In this document: positions 1 to 64,000 of the stretch, one piece after another
How positions within the stretch are numbered: position 1 is the stretch's first letter
How the letters are laid out: each line of letters begins with the position of its first letter
Origin: a virus
IMG/VR virus record: IMGVR_UViG_3300020477_000990
Coordinates: 124,001-188,000 of that record
DNA length: 64,000 bases
Direction: 5' to 3' (one strand)
Notes under the pieces: generated by a model
What the model was told of the DNA's origin: nothing
Databases searched by the model: none
What the model saw: only the letters and a program-made list of their open reading frames with translations
Program-made: the position numbers and the translations under genes

Positions 1-431
1 CATTAAAAGCAAAAGAACTATTAGGCGAAGTAACTAATCCACAAGTACTTGCTCCGTTAGTATTAGTATTTTGGTCATATAGATATGGTGAAGAAGATGG
101 TTATACAGGTTATGATATAGAGCAAAAAGAAATAATTGAAGGTCAACTAAACAGCAATTATGATGGACATAATACTGATCCAATTGCAATGGCGGCAATG
201 AATGCTATACTAACTGCTGAATCATTAGGGCTTAATACTGCTTATTGTAAATGCTTTAATGAGCATGGATCAAAAAAGTTATTAGCTGGTAATAAAGATA
301 AAAACTATAAACAATTAGAACTAATGGTAGGTATTGGTTACAACAGTATAGAAACTGCACAAAATAGAAAATGTTTTAATATTGGTAATGCTAATGCAAA
401 AACAAGAACAGATTTATTTACTATAGTGTAA
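1..431 (+). CDS. Nitroreductase-like protein, 3' part (start lies left of window)
   Basis: The open frame runs in from the left edge (codons begin at base 3) and ends at a TAA at 429-431, so the N-terminus is missing. The stretch NPQVLAPLVLVFW, then a run AMAAMNAILTAESLGLNT, resembles the C-terminal half of FMN-dependent nitroreductase-fold proteins, where a helix of the type A-x-x-A-x-GLGT follows a hydrophobic strand after a proline. Later residues (LELMVGIGY) fit the family's final strand before the C-terminal arm. Substrate cannot be guessed; such phage proteins are usually assigned only to the fold. The end overlaps by 11 bases the convergent gene that follows. The fold call is inference from short motifs. 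Confidence 0.6.
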   Translation, partial: LKAKELLGEVTNPQVLAPLVLVFWSYRYGEEDGYTGYDIEQKEIIEGQLNSNYDGHNTDPIAMAAMNAILTAESLGLNTAYCKCFNEHGSKKLLAGNKDKNYKQLELMVGIGYNSIETAQNRKCFNIGNANAKTRTDLFTIV

Positions 432-750
432 CGCCAGGCGCTTCAGCAATATTTTGATAATCAACTAAATCATAAAACTCATCTTTAGTTAATAAAACAC
501 CCATTTCTTTTAATTCTTCCCAATTGTCATTTAAATGACTTAATAAATGATCACGTTGTTCATGAACACCTTGCTCTACATCTTGATCCCATTCATTTAT
601 TTCATAGATAGAATCTAGTCGCTCATCTATTTCAAGTATTTTTGCTACAATCAAATGACTTTGGTTAATTAATTCCCGGTATTTTTTATGATCCAGTTTT
701 AGTTTTATTATTAATTCATCATATTTTCTTTTCATAAAAGTATTTAGCAT
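421..750 (-). CDS. Hypothetical helical protein (109 aa)
   Basis: Not recognised. The protein is highly charged and predicted mostly helical, with a Lys-rich N-terminus (MKRKYDELIIKLKLDH) and an acidic middle (EINEWDQDVEQGVHEQRDHL), so it is probably a small cytoplasmic coiled-coil-like protein. There is no membrane segment or cysteine pair. An in-frame ATG five codons in (735) could be the true start; neither start has a clear Shine-Dalgarno sequence. It lies convergent to the nitroreductase-like gene and divergent from the gene at 807. Confidence 0.55.
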   Translation of the reverse strand: MLNTFMKRKYDELIIKLKLDHKKYRELINQSHLIVAKILEIDERLDSIYEINEWDQDVEQGVHEQRDHLLSHLNDNWEELKEMGVLLTKDEFYDLVDYQNIAEAPGVTL

Positions 751-771
751 AGAAAATGACGTATTTTCTCA

Positions 772-800
772 TTGACATCGTCCAATAATTCAGCTATTAT
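772..800 (+). promoter_or_regulatory. Sigma70-like promoter abutting the 807 start codon
   Basis: TTGACA at 772-777 and TATTAT at 795-800 are separated by 17 bp. The expected transcription start falls at about 806-808, on the ATG of the next gene, so the mRNA would be leaderless or nearly so. Confidence 0.6.
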
Positions 801-806
801 TTTATT

Positions 807-1043
807 ATGTTTATAGATAATGAAAAAGAAAATACTGAATTAATTTATGATGAATACATGACCTTCACATTTAATTTAATTAAAGAAGGAACTGATCCTC
901 TACAATGTGCTGGAGTAATGATGGCTCAAGCATTAATGCATTATAAATCAGCATTAAGCCATGATGAGTATAATAAAATGGTTGAATTAATGTATGACTC
1001 TAAAGATTCTGTAAAGCAATTTCCAAAGCCAAAGTTGAATTAA
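807..1043 (+). CDS. Hypothetical small protein (78 aa), possibly leaderless
   Basis: Not recognised. This acidic soluble protein has a hydrophobic helix in the middle (CAGVMMAQALMHYKSAL) and a basic, proline-containing tail. No Shine-Dalgarno sequence precedes the ATG; instead a promoter -10 box ends six bases upstream, which suggests leaderless translation. It converges on the sulfotransferase-like gene, overlapping its stop by four bases. Confidence 0.55.
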   Translation: MFIDNEKENTELIYDEYMTFTFNLIKEGTDPLQCAGVMMAQALMHYKSALSHDEYNKMVELMYDSKDSVKQFPKPKLN

Positions 1044-1900
1044 AAGTTAAATAATTTACGATTAACTGAATTATTGTTAATAATTAAATTATTTTTATTA
1101 TATTTTAGTTCATTATTTTTATCTAAGTTAAATGTTTTAGATATAAGATCCCAATCTTCCCAAAATAATTTTTTATTTTTAATTAATTTTATCTTTTCGT
1201 CAGTTGAATTAAACATTTTTCTTGCAGTACCTTTACCAGGAACAATAGGGTTGTCTCCACCTCCTTGATAATATTGATCCCCTAGTAATATTTTTGCATC
1301 AGATTGACTATAATCTCCTTTTAAATCTTCATAAAATGCAATATGATTTATTGTTAAAGGATAAAAATGTAATAATGAATAATCAATTGTTAATTCTTTA
1401 ATAAAATCAATAGCCATTTTGTGATTATAATCTATTTCACCTGTTTTTAATAAGTCTTTTATTATTTCTTTATTCAAATCACACAAAATACCTCTACTAA
1501 TACTTTTCTTATCTTTTCCTTTTCCTAGTATATCCCAATGCTTTCCACCTTCTGGTAGCAATATTTGAGTATGCACTAAAAAGGATAAAAATACTTCAAA
1601 TATATTCTTTCTAATTAATAATATAGTATGATAATACTCTTTTTTTAATTTTCTATCTAGATATGGTAATGCTTTGTAAAAATCAACAGCCATTTGCGGA
1701 CTACTTATAATAACATTATGCTCATCTTTTATTTTAGCTTTTTCATATAGGTTATAATTCGTCAATTTTGATCTATAATAATTTCTCATATTAATAGGCT
1801 TATATCCTCGCGGTGCTTTATATTCAGCTATTAAATCACTACCGTAGGTACTCCCATTGTGACTTAACCCTATAAAAATGATATCTTTATCTTTGCTCAT
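1040..1900 (-). CDS. Sulfotransferase-like protein
   Basis: Likely a P-loop-like sulfotransferase-fold enzyme that would move a sulfuryl group from PAPS to a sugar or other acceptor. The N-terminus (IIFIGLSHNGSTYGSDLI) has the strand-loop-helix look of the 5'-phosphosulfate-binding loop. Around residue 95 LLIRKNIFEVFLSFL resembles the R-x-x-x-(D/E)-x-x-x-S 3'-phosphate-binding segment. The C-terminal half contains KGTARKMF, comparable to the basic segment near the end of such enzymes. At 286 residues it is a normal length for the fold. A second sulfotransferase-like gene (31693-32205) and an APS-kinase-like gene (28316-28762) in the window make PAPS chemistry plausible. The assignment rests on motif shape only. 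Confidence 0.5.
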   Translation of the reverse strand: MSKDKDIIFIGLSHNGSTYGSDLIAEYKAPRGYKPINMRNYYRSKLTNYNLYEKAKIKDEHNVIISSPQMAVDFYKALPYLDRKLKKEYYHTILLIRKNIFEVFLSFLVHTQILLPEGGKHWDILGKGKDKKSISRGILCDLNKEIIKDLLKTGEIDYNHKMAIDFIKELTIDYSLLHFYPLTINHIAFYEDLKGDYSQSDAKILLGDQYYQGGGDNPIVPGKGTARKMFNSTDEKIKLIKNKKLFWEDWDLISKTFNLDKNNELKYNKNNLIINNNSVNRKLFNF

Positions 1901-1931
1901 TGTATATGTATTTAACTACCATTGAATTAAC

Positions 1932-1962
1932 TTGACTTTTCCGCAGAAAACTGCTATAAATA
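1932..1962 (+). promoter_or_regulatory. Promoter for the 1969 gene, also matching a T4-type late box
   Basis: TTGACT at 1932-1937 and TATAAA at 1955-1960 are 17 bp apart, with TGC just before the -10. The -10 is embedded in TATAAATA (1955-1962), the T4 late-promoter consensus. The predicted start is at about 1967, two bases before the ATG. Confidence 0.5.
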
Positions 1963-1968
1963 TAGAGT

Positions 1969-2352
1969 ATGGAAAAGAAAATAAAGAAATTATTATCAAA
2001 CAGCATGGCTACAGGAATAGCTATTGTAGTATTAATTGTGTGCTTATGTATTATAATTAGCAATAATTCTCTCGAGAAAAGATCATTATTAGCTAATATA
2101 GAAGTATTACAACTAGAAGTCGTATCCTTAGAAAAAGATCGTAAAACTCTAGTAGATCATATAACTGAGATGGAAGATGAGCGTCAAATATACCTTGCAA
2201 CACTACAAGATATGAAGGCTTACAATGCTAAACTAGAAGCAAAAATTAAGAATTTAGAAACTGATATTACTACTGCTGAGTTTATGATTAATGATTTAGA
2301 ACAGAGTCTAGCTGACTTAAACAGCAAAATAGAAGCCCAACCTTTAGATTAA
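1969..2352 (+). CDS. Single-pass membrane protein with long coiled coil (spanin-like candidate)
   Basis: A basic N-terminus (MEKKIKKLL) is followed by one transmembrane helix at about residues 13-32 (MATGIAIVVLIVCLCIIIS) and then by roughly 90 residues of heptad-like helix rich in Leu, Glu and Lys. N-in/C-out topology with a periplasmic coiled coil is the layout of an inner-membrane spanin subunit (Rz-like), but no lipoprotein partner is adjacent, so that role is only a suggestion. No Shine-Dalgarno sequence is visible. An internal ATG at 2005 would delete most of the positive N-terminus and is less likely. Confidence 0.6.
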   Translation: MEKKIKKLLSNSMATGIAIVVLIVCLCIIISNNSLEKRSLLANIEVLQLEVVSLEKDRKTLVDHITEMEDERQIYLATLQDMKAYNAKLEAKIKNLETDITTAEFMINDLEQSLADLNSKIEAQPLD

Positions 2353-2414
2353 TTAACATTAATTTTAACCCATACCCAAGGTCTCTTTAAATAGTGTATA
2401 GCAGGGAGGGAGCT

Positions 2415-2732
2415 ATGGCACGTAAGAAGAACCGTTGGAATCAATGGCGTAAAAAAGCCCCCAAAGTACCTGATAATACCTGTCCTTTGATAGATGATAT
2501 ACTCACAGATCTCGAGAAGATCATGGAAGCAAACCCTATATTTGATGAGAAGAAATTCAAGCGAGTTGAGAAGAAATTAGAGCGTCTAAGAAGTCAAAAT
2601 GAAGCCCTAAGAAACAGCGGAATTTACTGGTATGAAAAGTGTAAAGATCACTTAAAAGAGATAAAACCAGATAATTTCGAAGATATTAAGAAGATATACA
2701 AAAAAATAAAACCATTTTTTATGGCGTCATAA
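2415..2732 (+). CDS. Hypothetical basic protein (105 aa)
   Basis: The start is placed at 2415 because a strong Shine-Dalgarno sequence (AGGGAGGGAG) ends just upstream; an ATG at 2394 would lie before it. The protein begins MARKKNRWNQWRKKAPK, is very rich in Lys and Arg and is mainly helical after residue 25. It could bind nucleic acid, but no known domain is visible. It is the last gene before the long repeat-rich non-coding region. Confidence 0.6.
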   Translation: MARKKNRWNQWRKKAPKVPDNTCPLIDDILTDLEKIMEANPIFDEKKFKRVEKKLERLRSQNEALRNSGIYWYEKCKDHLKEIKPDNFEDIKKIYKKIKPFFMAS

Positions 2733-3042
2733 AGCACGATTACACTACATGATACACTATACGACATACTAGTGAATAGTAAAAGAATTGTACTATCTGT
2801 GCGTATGAGCACACCCTTGAAAGAAGGGTACCCAAAAAGAGAAACCGCGTCTCGGATCACCGGGGAATCACCACCGAAAAAGTAATTAGTATATGTATAT
2901 CCACGGTCCTCTTAACCGTTAAAAACAGGGTAACCACCATTGATCTATGCTTCCCCATCATGGCCTATATTGTCGCAATTGCGGAGCGGTCTGTCTTTGA
3001 ACAATGACCTTCGGTCATTATCTCCGATCACCCGAAGCACTT

Positions 3043-3070
3043 ATGCTAACGGCTAGTCGCACGTTAGCAT
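3043..3070. other. Perfect 9-bp inverted repeat (hairpin)
   Basis: ATGCTAACG at 3043-3051 pairs exactly with CGTTAGCAT at 3062-3070 across a 10-base loop. It lies just right of a second hairpin at 3003-3019. No T-run follows, so a simple terminator is unlikely. Confidence 0.6.
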
Positions 3071-3140
3071 GGCGTAGCTTTGGCTGGGTCGTCTTTGATC
3101 AATTGCTCCCTGAATATGTGATCACCATGCTGTATATCGG

Positions 3141-3184
3141 AGCGACAGCTTCGCGACCTGTTAGCTCTAGGGTGTCGCTAACAG
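3141..3184. other. Two interleaved, mutually exclusive stems
   Basis: AGCGACA (3141-3147) pairs with TGTCGCT (3173-3179), and CTGTTAGC (3158-3165) pairs with GCTAACAG (3177-3184). The two 3' arms share three bases, so the stems compete or form a compressed pseudoknot. This would give a bistable RNA if transcribed. Confidence 0.5.
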
Positions 3185-3218
3185 TCAGTCTTAGATAGAT
3201 ATACAGCTATATGGTAGA

Positions 3219-3281
3219 GACCCCGCTGTAAACCATAGGGACCCCGCTGTAACATATACAGACCCCGCTGTGCGGTCTGAT
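3219..3281 (+). repeat. Three 21-bp-spaced GACCCCGCTGT iteron-like repeats
   Basis: Identical 11-mers GACCCCGCTGT begin at 3219, 3240 and 3261, exactly 21 bp (two helical turns) apart. The bases between them differ, apart from short palindromic arms (TATGGT/ACCATA around copy 1, CAGACC/GGTCTG around copy 3). Same-face spacing of identical cores is typical of iterons bound by an initiator or repressor. Confidence 0.7.
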
Positions 3282-3305
3282 GGATTAGTCAGGAATGTAG
3301 CTGTG

Positions 3306-3414
3306 CCGGGACTAGATCTAGTCATTAGCTCCTGATCTCCAGCTTTAGCTCCGGGACTATATGTTGTGGTGGCCTCGATCTATGCCTCTCATGCGTAGAT
3401 TTATTCCGGGACTA
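3306..3414 (+). repeat. CCGGGACTA repeats
   Basis: Perfect copies of CCGGGACTA start at 3306, 3351 and 3406; the last two extend to CCGGGACTATAT. A degenerate copy (CCGGGACAC) starts at 3495. CCGGGACTT also occurs at 12721 inside the candidate RNA near 12.6 kb. Confidence 0.6.
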
Positions 3415-3445
3415 TATATAGTGGTTTTAATTAGACTAATTTTTA

Positions 3446-3474
3446 TTGACTCATTATCGATAATATGCTATATT
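3446..3474 (+). promoter_or_regulatory. Rightward promoter inside the non-coding region
   Basis: TTGACT at 3446-3451, a 17-bp spacer and TATATT at 3469-3474, with TGC immediately before the -10 as in the early gene promoters. Transcription would start near 3481 and read through the 10-bp hairpin and the TCAAAG array. Confidence 0.5.
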
Positions 3475-3480
3475 AAATAT

Positions 3481-3775
3481 ACAACATGGGTCGCCCGGGA
3501 CACGTATTCCTTACCGTATGGGGTCGGGCGGTCAAGTCGATCAAGCGTACGATCCGGCGATCAGCGTATGACGAGAAACAATGATGGAGCCCAGAGATAA
3601 TAGTAGCTGTATGACGGGGGACGGTAGGGTGATACAGCTACACCTTCAAAGAGGCTCAAAGCACTCAAAGAGCTTCAAAGACACTCAAAGGACTCAAAGG
3701 CGCTCAAAGGGGCTCAAAGGGCCTCAAAGGCGGGGCGAGGTTCAAAGAGGCCAGATGGCCCCTCCGGGGCCTATA
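3481..3775 (+). ncRNA. Candidate non-coding transcript with hairpin and TCAAAG array
   Basis: Predicted from the promoter at 3446-3474. The transcript would hold a perfect 10-bp hairpin (3603-3612 with 3632-3641), ten TCAAAG repeats (3646-3747) and a GC-rich hairpin GGCCCC-TCC-GGGGCC (3757-3771) near its end; no T-run follows, so the 3' end is uncertain. A 79-codon reading frame starts at 3581, but it lacks a Shine-Dalgarno sequence and merely translates the repeats. Confidence 0.4.
3645..3748 (+). repeat. Ten TCAAAG repeats at 9-10 bp spacing
   Basis: TCAAAG begins at 3646, 3656, 3665, 3675, 3685, 3694, 3704, 3714, 3724 and 3742. The constant hexamer is joined by variable 3-4 base linkers, so nearly every copy lies on the same DNA face. 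The complement CTTTGA occurs on the same strand at 2995 and 3093, which would allow RNA pairing between the two parts of the region. Confidence 0.75.
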
Positions 3776-3788
3776 TTGAGATTTAGTC

Positions 3789-3840
3789 TTGAGATGTTGC
3801 AAAAATACAACACATTTTGAGATGTTGTAGAAATACAACA
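3789..3840 (+). repeat. Tandem 24-bp repeat with TGTTG/CAACA dyads
   Basis: Copies at 3789-3812 and 3817-3840 agree at 22 of 24 positions. Each contains TGTTG and CAACA as inverted arms, so each could be an operator or small hairpin. Related TGTTGTA fragments recur at 3843 and about 3944. Confidence 0.65.
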
Positions 3841-3880
3841 GGTGTTGTATAAAAGCCACAAGTTACCGTAACTGCTGTAA

Positions 3881-3924
3881 ACACATTTGGAACACAATTG
3901 GAACAAGATTTCAACACAATTGTT
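3881..3924 (+). repeat. Four 11-bp tandem repeats
   Basis: Consecutive 11-mers ACACATTTGGA, ACACAATTGGA, ACAAGATTTCA and ACACAATTGTT show an exact 11-bp register with a conserved ACA start. The array is AT-rich and lies next to the 24-bp repeats. Confidence 0.5.
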
Positions 3925-3987
3925 AATAGCTTATTGGCCACAATATGTTGTAGGGTGTGTGATAAACGCGACACAACATCTTGTATG

Positions 3988-4165
3988 AAAAAAGACTAAT
4001 AATATCAATGGTTTAGCACGGTGAAGCTGTAGCTGTGCTATATGTAGTCAGGACCTGACTAGATATTGTGCCATGGTAAAATGGTCAGAGTTCGGCCCAA
4101 CCTTTGAGTAACAGTCTATTTCTTTCTAAATTTTCTCTGCTCTAGTTAATTTTCGACTGGAGTTA
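3988..4165 (-). ncRNA. Candidate leftward small RNA
   Basis: Downstream of the leftward promoter at 4171-4198, the minus strand contains a perfect 17-base palindrome (4045-4061, TAGTCAGG around a central base), a TAGCAC/GTGCTA hairpin (about 4015-4040) and a run of six T residues at about 3988-3993 that could end transcription. No reading frame with a ribosome site is present. Confidence 0.4.
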
Positions 4166-4170
4166 ATATT

Positions 4171-4198
4171 ATAATAGCATAGGTTTCTATATTGTCAA
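4171..4198 (-). promoter_or_regulatory. Leftward early-type promoter
   Basis: On the minus strand TTGACA (4198-4193), a 16-bp spacer and TATTAT (4176-4171), with TGC before the -10 and TAGAAACCTA (4189-4180) inside the spacer. It is an exact member of the early promoter family but points into the non-coding region rather than at a gene. Confidence 0.65.
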
Positions 4199-4221
4199 GA
4201 GGTTAATTTAAATATTTTTGG

Positions 4222-4249
4222 TTGACACATTGCGTAACCGTGCTACAAT
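4222..4249 (+). promoter_or_regulatory. Early-type promoter of the 4323 gene
   Basis: TTGACA 4222-4227, a 16-bp spacer ending in TGC, and TACAAT 4244-4249. The spacer lacks the TAG-N4-CTA element found in several sister promoters. Confidence 0.7.
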
Positions 4250-4253
4250 AAAG

Positions 4254-4306
4254 AATGAGCCTGTTGTAATGAATCGATAGGTATACTTAGATGAAGCAGG
4301 CTCATT
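4254..4306 (+). promoter_or_regulatory. 5' leader hairpin (10-bp stem)
   Basis: AATGAGCCTG (4254-4263) pairs perfectly with CAGGCTCATT (4297-4306) across a 33-base loop. It begins almost at the predicted transcription start and ends just before the ribosome site AGAAAGGAA, leaving the latter free. It could protect the mRNA 5' end or be a regulatory leader. Confidence 0.65.
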
Positions 4307-4322
4307 TAAATAGAAAGGAAAT

Positions 4323-4700
4323 ATGTCAAATATAAGAATAGCTTACTACAGTCACAGCGAAACACCTATATCAACACTTACTAATTGTCCAGGAGATGAT
4401 TTAGTTAAGGTAGCTAGAATGTTAGAAACAACTGCGCCAACGTGGGAAGATGCTAAGAAGTATGTACACTTAACGCAACACACGTTGCAAGAACACTATG
4501 GTGTAGATGGTTATGGTGATCCTTTATGTACTAGAATAAGTGGTGTAAAGAATAAAGAAAACTTAATTGGTTTGTTTATTCATATGAGATCTAAATGGCA
4601 CTTTAGTGATAATGGTATTGATTGGATCCCAACTGAAGAAGAATTTCCAGTCGATTCTACCGAGCCTTATAAAGTTGTTAACGGATTTGTTAACGTTTAA
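4323..4700 (+). CDS. Hypothetical early protein (125 aa)
   Basis: Not recognised. A soluble mixed alpha/beta protein with several conserved-looking aromatic residues (MRSKWHFSDNGIDWIPTEEEFP). It stands alone between its own promoter, with a structured leader, and a strong terminator, so it is a single-gene unit. A good ribosome site (AAAGGAA) lies before the ATG. Position directly beside the repeat region and early-type control suggest a role at the start of infection; this is inference. Confidence 0.7.
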   Translation: MSNIRIAYYSHSETPISTLTNCPGDDLVKVARMLETTAPTWEDAKKYVHLTQHTLQEHYGVDGYGDPLCTRISGVKNKENLIGLFIHMRSKWHFSDNGIDWIPTEEEFPVDSTEPYKVVNGFVNV

Positions 4701-4715
4701 TTTAAATTAAAGAAA

Positions 4716-4752
4716 TAAAAAAGCCCCAATACTTTTAGTAAAGGGGCTTTCT
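4716..4752. terminator. Bidirectional rho-independent terminator
   Basis: AAAGCCCC (4720-4727) pairs with GGGGCTTT (4743-4750); the A-rich left flank and T-rich right flank let it serve both the rightward 4323 gene and the leftward 4791-5399 gene. Confidence 0.8.
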
Positions 4753-4790
4753 CTTGTTTAACACAACGTTACAATTGTACGTAACGTGCT

Positions 4791-5399
4791 CTACGCAACT
4801 TTAGTTGCTGTAAACTTTACTAGTTCCGAGGCACAATGTTGCCAAAAGTCTCCATCCAAGTTAACATCATAATTTACTGTTTCCTCAGCCTGCATTCCCT
4901 GTTCGCTATATTCGAAGTCTAAATACTTCTCTAATAGCTTTCTATTAAAGTTACATTCTTCTTCCATGTACTTTAATAAATTTTCTGTAAACCCATCGTC
5001 CGTATAAATTAAGCCATCGCTTTCTTTACTCGGGTTCCTATTAATTAATGCAGAGGGATCGTCAACTCCATCATACCATGTGCCGTCTTTTCCGCTTCCG
5101 TCATAGTATGCATTACCCGTAAGTCCGCCACTCCAATATATGTCATCAGCATTCATTGTACTCCAATCTTTTTTGTCGTACATTTGTCTGCTGTGTTGCG
5201 CCATTAAAACGAGATTGCTAACTTTTACTCCTTTAACTACTCCCTTACTCCATATACTATCTCCGCTAGTCCAAATACGTTTGTTAACGTTTACATCAAA
5301 TCGTAACGTTTCATCGTCTTTATCGTATTCGTAATTAACGTTAGCATTCTGCAAAAATTTAATGCCTGCTTGTACTTCTGCTAATGTATACTTTGCCAT
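4791..5399 (-). CDS. Hypothetical early protein (202 aa)
   Basis: Not recognised. This acidic soluble protein starts MAKYTLAEVQAGIKFL and has a Trp/Gly/Asp-rich centre (DDIYWSGGLTGNAYYDGSG) followed by a helical acidic C-terminus. There is no signal peptide or membrane segment. A clear ribosome site (AGAAAGGAAAC) and an early-type promoter at 5424-5451 drive it. The terminator at 4716-4752 is shared with the facing gene. Confidence 0.7.
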   Translation of the reverse strand: MAKYTLAEVQAGIKFLQNANVNYEYDKDDETLRFDVNVNKRIWTSGDSIWSKGVVKGVKVSNLVLMAQHSRQMYDKKDWSTMNADDIYWSGGLTGNAYYDGSGKDGTWYDGVDDPSALINRNPSKESDGLIYTDDGFTENLLKYMEEECNFNRKLLEKYLDFEYSEQGMQAEETVNYDVNLDGDFWQHCASELVKFTATKVA

Positions 5400-5423
5400 T
5401 TGTTTCCTTTCTGTTATTGTTTA

Positions 5424-5451
5424 ACTATAGCATATTTTCCTGTTTTGTCAA
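5424..5451 (-). promoter_or_regulatory. Early-type promoter of the 4791-5399 gene
   Basis: Minus-strand TTGACA (5451-5446), a 16-bp spacer ending in TGC, and TATAGT (5429-5424). The spacer has no TAG-N4-CTA element. Confidence 0.7.
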
Positions 5452-5535
5452 GTCTTTATGCTATTAATTTAATGTTAGTAACAAACCTAAAACTATTACT
5501 AATATTATAAATGTTTTTTTATAGTACATAATTTA

Positions 5536-5712
5536 CTATAACATACGTATTGTAACTGTATAGTGTAATGTTGACTGCTTAATTACACTTATATTTTTAC
5601 TAGCTTTTACTATGTCCAATAGCTTTAGCCTTTTAACTTCCTCTTCGTCGTTGTCGTAAATTTTTACTGTAGGTTCGAATAGCTTATCCAAACTTTCTTT
5701 AACTTTTTTCAT
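5536..5712 (-). CDS. Hypothetical small protein (58 aa)
   Basis: Not recognised; begins MKKVKESLDKLFEP and is charged. The start is set at 5712 because AAAAGGAG lies a few bases upstream. A longer reading frame to 5751 would place its first codons inside the promoter -10 region and is rejected. Confidence 0.6.
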   Translation of the reverse strand: MKKVKESLDKLFEPTVKIYDNDEEEVKRLKLLDIVKASKNISVIKQSTLHYTVTIRML

Positions 5713-5737
5713 TACTGCTCCTTTTATTACTGTAACT

Positions 5738-5765
5738 ACTGTAACATACATTGCTTGTTTGTCAA
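5738..5765 (-). promoter_or_regulatory. Early-type promoter of the 5536-5712 gene
   Basis: Minus-strand TTGACA (5765-5760), a 16-bp spacer ending in TGT, and TACAGT (5743-5738). It diverges from the rightward promoter at 5834. Confidence 0.65.
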
Positions 5766-5833
5766 GTACTAAGGGGCCGCGTAAGTCATTGAAATCATTA
5801 CATTTTTTTGGCGTGTTTAGACTAAAATAATGG

Positions 5834-5861
5834 TTGACATTATAGGTTTCTATGCTAATAT
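5834..5861 (+). promoter_or_regulatory. Early-type promoter of the 5897-7717 operon
   Basis: GGTTGACA with TTGACA at 5834-5839, a 16-bp spacer containing TAGGTTTCTA (5843-5852) and ending in TGC, and TAATAT at 5856-5861. Confidence 0.75.
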
Positions 5862-5896
5862 AATATTAATGTTTAACACTAAACGAAAGGACAAAT

Positions 5897-6508
5897 ATGC
5901 CAAATTGGTGTAATAATAATATAATAATAAAAGGCCCAAAGAAAAAGATAAAGGATCTAGAAGCGGCGGCTAAAGAAGGACAATTTTGTAATTGGTTAGT
6001 TGCTATGCCGAAGGTTTTAGAAGATACAACTGCTGACGGGACTGAAAAACCTAAACTTAAAAAAGCAACAGGTTTTAGTGATTGGTACGATTGGCGAGTT
6101 GCCAATTGGGGAACCAAATGGGATGTAGATGCTTACGAAGGTTCAATAAAAATCAAAGAAGAACTATTAGGCAAAGACAATGGTAAAGCAGAGTTATCAT
6201 TTGGCTTTGATAGTGCTTGGGCACCTCCATTAGAAGCAATAGCAACTTACCTAGAGAAGAACGATGATGTTTCTATGAAACTATGGTATTATGAACCAGG
6301 TTGCGACTTTGGTGGAGTTTGGGAAGACTTTAACGATGATTGTTGGCAAATATCAGAAGTTCAAGATAGTTTTTTAATTAACGATCCTGTAGGTAGAGAG
6401 TTTAACGATTACTTTGGACTATTAGAATCTAGGGAAGAGTGGAGAGCTGATGAGGAAAATGATCCTAAGTCAGTTGCTAAATGGAAGGCAGTTCAAGGTG
6501 CAGAATAA
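5897..6508 (+). CDS. DUF1281/Api92-like protein
   Basis: The opening MPNWCNNNIIIKGPKK, the central DWRVANWGTKWD and the later FDSAWAPPLEA are hallmarks of the DUF1281/Api92-like family found in phages and plasmids, which has a ferredoxin-like fold and no firmly known function. The family pattern continues with YYEPGCDFGG. Length (203 aa) is normal. It heads an operon of small overlapping genes ending at 7717, with a ribosome site AAAGGAC upstream. Confidence 0.75.
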   Translation: MPNWCNNNIIIKGPKKKIKDLEAAAKEGQFCNWLVAMPKVLEDTTADGTEKPKLKKATGFSDWYDWRVANWGTKWDVDAYEGSIKIKEELLGKDNGKAELSFGFDSAWAPPLEAIATYLEKNDDVSMKLWYYEPGCDFGGVWEDFNDDCWQISEVQDSFLINDPVGREFNDYFGLLESREEWRADEENDPKSVAKWKAVQGAE

Positions 6509-6848
6509 GGTCGCAAACGATAATTTACCTATTGACTATAAAGACTGCGATAGTAATACGGAAGTGATTGTTGATAAGAACGGTCACTTCCTAACGCATT
6601 ATGTATTAGCCGAAAGATTACTGCAAGTTGAGTATGCATCTATAAGAGATCAATTACGCAACGAACCATCAAGCGATACTTTAACATATATTCTTGAAGG
6701 TGGCTTTAGAGGCTTTCACAAATACACAATGGAACAGCAACGAGATGAATGGTTAGATGGTGCAGAAGATAGATGGTATCAGCTGTACGCAGATAAAGAA
6801 CTGCCATGGGAACCATATGAGGAGGATCCGATATGCAAAGTAAAATAA
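6450..6848 (+). CDS. Hypothetical protein (up to 132 aa)
   Basis: Not recognised. The ATG at 6450 has GGAG five bases upstream but overlaps the previous gene by 59 bases. A GTG at 6498 in the same frame, with AAGG upstream and only an 11-base overlap, would be the more usual phage arrangement and would give 116 residues. The body is acidic and Trp/Tyr-rich near the end (ELPWEPYEEDP). Confidence 0.6.
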   Translation: MRKMILSQLLNGRQFKVQNKVANDNLPIDYKDCDSNTEVIVDKNGHFLTHYVLAERLLQVEYASIRDQLRNEPSSDTLTYILEGGFRGFHKYTMEQQRDEWLDGAEDRWYQLYADKELPWEPYEEDPICKVK

Positions 6849-7015
6849 CAAAAGCACCTTTGATGTTAAAAGGAATAAATGAATCTTTTAATAAAAAAGA
6901 TAAAGAACTTATATCAGAAATGATTTGGGATAAGGTTAGAGAATTGCTTCCTGACTCTCCAGGTATTACTGGTATTAGTTATGAAATCAATGTACAAGTA
7001 CAGGAGGAAGAATAA
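6833..7015 (+). CDS. Hypothetical small protein (60 aa)
   Basis: Not recognised. A GAGGAGGA ribosome site precedes the ATG. The sequence is a basic N-terminal half followed by an acidic strand-like tail (ISYEINVQVQEEE). It overlaps both neighbours by a few bases, consistent with translational coupling. Confidence 0.6.
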   Translation: MQSKITKAPLMLKGINESFNKKDKELISEMIWDKVRELLPDSPGITGISYEINVQVQEEE

Positions 7016-7185
7016 TGGCTAAATGGAAAATCCATGTAGACCTAGATGCCGCTAGGGAAGAAGCAGAATATTTAGAGTCTTTAACAATTGAAGCCGATAA
7101 TGAAGATGAAGCCTTAACAAAAGCAGATCAGATAGTTAAGTCAAATATGTATGGTGGACCTTATTATAATGTGGAGGAGGAGTAA
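7015..7185 (+). CDS. Small protein of the V-x-V-x-A-x-x-E-x-E-A type (56 aa)
   Basis: The ATG overlaps the previous stop (TAATG). The protein begins MAKWKIHVDLDAA and contains ADNEDEALTKADQIV, a strand-turn-helix pattern shared with the gene products at 7448-7717 (VDAKDQDEAVDLAC) and 8962-9396 (VADSKEEAESAV). The pattern is like the small DpnD/PcfM-type domain of phages and plasmids, but the match is too short to be sure. Confidence 0.6.
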   Translation: MAKWKIHVDLDAAREEAEYLESLTIEADNEDEALTKADQIVKSNMYGGPYYNVEEE

Positions 7186-7448
7186 TGGCTAATAAAGATA
7201 AATTTTTGCTGAAGCCCAAAAATTTACTAGATAAATTTTTGCTGGATGATGACTCCGGGGTTAATTTAATGGATTTGTCAGTAGAAGAATTAAAGGATTA
7301 CAAAGAAACAATTATTGAAAAGATTGAAAAATATCTTCCAGAACTTTGTGATGATATAGATGAAGTAATAGCAATAAAGAAAGAAGCCGAAGATAATTGG
7401 GATGGATCAAATTATCCAGCAATCAATCCATTAGGAGAAGATGTATAA
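7185..7448 (+). CDS. Hypothetical acidic helical protein (87 aa)
   Basis: Not recognised. It contains an internal near-duplicate (KFLLKPKNLLDKFLLDDD) and then a long acidic helix. GGAGGAG precedes the start, which overlaps the previous stop codon. It belongs to the 5897-7717 operon. Confidence 0.6.
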   Translation: MANKDKFLLKPKNLLDKFLLDDDSGVNLMDLSVEELKDYKETIIEKIEKYLPELCDDIDEVIAIKKEAEDNWDGSNYPAINPLGEDV

Positions 7449-7717
7449 TGGCTTGGACTCAAGAAGAAGAAGAGAAGTATTTAAAGTCACCTTATAAGAA
7501 ATACAGTATAGGTATACCTTATACAGTATGGGTCGATGTAGATGCAAAGGATCAAGACGAAGCGGTTGACTTGGCTTGTAATGCTGAATTTAGTGTGAAC
7601 TTATATATTGGACAAAAGCAACATAGAAGAGTTCATGTAATTCCGGACGCAGAATTGCAAGAATATGTTGATCCTATGGTATGGTGTGAGGACGATGGGA
7701 CTTATAAACCTACATAA
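7448..7717 (+). CDS. Small protein with V-x-V-x-A-x-x-x-x-E-A domain (89 aa)
   Basis: The start is set at 7448, where the ATG overlaps the previous stop and AGGAGA lies upstream; a longer frame from 7397 would begin inside the previous gene. The middle (YTVWVDVDAKDQDEAVDLA) is the same strand-turn-helix unit seen in the proteins at 7015 and 8962. Function unknown. Confidence 0.6.
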   Translation: MAWTQEEEEKYLKSPYKKYSIGIPYTVWVDVDAKDQDEAVDLACNAEFSVNLYIGQKQHRRVHVIPDAELQEYVDPMVWCEDDGTYKPT

Positions 7718-7736
7718 ACATTGGGAAAATTAATGG

Positions 7737-7764
7737 TTGACAACATAGAAATCTATGCTATTGT
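7737..7764 (+). promoter_or_regulatory. Early-type promoter of the 7788-8885 operon
   Basis: TTGACA 7737-7742, a 16-bp spacer containing TAGAAATCTA (7746-7755) and ending in TGC, and TATTGT 7759-7764. Confidence 0.75.
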
Positions 7765-7787
7765 TAATAATAACAAGAAAGGAAAAT

Positions 7788-7991
7788 ATGTTTAAAACAT
7801 TTTTTAATATATTAGCAACACTTTTAATTGCCGTTGGTTTAATTATGATGGCGGGTAGTGCTAACGATTGTGATGGCAAGTGTATGGAAACTGCTAATAC
7901 AATTACAGAGATGCTTATGTATGCAGGCATTGGCTTAACTTTTATGATATGCGGAAGTGCAATTTTAATTTCAAATAAGAGGGAGGCGTAA
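7788..7991 (+). CDS. Two-helix membrane protein (67 aa)
   Basis: The start at 7788 follows AGAAAGGAAA and a promoter; an upstream in-frame codon at 7755 falls inside the promoter. Two hydrophobic helices (about residues 5-23 and 43-61) flank a short loop with two cysteines (NDCDGKCM). If N-in, the loop would be periplasmic and could hold a disulfide. Function unknown. Confidence 0.65.
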   Translation: MFKTFFNILATLLIAVGLIMMAGSANDCDGKCMETANTITEMLMYAGIGLTFMICGSAILISNKREA

Positions 7992-8503
7992 TGTCAACAA
8001 GAAGTTGGGTAGCGGTGCAAAGTGCAAGTCACGATAAAGAAGGCGGCGTATGTCAATTTGTTTATTCGCATTATGACGGATATCCAAGTGGGGTAGGTTT
8101 AACTTTATTACAACACTATAACGCAAAATCAAAAGCAAAACAATTAATAAGCGGCGGAGACATTTCAATTATTGATTGGCATGGGCAAGACATTTTATAT
8201 TATGCAAAGCGAGGCAGTTGGAAAGATCCTAGAGGCGGAGACGATGAGCCGTGGGATCAAGTAAAACCTCGTTGGAAAAACAATAAGCAAAATTTGTTTA
8301 ATGCTTTTAGAAGCGACGAAGGAATGATGATTGCTTATCTTTACATTTATGAAACAGACTTAAAATGGCATTGCTACAAGGTTGATTATGATACAAAAGA
8401 TATTATAGAACTTGAGTTAGACAAAACACATTTATTAAAGTCTAGAAATAGTAATTACGACAACTACATTGAAGACAATGTAGAGATAGGTAAGGTAGCT
8501 TAA
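7991..8503 (+). CDS. Conserved phage protein of unknown function (170 aa)
   Basis: The N-terminal pattern MSTRSWVAVQ...FVYSHYDGYPSGVG followed by LLQHY resembles a family widespread in phages and some plasmids (S-T-R-S, then H-x-D-G-Y-P), for which no biochemical role is known. GGGAGG precedes the ATG, which overlaps the previous stop. Confidence 0.65.
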   Translation: MSTRSWVAVQSASHDKEGGVCQFVYSHYDGYPSGVGLTLLQHYNAKSKAKQLISGGDISIIDWHGQDILYYAKRGSWKDPRGGDDEPWDQVKPRWKNNKQNLFNAFRSDEGMMIAYLYIYETDLKWHCYKVDYDTKDIIELELDKTHLLKSRNSNYDNYIEDNVEIGKVA

Positions 8504-8685
8504 TGAAAACTTTTAAATGTTTAGATTGCGGAATAGATATTCCTGCGTCAACAGATCATTCTACAGACGAACCTTATATGTTTGTTTGTAATGATTGTAG
8601 AGATGAAATAGGAAATGGTAAGCAATGGGATGCTAATGGCTTACCATATAACTTTACAGACAAATATCATGATGAGGTTGCATAA
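8503..8685 (+). CDS. Small zinc-ribbon-like protein (60 aa)
   Basis: Two cysteine pairs, FKCLDCGIDIP and FVCNDCRDE, separated by about 22 residues, form a likely zinc knuckle or ribbon. Its ATG overlaps the previous stop. A role as transcription or host-protein modulator is possible but unproven. Confidence 0.6.
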   Translation: MKTFKCLDCGIDIPASTDHSTDEPYMFVCNDCRDEIGNGKQWDANGLPYNFTDKYHDEVA

Positions 8686-8885
8686 TGGAACCGTATAAAA
8701 TTAAATGGTGCGAATCTTGTCAGGAGTCAACAGAACATTTTGACGATAGGCAATATAATACAGAACCTGAGAAATGGAATTGTATGCAATGTATTGATAG
8801 ACACGGTTCTAGCGATGCATTAGATAATGCTGAATATTTAGACGATTTAGATGAGGGCGAAGGTATATTGTACGACGAATATTAA
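8685..8885 (+). CDS. Small zinc-ribbon-like protein (66 aa)
   Basis: Cysteine pairs KWCESCQES and WNCMQCIDRHG suggest a zinc-binding ribbon followed by a strongly acidic tail. It may be a diverged duplicate of the gene just upstream, with which it overlaps by one base. Confidence 0.6.
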   Translation: MEPYKIKWCESCQESTEHFDDRQYNTEPEKWNCMQCIDRHGSSDALDNAEYLDDLDEGEGILYDEY

Positions 8886-8910
8886 GCAAAACTGCGGTTC
8901 ATTTAGGGTC

Positions 8911-8938
8911 TTGACAGAATCCTATATTGTGCTATTAT
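8911..8938 (+). promoter_or_regulatory. Early-type promoter of the 8962-10319 operon
   Basis: TTGACA 8911-8916, a 16-bp spacer (containing GAATCCTA) ending in TGC, and TATTAT 8933-8938. Confidence 0.75.
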
Positions 8939-8961
8939 AATACTATAAAGGAAGGAACATT

Positions 8962-9396
8962 ATGTCAAAAAAAGAATATAGCAAAGATAAGCCACACGCA
9001 GATATCGGCAAATCAAAATATAGAGTTAGACAACATTACAACGCATGGGTTGAATATGATGTTGTAGCGGATTCAAAAGAAGAAGCGGAAAGTGCCGTTT
9101 TAGAACACGGTGGTATTGAAAAAATAGAATGGCAAGAAGGTTATTACAAAGATGAACCTGTTGAAGTTTATTGCAACGATTATAATTGGGATAGCGATGC
9201 AGATAGAGAATATGAAAAGCATCCGTTCGTTAGAGAACAAAGAATAAAAAAGGTTGCAGAATGTATTCCATACGAAGATAGCGATAGTATAGATTATTCA
9301 GATCCAGATTGGTCTACAGATGAATATGAATGGAAAAAAGAAGAGATGGATACAGAAGCTGGTTATAACATTATAAAAGATAAGGCGGCGTTTTAA
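8962..9396 (+). CDS. Hypothetical acidic protein with V-x-A-x-x-x-E-A domain (144 aa)
   Basis: The N-terminal part (YNAWVEYDVVADSKEEAE) matches the small strand-turn-helix unit of the 7015 and 7448 proteins. The rest is rich in Asp, Glu, Tyr and Trp. A ribosome site AAGGAAGGAA precedes the ATG. It is translationally coupled to the cell-wall hydrolase that follows. Confidence 0.6.
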   Translation: MSKKEYSKDKPHADIGKSKYRVRQHYNAWVEYDVVADSKEEAESAVLEHGGIEKIEWQEGYYKDEPVEVYCNDYNWDSDADREYEKHPFVREQRIKKVAECIPYEDSDSIDYSDPDWSTDEYEWKKEEMDTEAGYNIIKDKAAF

Positions 9397-10046
9397 TGGA
9401 TAGAATGATTAGAAATATTGCAATAGCATTAATGGCTTTAATAATCGTTCTGTTCATTTTCGATCAGAAGGCTCATGCGGTAACATTAACTACACAAGCA
9501 AAACATATTTTAAAAAGTGAGTTAGCTAATCATGAAATTAATAATCCAGAACATATAAAGCAGGTAAAGTGTTTAGCAGAAAACATTTACTTTGAAGCAA
9601 GAGCTGAAAGTGATGTAGGTAAAGCGGCTGTTGGTAATGTAACCAAGAACAGAGTATTAGATAGTAGATGGCCATCAACTTATTGTGAAGTAGTGCATGA
9701 AGGACCTGTTAGAGAGTCTTGGAAGACTAGAGGTAAAGATGTTGCTCAAGAAGATAGAGTATTTTGGCCCATCAAACATAGATGTCAATTTAGTTGGTAT
9801 TGCGATGGTAAGAAAGATGTTATATGGGCTAACTATGAAAAGACAGGACAAACAATTGAAGGCAATGCAAGAGCTTGGAGAGATTCAATCGAACTTGCAA
9901 TTTATATTACTGGATATGGTAAAATGATTATAGACGATAATACACACGGAGCCGTGTTTTATTATAATCATAATTTAGTATATCCTAACTGGGCACCAAC
10001 AAAAGAATATATTGGGGTAACAGGTAACCATACATTTATGAAATAA
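9396..10046 (+). CDS. SleB-type cell-wall hydrolase (endolysin candidate) with N-terminal anchor
   Basis: An N-terminal signal anchor or signal peptide (residues 6-28, IAIALMALIIVLFIF then AHA) is followed by a Hydrolase_2/SleB domain: CLAENIYFEARAE carries the catalytic glutamate region, then AVGNVTKNRV, and the C-terminal AVFYYNHNLVYPNWA matches the family's end motif. Enzymes of this family cleave peptidoglycan as lytic transglycosylases or amidases. The membrane export signal suggests a SAR- or Sec-exported endolysin that would not need a large holin hole. Small membrane proteins directly downstream are lysis-helper candidates. Confidence 0.85.
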   Translation: MDRMIRNIAIALMALIIVLFIFDQKAHAVTLTTQAKHILKSELANHEINNPEHIKQVKCLAENIYFEARAESDVGKAAVGNVTKNRVLDSRWPSTYCEVVHEGPVRESWKTRGKDVAQEDRVFWPIKHRCQFSWYCDGKKDVIWANYEKTGQTIEGNARAWRDSIELAIYITGYGKMIIDDNTHGAVFYYNHNLVYPNWAPTKEYIGVTGNHTFMK

Positions 10047-10219
10047 TGGACGCGATAATATTATTTGTTATACCACCACTGTTAGGTTGGATAGTTTATT
10101 TGATAATAGAATTAAGGAGGAACGAAAAATGGAAACATACGAAAATATTCCACATGATGTTGATATTATATTACAACTTCAAATGGAACAAGAATGGGGA
10201 AAATGAAAAAAGAAAATAA
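10046..10219 (+). CDS. Small membrane protein (57 aa), possible lysis accessory
   Basis: The ATG overlaps the endolysin stop (TAATG). One transmembrane segment at residues 3-21 (AIILFVIPPLLGWIVYLII) is followed by a Lys/Arg/Asn-rich tail. A single helix plus basic tail next to an endolysin suggests a holin or spanin-type helper, but no motif proves it. Another short frame (10129-10206) is nested in it. Confidence 0.45.
   Translation: MDAIILFVIPPLLGWIVYLIIELRRNEKWKHTKIFHMMLILYYNFKWNKNGENEKRK
10129..10206 (+). CDS. Tiny nested reading frame (25 aa)
   Basis: A strong ribosome site (AAGGAGG) stands eight bases before the ATG. The frame lies within the 10046-10219 frame in another register, and its TGA overlaps the ATG of the next gene. 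The good ribosome site and ATGA coupling favour real translation; the short acidic product has no recognisable domain. Confidence 0.4.
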   Translation: METYENIPHDVDIILQLQMEQEWGK

Positions 10220-10319
10220 AGAACTGCTAAAAGAGTTTTTACATTTCTGGCCACTTTCAATAGTAGTACCAGGAATGCTAATACTAATTCTGTTAGCTAA
10301 TGTCTTTAATTGGGCATAA
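10203..10319 (+). CDS. Small single-pass membrane protein (38 aa)
   Basis: A charged N-terminus (MKKENKELLKEFL) precedes a hydrophobic segment at about residues 17-35 (PLSIVVPGMLILILLANVF). It is coupled by ATGA overlap to the frame before it. Its location after the endolysin suggests a lysis or membrane role. Confidence 0.5.
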   Translation: MKKENKELLKEFLHFWPLSIVVPGMLILILLANVFNWA

Positions 10320-10339
10320 GCTGGCCAGAAACTTTTCGG

Positions 10340-10367
10340 TTGACAAATGGCCGATCTGTGTTACAAT
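10340..10367 (+). promoter_or_regulatory. Early-type promoter of the 10404 gene
   Basis: GGTTGACA with TTGACA at 10340-10345, a 16-bp spacer ending in TGT, and TACAAT at 10362-10367. The spacer lacks the TAG-N4-CTA element. Confidence 0.7.
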
Positions 10368-10403
10368 AAGGAAATAGTCAATTCGAATATCAGGAGGTAT
10401 TAA

Positions 10404-10643
10404 ATGGCTGATTCAAATACGAAGTACACTTTTGTACTAGAAGCAATAAGAGCCGATGGGAAGAAAGTAATGAGATTTACTAACAAACCAGATAACAGAG
10501 CTCAGGTTTTAATCAACAATGGTTATAAACCAAAAGATGAACACTCTAAAGTAGAGTTCATTAAAATGGATGCACCAATGACGAAGCATGAATACGCGGA
10601 ATCATTAAAAAGTGCTCCGGCTGTAGCTGAAGCAACAGCATAA
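10404..10643 (+). CDS. Hypothetical small protein (79 aa)
   Basis: Not recognised. Basic N-terminal half with strand-like segments (YTFVLEAIRADGKKVMRF) and an Ala-rich tail. A strong AGGAGG ribosome site precedes it, and it forms a single-gene unit between its own promoter and terminator, which suggests high early expression. Confidence 0.65.
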   Translation: MADSNTKYTFVLEAIRADGKKVMRFTNKPDNRAQVLINNGYKPKDEHSKVEFIKMDAPMTKHEYAESLKSAPAVAEATA

Positions 10644-10655
10644 ATTTAATTTAAG

Positions 10656-10683
10656 AAGCCCCTGAAATATGGGGCTTTTTTTA
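10656..10683 (+). terminator. Rho-independent terminator
   Basis: AGCCCC (10657-10662) pairs with GGGGCT (10671-10676) and is followed by eight T residues. Confidence 0.85.
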
Positions 10684-10686
10684 TGG

Positions 10687-10714
10687 TTGACAATATAGAA
10701 ATCTATGCTACTAT
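10687..10714 (+). promoter_or_regulatory. Early-type promoter of the 10736-11359 operon
   Basis: TTGACA 10687-10692, a 16-bp spacer containing TAGAAATCTA (10696-10705) and ending in TGC, and TACTAT 10709-10714. It starts directly after the preceding terminator. Confidence 0.75.
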
Positions 10715-10735
10715 ATATTAATGAAAGGGAACAAT

Positions 10736-11014
10736 ATGTCAAAAGAAATGAAGAAGGGCGATAAGCCATACGGACATCCATTACCATTCGATTGTGTAGT
10801 GTTAGAAGATCCTGAAGTAATAGCGAATCCATATAGTGGTGAGAAGATAAAACTTCAACCAGATGCGGTTGCCGTTTATGATTCAATTAAAGGTGCTGAA
10901 TTAATGGCACAAGGAATTGATGATGGAGGCCATCCTTTATGGAGACAAGTTAGAGCTGGATTGGATTGGTTTAGAAAACATTATGCAAAAGAATATATGG
11001 TGTTATTAGACTAA
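10736..11014 (+). CDS. Hypothetical protein (92 aa)
   Basis: The start is set at 10736 behind AAAGGGAA; an ATG at 10721 would lie just after the promoter and before this ribosome site. The protein has a conserved-looking GHPLPFDCVVLEDPEVIANP segment and an amphipathic C-terminal helix (RAGLDWFRKHYAKEY). The type recurs in marine phages without known function. Confidence 0.65.
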   Translation: MSKEMKKGDKPYGHPLPFDCVVLEDPEVIANPYSGEKIKLQPDAVAVYDSIKGAELMAQGIDDGGHPLWRQVRAGLDWFRKHYAKEYMVLLD

Positions 11015-11015
11015 T

Positions 11016-11255
11016 ATGAGATACAACGATTATTCAGATATCAGAAAAGGGGACCGAGTTTATTATCACAATAGACAAGGTCAACTACACTATGGCAAGG
11101 CCGTTTTATACGGCCCTGCAGGGTGGGTATTAGATTGTGCTCATGGATCACAGGTTGTAGGACATAATAAAAACTATGCAGGTCATAAGCATAGCAAAGG
11201 TAGACGAGAAGACGATCATTTTGGGAAGTGGCTTAATAGCCCATCAAGTATATGA
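11016..11255 (+). CDS. Small SH3/KOW-like basic protein (79 aa)
   Basis: The segment DIRKGDRVYYHNRQGQ is typical of small SH3-like barrels (KGDRV then a strand), and a His/Lys/Arg-rich C-terminus follows. The product at 14653-14940 has the same RGDRVSF opening. Such barrels often bind RNA or protein; function here is unknown. Confidence 0.55.
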   Translation: MRYNDYSDIRKGDRVYYHNRQGQLHYGKAVLYGPAGWVLDCAHGSQVVGHNKNYAGHKHSKGRREDDHFGKWLNSPSSI

Positions 11256-11359
11256 AAGAAACAATAATTTGGACAATTCTAGGTATAGTATCTGTAGTCT
11301 ATATATTATGGACAACAGAAACCCTATGTATTATGGGTTTAACTTGCTGGGGATTTTAG
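11252..11359 (+). CDS. Tiny single-pass membrane protein (35 aa)
   Basis: Coupled by ATGA overlap to the previous gene. It has a hydrophobic helix at residues 5-20 (IIWTILGIVSVVYILW) and two cysteines after it. Function unknown. Confidence 0.5.
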   Translation: MKETIIWTILGIVSVVYILWTTETLCIMGLTCWGF

Positions 11360-11362
11360 GGG

Positions 11363-11390
11363 TTGACAGAATCCTATAATATGCTATTAT
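11363..11390 (+). promoter_or_regulatory. Early-type promoter of the polysaccharide-lyase-like gene
   Basis: TTGACA 11363-11368, a 16-bp spacer (containing GAATCCTA) ending in TGC, and TATTAT 11385-11390. Confidence 0.75.
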
Positions 11391-11414
11391 AATAGTATGG
11401 AAGGAACAAAAACA

Positions 11415-12497
11415 ATGATGCAAAAAATTAAACCCCTATTATGGATATTCTTTGGAGTATATTTCTTTGTATGGGGACTAGCAGGATGTAATAATGATGC
11501 TCGTGCAAATGAGAAGCATGACTTATTAAAAACGAATAACGGAATTAGTAGTAAAGATACTACAATTAAAGGTTGGAAGTTTAGAGCAAATAAACATTTA
11601 AAGAAACATATTAAAAAGGGAGACCTTTTATATACATATGATGTAGTTTATGCTAAAGATGGATTTCCAGTTAGATGGGGAGACACATCACAAAAATTTG
11701 AATTAAGAGGTTTACAATGTACATCAGGAGGTTCTGGGGATTGTAAAAGAGAGAATGGTGATTCAAGTTCTAGAATAGAAACTCCAGTTAAAGATTCTTA
11801 CCATATGGGAAACAATTCCGAGTATTGGATTACTTGGTCTATATATGTTCCTGAAGATTATGTATTAATTCATAAAAAGTCTGGGTTAGGTCAATTCCAC
11901 TCTAACCAAGGACCTATGCCATCACAATGGGAATTTAAATTATATAATGATTATAAGCAAAGTGGTTTCCAATTATGGAATTCTGTATCAGGGGATATAG
12001 AAAAAAGATATGATGCTTGTTTTGGTTCAAGCAATTCTTTATCTAAGATGTCTGACAAGAGTGCTAAATTTCATTGGTGTGAAAAACAATATTGGAAATA
12101 TAATTTAATGTCTCTAGAAGAATTTTATTCACATAGAGGTAAATGGATTGACTTTATTGTAAATGTTAAATGGAGTAATAAAGATAAAGGACACTTTAAA
12201 CTTTGGATTAATGGTAAACAAGTAGTTAACCATCAAGGTAAAACAATGCACGATTCAAAACAATATGGATCAAAGTTTAAAGCAACATTCACTTATGGTA
12301 TGTACAACGATAATAAAAAAGGTATATGGGATGTCACAAAAGAAAGATTTGAACAGCCACTAACAATATATTGGGATGAAGTTTGGAGAATGAAGTCTTG
12401 TAAGAAACTAGACCTTGAAAGACTTGGATACTCATGTGATGCTTTAGACAATGGTGGTAAAGAACATCCAGACCTAATCCATGATAAGAGAAGTTAA
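11415..12497 (+). CDS. Secreted polysaccharide-lyase-like lipoprotein
   Basis: Placed at 11415 behind AAGGAA; an ATG at 11397 is too close to the promoter. Residues 1-26 are a lipoprotein signal (hydrophobic WIFFGVYFFVW then lipobox LAGC), so the product should be exported and lipid-anchored. The body resembles the heparin-lyase/alginate-lyase jelly-roll family (Polysaccharide lyase, PF14099-type): LGQFHSNQGP, then RGKWIDFIVNVKWS, FKLWINGKQVVNHQG and FTYGMYNDN, ending with a strand IYWDEVW. Six or more cysteines suggest disulfides. It could cut host capsule or extracellular polysaccharide, possibly to help release or block re-adsorption. Catalytic residues were not assigned; a non-catalytic lectin-like role is possible. 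Confidence 0.65.
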   Translation: MMQKIKPLLWIFFGVYFFVWGLAGCNNDARANEKHDLLKTNNGISSKDTTIKGWKFRANKHLKKHIKKGDLLYTYDVVYAKDGFPVRWGDTSQKFELRGLQCTSGGSGDCKRENGDSSSRIETPVKDSYHMGNNSEYWITWSIYVPEDYVLIHKKSGLGQFHSNQGPMPSQWEFKLYNDYKQSGFQLWNSVSGDIEKRYDACFGSSNSLSKMSDKSAKFHWCEKQYWKYNLMSLEEFYSHRGKWIDFIVNVKWSNKDKGHFKLWINGKQVVNHQGKTMHDSKQYGSKFKATFTYGMYNDNKKGIWDVTKERFEQPLTIYWDEVWRMKSCKKLDLERLGYSCDALDNGGKEHPDLIHDKRS

Positions 12498-12519
12498 TTA
12501 GTATGTGTATTAAAATAAG

Positions 12520-12750
12520 AATTGGGTGCAAGAAGCCAATAGTCGACAGACTTAAAATGTATCAGAGAGGTTTAGCCGATGCGGTGAGTTTACTCTTTAA
12601 ACAAACTCCATTGCGAAGTAGCAACGACCATGAACCACCGACTGTCTTGCTTGGGTGTATAAGAGCTGGGAAGCCAGGACACTTCGCAAACTTAGGTCGT
12701 TCACTAACTAGTCTTAGGAGCCGGGACTTCTTAAACAAAACAGGCTCCAT
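12520..12750 (+). ncRNA. Candidate structured RNA with pseudoknot
   Basis: A 270-base gap of raised G+C with strong complementarity in interleaved order. TTGCGAAGT (12611-12619) pairs with ACTTCGCAA (12681-12689), and AACGACC (12623-12629) with GGTCGTT (12695-12701): an A-B-A'-B' pseudoknot. A nested outer helix is GCAAGA/TCTTGC (12528-12533 with 12645-12650) stacked on AGTCG/CGACT (12541-12545 with 12639-12643). GGAGCC (12717-12722) and GGCTCC (12743-12748) close a 3' hairpin. An 89-codon frame crosses it (12503-12772) but has no ribosome site and a product unlike any family known to me. No clear promoter is present, so it may be processed from the upstream mRNA or act in cis on the next gene. 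Confidence 0.5.
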
Positions 12751-12768
12751 ATTACAAGGAGAGGCAAT

Positions 12769-13002
12769 ATGAAAAAAATATTACCAATAATTGCAATAGG
12801 CTTTTTATTAAGTGCCTGTAGTGCAACAACTGGTGCTATTACTAAAAAGGATGTCACGACGCTAGGCGGATGTGTTGCTGGTGGTGTTGCTGGATCTCAA
12901 GTAGGTAGTGGTAGTGGTAAGAAATGGGCGATCATCACAGGGACGGTTCTGGGATGTCACGGTGGCTCAATTCTAGGTAAGAAAATCGATCCTGACAACT
13001 AA
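12769..13002 (+). CDS. Glycine-zipper outer-membrane lipoprotein (77 aa)
   Basis: Signal peptide with lipobox LSAC at residues 14-17, then a glycine-zipper segment (GGCVAGGVAGSQVGSGSG... VLGCHGGSILG) of the two-transmembrane-helix type found in Rickettsia 17-kDa antigens. It ends right after the zipper, so it equals the N-terminal half of the longer lipoprotein at 62064-62636. A strong ribosome site (AAGGAGAGG) precedes it. Possible roles are membrane perturbation at lysis, an o-spanin-like function, or superinfection exclusion. Confidence 0.75.
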   Translation: MKKILPIIAIGFLLSACSATTGAITKKDVTTLGGCVAGGVAGSQVGSGSGKKWAIITGTVLGCHGGSILGKKIDPDN

Positions 13003-13006
13003 AAGG

Positions 13007-13034
13007 TTGACAGATCACAGAAGTATGTTATATT
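13007..13034 (+). promoter_or_regulatory. Early-type promoter of the AAA+ ATPase gene
   Basis: GGTTGACA with TTGACA at 13007-13012, a 16-bp spacer ending in TGT, and TATATT at 13029-13034. Confidence 0.75.
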
Positions 13035-13067
13035 AAAATATAAACAAAATAAACAAGAAGGGAACAA

Positions 13068-14126
13068 ATGTCAACATACATTAAAATCGTAGACGGAACA
13101 TACGGAAAGAAGGCCGGGAAACCTTTAAGTGTCAAGGGCACAATCTTTCCTATGCTAAAAGCATTTCAAACAGATAAACAGGGTGGCTTTGTCACAGTCG
13201 ATGCAATGAAGGTTCCAAACTTTCCTGCAAGGACTATTAAAGTAAGATGTGAATCACCTAAGTCATATGAGTTTGTTAATGAATCAGATTTCGATAAAAG
13301 TATTAGACACATTGATGCTAATGTGCCAGGCGAAACTGAATCAGAAGCAATTGATAGAATAAGAGAAAGATTCGATATTCTAGATACTATGACGGAAGCA
13401 ACTATGGAAGGAACGGTAAGAGCACTTATTGTTAGTGGCCCTCCAGGAGTTGGTAAATCATACGGTGTTGAAGAGAAGTTAAATGAAGCAAACATCTTCG
13501 ATAAAATATCTGAAAGCAAACCTAAATGGGAAGTTGTCCGTGGGGCAATGAGTGCTATTGGTTTGTATCAAAAGTTGTTTAAGTTTAGTAATAGAGGGCA
13601 CATATTAGTTTTAGATGATTGTGACTCTATCCTATTCGATGACGTTGCACTTAACATACTTAAGGCGGCGTTAGATAGTAGTAAGAAAAGATACATATCA
13701 TGGAATACAGAATCAAGAGTATTGGCCAACGAAGGTGTGCCAGATAGGTTTGAATTCCAAGGTAGTGTTATCCTAATTACAAACATTAAGTTCAACTATG
13801 TTAAGTCCAAGAAGTTGCAAGATCACTTACAAGCGGTAATGTCAAGATGCCATTACTTAGACTTAACAATGGATAGTGTGCGTGATAGGATGTTGCGTTG
13901 CAAACAGATAATAGCAGATGGTGAAATGTTATCCCCATATAAATTTAGTGCTGAACAAGAGCAAAAACTAATAGACTTTATATGGGAGCATAGAGATTCA
14001 CTAAATGAGATTAGTTTAAGAATGGTGACTAAGATTGCTGACTTAATGAAGATGAGTAATGATTGGGAGAAATTAGCCAGAGCAACTTGTATGAAGCGAG
14101 CAATGGCTCAGAATAGAGTTGCTTAA
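13068..14126 (+). CDS. AAA+ ATPase
   Basis: Walker A SGPPGVGKSYG at about residues 124-134 and Walker B ILVLDDCDSILFDD at about 180-193 define an AAA+ ATP-binding core; sensor-1-like ILITNIKFN follows. Residues before 100 form a separate beta-rich N-terminal domain. At 352 residues it could be a loader, unfoldase or MoxR-like remodeller; phages often carry such stand-alone ATPases, but the client is unknown. The ribosome site is AGAAGGGAAC. Own promoter, single-gene unit. Confidence 0.8.
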   Translation: MSTYIKIVDGTYGKKAGKPLSVKGTIFPMLKAFQTDKQGGFVTVDAMKVPNFPARTIKVRCESPKSYEFVNESDFDKSIRHIDANVPGETESEAIDRIRERFDILDTMTEATMEGTVRALIVSGPPGVGKSYGVEEKLNEANIFDKISESKPKWEVVRGAMSAIGLYQKLFKFSNRGHILVLDDCDSILFDDVALNILKAALDSSKKRYISWNTESRVLANEGVPDRFEFQGSVILITNIKFNYVKSKKLQDHLQAVMSRCHYLDLTMDSVRDRMLRCKQIIADGEMLSPYKFSAEQEQKLIDFIWEHRDSLNEISLRMVTKIADLMKMSNDWEKLARATCMKRAMAQNRVA

Positions 14127-14139
14127 ACTACACAGAATT

Positions 14140-14200
14140 GGTGCTTGTTCTGTTCCTTTCTAAAGCACCATGGGGGTAATTACTTAGGTTTTTGCCCCCA
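14140..14200 (+). terminator. Two tandem hairpins after the ATPase gene
   Basis: GGTGCTT (14140-14146) pairs with AAGCACC (14163-14169), and TGGGGG (14171-14176) with CCCCCA (14195-14200). Neither is followed by a strong T-run, so termination may be partial or the hairpins may protect the mRNA 3' end. Confidence 0.5.
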
Positions 14201-14232
14201 AAACTTTCCATAAAATAAGAGAAAATAAGGGG

Positions 14233-14260
14233 TTGACATAATAGAATCCTATGTTATATT
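14233..14260 (+). promoter_or_regulatory. Early-type promoter of the 14292-14940 operon
   Basis: GGTTGACA with TTGACA at 14233-14238, a 16-bp spacer containing TAGAATCCTA (14242-14251) and ending in TGT, and TATATT at 14255-14260. Confidence 0.75.
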
Positions 14261-14291
14261 AATACTATAAACACTTAACAAAAGGAACAAA

Positions 14292-14642
14292 ATGAATAAA
14301 GTTCGTGGAATAGTCAACTCAGAAGATCCTAATATTCGTATACACAATGAAGGTATATCAGCGGCCAAGAAAGCGGCTAAAGAATATATGGATAAACACG
14401 GTGAGCCAATGTACTGTGGCTTTGCTTGGGTTAATATTAAACCTGGTACTAGCCAATTTGCTAGATCATTAAAGAAGCATAACCTTGTAGATACTACAAG
14501 TTACTATGGTGGTTATGATATATGGGATCCAGCAGGGTTCAATACACAATCAATGGATATAAAAGAAGTAGGTGCAGAGGCTTATGCTAATGTACTTGAG
14601 TCTTATGGTATTAATGCATCAATGATGTCAAGAGCTGATTAA
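14292..14642 (+). CDS. Hypothetical protein (116 aa)
   Basis: Not recognised. The body has AAKKAAKEYMDKHGEPMYCGFAW features and a later Gly/Tyr-rich loop (TTSYYGGYDIWDPAGFNTQ). The sequence looks well folded and soluble; similar proteins occur as unassigned genes in large phages. AAAGGAAC is the ribosome site. Confidence 0.65.
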   Translation: MNKVRGIVNSEDPNIRIHNEGISAAKKAAKEYMDKHGEPMYCGFAWVNIKPGTSQFARSLKKHNLVDTTSYYGGYDIWDPAGFNTQSMDIKEVGAEAYANVLESYGINASMMSRAD

Positions 14643-14652
14643 GGAGGGCTAT

Positions 14653-14940
14653 ATGAGTAAACATAAGGTAATAGATCTAATTAAGCAAGTTAAGTCACTA
14701 ACTACTAGAGATGACTTAATTGCTATATCTAATGCGGCACACACTAGATTAGATTGGGTTAATAGATGTAAGGCACAGGACTTTACTAGAGGTGATAGAG
14801 TATCATTTACATCTAGTAGATCAGGCCGTACAATGAAGGGTACTGTAAGGAAGGTTAATATCAAGTATGTTATAGTAGACATAGATGGTACTAGCATGAG
14901 CTACAGAGTACCTGGTTCATATTTGAAATTAGTAGCATAA
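14653..14940 (+). CDS. Small SH3/KOW-like protein (95 aa)
   Basis: An N-terminal helical part of about 40 residues is followed by FTRGDRVSFTSSRSGRTMKG and strands ending in YLKLVA, the layout of a small SH3-like barrel. It shares the GDRV motif with the 11016-11255 product. AAGGAGGGC precedes the ATG. Confidence 0.6.
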   Translation: MSKHKVIDLIKQVKSLTTRDDLIAISNAAHTRLDWVNRCKAQDFTRGDRVSFTSSRSGRTMKGTVRKVNIKYVIVDIDGTSMSYRVPGSYLKLVA

Positions 14941-14943
14941 GAG

Positions 14944-15003
14944 CTATACAGTAGTACTGTTGTATAGAGCTACAATACTAAAGGCCCTACGGGGCCTTTT
15001 TTT
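14944..15003 (+). terminator. Terminator region with two hairpins
   Basis: A CTATACA/TGTATAG hairpin (about 14944-14967) is followed by AAAGGCCC/GGGCCTTT (14981-14988 with 14993-15000) and a T-run to 15003. Confidence 0.8.
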
Positions 15004-16176
15004 ATGAAATTTATTTCGTAAAAGAAAAATAAAAAAATAAAATAATTTTCCCCTGGCCGACCATGTAAATATTCGCACCCTAAAATCGAGGAGACCTAGG
15101 CTATGACGGACGTTATATTTTTTGGGTAAAAAAGGAGAGGTGTAATATAAAGGGCGGTGCTAAAAAAATTGCAGTAAAAAATTTTTAGTTAAACATATAG
15201 AAATCTGTAATGTAGTATTTTTAATAGAAAACAACCCATATATCCAATATACCCCGCGGCAAGAACAATGATGAACTCAACAGAAACGACAGTAGATCAA
15301 CTGTTATAAAGATTGTTGTCCCCCATTCTTATGAAGCAGTAAAGAACTGTGAACTCACAATGAGCTACACAATGAATCCACGATGAAGCATTGTGATGAT
15401 GCTTAAAAATTAAAATGCTATAAAAAATAGCATTTATAACAATACCTCGCGGGAGAGGTATAACTTAATGGATCACTATGACGCTAAAATGGAAAACTGT
15501 GGTAACTGTTAAGGGCTCAACAATTATAGGTTTCTAACCTACAAATATCATGTAGCCAAATATAAACCACCATACAAGTGCTATTAAAATCAACACTATT
15601 GTTGCTATGTCATCACGCATAACACTATTTAAGCAGAGGCATTAACAAACAGGACACACGGGCTTTAAAATAGGATTAAAGGCTCTTATATACGTAGTAC
15701 TAGCTATGCTTATGAACTGTACGCAAATATGCGTTAGGCCTGTTTGTAGCATACTGCTACGGTGAAGTGATTAGTCTACGGAGTGTAATAAACTGTAACA
15801 ATCTTAATAGCTATTAGGCATGGTGGGGCATGGTGGTTGCTGTAGTTAAGAGTCTTCTGCGAGAGCTGGAAAAGGAACGTAAGTTCCGTTCCACTAGCGA
15901 GCAGATATATCCGTATGAACGAGCTATATTATATCCTTTTAATAAAGTTTATTAGATTTTGTAATTTTGGTCGCAAATACAAGCAAATACAATTATAACC
16001 GCCGCACATACAAACTATACAATATAAACCCCACATACACCGCAAATACAATATAATACTATATACCCCGCACATACAAAAAATCGCAAATACAAACTAT
16101 GCAATATAAACACCCCTACAAAAAAATTTTCGCATACACATAAAATACAATATACGCCCCTTGCGTAAATACTATT
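15004..16176. other. Second long non-coding region
   Basis: About 1.17 kb without a convincing gene. It contains a possible eight-codon leader peptide with a strong ribosome site (GAGGAG, ATG at 15103), a decayed copy of the early promoter near 15189-15212 (TTAAAC, TAGAAATCTG), and nested inverted repeats at about 15265-15325. It also has CACAATGA-type repeats at 15347-15385, a perfect hairpin ATACCTC/GAGGTAT at 15442-15461, an isolated TAGGTTTCTA element at 15527, and the CGCAAATACAA repeat array from 15972. Confidence 0.6.
15972..16160 (+). repeat. Degenerate ~30-bp CGCAAATACAA...CAATATAAACCCC repeats
   Basis: Units begin at about 15972, 16003, 16041, 16069, 16085 and 16131. The best pair is 16003-16032 and 16085-16116, which differ by only a few bases. 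The plus strand is almost free of G outside the CGC cores, giving extreme strand asymmetry. The array ends just before the ATG at 16177. Confidence 0.65.
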
Positions 16177-16503
16177 ATGGAACTGTTGATTAAAGCAATT
16201 ATAGGTGGTATCATTATAGCTACAGTTAGTACTATCGGAGGACGTTATCCTACTGTAGGAGCATTTGTATTAGGTATACCATTAGCAACATTTGTTTCAT
16301 TTATCTTTATGCACTATGCAGGTGTTGACATACAAACATTTAAACTCATTAGTATACAGACTGTATACTTTGTTCTAGTCAGCTTATTGTTCTTTCCGGT
16401 GTTCATATATATGATATCCACTCATGGCTTTTGGATATCAATGCTAGTTTCAGTACTAATTACAGGTACCTTAATGATGTGTTTATTCAAGTATATACAA
16501 TAA
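16177..16503 (+). CDS. Multi-pass membrane protein (108 aa), DUF3147-like
   Basis: Hydrophobic segments at about residues 3-20, 28-47, 56-78 and 84-105 indicate three to four transmembrane helices. The pattern TIGGRYPTVGAFVLGIPLATF recalls small membrane proteins of the DUF3147 type, whose role is unknown. No ribosome site is clear. It begins a run of tiny membrane-protein genes. Confidence 0.65.
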   Translation: MELLIKAIIGGIIIATVSTIGGRYPTVGAFVLGIPLATFVSFIFMHYAGVDIQTFKLISIQTVYFVLVSLLFFPVFIYMISTHGFWISMLVSVLITGTLMMCLFKYIQ

Positions 16504-16511
16504 ATATTTGT

Positions 16512-16592
16512 ATGGAATCGTATGTAATACAAGGTATATTAATTATAGTTGTAGTAGTTTTTGCTATGTACATGGGAATATACGTGTGGTAA
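16512..16592 (+). CDS. Tiny membrane protein (26 aa)
   Basis: A single hydrophobic helix takes up most of the product (GILIIVVVVFAMYMGIYVW). It sits between two other membrane-protein genes with five or fewer bases of spacing on its right. No ribosome site is visible, so expression is uncertain. Confidence 0.4.
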   Translation: MESYVIQGILIIVVVVFAMYMGIYVW

Positions 16593-16596
16593 TGTT

Positions 16597-16692
16597 ATGG
16601 AACTGTTTAAAATAGTCTTAGGACTGTTTGCACTTTTTATAATAATAGCATTTGCACTAGGTTACATTCATGGAACATTGATTTGGTTATAA
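16597..16692 (+). CDS. Tiny membrane protein (31 aa)
   Basis: Starts MELFKIVLGLF and is hydrophobic through residue 22 (ALFIIIAFALGY). Its stop is one base from the next ATG. Its tight packing between genes supports it being real. Confidence 0.45.
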   Translation: MELFKIVLGLFALFIIIAFALGYIHGTLIWL

Positions 16693-16693
16693 T

Positions 16694-16909
16694 ATGAGTT
16701 TTGAAAAAACACATAATCAATTCCATAAAGTTTATATGCACAATGTTGATAATGGAAAGACTGATACGATTTATTTAGGTTACTATACTAAACGTCTAGC
16801 TTGGCAAGAATTTAAAGAATTAAGAGATTCAAACAAATGGACTTGTATAGTATTTGATGATATAACTAAAGAAGAATTTGATAAAAGAATAAAAAGGTAT
16901 ACACCATAA
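16694..16909 (+). CDS. Hypothetical small protein (71 aa)
   Basis: Not recognised. Aromatic and charged; alternating strands and a helix (KRLAWQEFKELRDSNKWTCIVF). It is directly coupled to both neighbours by one-base overlap or spacing. Confidence 0.6.
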   Translation: MSFEKTHNQFHKVYMHNVDNGKTDTIYLGYYTKRLAWQEFKELRDSNKWTCIVFDDITKEEFDKRIKRYTP

Positions 16910-17133
16910 TGTGGGAACTAATAGCAATACTATGTACGATTGAAGGTTGTCAAGTATTTCCTGATGACGAAGGACGTGTATTTGAAGATATGCGTAAATG
17001 TGAAGAGTATGCTGAATATAGATTTTATGATACTATGGAAGAAATAAAGTTACGTGAAGCAGAAGGTCGTATGCACAAACAGTACTATTTTGAAGTAGGC
17101 TGTGAAAAGTATGATATAAACATAGACTCATGA
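16909..17133 (+). CDS. Hypothetical acidic protein with cysteines (74 aa)
   Basis: Not recognised. The first 20 residues are mildly hydrophobic (MWELIAILCTIEGCQVF), and four further features stand out: two later cysteines, a strongly acidic helix, and a KYDINIDS tail. It overlaps the previous and next genes by one and four bases. Confidence 0.55.
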   Translation: MWELIAILCTIEGCQVFPDDEGRVFEDMRKCEEYAEYRFYDTMEEIKLREAEGRMHKQYYFEVGCEKYDINIDS

Positions 17134-17366
17134 AATGGTCATTAAACAAACGTAGGATGTGGTATAAACTAACAGGCATACCTATTTGGCTACATACTCA
17201 TTGCGTTAATAAAGAAACTGAACTACCATTGTTTAAAGATAAGTTTTGGGTAGAAGGTTGGAAATGCCAAGATTGTAATATGACTATTACAGAGCAAGAT
17301 GAATTTAATAGAAAAGTACTTGGTGAATATACAATTAATACGTTAGATCCTAAAGCATTTATGTAG
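17130..17366 (+). CDS. Small zinc-knuckle-like protein (78 aa)
   Basis: His and Cys residues spaced as HTHCVN and WKCQDCNMTI could bind zinc. Basic N-terminus (MKWSLNKRRMWYKL). It overlaps the previous gene by four bases (ATGA) and ends just before the bL12 promoter. Confidence 0.55.
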   Translation: MKWSLNKRRMWYKLTGIPIWLHTHCVNKETELPLFKDKFWVEGWKCQDCNMTITEQDEFNRKVLGEYTINTLDPKAFM

Positions 17367-17367
17367 G

Positions 17368-17396
17368 TTGACAACATATTACAACTATAATACAAT
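17368..17396 (+). promoter_or_regulatory. Promoter of the bL12 gene
   Basis: GGTTGACA with TTGACA at 17368-17373, a 17-bp spacer and TACAAT at 17391-17396. Unlike most early promoters here it has neither a 16-bp spacer nor TGY before the -10. Confidence 0.65.
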
Positions 17397-17440
17397 AATA
17401 TGATAAGTATGTATTAACCAAGTATATAATGAAAGGCTTT

Positions 17441-17827
17441 ATGACAGAAGAAGCAAATAAAATAGAAGTATTAGTAAAACAGTTAGGGCAACTAACAGTA
17501 GTAGAAGCAGGTCAACTTGCAAAACAATTAGAAAAAGAATGGGACCTAGATTTAGATTCATTAACAGCAGGTGCTGGTGCTCAAGCGGCGGCTCCAGTAG
17601 ATGAAGGCAAAACAGAATTTGATGTATTACTTACAGGCTTTGACGATAGTAAAAAAATTGCAGTACTTAAAGCAATTAAAACAATTAAAGATATAGGCTT
17701 AATGGACGCAAAAAAATTTGTGGAAGGAGATTTACCGGCAACAGTAGCAGACGAAGTTTCAAAAGAACAAGCTGAAAAATTTAAAAAAGAAATTGAAGAT
17801 GCTGGTGGACAGGTACAATTAAAATAA
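17441..17827 (+). CDS. rplL: Ribosomal protein bL12 (L7/L12) homologue
   Basis: A full-length bL12: an N-terminal dimerisation helix region (residues about 4-35, ending KEWDLDLDSL), an Ala/Gly hinge (TAGAGAQAAAP), and the C-terminal domain beginning KTEFDVLL. The C-terminal domain keeps the factor-binding helix pattern (KKIAVLKAIKTI... GLMDAKKFVE) and the terminal GGQVQLK strand. At 128 residues it matches bacterial proteins. The start at 17441 has GAAAGG directly upstream; an ATG at 17429 precedes that site. If it enters host ribosomes as the stalk it would contact EF-Tu, EF-G and initiation factors, so the phage may tune translation. bL12 and bS21 homologues have been reported in marine phages. 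Confidence 0.9.
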   Translation: MTEEANKIEVLVKQLGQLTVVEAGQLAKQLEKEWDLDLDSLTAGAGAQAAAPVDEGKTEFDVLLTGFDDSKKIAVLKAIKTIKDIGLMDAKKFVEGDLPATVADEVSKEQAEKFKKEIEDAGGQVQLK

Positions 17828-18138
17828 TGTTTAAAATTTTAGTATTAGCATATCTCATTGGACAAGACCCTATAGCAACGCAACAAACATTTGCTATGGA
17901 AAAAACATTTAGTACAATGGAAGAATGTAAAATAGAATTAATGATGCAAACTCGTGATAACGGAACTTATGATGTGTTATGGGAATTTGTAGAAGACATG
18001 GATTTCAAATATGATTGGTTAGTAGCTGGTTGTAAGAATGAAGAAACCGGAGAGGAGTTTCAAATTAGTCCAGAATATCCGTTAGGTAAACCTGACGAAT
18101 TACAAGATGTGGCAGTTGATAAACAGTTAGAAGTATGA
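17827..18138 (+). CDS. Hypothetical protein (103 aa)
   Basis: Not recognised. The first 20 residues are mildly hydrophobic (MFKILVLAYLIGQDPIATQQ) and may form a weak signal peptide, followed by an acidic body with two cysteines. The ATG overlaps the bL12 stop, so it is co-transcribed with bL12. Confidence 0.55.
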   Translation: MFKILVLAYLIGQDPIATQQTFAMEKTFSTMEECKIELMMQTRDNGTYDVLWEFVEDMDFKYDWLVAGCKNEETGEEFQISPEYPLGKPDELQDVAVDKQLEV

Positions 18139-18260
18139 CGTGGTTGTTAATAGGAATAGTATTAGGTTTTACAATTAGAGTTTATATGTCGCCACCACAT
18201 AAATCAGAAAAAGAAAAGTTTGAAGATAAATGGAATTGGACTGGATTTGGAGGAGGTTAA
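18135..18260 (+). CDS. Tiny membrane-anchored protein (41 aa)
   Basis: N-terminal hydrophobic helix (WLLIGIVLGFTIRVYM) then a charged tail ending in WNWTGFGGG. It overlaps the previous stop (ATGA). Confidence 0.45.
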   Translation: MTWLLIGIVLGFTIRVYMSPPHKSEKEKFEDKWNWTGFGGG

Positions 18261-18276
18261 TTTATAGGTAAACACA

Positions 18277-18639
18277 ATGAACCAGAAGTTGTTTAAAATT
18301 TTATTATATACATTTATGTTTTCCGGAATAGCCAATGCAAATGAAAACGAGCAAAATATAGAACTGGTTACAAAGAAGTTTGCAAACCATTTACTCCATG
18401 AAGTTGTCCCAGAAATAACAATACCAGAATATCTAAAAAATAAATTACCAGACAGTATTAGTTTTAGTGGCTTTGATGAAATGCATTATGATCGTAATGG
18501 TAACACTTACACCATAGATCCATTTAATCCAATTGATAAAATAGAATATAATTTTGGAGAAGATAAAAATAAATCAATAACTTATGACAGTAATGGTCAA
18601 GTGTACTTTCAATTTAAAAAATCATTTAACTGGAAATAA
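18277..18639 (+). CDS. Exported hypothetical protein (120 aa)
   Basis: Residues 1-21 form a signal peptide (LFKILLYTFMFSG then ANA). The mature part has strand-rich, Asp/Asn-containing repeats near the end (YDRNGNTYTIDPFN, YDSNGQVYFQF). Probably periplasmic. It converges on the SGNH gene, overlapping its end by 18 bases. Confidence 0.6.
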   Translation: MNQKLFKILLYTFMFSGIANANENEQNIELVTKKFANHLLHEVVPEITIPEYLKNKLPDSISFSGFDEMHYDRNGNTYTIDPFNPIDKIEYNFGEDKNKSITYDSNGQVYFQFKKSFNWK

Positions 18640-19467
18640 TAAATTATTAGCTTCTGTATAAAGTTGATTACCAAATTCTTTATGCACACTAGGACCCAAA
18701 TGCCAACCATCTCTAGCATTATCATCACGACCTAATTTTTCTTTAACGGCAGAGTGTACAGTTTTTAAATCACGGACTTTTAAACTTATTAGCCTTGTGT
18801 TCTTACAAATAAGATTTACCATATTAAAGTTTTTTATAAAATTTTCTCTAACAGTAATGTTATCAAATCCTGCAGATCGATCTGGTACAATTTTTTTATG
18901 TATAACAGTTCCATCTTCTTGAATAAACTCTCCCCAGTTTAACCAAGCATATAATACGACAACAAGATCAGGTTTAATAGTGTCAATTGATCTATAAAGT
19001 AATCTTGTAATGTAATCATTAGGAACACCAGCTACACCTAAATTAATAAGTTTAGTATTGTTTATTTTTTCTTTATTAAATCTTTGTTTTAAATGATACG
19101 GCCATATTTGTTTGTCATCTAAACCAGTACCAAACGTACTACTTGAACCACAAACTAATATTGTAAAATTTGAAGGAGAATCTATTTCATCTCCTCTATA
19201 ACCTAAACTGTTAAAAGTATAGTTAACATTATCCGATGTATAGTTCCAATCTTTATGAGGTGGGTTTAATTTTAAATTGTTAAAGTTTTTTTCATTGTCT
19301 ATTGAAAACCATTTAGCAGTTGAGTTTCGTTTAACACCTTTAACCCAATCACATTGTAACCCATTAGTTTCATCTATCCATTTAAATGATTTTGCTTCGT
19401 TGATAATATCAGGTACACCTAATGTCCAATATTGATCATTAATATCCGTTGTCGTTAAAGTCGTCAT
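18622..19467 (-). CDS. SGNH/GDSL-type hydrolase
   Basis: Block I is VCGSSSTFGTG at about residue 100 (nucleophile Ser), then NLGVAGVPNDY (block with the oxyanion Gly), and near the C-terminus RDGWHLGPSVH provides the D-x-x-H catalytic pair. The first 85 residues are an extra N-terminal domain. The family removes acyl groups from sugars and lipids; here a sugar O-acetyl esterase role is plausible. It overlaps the SET-domain gene by 29 bases in the same operon direction. Confidence 0.75.
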   Translation of the reverse strand: MTTLTTTDINDQYWTLGVPDIINEAKSFKWIDETNGLQCDWVKGVKRNSTAKWFSIDNEKNFNNLKLNPPHKDWNYTSDNVNYTFNSLGYRGDEIDSPSNFTILVCGSSSTFGTGLDDKQIWPYHLKQRFNKEKINNTKLINLGVAGVPNDYITRLLYRSIDTIKPDLVVVLYAWLNWGEFIQEDGTVIHKKIVPDRSAGFDNITVRENFIKNFNMVNLICKNTRLISLKVRDLKTVHSAVKEKLGRDDNARDGWHLGPSVHKEFGNQLYTEANNLLFPVK

Positions 19468-19759
19468 ATAGTGTGTACGTGGCAGTTAATTCATCACCTG
19501 CTTTAATTGGTCTAATAGTCATTAAATAACACACAGGTTTTTGATGCCAATATCCTTTTATATTTCTGCAATTTGGATTATCTGAATGATTATAAAATGC
19601 ACCTAAGGCAGTTCTAATCGCACCATGTGGAAAGTTTTTATCTAATATATGAACAATACCTAATACAATATCTTCTTTAAAATCTTTAGTAGCAAATAAT
19701 CCTAATCCTTGCACATTAGATTCTTTGATAGTAATTCCGTCTGGTAGTGGCTTGTACAT
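19439..19759 (-). CDS. SET-domain protein
   Basis: The compact 106-residue protein is little more than a SET core: start strand with GLGLFATKDFKEDIVLG, central FYNHSDNPNCR (the N-H-S and P-N S-adenosylmethionine-binding motif), and GDELTATYTLYDD (the E-L-x-x-x-Y active-site strand). SET enzymes methylate protein lysines; the target could be a host or phage protein. It lacks a cysteine-rich post-SET zinc site. It is co-oriented and overlaps the SGNH gene. Confidence 0.8.
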   Translation of the reverse strand: MYKPLPDGITIKESNVQGLGLFATKDFKEDIVLGIVHILDKNFPHGAIRTALGAFYNHSDNPNCRNIKGYWHQKPVCYLMTIRPIKAGDELTATYTLYDDFNDNGY

Positions 19760-19763
19760 AATA

Positions 19764-20045
19764 TTAATCTAAGTCTAAGTGGTCGTCAGTTTCAACTAAT
19801 GGTAAAATAGTTCCATCATACATTGGTTCGCTGTGGTCACCCCAACCTAGAAGATCATACTCTTCTCTAGTAATACTCCATTCAGAAGTAAGAACTAGAT
19901 CATTGCCAACCATTGCTTTTTTAAATTTAATTCTTCCATTAGCATTAGCCTGTGTACCCATGTTTGTACTTGATGTTCCTTCTAACCATGCATTTACTAT
20001 ATCAACTGCGTTATCAGTACCGTCTGTTTTAAAAGATATAATCAT
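19764..20045 (-). CDS. Hypothetical protein (93 aa)
   Basis: Not recognised. Soluble mixed fold with a Trp/Gly segment (DLLGWGDHSEPMYDG) and acidic end. It starts the transcription run leading into the SET and SGNH genes. Confidence 0.55.
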   Translation of the reverse strand: MIISFKTDGTDNAVDIVNAWLEGTSSTNMGTQANANGRIKFKKAMVGNDLVLTSEWSITREEYDLLGWGDHSEPMYDGTILPLVETDDHLDLD

Positions 20046-20074
20046 AATAATCCTTGTTTCCTGTAAATATATAT

Positions 20075-20239
20075 TTATTGTTTATTCTTTTTTAATTTAG
20101 CAATACGTTCTTTTTTAGCTTTAATGCTTTGATCATAGCTCATACGTAATTCTTTTATTTCTTCAATAACACGATCGGCAAAGTCTTTTCTAGCTTTTCT
20201 TATATTTTTTTCTGTACCCACCCAAATAACTTTGATCAT
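20075..20239 (-). CDS. Small basic helical protein (54 aa)
   Basis: Begins MIKVIWVGTEKN and continues as a Lys/Arg-rich helix to KKNKQ. Its ATG overlaps the stop of the 20236-20448 gene (ATGA), which supports it being translated. Function unknown. Confidence 0.5.
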   Translation of the reverse strand: MIKVIWVGTEKNIRKARKDFADRVIEEIKELRMSYDQSIKAKKERIAKLKKNKQ

Positions 20240-20448
20240 TTAACCCGGCTATCGTAGACATATTCACGTCCACGCATTTCACAAATCCAAACACTTCCAC
20301 GATACTGTTTAAATACCATTTTAATAGATTTTTCTAGGATTATTGTTTTATCACCATTTGGATGATTTTTAATTACTACTCCATTAGCAGTAACGCCATT
20401 ATCTGTACAGGTAATTTTTACTATTTCTTCTTCTTGTTCTCTATACAT
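20236..20448 (-). CDS. Hypothetical small protein (70 aa)
   Basis: Not recognised. Strand-rich with a single cysteine pair (ITCTDNGV and WICEMRG) and a basic middle. Coupled to the downstream small basic protein. Confidence 0.55.
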   Translation of the reverse strand: MYREQEEEIVKITCTDNGVTANGVVIKNHPNGDKTIILEKSIKMVFKQYRGSVWICEMRGREYVYDSRVK

Positions 20449-20485
20449 ATAATTTATAATATACTACAATATTAAAATTTGTCAA

Positions 20486-20821
20486 CTATAATATTTTTAA
20501 TTTAAAGTTAAAGCAATCTGTTTTCTTTTGAAAAGTCATAACAGCCCGTTGTCTAGCTGGCCAAGAACGTGATGGTTGACAATCTTCAAAGAACCACCCA
20601 AACTTACCATCACAATATTTGTCACACCAATTAATAATTTTCATATTAATATCTAACTTAACTAATGGAACATTATATTTAAAAGATTGATTAAATCCAC
20701 AACCTTTTCTTATAAGGCCGTTATTTTCTAAACGACAATCATCATATAACCAATCACTATCCATAATACCACTTTTAACGGCTTCTCTTATATTTCTTTT
20801 AATTACAGCACGATTAATCAT
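20486..20821 (-). CDS. Hypothetical cysteine- and tryptophan-rich protein (111 aa)
   Basis: Not recognised. Six cysteines occur, including WCDKYCDGKFGWFFEDC, and may bind metal or form disulfides. N-terminus is basic. It overlaps the end of the tiny membrane-protein gene upstream by four bases. Confidence 0.55.
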   Translation of the reverse strand: MINRAVIKRNIREAVKSGIMDSDWLYDDCRLENNGLIRKGCGFNQSFKYNVPLVKLDINMKIINWCDKYCDGKFGWFFEDCQPSRSWPARQRAVMTFQKKTDCFNFKLKIL

Positions 20822-20898
20822 TTTTTGTAATAGTGTATGACTAATAATACTCCTACAACAATAATAGTTGCGTATGTAAAAGCAGTATAACTATCCAT
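20818..20898 (-). CDS. Tiny membrane protein (26 aa)
   Basis: One hydrophobic helix (AFTYATIIVVGVLLVIHYY) with a KK end, coupled by ATGA to the following gene. Confidence 0.45.
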   Translation of the reverse strand: MDSYTAFTYATIIVVGVLLVIHYYKK

Positions 20899-20900
20899 GT

Positions 20901-21011
20901 TTATCTGTAAATAAAAGGATCTTGTTTCTTTAGTTTTTTAATTTTTTTACGGTATGCTCGCCAGATTTTAAAGTCAACCCATTTGTCTTTTAACCATCTA
21001 ATAATAAACAT
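20901..21011 (-). CDS. Tiny basic protein (36 aa)
   Basis: Begins MFIIRWLKDKWVDFKIW and ends with a Lys-rich helix. It fills the gap between its neighbours exactly, which favours a real gene. Function unknown. Confidence 0.45.
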   Translation of the reverse strand: MFIIRWLKDKWVDFKIWRAYRKKIKKLKKQDPFIYR

Positions 21012-21013
21012 AC

Positions 21014-22210
21014 TTAATCCCTTTTGTAATATTTATATTCAGTAATGTCAGCTAGTTCTGGAAACACGTCTTCAAAGTGTTCATTTCGAAATTTATCTAC
21101 ACGTAGCGTCCAGTCAATAAATTTCATCCAATCATGATATCCATAATCATCTTGATTCATATAATCAATAAATGTTTGTATATCTTTATTTTTATGTTCT
21201 AGTAATTTATTAGAAATAGATCTTTTAGCATCGTTAGGTAAACATTTAATATTATAATGCATTGGATAGTGCAAACTATTTAGATATACACTTATACCAA
21301 ATTCTTTAGCCCATGCTAAAAATTCGGGTATGTATAGCACGTTAAAGACGTTGATTGTATGACATATACCAACAGTAAATTTTTTACTTTGTTTATTTTT
21401 AAATTCATTAATAACGTGTAATGCATTTTTCCATTTAGCAGGATGCCTTTGGTATTCAAATTGCTTACCAATACCATCTATAGAAAATTGAATGTCAACA
21501 GACTTAAAGTGGGGCCATATACTTTGCAATGCTTCATTAGGTAATTGTGTTCCATTTGTATTATAATGAATTCCTATGTTTTTAGCATAACCTTGTTCAA
21601 CGCAAAATTGTAATAACTCAAATTGTTCTTTAATTAAAAAAGGTTCTCCTCCAGTAAAGTCGATATATTCTAATGTTGGTAATAATTCTTTAAGCTCACG
21701 CCAAAACTTTTTGTTAGTTTCTGGCCATCCATGCCTAGTGTGTTTTTCTATAGTGTTATCTTCTTTATCATAATGTTGTTGTTCAGCTATCCATTTACTA
21801 GAAGAATGTGTTCCACATATACGACATTTTAAATTACAAATGTTTCCTAGTTTTAAATCAAGATATTTTAACTTAGGTTCCTGTATTATTTCCTTTGTAA
21901 AATGATGTTGATATTTTTTATTATCTCTAATTCTTTTTGAAACTTTACCACTTGCTTCTTCACTCCAGCATTTAGCACACCCACTAGGTTTTTTACCATT
22001 TAGGAATTCTTTTCTTAGGTTTCTATAATAATCACTATTCCAAGCGTCATCAAATGTGTTATTAGATAAATTGAATGGTTGCTTGTTTTTATCAGTCATG
22101 TTATTATTATACATACAGCAAGGTTTAATCCACCCTGCGGCTGTGGACTCTAATGAGATCCATGGTAATATACAAAATGATTTAGGTACGTGCATAACTA
22201 TATTTAACAT
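21014..22210 (-). CDS. Radical SAM protein (twitch/SPASM type)
   Basis: An N-terminal FCILPWISL... PCCMYNN pattern and a CAKCW pair form a possible auxiliary-cluster region. The radical SAM motif CNLKCRICG (C-x3-C-x2-C) sits near residue 128, then DFTGGEPFL, the GGEP motif that positions SAM. The C-terminus (about 270-398) is helical. Such enzymes bind a [4Fe-4S] cluster and generate a 5'-deoxyadenosyl radical; substrate is unknown, but relatives modify peptides or sugars. SufE is encoded divergently just upstream. An in-frame ATG at 22195 is an alternative start. Confidence 0.85.
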   Translation of the reverse strand: MLNIVMHVPKSFCILPWISLESTAAGWIKPCCMYNNNMTDKNKQPFNLSNNTFDDAWNSDYYRNLRKEFLNGKKPSGCAKCWSEEASGKVSKRIRDNKKYQHHFTKEIIQEPKLKYLDLKLGNICNLKCRICGTHSSSKWIAEQQHYDKEDNTIEKHTRHGWPETNKKFWRELKELLPTLEYIDFTGGEPFLIKEQFELLQFCVEQGYAKNIGIHYNTNGTQLPNEALQSIWPHFKSVDIQFSIDGIGKQFEYQRHPAKWKNALHVINEFKNKQSKKFTVGICHTINVFNVLYIPEFLAWAKEFGISVYLNSLHYPMHYNIKCLPNDAKRSISNKLLEHKNKDIQTFIDYMNQDDYGYHDWMKFIDWTLRVDKFRNEHFEDVFPELADITEYKYYKRD

Positions 22211-22227
22211 AGCACAAAAAGGATAAA

Positions 22228-22629
22228 ATGTCTATAGAAGAAAAATATAAGAGCTATCAAGAACAATTAGAAGTACTTACTGAAAATATGGACAAATATC
22301 AGTACCTAATTAACATTGGGTCAAAAAATTCGATGCCAGAAGAATATAAATTAGACTCATTTAAAGTACATGGCTGTATGAGTCAAGTATGGCTAGTACC
22401 AAAATATAATGAAGGTAAAATAACTTTTATGGCTGACTCTGATGCACATATTACTAGAGGAGTAGTTACTATGGTAGCAGATATTTTTAGTGGGTCAACA
22501 GCAAAACAAATACAAGAAACAAATATTGATACTATAATTAATGGACTAGGTTTATTAAGTATTTTATCGCCCAATCGACGTAATGGTGCTTATAATATGT
22601 TTCATAAGGTAAAAGATTATGCCAACTAA
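22228..22629 (+). CDS. sufE: SufE-like Fe-S cluster assembly protein
   Basis: The SufE fold is clear: an N-terminal helix with YKSYQEQLEVLTENMDKYQYLINIG, then KVHGCMSQVWLVP, whose Cys matches the persulfide-accepting cysteine of bacterial SufE (G-C-x-S-x-V-W). The later part (GVVTMVADIFSGST and GLGLLSILSPNRRNG) matches the family's C-terminal helices. Length 133 aa is normal. SufE takes sulfur from a cysteine desulfurase and passes it to the SufBCD scaffold, so it would boost host Fe-S assembly. It lies between two radical SAM genes, which need such clusters. Ribosome site AAGGA. Confidence 0.88.
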   Translation: MSIEEKYKSYQEQLEVLTENMDKYQYLINIGSKNSMPEEYKLDSFKVHGCMSQVWLVPKYNEGKITFMADSDAHITRGVVTMVADIFSGSTAKQIQETNIDTIINGLGLLSILSPNRRNGAYNMFHKVKDYAN

Positions 22630-23434
22630 AATAGCTTGTATTGGTTGCAGTTGGACTGAAGGTATTGCAGTAGATGGTCAACTTATGGACCACCAAGATA
22701 CATATCCATATCTATTATCTAAATACTTAAGAGAAAATGCAAAAAATAATGTTATGTATAATGCTGGAAGGTCGGCGGCAGGAACAGAGTATTATCATTT
22801 AGTTACTGATTATCTAATTAAAAAATTTAATCCAGATATCTTTGTTATACAATTTACAACACATGATCGTGGAATATTACCGTTAGATCCAATTGATGAA
22901 AACGAGAAAAGATTAAATTTTGGTTATGATACTATTGATAACACTTATTGTAAAATTTGGGATAACAATAAAAGTATAATGCATTTAAGTCCTGGAATGG
23001 GTGCAAGTGCCAGTAAGCATAGTTCAGAAACACAATGGGATGGTTTAATAGATAAAATTTATAACGAACGAATAAAAGGAAAAATGGCTCCAGAAGTTGA
23101 ATTAGATACATTAAAAAAATATATTGCGTTGTGGTGGGAGCAATCAAAAAATTCAGATATACAAAAATATTTTTATTATTCTCATATGTATAGTTTGCTT
23201 GATTATTTAGAAGAATTAGGAAAGCAAGTAATTCCTTTTCATTGGATGAGATATAAACCAGAATTTAGAACTAAACTTTTTGAATTGAGACCATATCCAT
23301 CTATAGAAGGATTTTTAGGTAATAAACGTTTTAAAGATTTAACTCACGATAACGGATTTCATTTTGGTGTAGAAGGACACACTACGATAGTTCAGGAACT
23401 TTTAGGTCCTGCAATTCAGGAAATAATTCAATAG
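22619..23434 (+). CDS. SGNH/GDSL-type hydrolase
   Basis: Block I is ACIGCSWTEG at residues 6-15 (Ser nucleophile), then YNAGRSAAGTEY (oxyanion Gly/Asn region), VIQFTTHDR (block III-like), and the C-terminal GFHFGVEGH with the catalytic His. At 271 residues it matches stand-alone phage SGNH proteins. It overlaps SufE by 11 bases, so the two are translated together. Confidence 0.75.
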   Translation: MPTKIACIGCSWTEGIAVDGQLMDHQDTYPYLLSKYLRENAKNNVMYNAGRSAAGTEYYHLVTDYLIKKFNPDIFVIQFTTHDRGILPLDPIDENEKRLNFGYDTIDNTYCKIWDNNKSIMHLSPGMGASASKHSSETQWDGLIDKIYNERIKGKMAPEVELDTLKKYIALWWEQSKNSDIQKYFYYSHMYSLLDYLEELGKQVIPFHWMRYKPEFRTKLFELRPYPSIEGFLGNKRFKDLTHDNGFHFGVEGHTTIVQELLGPAIQEIIQ

Positions 23435-24611
23435 CATTTTCATTACGTAATTTATCAACCATATTAGTTCTTTCCCAAAACTTTGGAATAAGATGTGATG
23501 AATCTTTTTCATACATAAAGTGAATTAATTTATCATAACGTTTTTCTTTATTGTGTGTATACTTGTCAAACCATTCTTGTTCTTGAACGTATCTTTCTTC
23601 TAAACGTTTTTTCATTTCCATTGGAAGTATTTGTATAGAAAGTTCTTCTGGTACAAACAACGGATTAATCAAACTGCCACCAACAGCGTCAACCCAACCT
23701 TTTTGTATCCATTCATGATGAAAGTCTGGTACATGGAAACTATTATATACATTTAAACAAGTTGCAAGGAACACATATACATCTGGACAAATATCAAACA
23801 TACGTTTTCTATTTTCTTCAACTTGTTCCCATGATTGTCCTTTACGTAAGTATTCTCCACGTTTACCCATGCCATCTAACGAAGCACCTATTTTAACAGA
23901 TTCAAAACGATTCCATATTTCCATAACGTCTAATTTTTTAAATACCATTTGTGAAAAGTTTGTGTTGTACTTTAATCTTACGTGATACATTTTACGTTCA
24001 TCAAGTTTTTTTAGAATTCTATAATGCTCTTCCATAATTAATGGTTCACCACCTGCAAAGTATATTTCTTCTAAGCCGTCCATATATGGTTCAACTTTTT
24101 TCCAAAATGTTTCTTCGTCTTTATAAGGTCTTATAATTTTAGGCTGATCCAATGGGCCATATAATTTTACATTATCTTCATACCAACTTGATGATAAGTC
24201 TGGTCCACAAGTTCTACATTTAAAATTACACAAATTTGAAAATCTAAAATCAATATAAGGTAAGTTAATTTTATCAACTGTACCATCTTCTTTAGTGGTA
24301 CCAATCTTATCAAAATGATTTTCAAATGCTTCGTTGGCCCAAGTTCTTGTTGTATTCAATCCACTTGACTCCATGGAATAACAACGAGTACATTCTTTTG
24401 TTGGTTTATCTTTTAACATTGCTACACGCATTTTCTTTAACTTATCTGAATTCCAAATTTCTTCAAATGATTGATCTTTTAAGTTACCAAGTATCTCATT
24501 CATAGGAGCCATACAACAAGGTAACACTCTACCATCTGGCCATGAGTGTAAATGTGTCCAAGGTAACATACAAAATCGTTTTGATTTTTTTAATGCGTAA
24601 TCTTTATCCAT
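23382..24611 (-). CDS. Radical SAM protein (twitch/SPASM type)
   Basis: A paralogue of the 21014-22210 product. It has FCMLPWTHLHSWPDG...PCCM at the N-terminus, CTRCY at about residue 98, the radical SAM motif CNFKCRTCG at about 148, and YFAGGEPLIM (GGEP). The last 100 residues are helical and end in a short LKVPELS. Enzyme class and SAM use are certain; the substrate is unknown. It sits downstream of the glycosyltransferase-like 24604 gene and overlaps its stop by eight bases. Confidence 0.85.
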   Translation of the reverse strand: MDKDYALKKSKRFCMLPWTHLHSWPDGRVLPCCMAPMNEILGNLKDQSFEEIWNSDKLKKMRVAMLKDKPTKECTRCYSMESSGLNTTRTWANEAFENHFDKIGTTKEDGTVDKINLPYIDFRFSNLCNFKCRTCGPDLSSSWYEDNVKLYGPLDQPKIIRPYKDEETFWKKVEPYMDGLEEIYFAGGEPLIMEEHYRILKKLDERKMYHVRLKYNTNFSQMVFKKLDVMEIWNRFESVKIGASLDGMGKRGEYLRKGQSWEQVEENRKRMFDICPDVYVFLATCLNVYNSFHVPDFHHEWIQKGWVDAVGGSLINPLFVPEELSIQILPMEMKKRLEERYVQEQEWFDKYTHNKEKRYDKLIHFMYEKDSSHLIPKFWERTNMVDKLRNENAIELFPELQDLKVPELS

Positions 24612-25632
24612 TTACTTTTTCCTCAATGACGTTAATTAATAAAGGTATTGGTAGTTCAGATAATTTAATATGGTTTCGTGATATTAAACTTTGTGTTGCA
24701 TTTGAATTTACCATTTCATTCATTTTGTTAATGTCAATATTGATTAACCTTCTTAAGTTATCCTCTTTGATTCTATGCAATCTATCTGGATAGTTTACAT
24801 AATCAAAACTATAGTTAAACATATTATGATATGGTTTAATACCAAAAAATTCTTCTAAATGCTTACACATCTTTTTTGAACCCAATGGTATAAACGGTGT
24901 TTTATATAATATTGGCTTCCACGTCTTTTCAGTAATAAAAATACTAGTATCACTAACAATACTTTCTGTTACTATATCAAAACAAGATTCTCTATATTGT
25001 GGTGGAAGTATTTCCTGATTACTTTGTTCGTCAATTGTTTTTGCATCAAAATCTAAAGTTATTGTTTGGCCTTGAAAGTTTTCATTTGCTAAATGCTTTG
25101 TGTTAGGACCGTATCTATTTAGATATGTTATATAACCACGATGGTACCAATCGTTTGAAAAAATTGATTCTACTAAATGAAATCTATGTGGTTTCGCCGC
25201 GGCGTTCATGCAAATAAAATGCTTTGGCTTTTTATCCATATACTTCTTTTTGATTTTATGTTTGTAATAATGATCTATAGTTCTTTTTAATAATGTGTAT
25301 GGATAATAAACACAATGCCCAATAACCTTTGGCTCTTTATGATTCGTTTGCCAATGCGTATAGTTTTTTTCTAAATTAGCATCGCACATTACTAATACGA
25401 TTTTGTTATGATCGTATTCACGTAATATAGTATGCAGTCGTTGTAAAAATTCATCAGGACGTTTTAAATGAATTTCACCTTCATATGAATTTGATATAAC
25501 AATATATGGTTTTTCTTTTGCGTTTAACCATAAGTCGCGAGTATTTAATAAGTCTCTAAATCCTCGATCACGACCACAATCAAAATCGTATATAAGATAT
25601 GTTTTATTATTTTGAACTATAGTATTTGGCAT
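24604..25632 (-). CDS. Glycosyltransferase-like protein, family with T-E-K motif (paralogue 1)
   Basis: The C-terminal part has FDIVTESIVSDTSIFITEKT followed by WKPILYKTPFIPLGS, a layout like the nucleotide-sugar domain of fucosyltransferase (GT10) and exostosin-type GT-B enzymes (E-S/T then T-E-K and a proline-bounded strand). Upstream is FICMNAAAKPHR, equivalent to the F-x-S-x-N-G-x-x-K-x-x-R box of its three paralogues at 26238, 29536 and 30548. Likely a sugar transferase acting in the cytoplasm; donor and acceptor unknown. Confidence 0.6.
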   Translation of the reverse strand: MPNTIVQNNKTYLIYDFDCGRDRGFRDLLNTRDLWLNAKEKPYIVISNSYEGEIHLKRPDEFLQRLHTILREYDHNKIVLVMCDANLEKNYTHWQTNHKEPKVIGHCVYYPYTLLKRTIDHYYKHKIKKKYMDKKPKHFICMNAAAKPHRFHLVESIFSNDWYHRGYITYLNRYGPNTKHLANENFQGQTITLDFDAKTIDEQSNQEILPPQYRESCFDIVTESIVSDTSIFITEKTWKPILYKTPFIPLGSKKMCKHLEEFFGIKPYHNMFNYSFDYVNYPDRLHRIKEDNLRRLINIDINKMNEMVNSNATQSLISRNHIKLSELPIPLLINVIEEKVNG

Positions 25633-26227
25633 GGTTTGTATCTAACCTCTTTAATATACTTTTTGCCATTGAGGTACTGTAACTATCAATAGCATTATCC
25701 CAATTGTCTTTAGTTGTAAAAACATCTTGAGGAGTTAAATCTGAATGAAGCCAACTTATGACTCCGCCCCTAGGCCAAGCACCTTCTAATTCGTCATCTA
25801 GTTGCTCAGGACTCCATAAAGCACAACCTACTGCAACTTTAAATAATTTTGGTCCATTGTCTTCTGATATTAGTTGTAATAAATGTTTGCTTGATGTAAC
25901 TGAAATTCCAGATGAAATATTAACGGTATCTTTATCATGATAGTCATGGCTATGTATTATAAAAACTTGTGATGTGTTTACAGGTCCACCATAATAGATT
26001 GGTTGGTTTTTCCATTTGTCAATACATTTTAAACCCATATCTAAACATATTTCTTCTAGGTTTAAACTTCTAGATGGCTTATTAAAAATAACAGCACTTG
26101 CTCCACTGGCGTCATGCCTTATTACTGCTGAAGTAGTTTTATAAAATCTAGGATCAGCCATATGTGGCATAGCAATTAGCATACGCCCTCTAATTCTTTT
26201 TAAGCCTTTATGTGTTTCATTACTCAT
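25607..26227 (-). CDS. YqgE/AlgH-family protein
   Basis: The sequence follows the family throughout: GRMLIAMPHMADPRFYKT at the start, ASAVIFNKPSRSL, then YYGGPVNTSQVFIIHS, and the late ALWSPEQLDDELEGAW. AlgH/YqgE proteins (UPF0301) form a two-subdomain fold of uncertain function, linked in bacteria to regulation of exopolysaccharide genes; phage versions occur in marine T4-like genomes. It overlaps the adjacent glycosyltransferase-like gene by 26 bases. Confidence 0.85.
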   Translation of the reverse strand: MSNETHKGLKRIRGRMLIAMPHMADPRFYKTTSAVIRHDASGASAVIFNKPSRSLNLEEICLDMGLKCIDKWKNQPIYYGGPVNTSQVFIIHSHDYHDKDTVNISSGISVTSSKHLLQLISEDNGPKLFKVAVGCALWSPEQLDDELEGAWPRGGVISWLHSDLTPQDVFTTKDNWDNAIDSYSTSMAKSILKRLDTNHAKYYSSK

Positions 26228-26237
26228 ATACTATTAC

Positions 26238-27557
26238 TTATCTTGCTAAAAATTCTAGCAATTTGTTCCACCTTTTGTTATGATTTCTGTTAAAAAAATG
26301 ATTCCTGTTATGTTCTAGTTTTTTCCAAACACTCCAGTAAATATTATGTAATTCTTTGATATCCATTTTGCATATACGTTCAATATTGTTCATAATAATT
26401 TTTAATCTTTTAGCTCGATCTAAAATATAATCATATGACTCATCAAACATTTCAGGAAATGTTTCATATCCTTCTGAACGCAAATACTCTAGGCAACCAG
26501 GGCCACTAGTAATAATAAATGGATGGTAGTTTACAAATGGCATATAAGTTTTTTCAGTAACAAACAAAGGAGCACCTGGCTGTGATTCAAATACAGTTTC
26601 AGTTACAAAACTAAAATATGTTTCTTTAAAATGATCTTTAATTAGTACACGTTGATTCATTCCATCGCCTATAGAATTAGAATCATGATCAAGTATTATT
26701 GGTGTTTTTTCTTTAAGCCACAATTTACTATATTCGTCTATTGTATTTGCTAATTGTAAATCTTCTTGTGTTAAATAACTTCTTAAATTGCCAATGCTAT
26801 CAGGAGTAAAGTATCGATTTAAAAAACTATGTATAGTTTGATCTTGCCAACCTTTTCTATATATTTCACTCATTATATAAATTCTATGTTCTCTTGGATT
26901 TGCATTTTTACATAAGAATTTGTGTGAACGTATATGTCCATTTGTTAATTCGTCTGGTTGTATTAATTCATTTGCTACACCTTTTGTTTTGTGATTTTTA
27001 AAGTATCTTACATCACACTCATGACGATAGTTTGTTTCAAATATATTAAATGGATAAACATTTATTTTTTGATCATCACCAATTCTTTTTGCTCTTTGGT
27101 ATGCTTTATAACTTCCTACTATGTTTAAGTCTCCATAAACCATATACACTTTTTCAAAAGGAATTCCTTTATCATTAATACTCCAGATTATATCATCTAA
27201 AAATCGTGGCATAGATAAATGAAAACCTTCTGATGGGAACCATATTAATACTCTTATATTATTATTTGGATTACGTAATAATTCTAATATAGGTTCGTCA
27301 ATATAATGGAAAACGTTTTCATAAAAGAAAGCTAAATCAATCCATTCTGGCTGTATATGATAATACGTTATTTCATTTGTATGTGTGTCATTTATACTTT
27401 TAGAATTCCATTGTATATTTTGTACTTCTAGCATTTTTTCTAAATAGTTTGCTTTTACATTTCCATACCCATTTGAATTTATTTTTCTTTTGTGTGGAGG
27501 TATAGAGTTTGGTATAGGCACACCGTTAATCCAATTTTGATATAATAAATTAAGCAT
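26238..27557 (-). CDS. Glycosyltransferase-like protein, T-E-K family (paralogue 2)
   Basis: The start is set at 27557 where the ATG overlaps the stop of the SGNH gene; a longer frame to 27623 would overlap that gene by 74 bases. The conserved block is FSFVTETVFESQ, then FVTEKTYMPF and HPFIITSG, followed by YETFPEMFDESYDYI. The earlier FLCKNANPREHRIY matches the paralogue box. At 439 residues it is the largest of the four paralogues. Predicted soluble sugar transferase. Confidence 0.6.
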   Translation of the reverse strand: MLNLLYQNWINGVPIPNSIPPHKRKINSNGYGNVKANYLEKMLEVQNIQWNSKSINDTHTNEITYYHIQPEWIDLAFFYENVFHYIDEPILELLRNPNNNIRVLIWFPSEGFHLSMPRFLDDIIWSINDKGIPFEKVYMVYGDLNIVGSYKAYQRAKRIGDDQKINVYPFNIFETNYRHECDVRYFKNHKTKGVANELIQPDELTNGHIRSHKFLCKNANPREHRIYIMSEIYRKGWQDQTIHSFLNRYFTPDSIGNLRSYLTQEDLQLANTIDEYSKLWLKEKTPIILDHDSNSIGDGMNQRVLIKDHFKETYFSFVTETVFESQPGAPLFVTEKTYMPFVNYHPFIITSGPGCLEYLRSEGYETFPEMFDESYDYILDRAKRLKIIMNNIERICKMDIKELHNIYWSVWKKLEHNRNHFFNRNHNKRWNKLLEFLAR

Positions 27558-28323
27558 TTTCAATCCAAGGTTTAATAACTTGTTTAGCAAAGTTCCAGTG
27601 GCAATCTGTTGACGGATGACCAATCATAATTTTTTGACCGTCAACATCATGCCACCCTTTTGCCGGAACATTAACTTTGTCTTCGTGTAATGCTCCAGTA
27701 AAACCGTTTGCAATCCCCCATTCAGCTATTCCACCATACTTTCCATGAAACCAAAATTGATTCCAATCAATTTGATCCCACCAATTGGTTAATTCAGCTG
27801 AACTTTGTATTTGTTTTTCGTATTGTTCAAATTCGTTTTTCCAACATATGAATAAAGTTTTTACGTCATTTATTTTACATAGTTTTTGTAAATGTACAAT
27901 TCCTATTAAAGTTCTTAATATTTGCTGTACATCTGAATGAGTATATTTTATATAAGCATCTAACCGATCGCTAATATGTTTACTTGTTCGAAATAAGTCA
28001 AAGTTATTTTGTTGAATGCCTCTCCACCAACGTTGGTCTCCTGTACTTTTAATCCAAGTATAATTTTCTTTTGGTACAATGTAATTGTTTGATGATTCTA
28101 TTTTTTCATCTATTACTATTTCGAATCTGTTAATTCCACTTATTTGTGATATAATGTGAGTATAAGGATAAGTTAATAATTCTAAACTAGCATTTCGCAA
28201 ACTCATTTCATTACCACTTCCACCTTCAGCAATATTAGTTAAATCAAATTGTTCTTTTAAATAATTTGCCCAAGAGTTAGGTGCATGAGTAAATGAACAG
28301 CCAGTAGTTAGAATTTTATACAT
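27550..28323 (-). CDS. SGNH/GDSL-type hydrolase-like protein
   Basis: Begins MYKILTTGCSFTHAPN (block I with Ser nucleophile at residue 10). A Gly/Asn pair follows in EGGSGNEMSL, and the C-terminal HPSTDCHWNFA supplies the His. The His block H-P-x-x-D-x-x-x-x-F-A is shared with the paralogues at 28752 and 32202. It overlaps both neighbours by four to eight bases. Substrate unknown. Confidence 0.7.
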   Translation of the reverse strand: MYKILTTGCSFTHAPNSWANYLKEQFDLTNIAEGGSGNEMSLRNASLELLTYPYTHIISQISGINRFEIVIDEKIESSNNYIVPKENYTWIKSTGDQRWWRGIQQNNFDLFRTSKHISDRLDAYIKYTHSDVQQILRTLIGIVHLQKLCKINDVKTLFICWKNEFEQYEKQIQSSAELTNWWDQIDWNQFWFHGKYGGIAEWGIANGFTGALHEDKVNVPAKGWHDVDGQKIMIGHPSTDCHWNFAKQVIKPWIENA

Positions 28324-28762
28324 TTACATTTCCTAGTGTTGCTAATATACTATAAATTATATTTGCCCACTTGTCAGCATCTTTTTCTGTAATAACAATG
28401 TCAGCGTCATCACCATTTGCTATAATAGGTTTTACAAACATTTCATTTGTATCGTTAAAATCTGATTTTTCTATAGTATTCATCCAAATAGTATAATCGG
28501 CTTTAAATATTTTTCTTGTTTCTAAAGTAGGGCAAATGAAATCAGCTATTACATGATGTCCTTCTTCGATCCATGCATCTGCAATATCACTCATACGTTT
28601 GGCTTGTCTTATTCTACCCATTTCACTATAGTCAAAATTTTGATCTGACTTTCTAATAGCATCAGCATTTAACCATTTTGCATTTAATAATGGATATAAC
28701 TTTGATGCCAAAGTTGTTTTACCTGATCCTGGTAATCCCATTATTAGTATTTTACTCTTCAT
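28316..28762 (-). CDS. cysC: Adenylylsulfate (APS) kinase-like P-loop enzyme
   Basis: P-loop LIMGLPGSGKTTLA at residues 6-19, then NADAIRK (the D-x-x-R of APS kinase), a helix RIRQAKRMSDIADAWIEEG, and HHVIADFICPTLETR, which mirrors the F-I-S-P-x-x-x-R block of CysC. This order fits APS kinase, which phosphorylates APS to PAPS, the sulfuryl donor. The tail (WMNTIEKSDFNDTNEMF) is of the type seen in phage APS-kinase relatives. At 148 residues it is shorter than most CysC proteins, and some other small-molecule kinase is possible. Sulfotransferase-like genes are in the same window. Confidence 0.75.
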   Translation of the reverse strand: MKSKILIMGLPGSGKTTLASKLYPLLNAKWLNADAIRKSDQNFDYSEMGRIRQAKRMSDIADAWIEEGHHVIADFICPTLETRKIFKADYTIWMNTIEKSDFNDTNEMFVKPIIANGDDADIVITEKDADKWANIIYSILATLGNVNV

Positions 28763-29573
28763 TTATTAACCTTTCTACGATATCATTTGCAAAACTTTTT
28801 TGTGCATCTGTTGTAGGATGACTTCCTGGAAATTGTTCGTATCCATTATCAATGCACCATTCTTTAAGACCACCATATTGGTTAGTCCATTCTTTTGTAT
28901 GACTATGATGAAACCACCAAGAGTTCCAGTCTATTAATTCCCATAAGTGAATTGCATTATCGTATTTGTTTACAATTAACTCACCACGTTCATTTGAGTT
29001 GTTTCCGTCTTGATTGTTTTGCCCTGTAAATATATCTTGCCAACACATATTAATTAATCTTAAATTGTTTGATTTACAATACCATTGTATTCTTAATATA
29101 TGTTCTAATGTTTGAACAAATTGTAATTCTTCGTTATGGAAATTTGCAAGATACATTTTCATATGTTGATTAACATCTGCATTGTCAAATTGCCAATGCC
29201 CAAAGCCTCCACCACTCTTTAACCAGTTAGAGTCTTTATGTGATTTCCATTTTCCAGTTAATGGTTGATTTTGGAACCCACCATTACCTTTCATGTCATT
29301 GTAAATTTTATTATAATTGTTACTTTCATGGTTATAAAATAATTCAAATCTATTTGGATTTGACCACATAACAATTACAGTTGGATCTTTATCTAAATAA
29401 TGTGGAATGTTAGCAAGTAAGTTTCTGCTAATTAAAGCATTACCGCTAGCCATTTCTGAACAATCAATTATTTCATAACTGTTTCCTAAATGATTAGGCC
29501 ATGCAATGTTAGGTTCTACTTTATGTCCAGTAAAACTACACCCAGATATTATTAAGTACTTTTTGTTTTCCAT
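28752..29573 (-). CDS. SGNH/GDSL-type hydrolase-like protein
   Basis: Begins MENKKYLIISGCSFTGHK (block I). The block II Gly/Asn is within MASGNALISRN, VIVMWSNPNRFE is a block III-like strand with Asn, and SHPTTDAQKSFAND is the C-terminal His block. The aspartate expected three residues before the His is not obvious, so activity is uncertain. It overlaps the APS-kinase-like gene by 11 bases. Confidence 0.68.
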   Translation of the reverse strand: MENKKYLIISGCSFTGHKVEPNIAWPNHLGNSYEIIDCSEMASGNALISRNLLANIPHYLDKDPTVIVMWSNPNRFELFYNHESNNYNKIYNDMKGNGGFQNQPLTGKWKSHKDSNWLKSGGGFGHWQFDNADVNQHMKMYLANFHNEELQFVQTLEHILRIQWYCKSNNLRLINMCWQDIFTGQNNQDGNNSNERGELIVNKYDNAIHLWELIDWNSWWFHHSHTKEWTNQYGGLKEWCIDNGYEQFPGSHPTTDAQKSFANDIVERLINEE

Positions 29574-30564
29574 AAATTTTTTTATATATTGTTTTTAAAT
29601 ATTTTTCACGCCAATCAGTATTAAGTGCTAATTGCTGATTGTATAGCATTTTTTCCTTTACTTGCTCAACTATTTCTGATTGTATAAATGGTAATGGTGT
29701 TGAACAAAATTTTAATATTTCTTTTTCAGGGTTATTGTTGTAATCAAATATTTCATCATACAGTTTAAATCCAAATGATTCTAAAGCGTCATAATAATCA
29801 ACAGGTTGGCCTACGCCATAAAATAAAAATAGTTGCAAGTTTAATATTGGTTTCCATGTTTTCTCAGTAAAAAATACTGTGTTGTCTTCGTGAGTTTCAT
29901 TTATAACATTTAGCCAAGATTGATACATCATATCTATTGGAACTATTTTGTCGTCTGTGTTTAATCTATCAGTTCCAGCATCTAATATAATTGGTTCAAC
30001 TTTTTCTCCAGTAGTATTATAATTACCAACTAAACTTATGTAATTGTCCATTAGTCTGTTTTCTTTACAAAAATTTACAAATTGTAAACGTTTTGGTTTA
30101 ACGGCACCGTTAAGGCTCATCATATGGCAAGTTCTATTTTCATTAAAATTATTAACATACTCATATTTCTTTTGTACGTCTAAGAAGTAAAAAGGATATG
30201 TATGCCTATGCTTAATAATTTCTTTTTGGTTACTTTCTCTGCACCAAGAAAGATATTGCTGATCAAAATTAATACTAGGCATAATCATATGAATATCATT
30301 TGGATCTATTTTACTTTCTTCTAATATTGTATGTAACTTTTCAAATACTGGTAATCCATCATCTAACGATGGACCTGGAATGTCAGCTTCAGTTAATTCT
30401 TCAATAATAAATTTGCATTCTTCATTTTGTTTTTTAGCTTTGTTATAAATTTTGTTATGTGTTATCATTAATGGCAAAGGATGTCCACTAAACAATCCTT
30501 CACGTTCTCCATTTTTACTTGGAGTATAACGCCAATATGGATAACTGTTATACAATACTCTCAT
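29536..30564 (-). CDS. Glycosyltransferase-like protein, T-E-K family (paralogue 3)
   Basis: The start is set at 30564 behind AAGGAATA with an overlap of 17 bases with the upstream gene. The family boxes are HMMSLNGAVKPKRL and NVINETHEDNTVFFTEKTW followed by KPILNLQLFLFYG. The order and spacing match paralogues 1, 2 and 4. The N-terminal 100 residues differ among the four, as expected for acceptor-specific domains. Confidence 0.6.
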   Translation of the reverse strand: MRVLYNSYPYWRYTPSKNGEREGLFSGHPLPLMITHNKIYNKAKKQNEECKFIIEELTEADIPGPSLDDGLPVFEKLHTILEESKIDPNDIHMIMPSINFDQQYLSWCRESNQKEIIKHRHTYPFYFLDVQKKYEYVNNFNENRTCHMMSLNGAVKPKRLQFVNFCKENRLMDNYISLVGNYNTTGEKVEPIILDAGTDRLNTDDKIVPIDMMYQSWLNVINETHEDNTVFFTEKTWKPILNLQLFLFYGVGQPVDYYDALESFGFKLYDEIFDYNNNPEKEILKFCSTPLPFIQSEIVEQVKEKMLYNQQLALNTDWREKYLKTIYKKIYGKQKVLNNIWV

Positions 30565-31696
30565 TAAATATTCCTTCAACTAATTTTATATGTGTCTCAG
30601 CTCTGCTTATTAAGTTAGCATAATTATAAACAGCATTTGAAAACATATCAACTGGTACACCATCTTTACATAATTTTTCAACTTGATCAATTGCTAAATT
30701 CATTCTTTTATATGCATCCGGTTCTTTATCATACTCTTCATTTATATATGGATCAAATGTTTTATAACCTTGTTCTTTTAAATTATGTAAAAAGTTTTGT
30801 GTTGATAAAGCAATAAATGGATGACAGTTTATAATTGCTTTGTATATTTTTTCTGTTGGAAAAAATTGTGGATTACAATTATGAGCACCACTATGTGTTT
30901 CTGATACTACACTAAAGTAAGTATCTAAATATAATTTTTTATCAAAAGGATAACCACTAAAGTGCTTTCCATATAATCCTTGTTTAACATTATGTTCATC
31001 TAATGAGTGAGGCCAATGCTTACATAATTTATCGTAGTCTGTTTTACTAATTAAGTCTTTGACTTCATTATAATAATCTTCTAGGCTAGGGTATTTTTCA
31101 ATATCTTCTTCTGTTCTTGTTAAAGTAATTAACCCATTATTCATTAATCTACGTTGCCAATATAAAACAATTTGTCTTAATCTCATAAACTTATCAGGCT
31201 TACCATTTAATGATAAGAATGATCTTACTGCAACTTTACGTTTTGCTTCAAATGGAGATACGTGTTCACAAATCTTTTGATCTAATATTTTTTTATAAGC
31301 ATCAACTTCATAATATGGAAATGTAATAATGTTAAATGCTTTTGGCTTTAAGTTATGTTTTTTTGCTATAATCTCATGTGTTTCTTTACCTAAATCTGTT
31401 GAGTAAAAATAATAAATTTTATGTGCTGGCACACCTTCTTTAACTAAATCGTGTCCTAATAGTATTTGTTTCTCAACGTGTTTGTCATGAGCGAACGCAG
31501 GTTCACGCATATAACATATAGCTAGTTTTTTACTAAACTTAATGGCATTCATTGGTCCGTGATACCAAACATCATGATGTATAAAAGGATAATCAACGTC
31601 ACTTCCGTAAAATGCTAGTTCATAATGATCTTTACTATTAATAAATTGACTTATTGACTCTTCTTTAATATATTGTCCAATAGTTAATGGAATCAT
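30548..31696 (-). CDS. Glycosyltransferase-like protein, T-E-K family (paralogue 4)
   Basis: Boxes FLSLNGKPDKFMRLR and YFSVVSETHSGAHN, then FFPTEKIYKAIINC and HPFIALS, place it with the other three. It ends with YKTFDPYINEEYDKEPDA, resembling paralogue 2. The N-terminal half has the motif VRSFLSLNG preceded by a Lys-rich segment. Sugar and acceptor unknown. It is adjacent to a sulfotransferase gene with a four-base overlap. Confidence 0.6.
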   Translation of the reverse strand: MIPLTIGQYIKEESISQFINSKDHYELAFYGSDVDYPFIHHDVWYHGPMNAIKFSKKLAICYMREPAFAHDKHVEKQILLGHDLVKEGVPAHKIYYFYSTDLGKETHEIIAKKHNLKPKAFNIITFPYYEVDAYKKILDQKICEHVSPFEAKRKVAVRSFLSLNGKPDKFMRLRQIVLYWQRRLMNNGLITLTRTEEDIEKYPSLEDYYNEVKDLISKTDYDKLCKHWPHSLDEHNVKQGLYGKHFSGYPFDKKLYLDTYFSVVSETHSGAHNCNPQFFPTEKIYKAIINCHPFIALSTQNFLHNLKEQGYKTFDPYINEEYDKEPDAYKRMNLAIDQVEKLCKDGVPVDMFSNAVYNYANLISRAETHIKLVEGIFNESIV

Positions 31697-32205
31697 TTTG
31701 TTACCTTACTGTATAATGCAAAGTCACCTGAATACAAGCGACTTAAATCATTTGAATATTTTTTAATTACGATATCGTGTATTTTTTGAATATTTAAATC
31801 GTCTTCTCTTCTTGATTCTTTTTTAATTTTAATATCTGATATTGTAGTAAAGTCATCATCAAAATTTTCTAATGTTCCAATAAAATTAAAATCATTTTTT
31901 TTAATATAAAGACTATAAGGAACACAATGCTCGTTGAAGTTGTCAAAATTACTTATAATGCTTTTAATTTTTTCTTCTGCTTCTTGTTCTGTATAACAGT
32001 TTTCTTGAAACAAATAACTTCTAAGTCGCATCATAGGTAATCTAATAAATGTAAAAGTTGGTTTAGCCTTTTTCTTTTTTGTTTCTTTCATAGATAAAGT
32101 ATTAATTATAATTGACGATGCACATTTAGGAACTACAATATAGTTCCATGTTTTATTAGAAAATATTCTTCCTGCATATCCAAATGAATTTATTATAGCA
32201 TTCAT
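31693..32205 (-). CDS. Sulfotransferase (Sulfotransfer_2-like)
   Basis: The start at 32205 has GAGGAAA upstream and overlaps the SGNH stop (ATGA). The P-loop-like VVPKCASSIIINTL is the 5'-phosphosulfate-binding loop (P-K-C-A-x-x) of carbohydrate sulfotransferases; FTFIRLPMMRLRSYL is the 3'-phosphate-binding R-x-P-x-x-R-x-x-S segment, and FNFIGTLENFDDDF matches the I-G-x-x-E-x-x-x-x-D box. At 170 residues it is short but contains all three boxes. It would transfer sulfate from PAPS to a glycan and could be fed by the APS kinase four genes away. Confidence 0.75.
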   Translation of the reverse strand: MNAIINSFGYAGRIFSNKTWNYIVVPKCASSIIINTLSMKETKKKKAKPTFTFIRLPMMRLRSYLFQENCYTEQEAEEKIKSIISNFDNFNEHCVPYSLYIKKNDFNFIGTLENFDDDFTTISDIKIKKESRREDDLNIQKIHDIVIKKYSNDLSRLYSGDFALYSKVTK

Positions 32206-32879
32206 ACGTTTTCCTCTACCCATGGAAGTATAATTTCTTCTGCAAATTTATCATGCTGTTCTTTAGTAGGATGATTACCTTCTGCAAATCCTGGATCCCA
32301 CATTTCATCTACGCACCATTCTGCCATGCCTCCTGTTTTCTTATGAAACCAAAATTGATTCCAATCAACCAATGATACATCTATATCTATTTTTGATAAT
32401 TCATCTTTCCACCAAAAGTTTAACATTGGTATTCTATTAAGTTTGCAATACCATTGTGTTCTTGCTATGTGTTCTAAACTTTCGATAGCACCTTGTTGTT
32501 CGTTATAAATTTTTCTATATGGCTCAAACAAATGTTTTTCAGCTGAATCATTTTCTGATACTTTGTTGTCTACACCATTGCCACCATTTTTAATCCAATA
32601 GCCATTTCGTGTTTTATCTATATATGGTGAACCTTGTTCAAAGCCAAAATCGTGTTCGGTTAAAAATGCACGTCTATGAATTCCACTCCATTGGCATATT
32701 AAGACTCTAGGAAAGTCTTTTAATGTTTCACACATCTTTATTGCTTGTCTGGAAATATAGTCATTACCTGCGGCACAAGAGGCCACATTTCTTACGATAT
32801 ATTTTTCATCGAGTTTACCTGCCCAGGTCATTTCACTATTATATGTGAAGCTACACCCAGCCACTATCACATTGGTCAT
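32202..32879 (-). CDS. SGNH/GDSL-type hydrolase-like protein
   Basis: The start at 32879 gives MTNVIVAGCSFTYNSEM, aligned with its paralogues at 27550 and 28752; a start at 32894 is also possible. Block II is SCAAGNDYISRQ, block III-like ICQWSGIHRR, and the C-terminal NHPTKEQHDKFAEE is the His block. Predicted soluble esterase-like protein. Confidence 0.68.
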   Translation of the reverse strand: MTNVIVAGCSFTYNSEMTWAGKLDEKYIVRNVASCAAGNDYISRQAIKMCETLKDFPRVLICQWSGIHRRAFLTEHDFGFEQGSPYIDKTRNGYWIKNGGNGVDNKVSENDSAEKHLFEPYRKIYNEQQGAIESLEHIARTQWYCKLNRIPMLNFWWKDELSKIDIDVSLVDWNQFWFHKKTGGMAEWCVDEMWDPGFAEGNHPTKEQHDKFAEEIILPWVEENV

Positions 32880-32922
32880 ACTAATATTATACACAAATAA
32901 TAAGATAAATGCAAATAGAAAA

Positions 32923-33486
32923 TTATAATATGTGGTCAGCTAATTTTAAATCAACTAGCTGTCTGGCCGTAAAATATTGATCACTTGGTGTGTTTAGTTT
33001 TCTTCGTACTTCTGAAAGAGTCATTCCAGTTGCTTCACGTAATATGTTCAAACATCTTAATTCACAGTTGGCATTTTCTTTCATTTGTGACCTCATATCG
33101 TGCATTTTAGATTCCATAACATCAGAATGTTGATGGTTCATTATTCCAGTATTTTTTCCAATGTATCTTTCACCCTGTTTACCCATAGCAAATATTAAAA
33201 ATCCAGCACTCATAATAGCACCAATTCCTATTGTAGAAATTGGATGGTAGCTATTTCGCATAGCGTCAATAAGTGCAAAAGCTTCATATAAATCACCACC
33301 AGTTGTATTAATGTATAGTTTTAATGTTCTTTTTGGTTTCTTAGATAAGTTAGATGATAGTATCCATTTAACAGTTGCAGACACATTATCGTTGTCAATT
33401 TCACCAGTTAGATAGTGAATATCATTGTCATGTAAGTGACTGTCTATTTTATCTGCCGCTGTGTATTGATCGTATTTTTTACTCAT
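32923..33486 (-). CDS. clpP: ClpP-like serine protease
   Basis: The ClpP fold is recognised by LKLYINTTGGDLYEAFALIDAM, then GIGAIMSAGFLIFAMG with the catalytic Ser (S-A-G), GIMNHQHSD with the catalytic His, and the C-terminal FTARQLVDLKLADHIL region with the expected Asp. At 187 residues it is close to bacterial ClpP. It may act in proteolysis with host Clp ATPases or in processing phage structural proteins; capsid genes are not in this window. The ATG is preceded by AGGTG. Confidence 0.85.
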   Translation of the reverse strand: MSKKYDQYTAADKIDSHLHDNDIHYLTGEIDNDNVSATVKWILSSNLSKKPKRTLKLYINTTGGDLYEAFALIDAMRNSYHPISTIGIGAIMSAGFLIFAMGKQGERYIGKNTGIMNHQHSDVMESKMHDMRSQMKENANCELRCLNILREATGMTLSEVRRKLNTPSDQYFTARQLVDLKLADHIL

Positions 33487-33549
33487 TTAATGCACCTATA
33501 TGCACTATTTAGTGCATTTGAAATTATTATAGTATATTATAAAAAGATG

Positions 33550-33783
33550 TTATTTTTTTGACTTTTTTGGAGGGTAAGTAGCATTTTTCATACCAGCGCC
33601 AGCTGTAAAACTAGGGCCTACTTTAGGGCCATATCTTTTATTAGTATTGCTAATTTTTCCACCAATTTGTGCATCTTCTCTTTTAACTACTTTTTTTGCA
33701 CGTTTCTTACTTCCAACGCCTACAGGAGCTATTGCTCCAGCAAATCCACCAGCTACTGTTTCTGTGATATCTTTAATTCTCAT
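33550..33783 (-). CDS. Hypothetical basic Gly-rich protein (77 aa)
   Basis: Not recognised. The start is placed at the ATG 33783; a TTG at 33801 sits inside a GATAAATA box. The sequence is rich in Gly, Lys and Ala (VGVGSKKRAKKVVKRE) and probably disordered. It diverges from the baseplate operon. Confidence 0.55.
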   Translation of the reverse strand: MRIKDITETVAGGFAGAIAPVGVGSKKRAKKVVKREDAQIGGKISNTNKRYGPKVGPSFTAGAGMKNATYPPKKSKK

Positions 33784-33830
33784 AACAAAATTATTTATCA
33801 AAAATTATTATATACGTACATTACTTTGTA

Positions 33831-33838
33831 TATAAATA
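33831..33838 (+). promoter_or_regulatory. T4-like late promoter box
   Basis: TATAAATA at 33831-33838, 32 bases before the gp25-like start, in an AT-rich stretch with no TTGACA box. Confidence 0.5.
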
Positions 33839-33869
33839 TTTAATAACATAGCAGTTAAAATGAGGTAAA

Positions 33870-34343
33870 ATGGCTTATAATACACCAGTTAATTACAGAA
33901 CTAATGACGTAACGGCATCCGGAACGATCTCTCCTTCTAGTAGTGGAGCCGAGTCAAGTAGCAACTATGTTACTGAAAGAATTTATAAAGGCTTTAGTTC
34001 TAATAATCCAAATGCTGTAAACAATATGCTTTATGATGCAGATTTAATTAAACAAGATATATATAACCATTTTATGACAGCTAAAGGTGAAAGAGTGATG
34101 CTACCTAACTTTGGTAGCATTATTTGGGATTACTTGTATGACCCACTTGACAGCCAAACAAAAAGTATAGTTGAAGAAGATGCTAGAAGTATTGTTGCCG
34201 CTGACCCTAGAGTAGAATTATTAAATATAGAGGTTGTTGGTTTTGAACAAGGAATAGTAGTTAATATTAGATTAAACATTTTACCTCAAAACATGGTTGA
34301 AGATATGGCCATTACATTTAACAACAATGGGAGTGCAATATAA
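33870..34343 (+). CDS. 25: Baseplate wedge protein, gp25-like
   Basis: The C-terminal two thirds match the gp25/GPW family: LIKQDIYNHFMTAKGERVMLPNFGSIIWDYL, then EEDARSIVAADPRVELL and the final strands. T4 gp25 is a sheath-anchoring part of the inner baseplate. Residues 1-40 are a Ser/Thr-rich extra N-terminus. It is followed without a gap by the gp6-like gene, the usual order. (Motif listed in parts: G-E-R-V-M-L-P-N-F-G-S is the core.). Confidence 0.85.
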   Translation: MAYNTPVNYRTNDVTASGTISPSSSGAESSSNYVTERIYKGFSSNNPNAVNNMLYDADLIKQDIYNHFMTAKGERVMLPNFGSIIWDYLYDPLDSQTKSIVEEDARSIVAADPRVELLNIEVVGFEQGIVVNIRLNILPQNMVEDMAITFNNNGSAI

Positions 34344-37300
34344 TGGGACAACTAGTTAGACAAAGTAATTTATTTTCCGCAGAAGATTGGAAAGTAGTTT
34401 ATCGTAGTTTTAAAGATGCTGATTTTAAATCATATGACTTTGATACTATTCGAGCATCAATGTTAAATTATATTAGTAGAAACTATCCAGAGAATTTTAA
34501 TGACTATATTAATTCATCTGAATTTATAGCTATACTTGATTTGTTAGCTTTCTTAGGTCAAAGTTTATCATTTAGAATTGATATTAATGCTAGAGAGAAT
34601 TTTATTGATACAGCAACAAGAAGAGATTCAATTTTAAAACTAGCAAATATGTTAAGCTACAAACCAAAAAGAAATGTTCCGGCACGTGGCTTATTAAAAT
34701 TATCAGTAATTAAAACAAGTGAACCAATTACTGATTCATTAGGAAATAATTTAAGTAATACTGAAATTAAATGGAATGATCCAAACAATGCTAATTGGTA
34801 TGAACAATTTATTGCTGTATTAAATTCTTCGTTTATTACAACAAATAAATTTGGAAAACCAACACAGTCAGCAAAGATTAGTTCTATAACAAATGACTTA
34901 TATACTTTTAATAATACTAAAGCAATTTCAGTAACACAACCATTTAATAGTAAAGTAAACAATAAATCATATTCATTTGATGTTGTACCAGCAACATTTA
35001 ATACAGCAGGTTATATCGAAGAACAAACACCTGATCCATTAAATGCTTATAATTTAATTTATAAAAATGATGGAAAAGGATTTGATAGTGCCAATACTGG
35101 ATTTTTTGTTTATTTTAAAGAAGGTTCGCTATCATATAAAGATTTTAATTTTGATTCTCCGGTTGAAGATAGAGTGCAATCAATTGAAGTTAATGACATT
35201 AATAATTTAGATGTTTGGGTACAAGAAATTAACTCATCTGGGTTAACAGAAAAAACATGGTCAAAAGTTCCAACGTTATCAGGACAAAATATAATTTATA
35301 ATAGTTTAGCATTAGGAACTAGAACAATATACGAAGTACAATCAAAAGTTAATGATCAAGTTGATATTAAATTTTCAGATGGACAATTTGGTAATATTCC
35401 AGTTGGCTTATATAGAATTTGGTATAGAACTAGTGCAACCAAAGGAGAAGAAATTTCTCCATCAGATATTAAAGGAAAAGGTGTTTCGTTTAGTTATGTA
35501 AACCAAGAAGGCCAAACTTATGATTTAACAGTTCAATTTAATCTTGAATATAATGTTTCGAATTCATTTTCAAGAGAAACAATTGATGAAGTTAAAATAA
35601 ATGCAGGATCAAGTTACTATACACAAGATAGAATGATTAATGCAGAAGACTATAATGTATTTCCAATTACAAAAGTTTCTGGAATACAAAAGTTAAAAGC
35701 ATTAAACAAAACACACGCAGGGCATTCAAGATTTATTGACATTCAAGATCCGACAGGTACAGTTGCAAATGTTAATTGCGTTGGTGAAGATGGAATTTTA
35801 TATAAAGAACCAAATAATACTGAAAAGGTTTTATCAGTAATTGATACAAGTTCATATGATAGTATGGTATTAGAAGTTGAAAAATTAATTCAATCTATTC
35901 AAACACAAAACTTTTATTTTGATCCATATAAAAAAGCAATCGAGGCAATACCTATTAGTGGATATCCTTCTAAATTTGTTTTCTTATCAGCAGGTGATGA
36001 CATTGTATATTGGAGACCAATGCCAGTTGCAACATCAGGATATTATGGATATATTACACAATCGGCTCCAGCTGAAAGCGAATCTACTGCAAAAAATAAT
36101 ACAAACTTAAAGAAAGTTTGGAAAGCACCAACAACAGATAAGCATGGACTAATACGTCCAGGTTCAAGAATTGAATTTATTGATGACTATAATAATCCAA
36201 CAAAAACAATTTGGGCAACAGTTAAAGGTGTTACAGCAAATGGTGATCCTGCTAATTTAACAAATGGACCAATTCAATTAAGTGAATCAATCCCAGCTGG
36301 TTATAGAGCTAGAGCTATTATTCCAAATATAAGAACAACATTTACAACTACTGAAAGAACAGCAATTAGATCTAAATTAAGTGAGTCAACTGCAATTTTA
36401 AGCAAATTTGGTCTTGGGTATAGTTATTATAATTCTGCAACAAAAGAAGAGAGTTGGTATATTATTGATGCAAATAAAGTTGATGTATCAAGTGAGTTTA
36501 ATGTAGTTAACAATACAATTGGTGGCGGATCACAAGGAACAAATAACGATTCAAGTTGGTTAGTAAAAGCAGAGTTTACAGAAAAAGGTGCAAACACAAA
36601 TGCTAAATTTACATTTACATCAAGAGGATTAGATTATATATTTCAATCAACCAATGATGTTAGATTCTTTTATGTTAAAGATTATAAAACATTAGATAGT
36701 GCAACAGGTTTAACTATTCAAGATAAAATCGATATTTTAGCTGATGTAAACAGTAAAATTGAAGAAGGTACTGGAGCATCTGTTTTAGCAACAATTGATG
36801 TATCATTAACAGCACATCAGGCAACTACAGTTGGCAAAGATGAAATTGTAACTCAAGCTAATTCAGGAGCAAAAGGAAAAGTTAAAACGGCAGTAGCAGG
36901 TGGACAAACAATTGAGTTAACAGGAGTTTCCGGAACGTTTACAACTAACGTAGCTGATACATTAACAGGATCAGCAACAGGGGCGTTAAGTGCCTATGTA
37001 ACAAACGTAACAGGAGGTGCAGTTACAGGATTTACTAATACATCAGGAGATACATTATCGTATACTACTCCAGTTGGATTAAATTATACTACAGCACCTA
37101 AAATTTCAATGTCAGGAGGACTTGGTAGCGGAGCATCTGCAATTGCAACAGTTCATAAAGGTTTAGTAATAGCAATGCCTATTATTGATGGTGGATCAGC
37201 ATACAAGTTTCCACCAACGGTTACAATAACACCAGAGTCAATTGGTGCTAAATTAGATGAAACTATTTCTTTATCAGTAGTTGAGAATGCTTCAGAACAA

Positions 37301-38293
37301 GATGGTTATGTCGACGATAGAAAAGTAAAAGTTTCAACTTATGATTCAGATGAAGATGGTATGCCAGATCTTCCTTTAGCTATTGACAAGTTAGTTCAAG
37401 ACACATCTAATTCTAAAAATTTTATATTCTTTGAAAACTATACTGACTTTGATAACTATGTTTATTATAAATTAACAACATCAGTAACTCAACGTTCAGC
37501 ATTAACTAATAGTGGTATTGAATTTTTAACAACTACTAATAAATTTTATAGCGGTGGTGTATTACAAACAACAACAGGCTCTGAAGGAGCATACCAGGCA
37601 ACAATAGGAACTACAACTTATAAAGCATTTATTGGTAGATCATATTATACACCAGCAGGAATAAGTGATCCAATGTTTTTCCATTGGAAACATACTGCAC
37701 CTAGAGACCAAAGAATTGATCCAAGTATTAGCAATATTATCGAATTGATAGTATTAACTTCAACGTATTACGATAATGTTTTAAGTTGGACAGCTAATGA
37801 AAAATCAGTTAGTGAGTTTCCAGAAGAACCAACAGTAGAAGAATTGAATGAAATGTTTTCTTCTAATTTAAATTCATATAAAGCAATTGGAGATCAAATA
37901 ATTTATACTCCTGCGAAATTTAAATTATTGTTTGGTTCAACAGCGTCAGCAAATTTACAAGGTACATTTAAAATTGTAAAATCAGTAGGATCTACAATGA
38001 CAGATAATGAAATTAAATCAAGAACAATAACTGCCATTGATACATTTTTTGATATTACAAATTGGAATTATGGTGAAAGTTTTTATTATACAGAATTATG
38101 TGCATATATCCACAGCCAACTAGCTACACAAATAAGTTCAGTTGTTATTGTTGGTTCTGATGCAGAATCCAAGTTTGGAGATTTATTTGAGATTGTTTCT
38201 GATTCAAACGAGTTATTTTATTCAACAGCAACAGTTGACAATGTTGAAATCGTAAATGCATATACAGATCAAAATTTAAAAAAGGGGTCGTAG
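34343..38293 (+). CDS. 6: Baseplate wedge protein, gp6-like (1316 aa)
   Basis: The N-terminus (DFDTIRASMLNYISRNYPEN then FIAILDLLAFLGQSL and FIDTATRRDSILKLANML) is diagnostic of T4 gp6-type wedge proteins, which form the ring-linking dimer of the baseplate. T4 gp6 has about 660 residues, so this version is double length. Extra modules occur near residues 830-890 (LTGVSGTF) and 949-965 (GGSAYKFPPTVTITPE), and both kinds recur in the giant protein encoded next. The ATG directly overlaps the previous stop. Confidence 0.85.
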   Translation: MGQLVRQSNLFSAEDWKVVYRSFKDADFKSYDFDTIRASMLNYISRNYPENFNDYINSSEFIAILDLLAFLGQSLSFRIDINARENFIDTATRRDSILKLANMLSYKPKRNVPARGLLKLSVIKTSEPITDSLGNNLSNTEIKWNDPNNANWYEQFIAVLNSSFITTNKFGKPTQSAKISSITNDLYTFNNTKAISVTQPFNSKVNNKSYSFDVVPATFNTAGYIEEQTPDPLNAYNLIYKNDGKGFDSANTGFFVYFKEGSLSYKDFNFDSPVEDRVQSIEVNDINNLDVWVQEINSSGLTEKTWSKVPTLSGQNIIYNSLALGTRTIYEVQSKVNDQVDIKFSDGQFGNIPVGLYRIWYRTSATKGEEISPSDIKGKGVSFSYVNQEGQTYDLTVQFNLEYNVSNSFSRETIDEVKINAGSSYYTQDRMINAEDYNVFPITKVSGIQKLKALNKTHAGHSRFIDIQDPTGTVANVNCVGEDGILYKEPNNTEKVLSVIDTSSYDSMVLEVEKLIQSIQTQNFYFDPYKKAIEAIPISGYPSKFVFLSAGDDIVYWRPMPVATSGYYGYITQSAPAESESTAKNNTNLKKVWKAPTTDKHGLIRPGSRIEFIDDYNNPTKTIWATVKGVTANGDPANLTNGPIQLSESIPAGYRARAIIPNIRTTFTTTERTAIRSKLSESTAILSKFGLGYSYYNSATKEESWYIIDANKVDVSSEFNVVNNTIGGGSQGTNNDSSWLVKAEFTEKGANTNAKFTFTSRGLDYIFQSTNDVRFFYVKDYKTLDSATGLTIQDKIDILADVNSKIEEGTGASVLATIDVSLTAHQATTVGKDEIVTQANSGAKGKVKTAVAGGQTIELTGVSGTFTTNVADTLTGSATGALSAYVTNVTGGAVTGFTNTSGDTLSYTTPVGLNYTTAPKISMSGGLGSGASAIATVHKGLVIAMPIIDGGSAYKFPPTVTITPESIGAKLDETISLSVVENASEQDGYVDDRKVKVSTYDSDEDGMPDLPLAIDKLVQDTSNSKNFIFFENYTDFDNYVYYKLTTSVTQRSALTNSGIEFLTTTNKFYSGGVLQTTTGSEGAYQATIGTTTYKAFIGRSYYTPAGISDPMFFHWKHTAPRDQRIDPSISNIIELIVLTSTYYDNVLSWTANEKSVSEFPEEPTVEELNEMFSSNLNSYKAIGDQIIYTPAKFKLLFGSTASANLQGTFKIVKSVGSTMTDNEIKSRTITAIDTFFDITNWNYGESFYYTELCAYIHSQLATQISSVVIVGSDAESKFGDLFEIVSDSNELFYSTATVDNVEIVNAYTDQNLKKGS

Positions 38294-38296
38294 GCA

Positions 38297-41200
38297 ATGG
38301 CTGAGCAATTTGTTGCATCAAAACAATTACCAGTAGTTTTACAATCAACAAAGTTAAAAAACTTTTTTGATTCTACAGTTGACCAATGGTTTAAAAATGA
38401 AGACAATGAATTCACTCATGGATTTGTTGGAAGACGTGAAGGTAGAATTTTTGAACCAAAAAAAGATGCCTACTTAGGTGAACCGTCAGTTGATAGATTT
38501 AATTATCAACTTGAACCTTCGGTTGTAGTTAGAGATAATACTACACAAGGAATTTCATATCAAACTACATACGATGACTTTGTTAATAAATTAAGATTTG
38601 ATGGCGGCCAAATTCTAAATCATAAAAAATTATTTGAAGAAGATTATTATTCTTTTGCTCCACCTATTGACATTGATAAATTTTTAAACTATGCTAATTA
38701 TTATTGGTATCCAACTAAAGATGATTTGTCAACAGAAACAAGTGGAGTATTTCCAAGTTTACCAGCAATTGTAGTTGACGGGTCTGGTGCTACACCTATT
38801 GATCCAGCAACAGATATTATTGGAAAGCAAACATATACAGCACCAGATGCCACGGTGTTTACAAATGGTTTACAAATAAAATTTGGTCAATCAGTTACTA
38901 ATGATGCATATAAATTTAGACATACAATTACTGCAATAAATTTAAATGGCGGTGGATCTCAGTATGCAGTAAATGATAAAATTATAGTTTCAACTGTTAC
39001 TATTGGACACGTTACAAGTATTAATGCAGGGGGAACAATCACAGGAGTAGAATTAACAAATCCAGTTCTTGGTGATGGTGTTACTCCAACAGCGGTAACA
39101 ATCACAACTGCAAGTGGTAATGGTGCATTATTAACTGTTACTACATCACAAACTGATATTACTTACATAATTGAAGGTGTAGGAACAGAAATTAAATTAA
39201 TTGATATAAAAGATTTAAGGAACTTAAATGGACTAACAACTTCGTCAAAAGATTATCTAACAATGCAACGAGGTTGTAAAGATGGTAACATTTGGTCAAA
39301 AACAAACGGATGGGTACATAAAAATACATTAGACAACTATCCTAGTGTAACAACTACAACAGAAGAACAACACCTATGGGATACAGAAGGATGGGCAGGT
39401 CTTCAAACTTGGGATAGTATAACAGTATCGTCTACAACTGCATTTACAAAAACAACCGGTAGAAGAGCTACAAGACCAATTATTGAATTTAATAGTAATA
39501 TGGAATTATACGATTATGGAAAAAATCATATACTTGATGTTACAGTTATTGAAGATACATTAACAAAAACACAAATAGAATCTTATGCTAATATAACTAT
39601 TGATGGTAGGCAAATTCAAAATAGAGATACTATATTATTTCCAAGTGCGGCCAGCCAAGATGATTATGTAGCTTGGGATGGAAACTTGTGGGATCATGAT
39701 ACTGACTCAGATATATCAACAGGTGGCGGTGGACAAACTGGTGGTGATTTAGGTTGGGACGTATCTAGTTCAGCTTTTACAATTGAAGGATCTATTTGGC
39801 AAGTATCTGGTGTAGGAACAGCTCTAACACTTACACAGGTTATTACTAGTGTAAATGAAAATGATAAAGTTTATATTGATAAAGGTACAAAATATGGTAG
39901 TACTGAATGGTACTATGATGGATACAATTGGAATCAAGCACAATTAAAATCTAAAGTAAATATTGCACCATTGTTTAATTTATTTGATAATAATAAAGTT
40001 ATATTAAATGATACAGGAATATATCCATCGTCAACGTTTACAGGTTCAAAAGTATTTGGCTATAAAGTTGGTTCAGGAACCAACGATGCTGAATTAGGAT
40101 TTCCACTATCATATGTGTCTGGTAGTGGTCAAAGTGATATTGAGTTTTGTAACTATCTTAATGTCGATTCATACACATATAATACCTCAACTGCGATATC
40201 AGGATACAAGTTTTATAAGCAATTCTTGTATCCTGAAACTATTGCTAAAACTACAAACTATGAAGTAAATATAAATCCTAGTCAAAGAAATACAGCAAAC
40301 AATGTATTTTATATAAATGGTGAAGAAAGCCCAATATTGATTTTACAAAGAGGAGACACATATAATTTTAAATTTAGTTCTCCAGAAAGTGGAAGTACAG
40401 GTTACACAGGAGTAAATCATCCATTTTATATTTCAACAGGAACTCCTTGGTCATCGGGAACATATACTGGTGAATATACAACTGGTGTAACAGGATCTAG
40501 AGCATACTATGGTGGTGCTTATAGTACATTAGAATTTATAGTTCCGTCAAATGCTCCAGATACATTGTACTATCATTCTGCTACAAGTAATAATCCTGTT
40601 AAATTAGTTATAGTTGATAATCCTATTACTAAAATTAATGAAGCTACAGAAACATTTTATAGAAATGAATGGAACAAAAATTTAGGAAGTAAAAAATTAA
40701 AACAACGTTTAGTTCAAGAACATACAGTTTCAAATACAAATTTAACTACTAAACCAACACTAGAAGTTATACCAACATCTATTATAGATATGGAAGTATA
40801 TAAAAATGGAATTAGACAAAAGTTTGGTACAGATTATACTACAACTGCAAGTGTTATAATTAACTTTACAACTGCATTAGTTGAAAATGATTTTATTAAA
40901 ATTTATTACGAGACAAATGATAATACTCCAATTCGTCAAGTAAACTATTTTGAAATACCAAAGAACCTTGAATCAAATGCTTCAAATGAAGAAGTTGTTT
41001 CAGGAACATATTCAGAATTTTTCCAACACTTTGAATCTATAGTTCAAAACCAAATTGGGTTTACTGGTGATGTAAGTGGAGCAAATAATTATCGCGATAC
41101 TGAAAAAGATTTAGGAAAAGGTAAAGTTATTTTACAACATGATGGTTCACTAATGAAAGTAATGGCATTTGCTAATAATGATGACCTGGATATTATATCA

Positions 41201-44200
41201 TCAATAAGATATGTAAAAAATAGATATCAAGAGTTTCAATTAAAATTTTTAAATGCTGTAAATAAAATTCAAGTATCACAAGATGCTTCTTTGTTAACAA
41301 CTTCACAAATTGTTGATAAAGCAATTAAAAATATTACTATAGATAAAATTGCAACTGATCCATTTACATATTCATTTATGATGGCTAGTGGTGATAGATA
41401 TACTTCAGAATCTCATACTATTACAACAACTAATTATACTTGGGGAAATACAAACACATTCTTACAAAGTAGTGATACACAAGAAGTATTTAATCAAGAG
41501 CCTGGCTTAACAATTGCATCAGCATATGATCCAAAAAATGATTATGATAGTAAAGCATTATACGTTTATAAAAATAATGTATTAATGACATATAATCATG
41601 ATTATATTGTAAGTTATTCTTCATCTGGAACAAAAATTATCTTTATAGGATATGCGGCAAATAAACCAAAAGTTAATGATGTAATTTCAATTAGATATTA
41701 TACAACAATTCAACCAACTTGGATACCACCTACTCCAGCAAAACTAGGAGCGGCAAAAGTTTACCAACCGGTTGAAATATCTGATACTATAACATATTCA
41801 AGTGGAACTAGAAACTTTATACAATGTCATGATGGGTCATTTGTTTTAAAATATAATGATTTAAGAGATACTGCATTATTAGAATTAGAAAAAAGAATTT
41901 ATAACACAATCAATAGAAGATTTACTTCTAGGGATTATGTTCCATTATTAGAAATTAATCAAAAACAACCAAACTATTTTAATTCAACTAGTTGGTCTAG
42001 AAATGATATTATTAATTTAATGCGTCCAATATTTACAAGATGGGCATCAGAAAATGCATTAAACTATCATGAGAATACTGGTTATAATAATGTTCTAACA
42101 TTAACAGGAGTTTCTGGTACATTTAAAGTTGGAGAATCTGTTTCTGGTGCAAGTTCTAAAGCAAAAGGTGTAATTACAAAAATTGCAAGTAATGTAATAA
42201 CTATAAACCAAGTTATTGATAGTTTCCAACTTAATGAAAAAATAACTGGTGCAACAAGTGGTGCAGAAGGTACAACAGATCCAAATGGTGGTATTACTAT
42301 TGATTGGAAAGTAATGAATTACTCTTCATTAAAAGATCCAAATGGAAATAGTTTACCAGGACACTGGCGTGGTATGTATCGTTGGTTCTATGGAACAGAT
42401 AGACCACATACTCATCCATGGGAAATGTTAGGCTTTGCACAAAAACCAATTTGGTGGGATAATTATTATTCTTGGACGGCATCGTCGACAAGAGCAAAAT
42501 TAATAAGTGATGTTGAACAAGGTATTATTAGATCAGGCTTACGTGAAAACTATACTGATAAATCATATCTTAACGCAAATAATGTTTATAAAAAACCAAA
42601 CTTTGCGTCATATGTTCCGGTTGATAATACTGGAAAACTATTAAGTCCAAAAGAAATAGGAATTATTTCAGATAATCCTACAGAATATAATTCACAACTT
42701 GATTGGAAATTTGGAGATGGTGCTCCAGTTGAAAATGCATTTGTTGTTTCTCCGGTATATCAATATGCAATACAAAAAATATTATATTTGACAGCACCAG
42801 GTTTATATGTTGACTTGCTTTGGAATTCAAATGATATATTAAAATCATCAGCTGATGCAACTCAAATTATTGACTCTGTAAGTGGTAAAAGACCTAACAA
42901 TAAAAACTATTATGTCCATAGAGAAGTAGATGCTAATAGTATAACATATAACAGAGCTGGAGTACAAAACTTTTTAGTTGAGTATTTAAATTATGTAGGT
43001 AAGTCAGTTACAGATTCATTTGGTAATGTAATTAGAAACCTACAAACAAATTTATCATATCGTTGTGCAGGGTTTATAGACTCATCAACACTTAAAATTG
43101 AATCACAAGCATATGACTCAGTAAGTAATTCAACTAGCATTGTAATTCCAACAGAAGATATTAATATATCATTACATACAGGTGGAAGCATTGATGAAGT
43201 ATCATATAGTGGTTTTATTGTTCAGGTAGTTGAGCAAGGATATAAGATTTTTGGATACGATATAGTACATCCATACTTTAATGTACTTAGACCAATGATT
43301 TCAGGTAGATCAAAAAAACTTAGAATTGGTGGAAAAGAAGTTTCTCCAGTTTCTTATAAACCTGGAACAACGTATCATACAGATGAAATTGTTAAACATG
43401 AAGACAAATATTATCAAAGCATCACTACTCAAGTAACATTAACAACTGATACTAATCCAGATTTACAAAAATGGAAAGTGCTTAAAGTTTTACCAACAGT
43501 AGGTGGAACAGAAGTAGACCACTATTATGATTTTGATGAATCTAATGTATATCAAATTGATTATGGAACTGTATATAAAACTAGACAACAAGTTTATGAT
43601 GCAATAGTAGGATATGGAAAATATTTAGAATTAGTTGGATGGGACTTTAGTGAGTTTAATGTTGATATTGGAGAAAATAAAAATTGGGATTATAGTGCCA
43701 AAGAATTTTTATTTTGGAGTTTAGGAAAATGGGAAAAAGGAAATTATGTTACATTAAGTCCTAGTGCTGATAAATTAAAATTTATACCAGCTTCAGGTGT
43801 TGTCCAAAGTATTAAAGATATTAATAATGGTGTATATAGTGCATTAAACAAAGAAGGTTTTGGACTAGATTCAAAACAACTAGATGTTATACGTGATGAT
43901 GACATGGTAACAATATCACAAAAAGATGGAATTGGAATTTATGGATTAAGATTATCAGTTAAAGAAACTGAGCATATGATTACATTAGAAAACAAAACTA
44001 TCTTTAATGATACAATTTATAATACAATATTAGCACAAAGACAGCCACGTGTAAAAATTAATACAACTAGAACATTAGGATGGCATGGTAAACTTGAAGC
44101 AGATGGTTATATTATAAGTGGAACGTCATTGCTTAATAACTTTGAAAAATCAGTAACTGATTCTGGAAAATATTATGATATAGAATCTTCTCTTGTAGCT

Positions 44201-47200
44201 ACTAATTTTAGAGATTCAGCTATGCACTTAATTGGATACCAAGAAAGAAATTATTTAACTAATTTACAAATTAGTAAAACAAATCAAGTTAAGTTTTATC
44301 AAGGAATGATAAAACAAAAAGGTACACAAAATAGTATTGATAGATTATTAAGATCAACAACTGTAAGTACTGATCAAACATTTGATACATATGAAGAATG
44401 GGCATTTAAAGTTGGTGAATTTGGCTCAACAGCTTTTGATCAAAAAATTGAATTAAGATTAAGAGCAAACGAAGTTGTTAGTGATCCACAAACATTTGAG
44501 TTTTTATTACCATCAGATGCATCAACAACTTCAGGCTATGATAGTCCAACTGATGATGTAATTACAATTGATATTGATGATACAGTACGTTGGTTGAAAA
44601 AACCTAAAGGTGAAAAAACGTTAGCTAATTTATGGCCAGTAGTGTCTACAGTTAATACAGTAGTTCCTACATCAGGTTATGTACATTATGATGATCCAAC
44701 TTATAGAGCATTGAATTCAAATGCACTTGCTAACGTTTATTCATCAGAAACTTCAAATATAGCAATTGGGTCAACAACTTGGGTAGCAAAAGATGATGTA
44801 GCTGGAAGAGATTGGAATGCATATAAATTATATGATACCGGAGATACTATTGATAACGTAGTATCAAATGGTGATGCCAATACTGCAATGAAAGTTACAG
44901 TATCTGGTACAGGCTCAAGTATTGGAGTAGCAAAAGATTTAATTATACATAAAACATATGACGGTGATGGAACACTTGTTATGGATCCTACTAGTTGGGG
45001 CACACACAAAATAACATTATCAACTGCAACGCCAACGGCACCTACAATTACAATTCCATTTTCTGATGTAGCAGGTAGTGGTGCAGAAATGGCAGTAGGG
45101 AATATTAATGGAACGGTATCAACAGTAACAGTTACAGCAGGTGGTGATGGCTTTGCTGTAGGAGATGTAATTTCATTCTCAGGCAGTAATGGAGCAGGTG
45201 GACAAATGACTGTTAATAAAGTTGCCGGCGGAGCAGGTGCTACAGCATCGGCAGTTATAGCAGATACTTTCCCAATTACTTCAATACAAGTTTTAGAACA
45301 AGGTACAGGTTACAGTTCTGCAACTGTTAATATTTCAGGTGGTGGGGGTTCTGGTGCTACTGCAACAGCAACTATTGCCGGCGGTAAAATTACTGCTATT
45401 ACATTAACTGGTGCAGGTTCAGGATATACATATCAGCCTACGATTACAATTACAGGTGATGGAGATGACGCAACTGCTTTTGCTACACTTGGATCAAAAG
45501 CAGATGGACAAATTACATCAATTACTGTTAGCGGAGGCGGAACTGGTTATACAGCAACACCAACAGTTAAAATTACAGACGCTTCTGGTACAGGTGCAAC
45601 TGCAACGGCAGTTATGTCAGCTGGAGCGGTTGCAAGTGTTACAATAACTAATTCAGGTTCAGGATATACAGCACCAACAATTTCATTTACTGGCCCATTA
45701 AGTGGTGCAACTACAGGATCAGAACTAACACTTAATAATGGTGGAGATAATTATGCAGAAGCACCAACGGCATATTCAGTAGTTGATTCTTCAGGCACAA
45801 CAAAAACATCCGGAGTACATTATACACCAGCAACATTTACATATACAGGTGATGGTGCTAGTGGAGTATTTGGTGAAATAAAAGATATTACAATTACAGC
45901 AGGTGGTTCAAATTACCAATCACCAAGTATTAAAATTATTAATGCATCAGGAACAACAGTACATACATTAACAACACCAACTAACATTACACTTACATCA
46001 GGATCTATTACTGCGGTAACAGTTCCAACTGGAGCATGGAATAAAGGATTTAGTGCAGGAGTAATAAGTACTGCAACTGGAAAAATAACAGTTACAGATA
46101 CTAAAGCAAATCATACAGTTAACTTGTCTCCGTCATTAGCTAAAGTACACGCATTAACATCATTAACAGCAAACGTAACTACAGCATTTGATGGGACACC
46201 ATCTGTAACATTAGAAAAATCAGAAGACAATGGAGCATCATGGAGTGCATTATCTACTGCCGCTGTTGATTTAACTACCGTTGCTTCAGCAAACGTTAAT
46301 GTTACAGGAACAATAACTGACAATGCAAACGCAATTGTTAGAGCAAGTATTTCAGTTTCAACAGGAACAACTGGAAATGTTTCTTTATCATTAAATTATA
46401 CTAAAAAAGAATACGCAATAACTAAAAATGGTAATGCTGAATATATTTCAACTGCTGATAATACAACAATTAATTCATCTGGTATTAAATTATTAGATTG
46501 GAAAGATGTTAGATTAAACAATGCGTTAGCAACTGATAAAGCACACGTTGTAACTAGTACAGCAACAACACTTACAAATTTCTTAACAGGAACAGGTTTA
46601 AGCAATAGTGTTTGGACAGAAGGTGCTCTTGTTTGGTTAGATGATGACTTTACTGGTAAGTGGGGAGTATATAGATATACTGCCAATGCAACAATAGTTT
46701 CAAGTTATAATAATATACGTGGAAGTGAACCTGCAAGTTTTTCAGCGGCAGGTGGTACATGGATTTTACATAGTGGAGTAGATTACAGTAACACTTCACA
46801 AACTACTACATCATATTTTGCAAAAACAAAACGTAGACAAAAAGATAGAATAGATACAAAACAATTTAATAAAACGGTTATGTATGATGATAGAAGTCAT
46901 CAAGTTGATTTAAGTATGAATATATTTGATCCATTAAAAGGAATTTTACCTGCATCTGCAGATAGAGAAATCTCATACAAGTCAGAGTTAGATCCTGCAA
47001 TATATAATAATCATAGTGATACTACTTTAATTAGTACAAGTAATCCATGGAAGGATGACTATGTTGGAAAAGTTTGGTGGGATCAATCAACGGCAAGATT
47101 TATTGAATATGAAAGTCATGATAATGATTATAGAAGAACACATTGGGGTCGTTTGTTTGATGGAGCGTCAATTGACGTTTATGAGTGGGTTAAATCAACT

Positions 47201-50200
47201 AAAACACCAAGCACTTATTCAGGAACAGGAACAGTTAAGACAACAACAAATTATGTAAGTGAAACTGTTATTGATGCTTATACTAAAACAAATTTAACTT
47301 ATTACTATTATTGGGTTAAAGATAAAACTACAGTACCAAAATTAGATTCAAGAATAAATGATGTTGCTACGGTATCAAATACAATTCAATCTCCATTAAC
47401 ACAAGGGTTAAGTTATTTTGCACCAGTATCACCGAATTCATTTATGATATCAAATGTAGTTCATAATTTAACTAAAGACAATACTGTATTACAAATTAAT
47501 TATAGAGATCGTGCTGTAAAAGATAAAACAGATGGAGTACACGCACAATGGTTATTAATTAAAGAAAATTACAATGATGCACAAATTCCAAATCAAATTT
47601 GGAATAAAATGGTAGATAGTATTTGTGGTTATGATGCTACAGAAAAAACTGTACCAGATACAACATTGTCAATAAATGATCAATATGGAAATAAAGTTAG
47701 ACCAAGACAAACTTGGTTTAAAGATATTAAAAAAGCAAGAAAGGTATTATTCCAATCATTGAATAATATTACAACTAATATTAGTTTAGATGTTGAAAAT
47801 TCTAATTGGGATAGTACAGTTACAACATCAGTATATAATGAAAAAACAAATTGGTATTACAATACTACATTTAATGATGATACGATTATAGATGAAATTG
47901 TTGATTATAAAGCTGATATAGTTATTGCAAATTTAAATGAAGGTGATGTAGTTAAAGTAAATTATGATTATGCATCTAAATGGGCATTATACAAATATAC
48001 TGATGCAGATTATTTGGCTGGTACAACAACATCAATTGATACAGGTAATTTATCTTTAGTAAGAATTGGTTTACAAACAGCAACCACTAAACTTAAAACG
48101 ACAGTATATACTGAAGATAATTCTATAGCATTGGCTACAGAGTTAAGACAATATTTAACAGCATTAAGAAACAATGTGTTTATTAGTGATAAACTAGGAA
48201 AACAAAATGAAGTACTGTATTCATTAATAAGATATGTATCTAGTGAACAAAGTCATGTAGATTGGTTATTTAAAACAACATACATGAATGTAATTCAACA
48301 AGATACTACATTAACACAAAAAGCATCTTATGAAAAAGATCCGTTTAATGATATTAAATCATACGTTGAAGAAGTTAAACCATACAAAGCTAAAATTAGA
48401 GATTTCTTAAGTAAAAAATCTCCAGCAAGAGAAAATGCAAATATGGCAATGAGTGACTTTACATCTACGTCAGATTATGCAATTAATTCTAGTGGTAGTG
48501 GAACAACAAATCCTACTCCAAAATTTACAACTAAATTAGCATTTGATAGAATTAGTAAAAAAATAACAATACTATCTCCAACAACTAATAATATTGATGC
48601 ATGGATGGGAGTAACAGTTGCTACAATATCTGGAGCAACAAAATCAAACCCAGTTAGCATAACAGCTACCGGACATGGCTTTACAAGTGGAAGACAAGTA
48701 ACAATTGATGGTGTAAATGGAATGACTAACCTTAATACTAATACATATACTATTACAAGAGTTGATGATAATACATTTACTTTAAACTCTACTGATGGTA
48801 CAACCTATGGAGCATATACATCTGGTGGTACAGCAACGGCAGTTGGAGTATCATATACAGCAGGTAAAGAACTTAAACACAATGGTGGCTACTGGCAAGT
48901 TACAACAAATCATACTTCAGGAACATTTATATCTGATGTACAAACAGGTAAATTACAACATTATAATTTTAGTCCTGTAACTGCTCCAACAGATGTTGCA
49001 AGTATTAATCAAATTAAACAAGCAACACCAGAATCATCACACGTTGATAGATTAGCAAAATATCATTTTGCAAGTGAGTTAGCAAACGTTGATACTGCAA
49101 ATACATCTTCAGTAAGTTCGTTTGTAACGTCATTAGAAAATGCTATATCATCTTATACAGATTTAGATATACAACCAATTGGATTTGTTGTTAATAGAGA
49201 TAGAATAGGTCAAGAGTTAACTTCTTTTGCATGGGATAGTTTAAAATGGGATGCCACAGCATTAACTACAAATCCAACAATTGGATTTGCTGATGAGTCA
49301 ACTCAAAATTGGTATGATTCAAAATTTGTAAATGAAAACTTACAATGGAAAACAGGAACAGTATTTGCTAAAGATTCATTTGTAAAATATTCTGACTTAA
49401 CACACTTTACAGCTTGGACGGCATCAACAAGTTATACTGTTGGTGATATTGTTAAACATGAAAACAAAGTTTATGTTGCAAACGTAACACATAAAAATTT
49501 AACAGCAGAAACAACTATGCAAACATCACGTTGGGATGAAGTTGTAGATTTAATTTATTATACAAACGCAGAACATACTGCCGCGGCAACATTTAAAACA
49601 GATTATGATGCAGGCAAGTGGGTATTGGTACAAAAAGTTTTAGACTCTTCAGGATTTGCAAGACCAAACAACGATCCATATCCAGAAGAAGTATTACCAA
49701 TTACTCCTAGAGAAAGTTTATTCATAACTGTTAAAACTTATACAAATGTAACTGGTAGTGGTACTAATGCAGATCCATATGTTGGAGATGGAGACTTATC
49801 ACAATTCCAAATGCATTATAGACCATATGGAACAGTTACATATTTGAGACAAAAATTTGTTGACGATAGCGGAGGAAATTCAACTACAGATCATACAACA
49901 TTAAGTGACGCTTGTAGTGAATATTCAAATATCATTGTAGTATCTGATGCAAGTAAATTACCTACTCCTAAACAATCACAATTAAGTGCTGATGGAGTAT
50001 ATACTGCACAGCCAGGAATAATTTATATTGGTACTGAAAGAATAGAATATAATAAAATTAGCGGAAATAAACTTTTAGATGTAGTTCGTGGTACTAGAGG
50101 AACTACTATTGGAAGTTATAGTCCAGGAGCGGAAGTATATAGTGGAAATACACATATTCCAAGTGCAACTAGTGGATATTATAATGATACCGGTTATAGT

Positions 50201-50257
50201 GTACTTGATAGTGCAAATTCAAATAAATCTTCAGCAAAATACTTGCGAAATGAATAA
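38297..50257 (+). CDS. Giant tail/baseplate protein (3986 aa)
   Basis: The position after gp6 suggests a gp7-type wedge protein or a fused tail protein; the first 150 residues (FVASKQLPVVLQSTK... NYANYYWYPTKDD) recur in giant proteins of marine T4-like phages. Visible modules, with approximate residues: a cupredoxin/YHYH-like domain (668-775, FYINGEESPILILQRG and NHPFYIST); an LTGVSGTF unit (1268-1330); a carbohydrate-binding-like segment (1686-1715, TYHTDEIVKHEDKYYQS); glycine-rich G-x-G-Y repeats (2255-2490); an FCCH-like unit (3440-3520); a second binding-like segment (3705-3740, YTVGDIVKHENKVYVAN); and a C-terminal TERIEYNKISGNKLLDVVRG domain. Such binding-type modules imply contact with glycans. 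Ribosome site AAAGGGG. Confidence 0.75.
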   Translation: MAEQFVASKQLPVVLQSTKLKNFFDSTVDQWFKNEDNEFTHGFVGRREGRIFEPKKDAYLGEPSVDRFNYQLEPSVVVRDNTTQGISYQTTYDDFVNKLRFDGGQILNHKKLFEEDYYSFAPPIDIDKFLNYANYYWYPTKDDLSTETSGVFPSLPAIVVDGSGATPIDPATDIIGKQTYTAPDATVFTNGLQIKFGQSVTNDAYKFRHTITAINLNGGGSQYAVNDKIIVSTVTIGHVTSINAGGTITGVELTNPVLGDGVTPTAVTITTASGNGALLTVTTSQTDITYIIEGVGTEIKLIDIKDLRNLNGLTTSSKDYLTMQRGCKDGNIWSKTNGWVHKNTLDNYPSVTTTTEEQHLWDTEGWAGLQTWDSITVSSTTAFTKTTGRRATRPIIEFNSNMELYDYGKNHILDVTVIEDTLTKTQIESYANITIDGRQIQNRDTILFPSAASQDDYVAWDGNLWDHDTDSDISTGGGGQTGGDLGWDVSSSAFTIEGSIWQVSGVGTALTLTQVITSVNENDKVYIDKGTKYGSTEWYYDGYNWNQAQLKSKVNIAPLFNLFDNNKVILNDTGIYPSSTFTGSKVFGYKVGSGTNDAELGFPLSYVSGSGQSDIEFCNYLNVDSYTYNTSTAISGYKFYKQFLYPETIAKTTNYEVNINPSQRNTANNVFYINGEESPILILQRGDTYNFKFSSPESGSTGYTGVNHPFYISTGTPWSSGTYTGEYTTGVTGSRAYYGGAYSTLEFIVPSNAPDTLYYHSATSNNPVKLVIVDNPITKINEATETFYRNEWNKNLGSKKLKQRLVQEHTVSNTNLTTKPTLEVIPTSIIDMEVYKNGIRQKFGTDYTTTASVIINFTTALVENDFIKIYYETNDNTPIRQVNYFEIPKNLESNASNEEVVSGTYSEFFQHFESIVQNQIGFTGDVSGANNYRDTEKDLGKGKVILQHDGSLMKVMAFANNDDLDIISSIRYVKNRYQEFQLKFLNAVNKIQVSQDASLLTTSQIVDKAIKNITIDKIATDPFTYSFMMASGDRYTSESHTITTTNYTWGNTNTFLQSSDTQEVFNQEPGLTIASAYDPKNDYDSKALYVYKNNVLMTYNHDYIVSYSSSGTKIIFIGYAANKPKVNDVISIRYYTTIQPTWIPPTPAKLGAAKVYQPVEISDTITYSSGTRNFIQCHDGSFVLKYNDLRDTALLELEKRIYNTINRRFTSRDYVPLLEINQKQPNYFNSTSWSRNDIINLMRPIFTRWASENALNYHENTGYNNVLTLTGVSGTFKVGESVSGASSKAKGVITKIASNVITINQVIDSFQLNEKITGATSGAEGTTDPNGGITIDWKVMNYSSLKDPNGNSLPGHWRGMYRWFYGTDRPHTHPWEMLGFAQKPIWWDNYYSWTASSTRAKLISDVEQGIIRSGLRENYTDKSYLNANNVYKKPNFASYVPVDNTGKLLSPKEIGIISDNPTEYNSQLDWKFGDGAPVENAFVVSPVYQYAIQKILYLTAPGLYVDLLWNSNDILKSSADATQIIDSVSGKRPNNKNYYVHREVDANSITYNRAGVQNFLVEYLNYVGKSVTDSFGNVIRNLQTNLSYRCAGFIDSSTLKIESQAYDSVSNSTSIVIPTEDINISLHTGGSIDEVSYSGFIVQVVEQGYKIFGYDIVHPYFNVLRPMISGRSKKLRIGGKEVSPVSYKPGTTYHTDEIVKHEDKYYQSITTQVTLTTDTNPDLQKWKVLKVLPTVGGTEVDHYYDFDESNVYQIDYGTVYKTRQQVYDAIVGYGKYLELVGWDFSEFNVDIGENKNWDYSAKEFLFWSLGKWEKGNYVTLSPSADKLKFIPASGVVQSIKDINNGVYSALNKEGFGLDSKQLDVIRDDDMVTISQKDGIGIYGLRLSVKETEHMITLENKTIFNDTIYNTILAQRQPRVKINTTRTLGWHGKLEADGYIISGTSLLNNFEKSVTDSGKYYDIESSLVATNFRDSAMHLIGYQERNYLTNLQISKTNQVKFYQGMIKQKGTQNSIDRLLRSTTVSTDQTFDTYEEWAFKVGEFGSTAFDQKIELRLRANEVVSDPQTFEFLLPSDASTTSGYDSPTDDVITIDIDDTVRWLKKPKGEKTLANLWPVVSTVNTVVPTSGYVHYDDPTYRALNSNALANVYSSETSNIAIGSTTWVAKDDVAGRDWNAYKLYDTGDTIDNVVSNGDANTAMKVTVSGTGSSIGVAKDLIIHKTYDGDGTLVMDPTSWGTHKITLSTATPTAPTITIPFSDVAGSGAEMAVGNINGTVSTVTVTAGGDGFAVGDVISFSGSNGAGGQMTVNKVAGGAGATASAVIADTFPITSIQVLEQGTGYSSATVNISGGGGSGATATATIAGGKITAITLTGAGSGYTYQPTITITGDGDDATAFATLGSKADGQITSITVSGGGTGYTATPTVKITDASGTGATATAVMSAGAVASVTITNSGSGYTAPTISFTGPLSGATTGSELTLNNGGDNYAEAPTAYSVVDSSGTTKTSGVHYTPATFTYTGDGASGVFGEIKDITITAGGSNYQSPSIKIINASGTTVHTLTTPTNITLTSGSITAVTVPTGAWNKGFSAGVISTATGKITVTDTKANHTVNLSPSLAKVHALTSLTANVTTAFDGTPSVTLEKSEDNGASWSALSTAAVDLTTVASANVNVTGTITDNANAIVRASISVSTGTTGNVSLSLNYTKKEYAITKNGNAEYISTADNTTINSSGIKLLDWKDVRLNNALATDKAHVVTSTATTLTNFLTGTGLSNSVWTEGALVWLDDDFTGKWGVYRYTANATIVSSYNNIRGSEPASFSAAGGTWILHSGVDYSNTSQTTTSYFAKTKRRQKDRIDTKQFNKTVMYDDRSHQVDLSMNIFDPLKGILPASADREISYKSELDPAIYNNHSDTTLISTSNPWKDDYVGKVWWDQSTARFIEYESHDNDYRRTHWGRLFDGASIDVYEWVKSTKTPSTYSGTGTVKTTTNYVSETVIDAYTKTNLTYYYYWVKDKTTVPKLDSRINDVATVSNTIQSPLTQGLSYFAPVSPNSFMISNVVHNLTKDNTVLQINYRDRAVKDKTDGVHAQWLLIKENYNDAQIPNQIWNKMVDSICGYDATEKTVPDTTLSINDQYGNKVRPRQTWFKDIKKARKVLFQSLNNITTNISLDVENSNWDSTVTTSVYNEKTNWYYNTTFNDDTIIDEIVDYKADIVIANLNEGDVVKVNYDYASKWALYKYTDADYLAGTTTSIDTGNLSLVRIGLQTATTKLKTTVYTEDNSIALATELRQYLTALRNNVFISDKLGKQNEVLYSLIRYVSSEQSHVDWLFKTTYMNVIQQDTTLTQKASYEKDPFNDIKSYVEEVKPYKAKIRDFLSKKSPARENANMAMSDFTSTSDYAINSSGSGTTNPTPKFTTKLAFDRISKKITILSPTTNNIDAWMGVTVATISGATKSNPVSITATGHGFTSGRQVTIDGVNGMTNLNTNTYTITRVDDNTFTLNSTDGTTYGAYTSGGTATAVGVSYTAGKELKHNGGYWQVTTNHTSGTFISDVQTGKLQHYNFSPVTAPTDVASINQIKQATPESSHVDRLAKYHFASELANVDTANTSSVSSFVTSLENAISSYTDLDIQPIGFVVNRDRIGQELTSFAWDSLKWDATALTTNPTIGFADESTQNWYDSKFVNENLQWKTGTVFAKDSFVKYSDLTHFTAWTASTSYTVGDIVKHENKVYVANVTHKNLTAETTMQTSRWDEVVDLIYYTNAEHTAAATFKTDYDAGKWVLVQKVLDSSGFARPNNDPYPEEVLPITPRESLFITVKTYTNVTGSGTNADPYVGDGDLSQFQMHYRPYGTVTYLRQKFVDDSGGNSTTDHTTLSDACSEYSNIIVVSDASKLPTPKQSQLSADGVYTAQPGIIYIGTERIEYNKISGNKLLDVVRGTRGTTIGSYSPGAEVYSGNTHIPSATSGYYNDTGYSVLDSANSNKSSAKYLRNE
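45270..45720 (+). repeat. Repeated G-x-G-Y coding units in the giant tail gene
   Basis: At least four units of the form GxGY(S/T)-x(2-4)-P-x-(V/I)-x-I-x-G-x-G-(S/D)-GATA-x-A occur in tandem (for example GTGYSSATVNISGG and GSGYTYQPTITITG). The related GGSAYKFPPTVTI in the gp6-like protein shows the module has spread between neighbouring genes. Confidence 0.65.
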
Positions 50258-50277
50258 ACAGAGTATATTATAATAAG

Positions 50278-50285
50278 TATAAATA
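50278..50285 (+). promoter_or_regulatory. T4-like late promoter box
   Basis: TATAAATA, 12 bases before the ATG at 50298. Confidence 0.5.
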
Positions 50286-50297
50286 TATACAGTTAAT

Positions 50298-50945
50298 ATG
50301 GAAAAGAATATGGAAAACGATACAAACAAAGAACAGCAAGAAACTATGCCAAATGAAGGTGCAAAAGTTAAAATGCAAGGTCATTTGCTTATTCGTGATG
50401 CTGAAACAGGTGAAGAGCTAGTTAATAAAAGAAATGCTATTCACTTTGGTAATATGGCGTTTGTAATTGCAAACGCAATGTCGTATTGGAAAACAGCTGA
50501 TAACGGCATATATCATATGGCATTTGGTAATGGTGGGTCAGACGTACTTAATACTGGTGAAATAAAATATAAAGCTACAAATACAGCTAATATTAAAGAT
50601 GATTCAGCGGCATTATACAATAGAACATATTATAAAATTATTGGTAAAGATCCAAATACAGATACTAAAAATAATGTAAGTATTGTAACTAGTTCTAGTT
50701 CATATACAGATTTAAAAATTACTTGTACATTAGATTTTGGAGAACCAGCAAGTCAAACAACTTCAGATACTGCTACTTCTGATTCAGCAACAGATTATAT
50801 ATTTGATGAATTAGGGTTATATGCTTATAATGTTAGTGGTATTGGTAGTGAATATTTGTTAACTCATGTTATATTCCATCCAGTACAAAAAAGTTTAAAT
50901 AGAGTAATTGAGATAGTATATACTATCAGGGTACAGCTACAATAA
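50298..50945 (+). CDS. Tail/fibre-associated structural protein (215 aa)
   Basis: Position between the giant tail gene and fibre genes and the FGNMAFVIANAM... YHMAFGNGG stretch are like small structural proteins of marine T4-like phages; beta-rich, with SYTDLKITCTLDFGEP strands at the C-terminal half. A start at 50310 (fifth codon, with GGAAAAG before it) is possible. Exact role unknown. Confidence 0.6.
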   Translation: MEKNMENDTNKEQQETMPNEGAKVKMQGHLLIRDAETGEELVNKRNAIHFGNMAFVIANAMSYWKTADNGIYHMAFGNGGSDVLNTGEIKYKATNTANIKDDSAALYNRTYYKIIGKDPNTDTKNNVSIVTSSSSYTDLKITCTLDFGEPASQTTSDTATSDSATDYIFDELGLYAYNVSGIGSEYLLTHVIFHPVQKSLNRVIEIVYTIRVQLQ

Positions 50946-50979
50946 TCTAAGTATATAGTTATATTATTGTGGTGTTTAA

Positions 50980-50987
50980 TATAAATA
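50980..50987 (+). promoter_or_regulatory. T4-like late promoter box
   Basis: TATAAATA at 50980-50987, 67 bases before the fibre gene at 51054. Confidence 0.5.
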
Positions 50988-51053
50988 ACTTATATAAAGT
51001 TGGTATTTTATATACTACTTTAATAAAGATTGAAACGCAGGAGAAATTAAATT

Positions 51054-52391
51054 ATGCCATATACAGTAAGCAACACTAGAGGAAGTACAGTTGCAACAGT
51101 ACAAGACGGTACTACCGTAGCAGTAGGTGGTGTTACACTAATTGGTAAAAACTTCACAGGATATGGTGATATTATTGCCGAGGATTTTGTAAAATTATTA
51201 GAAAATAATGCAAACACAACTGCACCAGCAGATCCACAAGAAGGACAACTTTGGTGGGATACAACTAATCAATCTTTAAAAACAAGACTTTCAGGAACCA
51301 ACGGCTGGCTTCCATTAACAGTACACGTAGGAGCAACATATCCACACGCGGCAACAAAAGGCTCTTTATGGTACAATACAGATACAAAACAACTTAATGT
51401 TAATACAGATGGTTCAGCAACAGGTTACAAACAATTTTCAACAGCATCTGATAAATCATTTTCACAAGTTTTAACACTAGCGGCAACACACGTAGATGAT
51501 GCCGCGGCAAATAATAACGGTTATGTTGTATCAGATAATATTGAAGTAATAGCAGAAGTTGTTCAAGCTAAAAACGGTGACATTGAAGTAACAAGAGTTG
51601 TTTCTCCTTGTCATTTTAGATTTGCAGATCCAGGAAGTGGTGCAAACGTAAAAATAGAAAAAGCAATTTTTGATGGATACACAGCGGCTATTACAGTAAG
51701 TTCATCAACATCAACGCAAACAGGTACATTAATTCACGGAGTTAATACTTGGGACAGTTTACAATCAGAAGGTGTGTCAGCAGACGGACTTGTAATTGGT
51801 GGTACAACTTATGCGGCAACAGATTTTTTAAGATTATCAAAAAACACAGGACAACACGAAATTAATACTAAAATAGTTCCACCTTCACATGGTACACCAG
51901 GTCAAGCGGCAACAACACAACAAGGTACAGCTACTATTGATTTAGGTGGCGATGGAAGATTTTTTAGAAACGTTTATGCAATGTCAATGATTGCACAATA
52001 CGGTGATATAGCGGAACGTTATGAAGCTGACGATGAATATGATTTCGGAACAGTTGTTTCACTAGCAGGTGAAAAAGAAGTTACACAAACAACAGAATTT
52101 AAAGATACAAAAGTATTTGGTGTTGTATCACAAAAACCAGGTCTAAAGTTAAATGCTTTAGCTGGAGATGATGCAACCCATCCATATATTGCTTACCAAG
52201 GTCGAGTGCTAACGAAAGTTATTGGCCCAGTAAGTAAAGGTGATCGTATTGTTTCTAGTTCGACGCCAGGCGTAGCACAACTAGTAGAAGACGAGAACAA
52301 TGTTGATTACCGTGCGGTTATTGGCCGCAGTCTTGTCGACAAGACTTCGGAAGAAGTCGAAATAATTCCAATTGCAATAGGAGTAAAATAA
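51054..52391 (+). CDS. Fibre protein with autoproteolytic-like C-terminus (445 aa)
   Basis: N-terminal repeats PQEGQLWWDTTNQSLK and TKGSLWYNTDTKQLN are common in phage fibres. The C-terminal IAERYEADDEYDFGTVVSL... VFGVVSQKPG resembles the peptidase_G2/IMC chaperone domains that trimerise fibres and cut themselves off. Ribosome site GCAGGAGAA. Confidence 0.7.
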   Translation: MPYTVSNTRGSTVATVQDGTTVAVGGVTLIGKNFTGYGDIIAEDFVKLLENNANTTAPADPQEGQLWWDTTNQSLKTRLSGTNGWLPLTVHVGATYPHAATKGSLWYNTDTKQLNVNTDGSATGYKQFSTASDKSFSQVLTLAATHVDDAAANNNGYVVSDNIEVIAEVVQAKNGDIEVTRVVSPCHFRFADPGSGANVKIEKAIFDGYTAAITVSSSTSTQTGTLIHGVNTWDSLQSEGVSADGLVIGGTTYAATDFLRLSKNTGQHEINTKIVPPSHGTPGQAATTQQGTATIDLGGDGRFFRNVYAMSMIAQYGDIAERYEADDEYDFGTVVSLAGEKEVTQTTEFKDTKVFGVVSQKPGLKLNALAGDDATHPYIAYQGRVLTKVIGPVSKGDRIVSSSTPGVAQLVEDENNVDYRAVIGRSLVDKTSEEVEIIPIAIGVK

Positions 52392-52392
52392 G

Positions 52393-53325
52393 ATGGCTTA
52401 CCAACAAGGTGATACAATTACAGCGGCAGATTATAATACATTTGCCACTAATATTAACACGATTATTGGTACTGGCTCAACAGATAGTGGTTATGGACTT
52501 TCAGAGATCGCGGCGGTTTCTGCAGGTAACACAATAACAGCGGCTCAATGGAACAGCTTGTTATCAGGCTTACAAAAAGGCGCAAACCACCAAGGTACTA
52601 CATTGACGAATGCGTCAAATACTGTAGCACAGGGAGGTAACATCTTGCCATTATCTAACCTAGAGGCAGATATCACATTAATTACAACTAATAAATTAAC
52701 AGCGGCAGGTGCCAATATGGCGGCTGACACAGGTATTACAAGCACAAAAACAGCGGCTTGGACAGGAACAGAAAATCACATTTTCACAGTTACGTTTGCA
52801 TCAGCAAACGCGGCTAGACACTTTTTTAATTCAGGTGGTGAAATTAGATTAGCTGGTTCACGTGCAGGTGGTTCTTCAACTGATCAAAATACTGATTGGA
52901 CAAACTTATTATCTAATATGGGTACAGTTAAGTTTGCCGAAGGTGCAACAACATATACTGGTTCAGGCGGAACAGCGGCATCAGTTGGTTTTGACGATTT
53001 AACAACTTCAAATCAACAAATCTTTACGGCAACAGGTGCAGGTAACTATTCAAGCAACGATTATACAGCATACGCAAAAGCAGATGCGGCATATGGTTCA
53101 GCAACAGTAATTACTTTTACACTTGACTTTAAAGATGATCACGCGGCACAAACAGGAACTTACACAGGTGGCGGTTTAGGTACTGCTCCAAATGAAGGAA
53201 ATGCTTGGTCTGGCGCTGATGAAGTTGACGGAACGTTAACTAGCACAATTACTACATTTAGAGCGGATAACGCCTCTTATGTACAAGTTGCTAACCCAAC
53301 TTTCGCTACTACTGACGCACTATAA
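52393..53325 (+). CDS. Fibre-like structural protein (310 aa)
   Basis: The N-terminus holds two DTITAADYNTF / NTITAAQWNSL units typical of tail-fibre-adjacent proteins in marine phages. The rest is Thr/Ala/Gly-rich and beta-like, with an N-terminal helix (YNTFATNINTIIG) for trimerisation. It ends just before the compact promoter-hairpin at 53345-53399. It probably adorns the tail or capsid. Confidence 0.65.
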   Translation: MAYQQGDTITAADYNTFATNINTIIGTGSTDSGYGLSEIAAVSAGNTITAAQWNSLLSGLQKGANHQGTTLTNASNTVAQGGNILPLSNLEADITLITTNKLTAAGANMAADTGITSTKTAAWTGTENHIFTVTFASANAARHFFNSGGEIRLAGSRAGGSSTDQNTDWTNLLSNMGTVKFAEGATTYTGSGGTAASVGFDDLTTSNQQIFTATGAGNYSSNDYTAYAKADAAYGSATVITFTLDFKDDHAAQTGTYTGGGLGTAPNEGNAWSGADEVDGTLTSTITTFRADNASYVQVANPTFATTDAL

Positions 53326-53344
53326 TATTATAGTTAAAAAGTAT

Positions 53345-53399
53345 TTGACTTTTAAGCCTCCGTTATGTATAATAATATATACATAAACGGAGGTTTTTT
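53345..53399 (+). promoter_or_regulatory. Overlapping promoter, terminator-like hairpin and ribosome site
   Basis: TTGACT (53345-53350), a 17-bp spacer and TATAAT (53368-53373) form a promoter. The left arm of a hairpin (CCTCCGTTATGTAT, 53357-53370) lies in the spacer and -10; its partner is at 53379-53393 with one bulged base. The right arm contains the GGAGG ribosome site (53389-53393), followed by six T residues and the ATG at 53400. Read-through mRNA would form the hairpin (terminator and ribosome-site block), whereas mRNA started at this promoter lacks the left arm. Confidence 0.7.
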
Positions 53400-53750
53400 A
53401 TGAGTGATGATCGCTTACACAAAGCACTTGAATTTGCCAATTATAGGCAGACATTCTTTAATCAAAAGCAAATCCTGAAAAATAAAAGTCAGGCATTGTT
53501 ATCATATTCTATAGAAGGTGGAACTTTTAAAGTTACACAGGAACTAATAGCATTTGTTGGAACATTTGTTCAACAAGGATATGAGGAAATAGTATTGCTA
53601 GATGTTAATGAAAATCCTATTAAGATTAATGACTTAAAGTCTTTCTTAACAGAAATTACATCGCGTTATTTTGAGGTAACAAATGATTACCACAAACAAT
53701 ATAGCGAAATGCAAACTAAAAGAAGAACTGCAAAATTGGTAGAGGCATGA
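53400..53750 (+). CDS. Hypothetical protein (116 aa)
   Basis: Not recognised; helical N-terminus (LEFANYRQTFFNQKQILK), a beta pair around YSIEGGTFKV, and basic C-terminus (MQTKRRTAKLVEA). It is the first gene after the fibre genes and is preceded by its own promoter with a GGAGG site. Its stop overlaps the next start by four bases. Confidence 0.65.
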   Translation: MSDDRLHKALEFANYRQTFFNQKQILKNKSQALLSYSIEGGTFKVTQELIAFVGTFVQQGYEEIVLLDVNENPIKINDLKSFLTEITSRYFEVTNDYHKQYSEMQTKRRTAKLVEA

Positions 53751-54628
53751 GTCAAGGAATAGTATTTTTCGCACATAACAATACAGAAATTGATTATGGT
53801 AGCATAGCATTAGCCAATGCTCTAATGATTAAACATCATATGGGCATTGATGCTATTACTATGGTTACTGACGAAGGAACTATGAGACATTTAAAAGAGC
53901 AATATGATCAAAAGTTAATTGATAATGCATTTGAAAATATTAAAATCCAACAAAGACGTAGAGTAGAAAATAATAAACGTTATAGAGATACAAGACATAC
54001 AGTTAACTTATTACAATTTTATAATATTAATAGGTCAACTGTTTTTACACAATCACCATATGATGAAACTTTAGTTATTGATGTTGATTATTTAATTTGT
54101 AATGATACATTAAATCAGGTTTGGAAACATAAAGAAGATTTAATGATTAATGCAAAAAGTTTTGATTTATTAACTGGAAGACATCTTAAAGAGTTTGATC
54201 GTGTAGATGATTTTGGAATTGATTTTTATTGGGCTACTGTATTTTTCTTTAGAAAAAATACTAAAACAGAATTGTTTTTTAATTTATTAGAATCTATAAA
54301 AGAAAACTATCCTTACTTTAAAACTTTATATGGTATTAATACATATAACTTTAGAAATGATCATGCGTTTAGTATTGCTGTTCATATGTTTAATGGTTTT
54401 GCAAAAAGTCGATTAGTGAAAAACCTCCCAGTCGACTTTTTACAACACACATTAGATTATGATGAATTATATAATGTTAATGATAAAGGATCATTGTCAT
54501 TTCTATTAGAGAAAACAAGTGAACCAGGAAAGTTTATTCCAGCACGTACTGATGGAGTCAATGTTCATGTTATGAACAAATATTCTTTAGTAAGACAAAG
54601 TAAAAAGATAGTGGAGATGTATAGATGA
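53747..54628 (+). CDS. GT-A-like glycosyltransferase-type protein (293 aa)
   Basis: The central LVIDVDYLICND is a D-x-D-containing strand of the GT-A nucleotide-sugar-binding kind; the later DFYWATVFFFRKN and NDHAFSIAVHMF fit the acceptor-side segments of GT8-like proteins. The closest relative in the window is the product at 55173. Predicted soluble transferase. Confidence 0.65.
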   Translation: MSQGIVFFAHNNTEIDYGSIALANALMIKHHMGIDAITMVTDEGTMRHLKEQYDQKLIDNAFENIKIQQRRRVENNKRYRDTRHTVNLLQFYNINRSTVFTQSPYDETLVIDVDYLICNDTLNQVWKHKEDLMINAKSFDLLTGRHLKEFDRVDDFGIDFYWATVFFFRKNTKTELFFNLLESIKENYPYFKTLYGINTYNFRNDHAFSIAVHMFNGFAKSRLVKNLPVDFLQHTLDYDELYNVNDKGSLSFLLEKTSEPGKFIPARTDGVNVHVMNKYSLVRQSKKIVEMYR

Positions 54629-55176
54629 AAATTTTATTAACTGATATTGATGGAGTAATATTAAATTGGTCTGATCATTTTCAAAAATATTTAAAACAAT
54701 ATTATCCAGATGTAGCTTTATGGGATCCAACAGTTTTTGCTCAATCAGATAAAACTGCTGATATTATTAAGCATTATAATTATACTGCTTGGATAGGTTA
54801 TTTGCCACCATTAAGAGATGCACAAGATATATTACCAAAGTTTAAACAAGATGGTTGGGAAATTATTGCTTGTACATCTATGGGATCTGATCAATATGCA
54901 AACGCATTACGTAAAATGAATATTGAAAGTTTATTTCCAAATGTTTTTTCTAGAATTGATATTATTCCTTTTATGGAACCAAAAAATAAATGGTTAACAC
55001 AATATAGAGATAGTGGTGCTATTTGGGTAGAAGATAAATGGACAAACGCAGTAGCAGGTGCTAATATTGGGCTTAAGACATACTTAATGAAGCATGAATA
55101 CAATGCACAATATAGTGCAAACAATATTGAAAAAGTTGATAATTGGATACAAATTTATAATAAGGTAAACAAATGA
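54625..55176 (+). CDS. HAD-like phosphatase (183 aa)
   Basis: MKILLTDIDGVILNW carries the nucleophile D-x-D motif I, IIACTSMGSDQYANAL is motif II with Thr/Ser, and GAIWVEDKWTNAVAGANIG holds the acidic motif IV. Such HAD enzymes dephosphorylate sugars or nucleotides (5'-nucleotidase-type). It overlaps the GT-A-like genes on both sides and so may process a sugar phosphate in the same pathway. Confidence 0.75.
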   Translation: MKILLTDIDGVILNWSDHFQKYLKQYYPDVALWDPTVFAQSDKTADIIKHYNYTAWIGYLPPLRDAQDILPKFKQDGWEIIACTSMGSDQYANALRKMNIESLFPNVFSRIDIIPFMEPKNKWLTQYRDSGAIWVEDKWTNAVAGANIGLKTYLMKHEYNAQYSANNIEKVDNWIQIYNKVNK

Positions 55177-56048
55177 AACAAGGTTATTTGGTAATAGCAC
55201 AGAATTCAAAAGATGCAGAAGGTAAGCCTATTAATTATGTACGTATGGCTTATGCATTAGCATTAAGCATTAAACATACACAATCACAAATTAAAAATAT
55301 TTCTATTGCTGTTATTAACAAAAATGATGTACCTGAACATTATAGATATGTATTTGATGAAGTTATTGAATTACCTTTTCAAGATGATGCTGAAATGGTT
55401 GATTGGAAAATTAATAATAAATGGAAATATTTTCATTGTACACCATATGAGCAAACAGTAATATTAGATACTGATATGTTGTTTATGACTGATGTAAGCC
55501 ACTGGTGGGAATATTTTACACATTGGGATATGATGGCAACAACTAACGTTCAAACCTATCGTGGAGAAACAATAATTGATAATCAATATAGAAAAACTTT
55601 TGGACCTAATTTGTTACCAAATGTTTATACTGCATTTTTTTATTTTAATAAAAAATCTGATATGGTGAATGAATACTTTAGTGTAGTTGAAGATATATTT
55701 AGAAAATGGGAATACTATAGAGATACAGCACTTGTATTACCAAAACAAGAATTTTTAAGTGCAGATGTTGTATATGCAATGGCTATGAAAATGTTAGATA
55801 TAGTTGAGTTTGCAACCAATCCTGTTGTTACTTGTCCAACATTTGTGCATATGAAAGCAAGATTACAAAATTGGAAATCTGGATCAACAGAAGATTGGAC
55901 TAAACATATAGGAGCATATTTTACACCAGATTGCAGATTAAAGATTGGAAATTATCAACAAACATTACCGGTTCATTATGTTGCAAAAGATTTTCTTACA
56001 AATGAGATTATTAAAAATTATGAGGAGCAAGTAAATGTCAGAGTTTAG
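55173..56048 (+). CDS. GT-A-like glycosyltransferase-type protein (291 aa)
   Basis: TVILDTDMLFMTDVSHWW has the D-x-D motif in the same position as in the 53747 product; YTAFFYFNKKSD and a later EFLSADVVYAMAM region continue the pattern. The N-terminus (VRMAYALALSIKHTQS) is the donor-side helix. Probably a duplicated partner of the 53747 gene separated by the HAD gene. Confidence 0.65.
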   Translation: MKQGYLVIAQNSKDAEGKPINYVRMAYALALSIKHTQSQIKNISIAVINKNDVPEHYRYVFDEVIELPFQDDAEMVDWKINNKWKYFHCTPYEQTVILDTDMLFMTDVSHWWEYFTHWDMMATTNVQTYRGETIIDNQYRKTFGPNLLPNVYTAFFYFNKKSDMVNEYFSVVEDIFRKWEYYRDTALVLPKQEFLSADVVYAMAMKMLDIVEFATNPVVTCPTFVHMKARLQNWKSGSTEDWTKHIGAYFTPDCRLKIGNYQQTLPVHYVAKDFLTNEIIKNYEEQVNVRV

Positions 56049-56649
56049 AATTCTATATTATGATCTAGAAACAAAAGACATTATTAAAATTATTCGTGAA
56101 GTGGATAGTAAACTTAATGATCCGTATTTTGAAATAACTTATGATGAAATAAAAGATTTTATTGATGGAACAAAAGTACCATCACAATATTATATAGAAT
56201 TAAATCCAAAAGATCCAAATGATTTTACAATTAAGAAAAAAGAAATACATTTAAACATACGAGAAATTGATAAAACTTTGCATAAAATTAGAATTGGAAC
56301 TGATGATGATGTAAGTTATGATATTAGAGTTGTACATAACAAGAAAGATAAAACAATTAGTTTTGAATTTAATCCTACATTAAAATCTTATATGGCTAGT
56401 AAGTATCAACTTACTGGTAAAACACAAAAATTTACAAATCCAGAAATGTTAGTTATTAATGGAACAAGTATATTAAACTTTTTTATAACACAAACAGGTG
56501 ATCCACATGACTTATTTGCGTCTTATTATGTGCCAGTTGTACAATTGCTTACTGAAGATAAGCTAGTAGCAGGGTATAAAGGAGAGTTAAATACTTGTAA
56601 TGTATATACAAGAAGAATTTATGATGATTACTTAATGGTGGAAAAATAG
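56035..56649 (+). CDS. Hypothetical beta-rich protein (204 aa)
   Basis: Not recognised. Beta-rich and charged, with ITYDEIKDFIDG and VVQLLTEDKLVAGYKG segments. It starts inside the end of the GT-A-like gene (GAGGAG ribosome site) and could be structural or a partner of the transferases. Confidence 0.6.
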   Translation: MSEFRILYYDLETKDIIKIIREVDSKLNDPYFEITYDEIKDFIDGTKVPSQYYIELNPKDPNDFTIKKKEIHLNIREIDKTLHKIRIGTDDDVSYDIRVVHNKKDKTISFEFNPTLKSYMASKYQLTGKTQKFTNPEMLVINGTSILNFFITQTGDPHDLFASYYVPVVQLLTEDKLVAGYKGELNTCNVYTRRIYDDYLMVEK

Positions 56650-56650
56650 T

Positions 56651-57685
56651 ATGGAAATAGATACAAGTACAAAAGTTGATGATAAATCTAAGATAAAAAT
56701 ATCTGATATTGATATATTTTACCTATCATATGATGAGCCTAATAAACAAGAGCATTGGGCAGATATCAAAAGTAAAGTTCCATGGGCTAAATGGGTAGAT
56801 GGCGTTGAAGGATCAGATGCGGCACACAAAGCCTGTGCTAATAGAAGTGATACTACTAGGTTTATTACTGTAGATGGCGATAATAAGTTAGTTAATTATG
56901 AAAAATTAATTGATTTAGAACTTGACTTTTCTGATTATGAAAATTTAAATTTAGAAGAGTCTGTAGTATCTTTTACAGGTTATAATAACATTAACGGATT
57001 AATGTATGGTAATGGTGGTATTAAGTGCTGGCCAAAACAAGCAGTTCTTGATATGAAAACACACGAAGCGGCTGAGTCAGAAGGATCAGCTGTAGACTTC
57101 TGTTGGGATATGAATTATATACAATTAAACGAATGCTTTTCGCACGTATATAATAACGCAACACCGCATCAAGCCTGGCGTGCCGGATTTAGAGAAGGTG
57201 TAAAAATGTCTTTAGACAGAGGATTTAAAGTTGATTCAGTTAACTTTGAAAAAAATATCCATGACAAAAATTATCATAGACTTTTAATTTGGGCGTCTGT
57301 AGGACGAAATGTTGATAATGGTTTATGGGCAATATACGGAACAAGACTTGGTTGCTATATGACAAATTGTACTGATTGGGATTTTGTTAATGTAAGAGAT
57401 TTTGAATGGCTTAATAAATTTTGGAAAGAAGAAGTTAAACCACAATTTACAGGTAATGACCAAATGTGTCATTACGAAAAGTATCAATGGGATAAAGAAA
57501 AACTTTTAAAAGAGTCTCTTAGACTTGGTAAAGAATTAAGAAGCAAACTTGGATTACAATTAGGTGATTTAGGACCAGATGATTCAGCATTCTTTAAAAA
57601 AGTATATTGGAATCCGCCTCGCTCTGGAGCATTTGTAACAGAAAAAGGACAAGACGGAATTACTCGTTATAAAGTATTGAAATGA
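56651..57685 (+). CDS. Glycosyltransferase-like protein (344 aa)
   Basis: IDIFYLSYDEPNKQEHW at the start and RFITVDGDNKLVNYE (D-G-D) with a following strand give a GT-A-like sugar-donor site; AHKACANRSDTTRF is the typical helix before it. Proteins with this N-terminus occur after tail genes in marine T4-like phages. Substrate unknown. Confidence 0.6.
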   Translation: MEIDTSTKVDDKSKIKISDIDIFYLSYDEPNKQEHWADIKSKVPWAKWVDGVEGSDAAHKACANRSDTTRFITVDGDNKLVNYEKLIDLELDFSDYENLNLEESVVSFTGYNNINGLMYGNGGIKCWPKQAVLDMKTHEAAESEGSAVDFCWDMNYIQLNECFSHVYNNATPHQAWRAGFREGVKMSLDRGFKVDSVNFEKNIHDKNYHRLLIWASVGRNVDNGLWAIYGTRLGCYMTNCTDWDFVNVRDFEWLNKFWKEEVKPQFTGNDQMCHYEKYQWDKEKLLKESLRLGKELRSKLGLQLGDLGPDDSAFFKKVYWNPPRSGAFVTEKGQDGITRYKVLK

Positions 57686-59088
57686 CCGATGAAGTACGCA
57701 AGATCAAACAAACTAGAGATAGATTAAATGCAGTATCGCCTAGCTTCTGTACAGCAAAATGGTTACAAGTTACCATGCACTTACAGAATGGCCATACGCA
57801 TTCTTGCCACCATCCACAAACACACAAAATACCGTTAGAAGAATTACGTACAAACCCAACAGCACTTCATAATACAGAGCTAAAGAAAAAGCAACGTAGA
57901 ATGATGTTAGATGGTACACGTCCAAAAGAGTGCCAGTATTGTTGGAACGTAGAAGATTTAGGTGAGGATAGAATTAGCGATCGATACCTCAAATCCCATG
58001 ACACTTGGGCTCTTCCTCACCTAGACACAATAGCAAAGTCTGATTGGAAAGCAAACGTTAATCCAAGATATGTTGAAGTATCTTTTTCAAATGTTTGTAA
58101 TTTAAAATGTTCTTATTGTTCTCCAGCATTTAGTTCTAAATGGGTTGAAGAAATTGTACAACATGGTCCTTATCCAACATCAGATAAATTTAATAACTTA
58201 GATTGGTTACAGCAACAAAACAAAATGCCAATACCACATAGAGAATCAAATCCTTATGTAGAAGCATTTTGGAAATGGTTTCCAGATTTATATAAAACGT
58301 TAGAAGTATTTAGAATAACAGGTGGAGAACCTTTAATGTCTAAAGATACTTTTAAAGTTTTTGATTATATAATTGACAACCCAAATCCTAATTTAGAATT
58401 AAGTATTAATTCTAATGCCTGTGTGCCAGATGTTTTATTTGACAAATATATTGAAAAAATGAAACGTATTACTGGAGAAAACAAAGTTGGTAGAACAAGA
58501 TTATATACGTCAGTTGACACTTGGGGTGTACAAGCAGAATATATTAGAGATGGATTTAATTATTACCAATGGCACGACAATATTGAAAAAGTATTAAAAG
58601 AATTACCTTTAACAAAAGTGACTGTTATGTGTACAACTAATTTATTAAGTATGCCAAACTTTCATCATTTAGTAGATGACATTTATCATTGGAAAAATGA
58701 TTTTTATTCAAATGAACGCAGGGTTCCTATTACATTAGATATGGCTATATTAAGGCATCCGGTACACCAAAGTGCTGTAATATTACCACCAGAATATGCT
58801 AGTATGATGAATCCAGCATTAGCTTATATGGAGAGTCATGCAGAAACGCATAGCAATCCATATAAAGGATTCTTTGATTTTGAAATTGAAAAAATGAAAA
58901 GGTTTATTGAATATGTTAAAGCAGGACCCAATGAAGCTGAACGTATTAATTTAGATGTGTCTAGAAAAGACTTTAAATACTTTATAGATGAACATGATAG
59001 AAGACGAGGTACAAATTTTAAAAAGACATTTCCTGAGTTAGTAGAATTTTATAACTTATGTGGACAAAGTATTAAAGAGTTAGCATGA
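57682..59088 (+). CDS. Radical SAM protein (468 aa)
   Basis: N-terminal SFCTAKWLQVTMHL with SCHHPQTHKIP and CQYCWNVEDLG precede the radical SAM motif CNLKCSYCSP at about residue 138, then FRITGGEPLMS. The C-terminal 150 residues are helical with RRGTNFKKTFPEL near the end. The enzyme should use SAM and a [4Fe-4S] cluster. It is coupled by four bases to the upstream and downstream genes. Confidence 0.85.
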   Translation: MTDEVRKIKQTRDRLNAVSPSFCTAKWLQVTMHLQNGHTHSCHHPQTHKIPLEELRTNPTALHNTELKKKQRRMMLDGTRPKECQYCWNVEDLGEDRISDRYLKSHDTWALPHLDTIAKSDWKANVNPRYVEVSFSNVCNLKCSYCSPAFSSKWVEEIVQHGPYPTSDKFNNLDWLQQQNKMPIPHRESNPYVEAFWKWFPDLYKTLEVFRITGGEPLMSKDTFKVFDYIIDNPNPNLELSINSNACVPDVLFDKYIEKMKRITGENKVGRTRLYTSVDTWGVQAEYIRDGFNYYQWHDNIEKVLKELPLTKVTVMCTTNLLSMPNFHHLVDDIYHWKNDFYSNERRVPITLDMAILRHPVHQSAVILPPEYASMMNPALAYMESHAETHSNPYKGFFDFEIEKMKRFIEYVKAGPNEAERINLDVSRKDFKYFIDEHDRRRGTNFKKTFPELVEFYNLCGQSIKELA

Positions 59089-60608
59089 CAAAGAAACGTA
59101 AAGACGAAACATATCAACAGTATAGGGATAGGGTAATTAACCCAATATCGTCATCATGGTGTGGCGCCAAATGGTATAATGCTACTATATGGTTGAATAG
59201 CGGTACTACTGCAAGTTGTCATCACCCTCCTGCACATAAAGTACCATTAGAAGAAGTATTAGCAAATCCAAAAGCAATACATAATACCAAATATAAAAAA
59301 ATGGTACGTAAACAAATGCAATGTGGTGAAAGACCTAAAGAGTGTGAGTATTGTTGGAAAGTTGAGGACTTAGGTCCTAATAACGTTTCTGATAGAGTTT
59401 ATAAAACAGTTATATATACAGAAGATCAAATAGCCAAAGCAAGTAAAATGGATTGGCAAGATGATGTTGATTTACATACATTAGAAATTGCTTTTGATGC
59501 CAATTGTAATTATGCTTGTTCTTATTGCAATGCTAGTTTCTCAACAACATGGCAAAATGATATTAAGAAAAATGGAGCATATCAAAATTTAGTTAGTGAT
59601 GGTGCAAGAGCATTTCAACAAGATGGTAAATGGGCAATGCCATATGGAAAGAAAAATATAGGTAATCCTTATGTAGATGCTTTCTTTAAATGGTGGAAGT
59701 CAGACTTACATAAAACTTTACAAGAGTTAAGAGTAACAGGTGGTGAAGCAACAATGTCACAGGACTTTTGGCGTTTACTAGAATGGTGGCAAACTAATAA
59801 AGATTGTGAAGTACGTTTAGCAGTTAATTCTAATTTAGGAACTAAACCAGAACTTATTGATAAGTTAGCACGAGAAAGTCATGCATTTAAAGAGTTTGAT
59901 TTATATACTTCTAATGAATCGTTTGGCGGCCATGCAGAATATATTAGAGATGGATTAATATGGAATACTTGGTTAGGTAATATTCACAAAATGATGGAAC
60001 AAGGTAATGTACGTGAATTACATATGATGATGACTATTAATGCATTGTGCTTGTTTAGTATTACAGAATTTATGGACGAAATGATTAAACTAAAAGAACG
60101 TTATGGACAATTTGCACCTGCAATGAGTTTTAATATATTACGTTTTCCTAGTTTTCAATCAGCAGTAACATTGCCACAAGATATTAAAAAACGTTTAGCT
60201 GACAATTTAGAAAATTGGTTAGAAAATGTTGGAAAGAAACACGAATTGTTTTTTGATATGGAACAAGATGGTGTAAGTAGATTAATAAATTATTTACGTG
60301 AAGTAGAAGTAGGTCACCAAGGTACTTCATCTATAGAAACACGTGAAAGAGATTTTAAATCATTTTATAGTCAATATGATATCAGAAGAAACAAATCATT
60401 TGAAAACACATTTCCTGAAGATGTTGTTAAATGGTATAAATCAATACCAGATACAAATTTACAAAAGTTACAAGGTATAGTTGATGGTGATTCAACTAAA
60501 GGTAATATGATGAAAAAAGAATTAGAGGAAAGAGCTAAAACAGAAGGCTGGGTTATGAATCCGCAAGGCCCTAACCCAGGATCACAAGAATATAAAGAAA
60601 AAGTATGA
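59085..60608 (+). CDS. Radical SAM protein (507 aa), diverged tandem paralogue
   Basis: Its layout equals that of the previous gene product: SSWCGAKWYNATIWL with SCHHPPAHKVP, CEYCWKVEDLG, the radical SAM motif CNYACSYCNA at about residue 142, and LRVTGGEATMS, in which GGEP is replaced by GGEA. The C-terminal tail is about 40 residues longer. The two genes arose by tandem duplication and may have different substrates or form a heterodimer. Confidence 0.85.
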   Translation: MTKKRKDETYQQYRDRVINPISSSWCGAKWYNATIWLNSGTTASCHHPPAHKVPLEEVLANPKAIHNTKYKKMVRKQMQCGERPKECEYCWKVEDLGPNNVSDRVYKTVIYTEDQIAKASKMDWQDDVDLHTLEIAFDANCNYACSYCNASFSTTWQNDIKKNGAYQNLVSDGARAFQQDGKWAMPYGKKNIGNPYVDAFFKWWKSDLHKTLQELRVTGGEATMSQDFWRLLEWWQTNKDCEVRLAVNSNLGTKPELIDKLARESHAFKEFDLYTSNESFGGHAEYIRDGLIWNTWLGNIHKMMEQGNVRELHMMMTINALCLFSITEFMDEMIKLKERYGQFAPAMSFNILRFPSFQSAVTLPQDIKKRLADNLENWLENVGKKHELFFDMEQDGVSRLINYLREVEVGHQGTSSIETRERDFKSFYSQYDIRRNKSFENTFPEDVVKWYKSIPDTNLQKLQGIVDGDSTKGNMMKKELEERAKTEGWVMNPQGPNPGSQEYKEKV

Positions 60609-60952
60609 GTTACATGAAAAACAAACACCCCCCATATCCTGATCCAAAAAGATTAAGGGAGCTATCAAAATTAATTGACAGATATCGTGAAAATATATTT
60701 TTAGTTTGCTTAACTGAAGGCATAACAAAAAAAGATATAATATCATACTGCACAAGATTATGTGCAATAAGGCATCTAGACGAATTATTAAATAATCCTT
60801 GTCCAATGAGATTAATATCTGAAATAGAAGATTTAGCTGAATATAAAAGATTATGCCCACATCAACAAAAACGAGTTGATAAAATAAAATACGGGTCAAC
60901 TGATGCAGAATGGCCTAAGCATTGGGGTTATTGGTCATATGATGGAGCATAA
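60605..60952 (+). CDS. Hypothetical protein (115 aa)
   Basis: Not recognised. Basic, with a helical core (LRELSKLIDRYRENIFLV), six cysteines spread over the sequence and a Trp/Tyr-rich tail (WPKHWGYWSYDGA). It overlaps the radical SAM gene by ATGA. Confidence 0.55.
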   Translation: MSYMKNKHPPYPDPKRLRELSKLIDRYRENIFLVCLTEGITKKDIISYCTRLCAIRHLDELLNNPCPMRLISEIEDLAEYKRLCPHQQKRVDKIKYGSTDAEWPKHWGYWSYDGA

Positions 60953-61577
60953 AAATTTAGCAATATGTGGCTGTAGTTGGGCTAGTGATTTTAATAGCTC
61001 AACGTATTCAAATGATGAAGTTACAAACAATTCTCAATTATGGCAATATAATTTAGGTTATAAGCCTACAATTTATGCAAGGCCAGGAGCAACTAATTTA
61101 AAAATATATACGCAAGTAGATGAAGCAATTGAAAATGGATTTGATAGTTGTTTAGTATTATTAACATCACCTACTAGAATTAATATTGCTTGGAAAGATA
61201 CAGATGGGTGGAAAGCTGACAGTAAGTTTAGATGGGGCCGAACTGATGTTGTAAACAAATATGCTACATCTGAAATTAAAGAATATATTGGAAAATACTT
61301 TAATGAAGAGATAGAAGTATTAAATTCATTCATTATTACTGAAGCAATTTATTATAAATTAAAAGAAACTGGAAAACCTTTTTATATTTTTACCAATGCA
61401 TTTACAGATTATATTCATAAAGACTGGAAAGTTTTTAATAAAAAAGAAATAATTCAAGATGGCCCGATTAATTTAATTAAAGATAATAATTATGTAGGAG
61501 ATAATGTTCCTAATCATTTATCCTTACTTGGACAAGATAAAGCAAAAAAACTTGTAATCGCAACAATTTACCCGTAA
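60939..61577 (+). CDS. SGNH/GDSL-type hydrolase-like protein
   Basis: The start is placed at the ATG-ATG pair 60939/60942 just before MEHKNLAICGCSWAS (block I with Ser); a start at 60903 would add residues unlike the family. Block II-like GATNLKIYTQ, block III-like LVLLTSPTRIN and late VPNHLSLLGQDKAK with the His complete the pattern. It is the sixth SGNH-like gene in the window and the last of the second modification island. Confidence 0.65.
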   Translation: MMEHKNLAICGCSWASDFNSSTYSNDEVTNNSQLWQYNLGYKPTIYARPGATNLKIYTQVDEAIENGFDSCLVLLTSPTRINIAWKDTDGWKADSKFRWGRTDVVNKYATSEIKEYIGKYFNEEIEVLNSFIITEAIYYKLKETGKPFYIFTNAFTDYIHKDWKVFNKKEIIQDGPINLIKDNNYVGDNVPNHLSLLGQDKAKKLVIATIYP

Positions 61578-61600
61578 TCGGCCTAAAAAAATAAAAAGAC

Positions 61601-61629
61601 TTGACAAGATCAAGTTCTGAATATAATAT
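61601..61629 (+). promoter_or_regulatory. Promoter of the HTH gene
   Basis: TTGACA 61601-61606, with TATAAT 61622-61627 (15-bp spacer) or TAATAT 61624-61629 (17-bp spacer). It is not an exact member of the early family (no TGY). Confidence 0.6.
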
Positions 61630-61664
61630 AGTAATTATTAAACTTAACTACCTAGGAGATTAAA

Positions 61665-61928
61665 ATGGGATTAAGCAACATAAAAGTAAAAGGTTCTTCA
61701 CAGTATAAGTTAGGAACTCAAAAACAGAGAATCCTACAATACTATTGGGGTACTGGTACTACAGTAACTACAAAAAATTTGGTATCAAGATATAAAATCA
61801 TGAAACCAACTGCAAGAATTTGTGAGTTGAGACAAGATGGTTTTGATATTAGATCTTTACGATTTGTTACTAGAGATACGAAAAGAAGTGCGGTAAAATA
61901 CCGTATTATGCAACGTAAAGCCGCTTAA
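61665..61928 (+). CDS. Small winged-helix/HTH protein (87 aa)
   Basis: TQKQRILQYYWGTGTTVTTKNLVSRYKI and ARICELRQDGFDIRSL follow the helix-turn-helix arrangement of the phage HTH_39-like family (R-I-L, then V-T-T, then L-R-x-x-G-x-x-I). The basic ends suit DNA binding. It has its own promoter, ribosome site (CTAGGAGA) and terminator, so it could be a phage transcription regulator. (Segments quoted are adjacent pieces of the domain.). Confidence 0.7.
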   Translation: MGLSNIKVKGSSQYKLGTQKQRILQYYWGTGTTVTTKNLVSRYKIMKPTARICELRQDGFDIRSLRFVTRDTKRSAVKYRIMQRKAA

Positions 61929-61958
61929 TTATAGATAATTAGGCCTAATTACACATAT

Positions 61959-61995
61959 AAAAGCCTGTAAGTCATTGATTTTACAGGCTTTTTTT
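61959..61995 (+). terminator. Rho-independent terminator
   Basis: AAAGCCTGTAA (61960-61970) pairs with TTACAGGCTTT (61981-61991) followed by a T-run. Confidence 0.85.
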
Positions 61996-62009
61996 GTGGC
62001 TTTTTTTGG

Positions 62010-62037
62010 TTGACAGATTTCTATAGTATGCTATTAT
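62010..62037 (+). promoter_or_regulatory. Early-type promoter of the 17-kDa-antigen-like gene
   Basis: GGTTGACA with TTGACA at 62010-62015, a 16-bp spacer (containing GATTTCTA) ending in TGC, and TATTAT at 62032-62037. Confidence 0.75.
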
Positions 62038-62063
62038 AGTTGAATATGTGGAGGTTATTAATT

Positions 62064-62636
62064 ATGTATAAATTAAAAACAATAGTTGCAGGTTTGTTTG
62101 CTATATTATTATTAACAAATTGTACAGCAACAACTGGTCAAACTGTTTCTAAAACAGATACCTATACATTAGGTGGAGCAGTAGTTGGCGGAGTTATTGG
62201 TAATCAATTTGGTAGTGGAAGTGGTAAGACTGCGGCTACTATAGTTGGAATATTACTAGGTTCAAACATTGGTAATAATATTGGTCAACAATTAGATCAA
62301 TATGATGAACTAAAACATCAAAAAGCGGCCTATCAAGCATTAGAGTATACTAAAGACGGAGTTCCAGTTAGATGGTCAAATCCAAATGGTCATAAAGGTG
62401 GAATAATGATTACAGATACTTACTATATTGAAAACGGCCAGGTACCTTGTCGTAAGTTTTATCAAGAAGTACAAATTGGTGCTAGAATAGAAACAGGTGA
62501 AGGAATTGCTTGTAGAACAGCATCAGGTAAATGGGAACTTATGAAAGATCCTAAAGTAAAGATTGAAAATGGTATGCAAGTCACTAATGATAAAGGCCAA
62601 TATATGCTAACACCTGTTGGCGTTGGTTGGAATTAA
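62064..62636 (+). CDS. Rickettsia 17-kDa surface antigen-like outer-membrane lipoprotein
   Basis: The start at 62064 is set by GGAGG ten bases upstream; a longer frame from 62040 begins before that site. Lipobox LTNC ends the signal peptide near residue 20. A glycine-zipper two-helix segment follows (GGAVVGGVIGNQFGSGSG), then the second domain of the 17-kDa antigen with VRWSNPNGHKGG, CRKFYQEVQIG and ACRTASGKWEL. Rickettsiales and relatives carry this outer-membrane lipoprotein, so capture from an alphaproteobacterial host is likely. It could alter the surface to exclude other phages or help lysis. The short version at 12769 is a paralogue. Confidence 0.85.
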   Translation: MYKLKTIVAGLFAILLLTNCTATTGQTVSKTDTYTLGGAVVGGVIGNQFGSGSGKTAATIVGILLGSNIGNNIGQQLDQYDELKHQKAAYQALEYTKDGVPVRWSNPNGHKGGIMITDTYYIENGQVPCRKFYQEVQIGARIETGEGIACRTASGKWELMKDPKVKIENGMQVTNDKGQYMLTPVGVGWN

Positions 62637-64000
62637 CTTGTATATTCTTCCCTAGCATAAGGTTCTCTAGATGGGAACCTTGTTAGGATTGTTCCTACCC
62701 TCTCAGTATTTCTCGTATCAGTATCAGGACTTCTTGTATAAAGAGTATTTGTAAAATACAATTCACCTTTAGCATTTGCTTTAACAGTCAGCCCACCATA
62801 ATTACTTGCACCAGCGGCTTCTGGTCCATTCATATGAACATTTGTTGCAGTTTCTATATGATCACCGCCACTTTTAATATTAGTACTTGCAGAAGCAGTA
62901 AAATGATTTGCTCCTGTAGTTGATAAATGGAAATCACTTCCGGAAGTAATTTTTGTATTGTTACCTGTTTTAATGTTTACTGAACCTTCAACATCTAAAT
63001 TTAAATTACCTTCAACTGACGTTAATATGTTTGTTGTATCAGATGGTTGTCCACTATCACTAGTTTTATGAGCTTTAATATTAATATGTCTTCCTGACTC
63101 AATATTAAAATCTCTATCTGCTCTAAAATTAATATCTTTTTGTGAACGCACACTAATTGAATCATTTGCCCAAACATCTATTTTACCATCATTATCAATT
63201 TCAACATATCCAGATCCTTTTTTATTAATAATATAAACATTACCATTAGATTCATCTAATAATATTTGGGCTCCAGATTTAGTTCTTAATCTAATTAATT
63301 GTTGGTCACCATCATCCATTACAAATTGGTTTGCATCTGGTGTTAATATACCAAATACTTTTGAAGGTGTTTCACGTCTAGCTGATGACGATGTTAATCC
63401 TCTATTAGTATCAGATTCTAATCCTTGTTCTCTTAATCCTTCAAAGTGTGGAGTATGTGTAGGTCTTTTAATACCTGATTCTGGTTCACTAGTACTTTTT
63501 CGTTCTTTTGTCCAGTCAACGTCATCTGCTATTTCTGATAATTTATTGTATTCAGTTACTGGACAATCTTTTGATTCTTCATCATTAGATGTAAATGTTC
63601 CTGAACGAGCAATTCCTGGAACCATATGATTCATTAAATGTTGATATAAACAACCAACAACTACACCTCTAGAAATATCACCACCAACAAACATTACTAA
63701 AACTTTATTTCCAACATCAGGTGGAATCATCCACATACCATAACTTCTTTGTGAACCACTATATGTTTTAGATGGATCTGTATTTAAATGTGGAGTAACT
63801 ATTTCGCCTGGGGCAATATTATTATTAATATTTGTTGCTCCAGCAAATGGAGAAGACCAACGAACAGTTAAATTAAGATGTGTTTCATTAACATCAAATG
63901 AGTCTGGTAAAAAATCTACATTAACGTTTGCTCCAATTAAGCGAACAGTTAGCCTACCATTTTTTTGTATATCAGCGGCACTAATAACGATAGCTTCGTA
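62633..64000 (-). CDS. Baseplate hub/spike protein, gp5-like (5' end beyond window)
   Basis: The open frame continues to the right edge, so the N-terminus is missing; an internal ATG at 63736 is not the start. The residues RLTVRLIGANVNV... SPFAGATN followed by PDVGNKVLVMFVGGDISRGVVVG are the OB-fold of T4 gp5/VgrG-type spikes. After a linker, a beta-helix of N-x-G-x-I/V repeats begins (GKIDVWANDSISVRSQKDI, SGRHINIKAHKTSD). The spike punctures the outer membrane. No lysozyme domain is visible in this part. It overlaps the lipoprotein gene by four bases, tail to tail. Confidence 0.8.
   Translation of the reverse strand, partial: YEAIVISAADIQKNGRLTVRLIGANVNVDFLPDSFDVNETHLNLTVRWSSPFAGATNINNNIAPGEIVTPHLNTDPSKTYSGSQRSYGMWMIPPDVGNKVLVMFVGGDISRGVVVGCLYQHLMNHMVPGIARSGTFTSNDEESKDCPVTEYNKLSEIADDVDWTKERKSTSEPESGIKRPTHTPHFEGLREQGLESDTNRGLTSSSARRETPSKVFGILTPDANQFVMDDGDQQLIRLRTKSGAQILLDESNGNVYIINKKGSGYVEIDNDGKIDVWANDSISVRSQKDINFRADRDFNIESGRHINIKAHKTSDSGQPSDTTNILTSVEGNLNLDVEGSVNIKTGNNTKITSGSDFHLSTTGANHFTASASTNIKSGGDHIETATNVHMNGPEAAGASNYGGLTVKANAKGELYFTNTLYTRSPDTDTRNTERVGTILTRFPSREPYAREEYTS

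Follow-up and report, generated by a model that had tools for sequence, protein, structure and literature searches.

Introduction

Among the described systems that come closest to the locus reported here are the replication origins of phage T4. T4 oriE carries 12-nt repeats that are kept in related phages and whose role is unproven (PMC3016281), and the origin oriF includes a regulated promoter (PMC3016281). A preliminary description of the present locus had started from the premise that T4-type phages are not usually known for iteron origins; this premise does not hold, since T4 oriE also has iterons (PMC3016281).

The locus, which we call the hub, occupies positions 2733-4221 of a 64,000-nucleotide stretch of DNA (the window) that corresponds to bases 124001-188000 of a 328,149-bp virus record. 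The phage is T4-type, as its major capsid protein matches the gp23 family (PF07068, E 5.9e-97, 322 bits), and it is a giant T4-like phage, probably marine. The hub is free of genes, and its elements recur in related phages, largely in the same order. Within what could be searched, it is undescribed.

Results

The preliminary description had called 2733-4221 gene-free, and no credible gene was found there: the open reading frames are at most 79 amino acids long, overlap and are mutually inconsistent. When the hub was compared by tblastx with its counterpart in L004, the closest relative, matches appeared in many frames and on both strands across the hub, which is the pattern of conserved noncoding DNA; the flanking gene 4323-4700 gave a single clearly best frame against L004. 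The G+C content is 45-46% at 3001-4000, compared with about 31% in the surrounding DNA and the genome. From left to right, the hub consists of a left block, an RNA-like domain, a ACCCCGCTGTA triplet, three dyads, a rightward promoter, an array, hairpin repeats, a leftward block, a further dyad, a 28-nt core and divergent promoters. Repeats with periods of 21, 9-10, 28 and 11 bp, as first described, are all present, and the term "helically phased" suits the 21- and 11-bp sets and, roughly, the 9-10-bp set, but not the 28-bp one. The many perfect hairpins were also confirmed, with 7 stems of at least 7 bp against 1.3 in shuffled sequences (0 of 200 shuffles reached 7). Other 1.5-kb pieces of the window have a mean of 3.2 such stems and a maximum of 8, so that the hairpin count of the hub is high, yet not unique within the window.

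A second gene-free stretch of 1.2 kb lies at 14941-16176 of the window. It contains CAATATAAACC-type repeats (15972-16111) and, close to its beginning, a hairpin that resembles an intrinsic terminator; the hub motifs were not seen there. A polysaccharide lyase gene is present at window 11397-12497, and several radical-SAM-domain genes and QueC-like matches were noted at window 21014-24611 and 57682-60608 and in L096.

Homologous hubs were found in about ten other phage contigs, by searching first with the flanking genes and then with a conserved 24-letter pattern, and for L045 with a sequence model. They are L004, L019/L022, L014/L092, L088, L091, L094, L095, L120 and L045, with weaker cases in L084 and L085. 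The hub of L004 is the closest, with 68-71% identity in blocks and the same element order as the window. A second group (L019/L022, L014/L092, L088, L094 and L095) has a small leftward gene inside the hub and carries a ACCCCGCTGTA element to the left of the left block. L091 and L120 have a ACCCCGCTGTA pair and the left motif in common with the window hub, and L045 is a diverged member. The hubs of L084 and L085 adjoin a homologue of gene 4791-5399; both contain dyads and that of L085 an array. At the matching place in L001, the sole relative of the left-flank gene, there are coding ORFs and the hub is absent, and L118/L119, which have the right-hand gene in common with the window, lack the core.

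Comparison of the hub with GenBank phages by DNA similarity gave only chance matches, at AT-rich promoter DNA. A search for the core pattern in 84,980 prokaryote species returned one contig, L095 (PBJN01000001.1), which is binned as a Porticoccaceae genome, carries phage-type genes and has the same hub. The assignment either gives a weak indication of the host or just reflects an error in binning. Rfam gave no match in the window at gathering score and only chance-level matches in the hub alone at a lax threshold, and a tRNA/tmRNA search found none in the window. No Rfam family reached threshold in the hubs of L004, L019, L085, L088, L091, L092, L094 and L095; the matches in the loci of these eight relatives and of L084 were just tRNAs and one glutamine riboswitch (RF01739, 61 bits), at L084 7292-7344, upstream of a small ORF and near the L084 hub. 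A second strongly conserved, hairpin-rich noncoding stretch was seen at L095 1460-1640 and L092 7746-7890, without an Rfam match; similar letters also occur in L091 and L120. It may be another new structured RNA.

A 14-bp dyad, SACTAKATNTWGTS, is almost confined to hubs. It has 18 exact sites in 8 records, 16 of them in hubs, and the reversed control has 0. Because SACTAKATNTWGTS was derived from the window hub and its relatives, its presence in hubs is expected, and the informative part is its scarcity elsewhere: it is nearly absent from the remaining roughly 1.1 million bases of the eight records, the two non-hub sites being one about 1.5 kb from the L084 hub and one elsewhere. In the window, dyad 1 (GACTAGATCTAGTC, 3310-3323) is a perfect palindrome, dyad 2 (GACTATATGTTGTG, 3355-3368, + strand) lies 45 bp from it, and dyad 3 (GACTATATATAGTG, 3410-3423) lies a further 55 bp away. 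The spacing in L004 is 45 and 56 bp, and is thus kept despite differing letters between the dyads. Dyad 3 ends 22 bp before the -35 box of a rightward promoter inside the hub (3446-3474, + strand, TTGACT-17-TATATT with extended TGC), which is weaker than those at the hub edge and has its match at L004 7403-7431. A fourth dyad (GACTAGATATTGTG) is found at 4057-4070, with an imperfect dyad also at 4037-4049.

The dyads stand upstream of promoters in the relatives as well. If the -35 box is taken to begin at -36, their centres fall at -75.5 (L085, L019), -76.5 (L084, L088), -77.5 (L092), -65.5 (window) and -58.5 (L004), with two outliers and a full range of -58.5 to -92.5; five of the nine distances cluster within 2 bp and the remainder differ. 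With this geometry, the dyads look like sites for a transcription regulator.

At the right edge of the hub, a strong leftward promoter (4171-4198, - strand, TTGACA-16-TATTAT with extended TGC) points inward and is the putative start of an RNA containing the core, and a strong divergent promoter (4222-4249, + strand, TTGACA-16-TACAAT) points outward, toward gene 4323-4700. Of the inward promoters first described at both sides, only the one at 4198 (- strand) is present; the left edge has none. Both edge promoters belong to the TTGACA-N16/17-TANNAT sites, which number 31 genome-wide on the + strand against 7 in the reversed control; some promoter matches may be due to chance. A further conserved block at 3971-4018 (- strand), with an imperfect dyad at 3972-3984, aligns with L004 7912-7960. 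Its place is that of the leftward gene promoter in L088, L092 and L019.

The 28-nt core, TACTCAAAGGnTGGGCCGAACTCTGACC when read leftward, lies at 4083-4110 on the - strand and is a putative short RNA or leader element. In seven aligned diverged phages it is nearly invariant, with variation in one inner base and the outermost letters, and the flanks are not conserved; most hubs were found via the exact core pattern, so this invariance is partly due to the way they were selected, and in L045, found without an exact match, the core has diverged. In all seven it is present once per record, and a conserved leftward early promoter lies 60-130 nt upstream of it. A small protein (SEFGPxFEYRS, + strand) was considered and rejected: some copies run directly into a stop codon, and third codon positions are constant. 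Protein sequence does not look like the constraint on the core, since in the only sensible frame synonymous variation is missing and the one variable inner base alters the amino acid. A stable hairpin was rejected as well, RNAalifold giving a weak fold with no covariation. We infer that the core belongs to a short early RNA or leader; as its consensus RNA fold is weak and lacks covariation, it may act as DNA.

The core had no match in GenBank phages and only chance matches in plasmids. On the - strand it contains CCGAACUCUG, which is similar to a conserved segment of 5S rRNA from bacteria; Rfam gave no 5S match at the core, and the likeness may be chance. In the window, CTCAAAGG occurs in both the array and the core, and the array was considered as a decoy for the core. 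This was rejected because elsewhere the array unit differs and the core does not.

At the other end of the hub, the left conserved block or A motif (2829-2954) is 71% identical to L004 6913-7038, and its counterpart TCTCTCNNNACC was recognised by eye at the matching place in L019, L088, L092, L095, L045, L091, L120, L084 and L085. It is followed by a structured RNA-like domain at 2983-3109 (+ strand), closed by an outer helix of GGAGC (2983-2987) and GCTCC (3105-3109) and containing the stems P2 (3003-3019, with a UUC loop), P3 (3032-3038 with 3077-3083) and P4 (3043-3070). The internal-loop letters CTT / GGCGTAGC are conserved, and the conserved single-stranded letters (the UUC loop, CUU and GGCGUAGC beside P4, and UGAUCAAUUGC) anchor the alignment with L004. 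Relative to shuffles, the fold of 2965-3115 has z-scores of -4.2 (+) and -4.4 (-), and the L004 counterpart -5.2 and -6.1. Averaged over the whole hub, z is about -0.8 (+) and -1.0 (-), where the background is -0.3.

The preliminary description had proposed alignment with related phages to look for compensatory changes in the stems, and these were found. P2, P3 and P4 together show two-sided compensatory changes against L004 in 14 of 22 pairs, with 0 broken, in a test on two sequences (window and L004) whose arms were aligned by hand and whose stems were picked since both form them; the choice of stems formed in both, and the use of one close relative, bias this result upward. When the letters of one arm were permuted, full pairing was reached in 0 of 200,000 trials. 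P3 holds one G-U pair on the + strand that would be A-C on the other, and this pair, together with small energy differences, slightly favours the + strand for the predicted domain 2983-3109. A scan with the P3/P4 letter pattern matched L004 and, beyond it, just two sequences of bacterial type, both unrelated. The letters of a T4-type late promoter, TATAAATA, occur at window 1955-1962, just before a spanin-like gene (1969-2352), and late transcripts from there could enter the hub by read-through.

Between the domain and the dyads lie a perfect 8-bp hairpin (CTGTTAGC..GCTAACAG, 3158-3184), which was not found in L004, and three copies of ACCCCGCTGTA with 21-bp spacing (3220-3272, + strand, the third with one mismatch), the period-21 repeat spanning 3215-3271. 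At up to one mismatch, ACCCCGCTGTA occurs in the 328-kb genome in the hub only; L004, L091 and L120 have two copies each, and L092, L095, L019 and L045 have variants. To the right of the rightward promoter, a 10-bp hairpin (GTAGCTGTAT..ATACAGCTAC, 3603-3641) precedes the array of ten TCAAAG units (3646-3747, + strand), spaced by 9-10 and, for the last, 18; the repeat with a period of about 10 spans 3646-3732. Arrays of other units stand at the matching place in relatives: TCAAAG/TCAATG in L004, TCACGA/TCACTA in L085, TCACTA/TCACTG in the second group (L088, L092, L094, L095) and, by eye, TCTGAA/TCTTAA in L045. The TCANNR pattern is too loose for arrays to be recognised by genome-wide count alone, and they were read locally. 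The spacing is even in the window array and looser in some relatives; the syntenic place is kept. Retention of an array while its unit changes suggests that it is read by a co-evolving binding partner.

Two 28-nt repeats follow (3789-3844), each a TGTTGYARAAATACAACA hairpin, with a GAAA loop at 3823-3840. This hairpin has one compensatory pair in L004 (7775-7792) and is also present in L019 and L087. A TGTTGYANAAATRCAACA hairpin occurs outside any hub at L019 16895-16932 and L087 504-544, between genes after stop codons, and may serve these phages more generally as an element at mRNA ends. The AACACAATTGG repeats with a period of 11 (3880-3922) are not conserved in L004.

Discussion

We propose, with a probability of roughly 60%, that the hub is a noncoding control locus, conserved and made of several parts: promoters bound by a regulator, a short RNA transcribed leftward and a structured RNA. 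The observations behind this reading are the conservation of the locus, the hub-specific dyads, the compensatory stems and the promoter geometry. The conservation of repeats and stems that the preliminary description had made its touchstone is present, with compensatory stems, and with repeats, dyads and promoters that recur in relatives; the same findings support the half of its interpretation that pointed to structured RNA and a control locus. In the proposed scheme, transcription, the regulator and the functions of the parts are predictions. A putative regulator, encoded by the phage or the host, would bind the 14-bp dyads upstream of the early-type hub promoters and switch these promoters during infection. 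The leftward early promoter 4198 would make a short RNA or leader with the nearly invariant 28-nt core, which could work at the RNA level, either base-paired to a target or bound to a protein. The domain 2983-3109, probably on the + strand, would be transcribed by read-through from the left; like the direct-repeat array, it would add a part that binds protein or RNA. One or more regulators would bind the dyads and the array as DNA, and RNA would be the active form of the core and of the P2-P4 domain.

The other half of the earlier interpretation, a replication origin, is possible but in our estimate unlikely, and nothing specific points to it. An initiator would bind the dyads, the array or both, and the AT-rich stretch at about 3420-3480, next to the + promoter, would open, perhaps through R-loop formation in the manner of T4 oriF/oriG. 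Three dyads of fixed spacing beside an AT-rich stretch and a promoter would suit such an origin, and arrays that stay in place despite a changing unit are the outcome expected from co-evolution with a binding protein. The hub also lies at a switch of coding strand and skew, as do T4 oriE, oriF and oriG, and oriE offers a precedent of conserved iterons, albeit of unproven role (PMC3016281). However, the G+C skew, judged from sampled 4-kb pieces, is positive over most of the genome and tracks gene direction, with no origin-like flip; this pattern is nevertheless compatible with an origin, since in T4 the skew likewise shifts where transcription switches. Profile searches recognised no replication gene among the genes flanking the hub, DNA polymerase B is about 91 kb away, and an origin alone explains neither the core nor the compensatory RNA stems. 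The control-locus and origin ideas are compatible with each other because the promoter of T4 oriF is part of the origin.

Rather less probable is that the hub is mainly a cluster of independent structured RNAs, with the dyads and the array incidental or acting as RNA. The compensatory stems, the GAAA hairpins, the nearly invariant core and the strong fold z-scores of 2965-3115 would all fit, but the dyad is a palindrome of conserved sequence that is linked to promoters and occurs in hubs alone, as is typical of a DNA-binding site, and the mean fold z of the whole hub departs little from background. A centromere-like or packaging site, where a protein of the ribbon-helix-helix type would act on the iterons in DNA partition or packaging, appears very improbable. 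Arrays spaced by about 10 bp resemble parC-type iterons, and one hub was found per record, but this explanation leaves the promoters, the core and the RNA stems unaccounted for, and profile searches of some of the genes flanking the hub, most small ones being without assignment, gave no partition gene (ParM/ParR, TubZ/TubR). The G+C content of 45% against 31% and the lack of a meaningful GenBank phage match by DNA similarity might suggest that the hub consists of genes in decay, or of functionless foreign DNA acquired recently. This is hardly credible, being contradicted by the many elements that about ten diverged phages conserve in order.

A gene-free locus conserved over long distance in giant T4-type phages gives concrete sequence handles, namely the 28-nt core, the 14-bp dyad, the repeat array and the foldable RNA domain, on two open questions in such phages: the ordering of early transcription and the sites of replication start. 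The dyad could be used as bait for its protein and the core as a tag for related phages in metagenomes. Speculatively, the hub might represent a new type of locus that joins a conserved early RNA element, a fast-evolving array with a co-evolving protein and dyad-controlled promoters, serving this group of giant T4-type phages as both a replicator and a source of regulatory RNA.

Similar to T4 oriE, oriF and oriG, the hub belongs to a T4-type phage and has syntenic noncoding direct repeats, a switch of coding strand and promoters (PMC3016281). It differs from oriE, which has 12-nt repeats and the nearby repEA/repEB (PMC3016281), in having several repeat classes, hub-specific dyads, the 28-nt core and compensatory stems. 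As with GOLLD and ROOL, it is a gene-free structured stretch in phage genomes; unlike them, it has no Rfam match at threshold and is not one continuous fold. Palindromes placed upstream of sigma-70-type promoters, at a more or less constant distance, recall CRP-like class I promoters, but the hub dyads are nearly confined to one locus per genome, and their sequence is unlike any regulator site known to us. Finally, the hub has in common with the parC/ParR iteron centromeres about ten short direct repeats at about 10-bp spacing, and is set apart from them by an array unit that differs among relatives and by the RNA-like parts that accompany the array.
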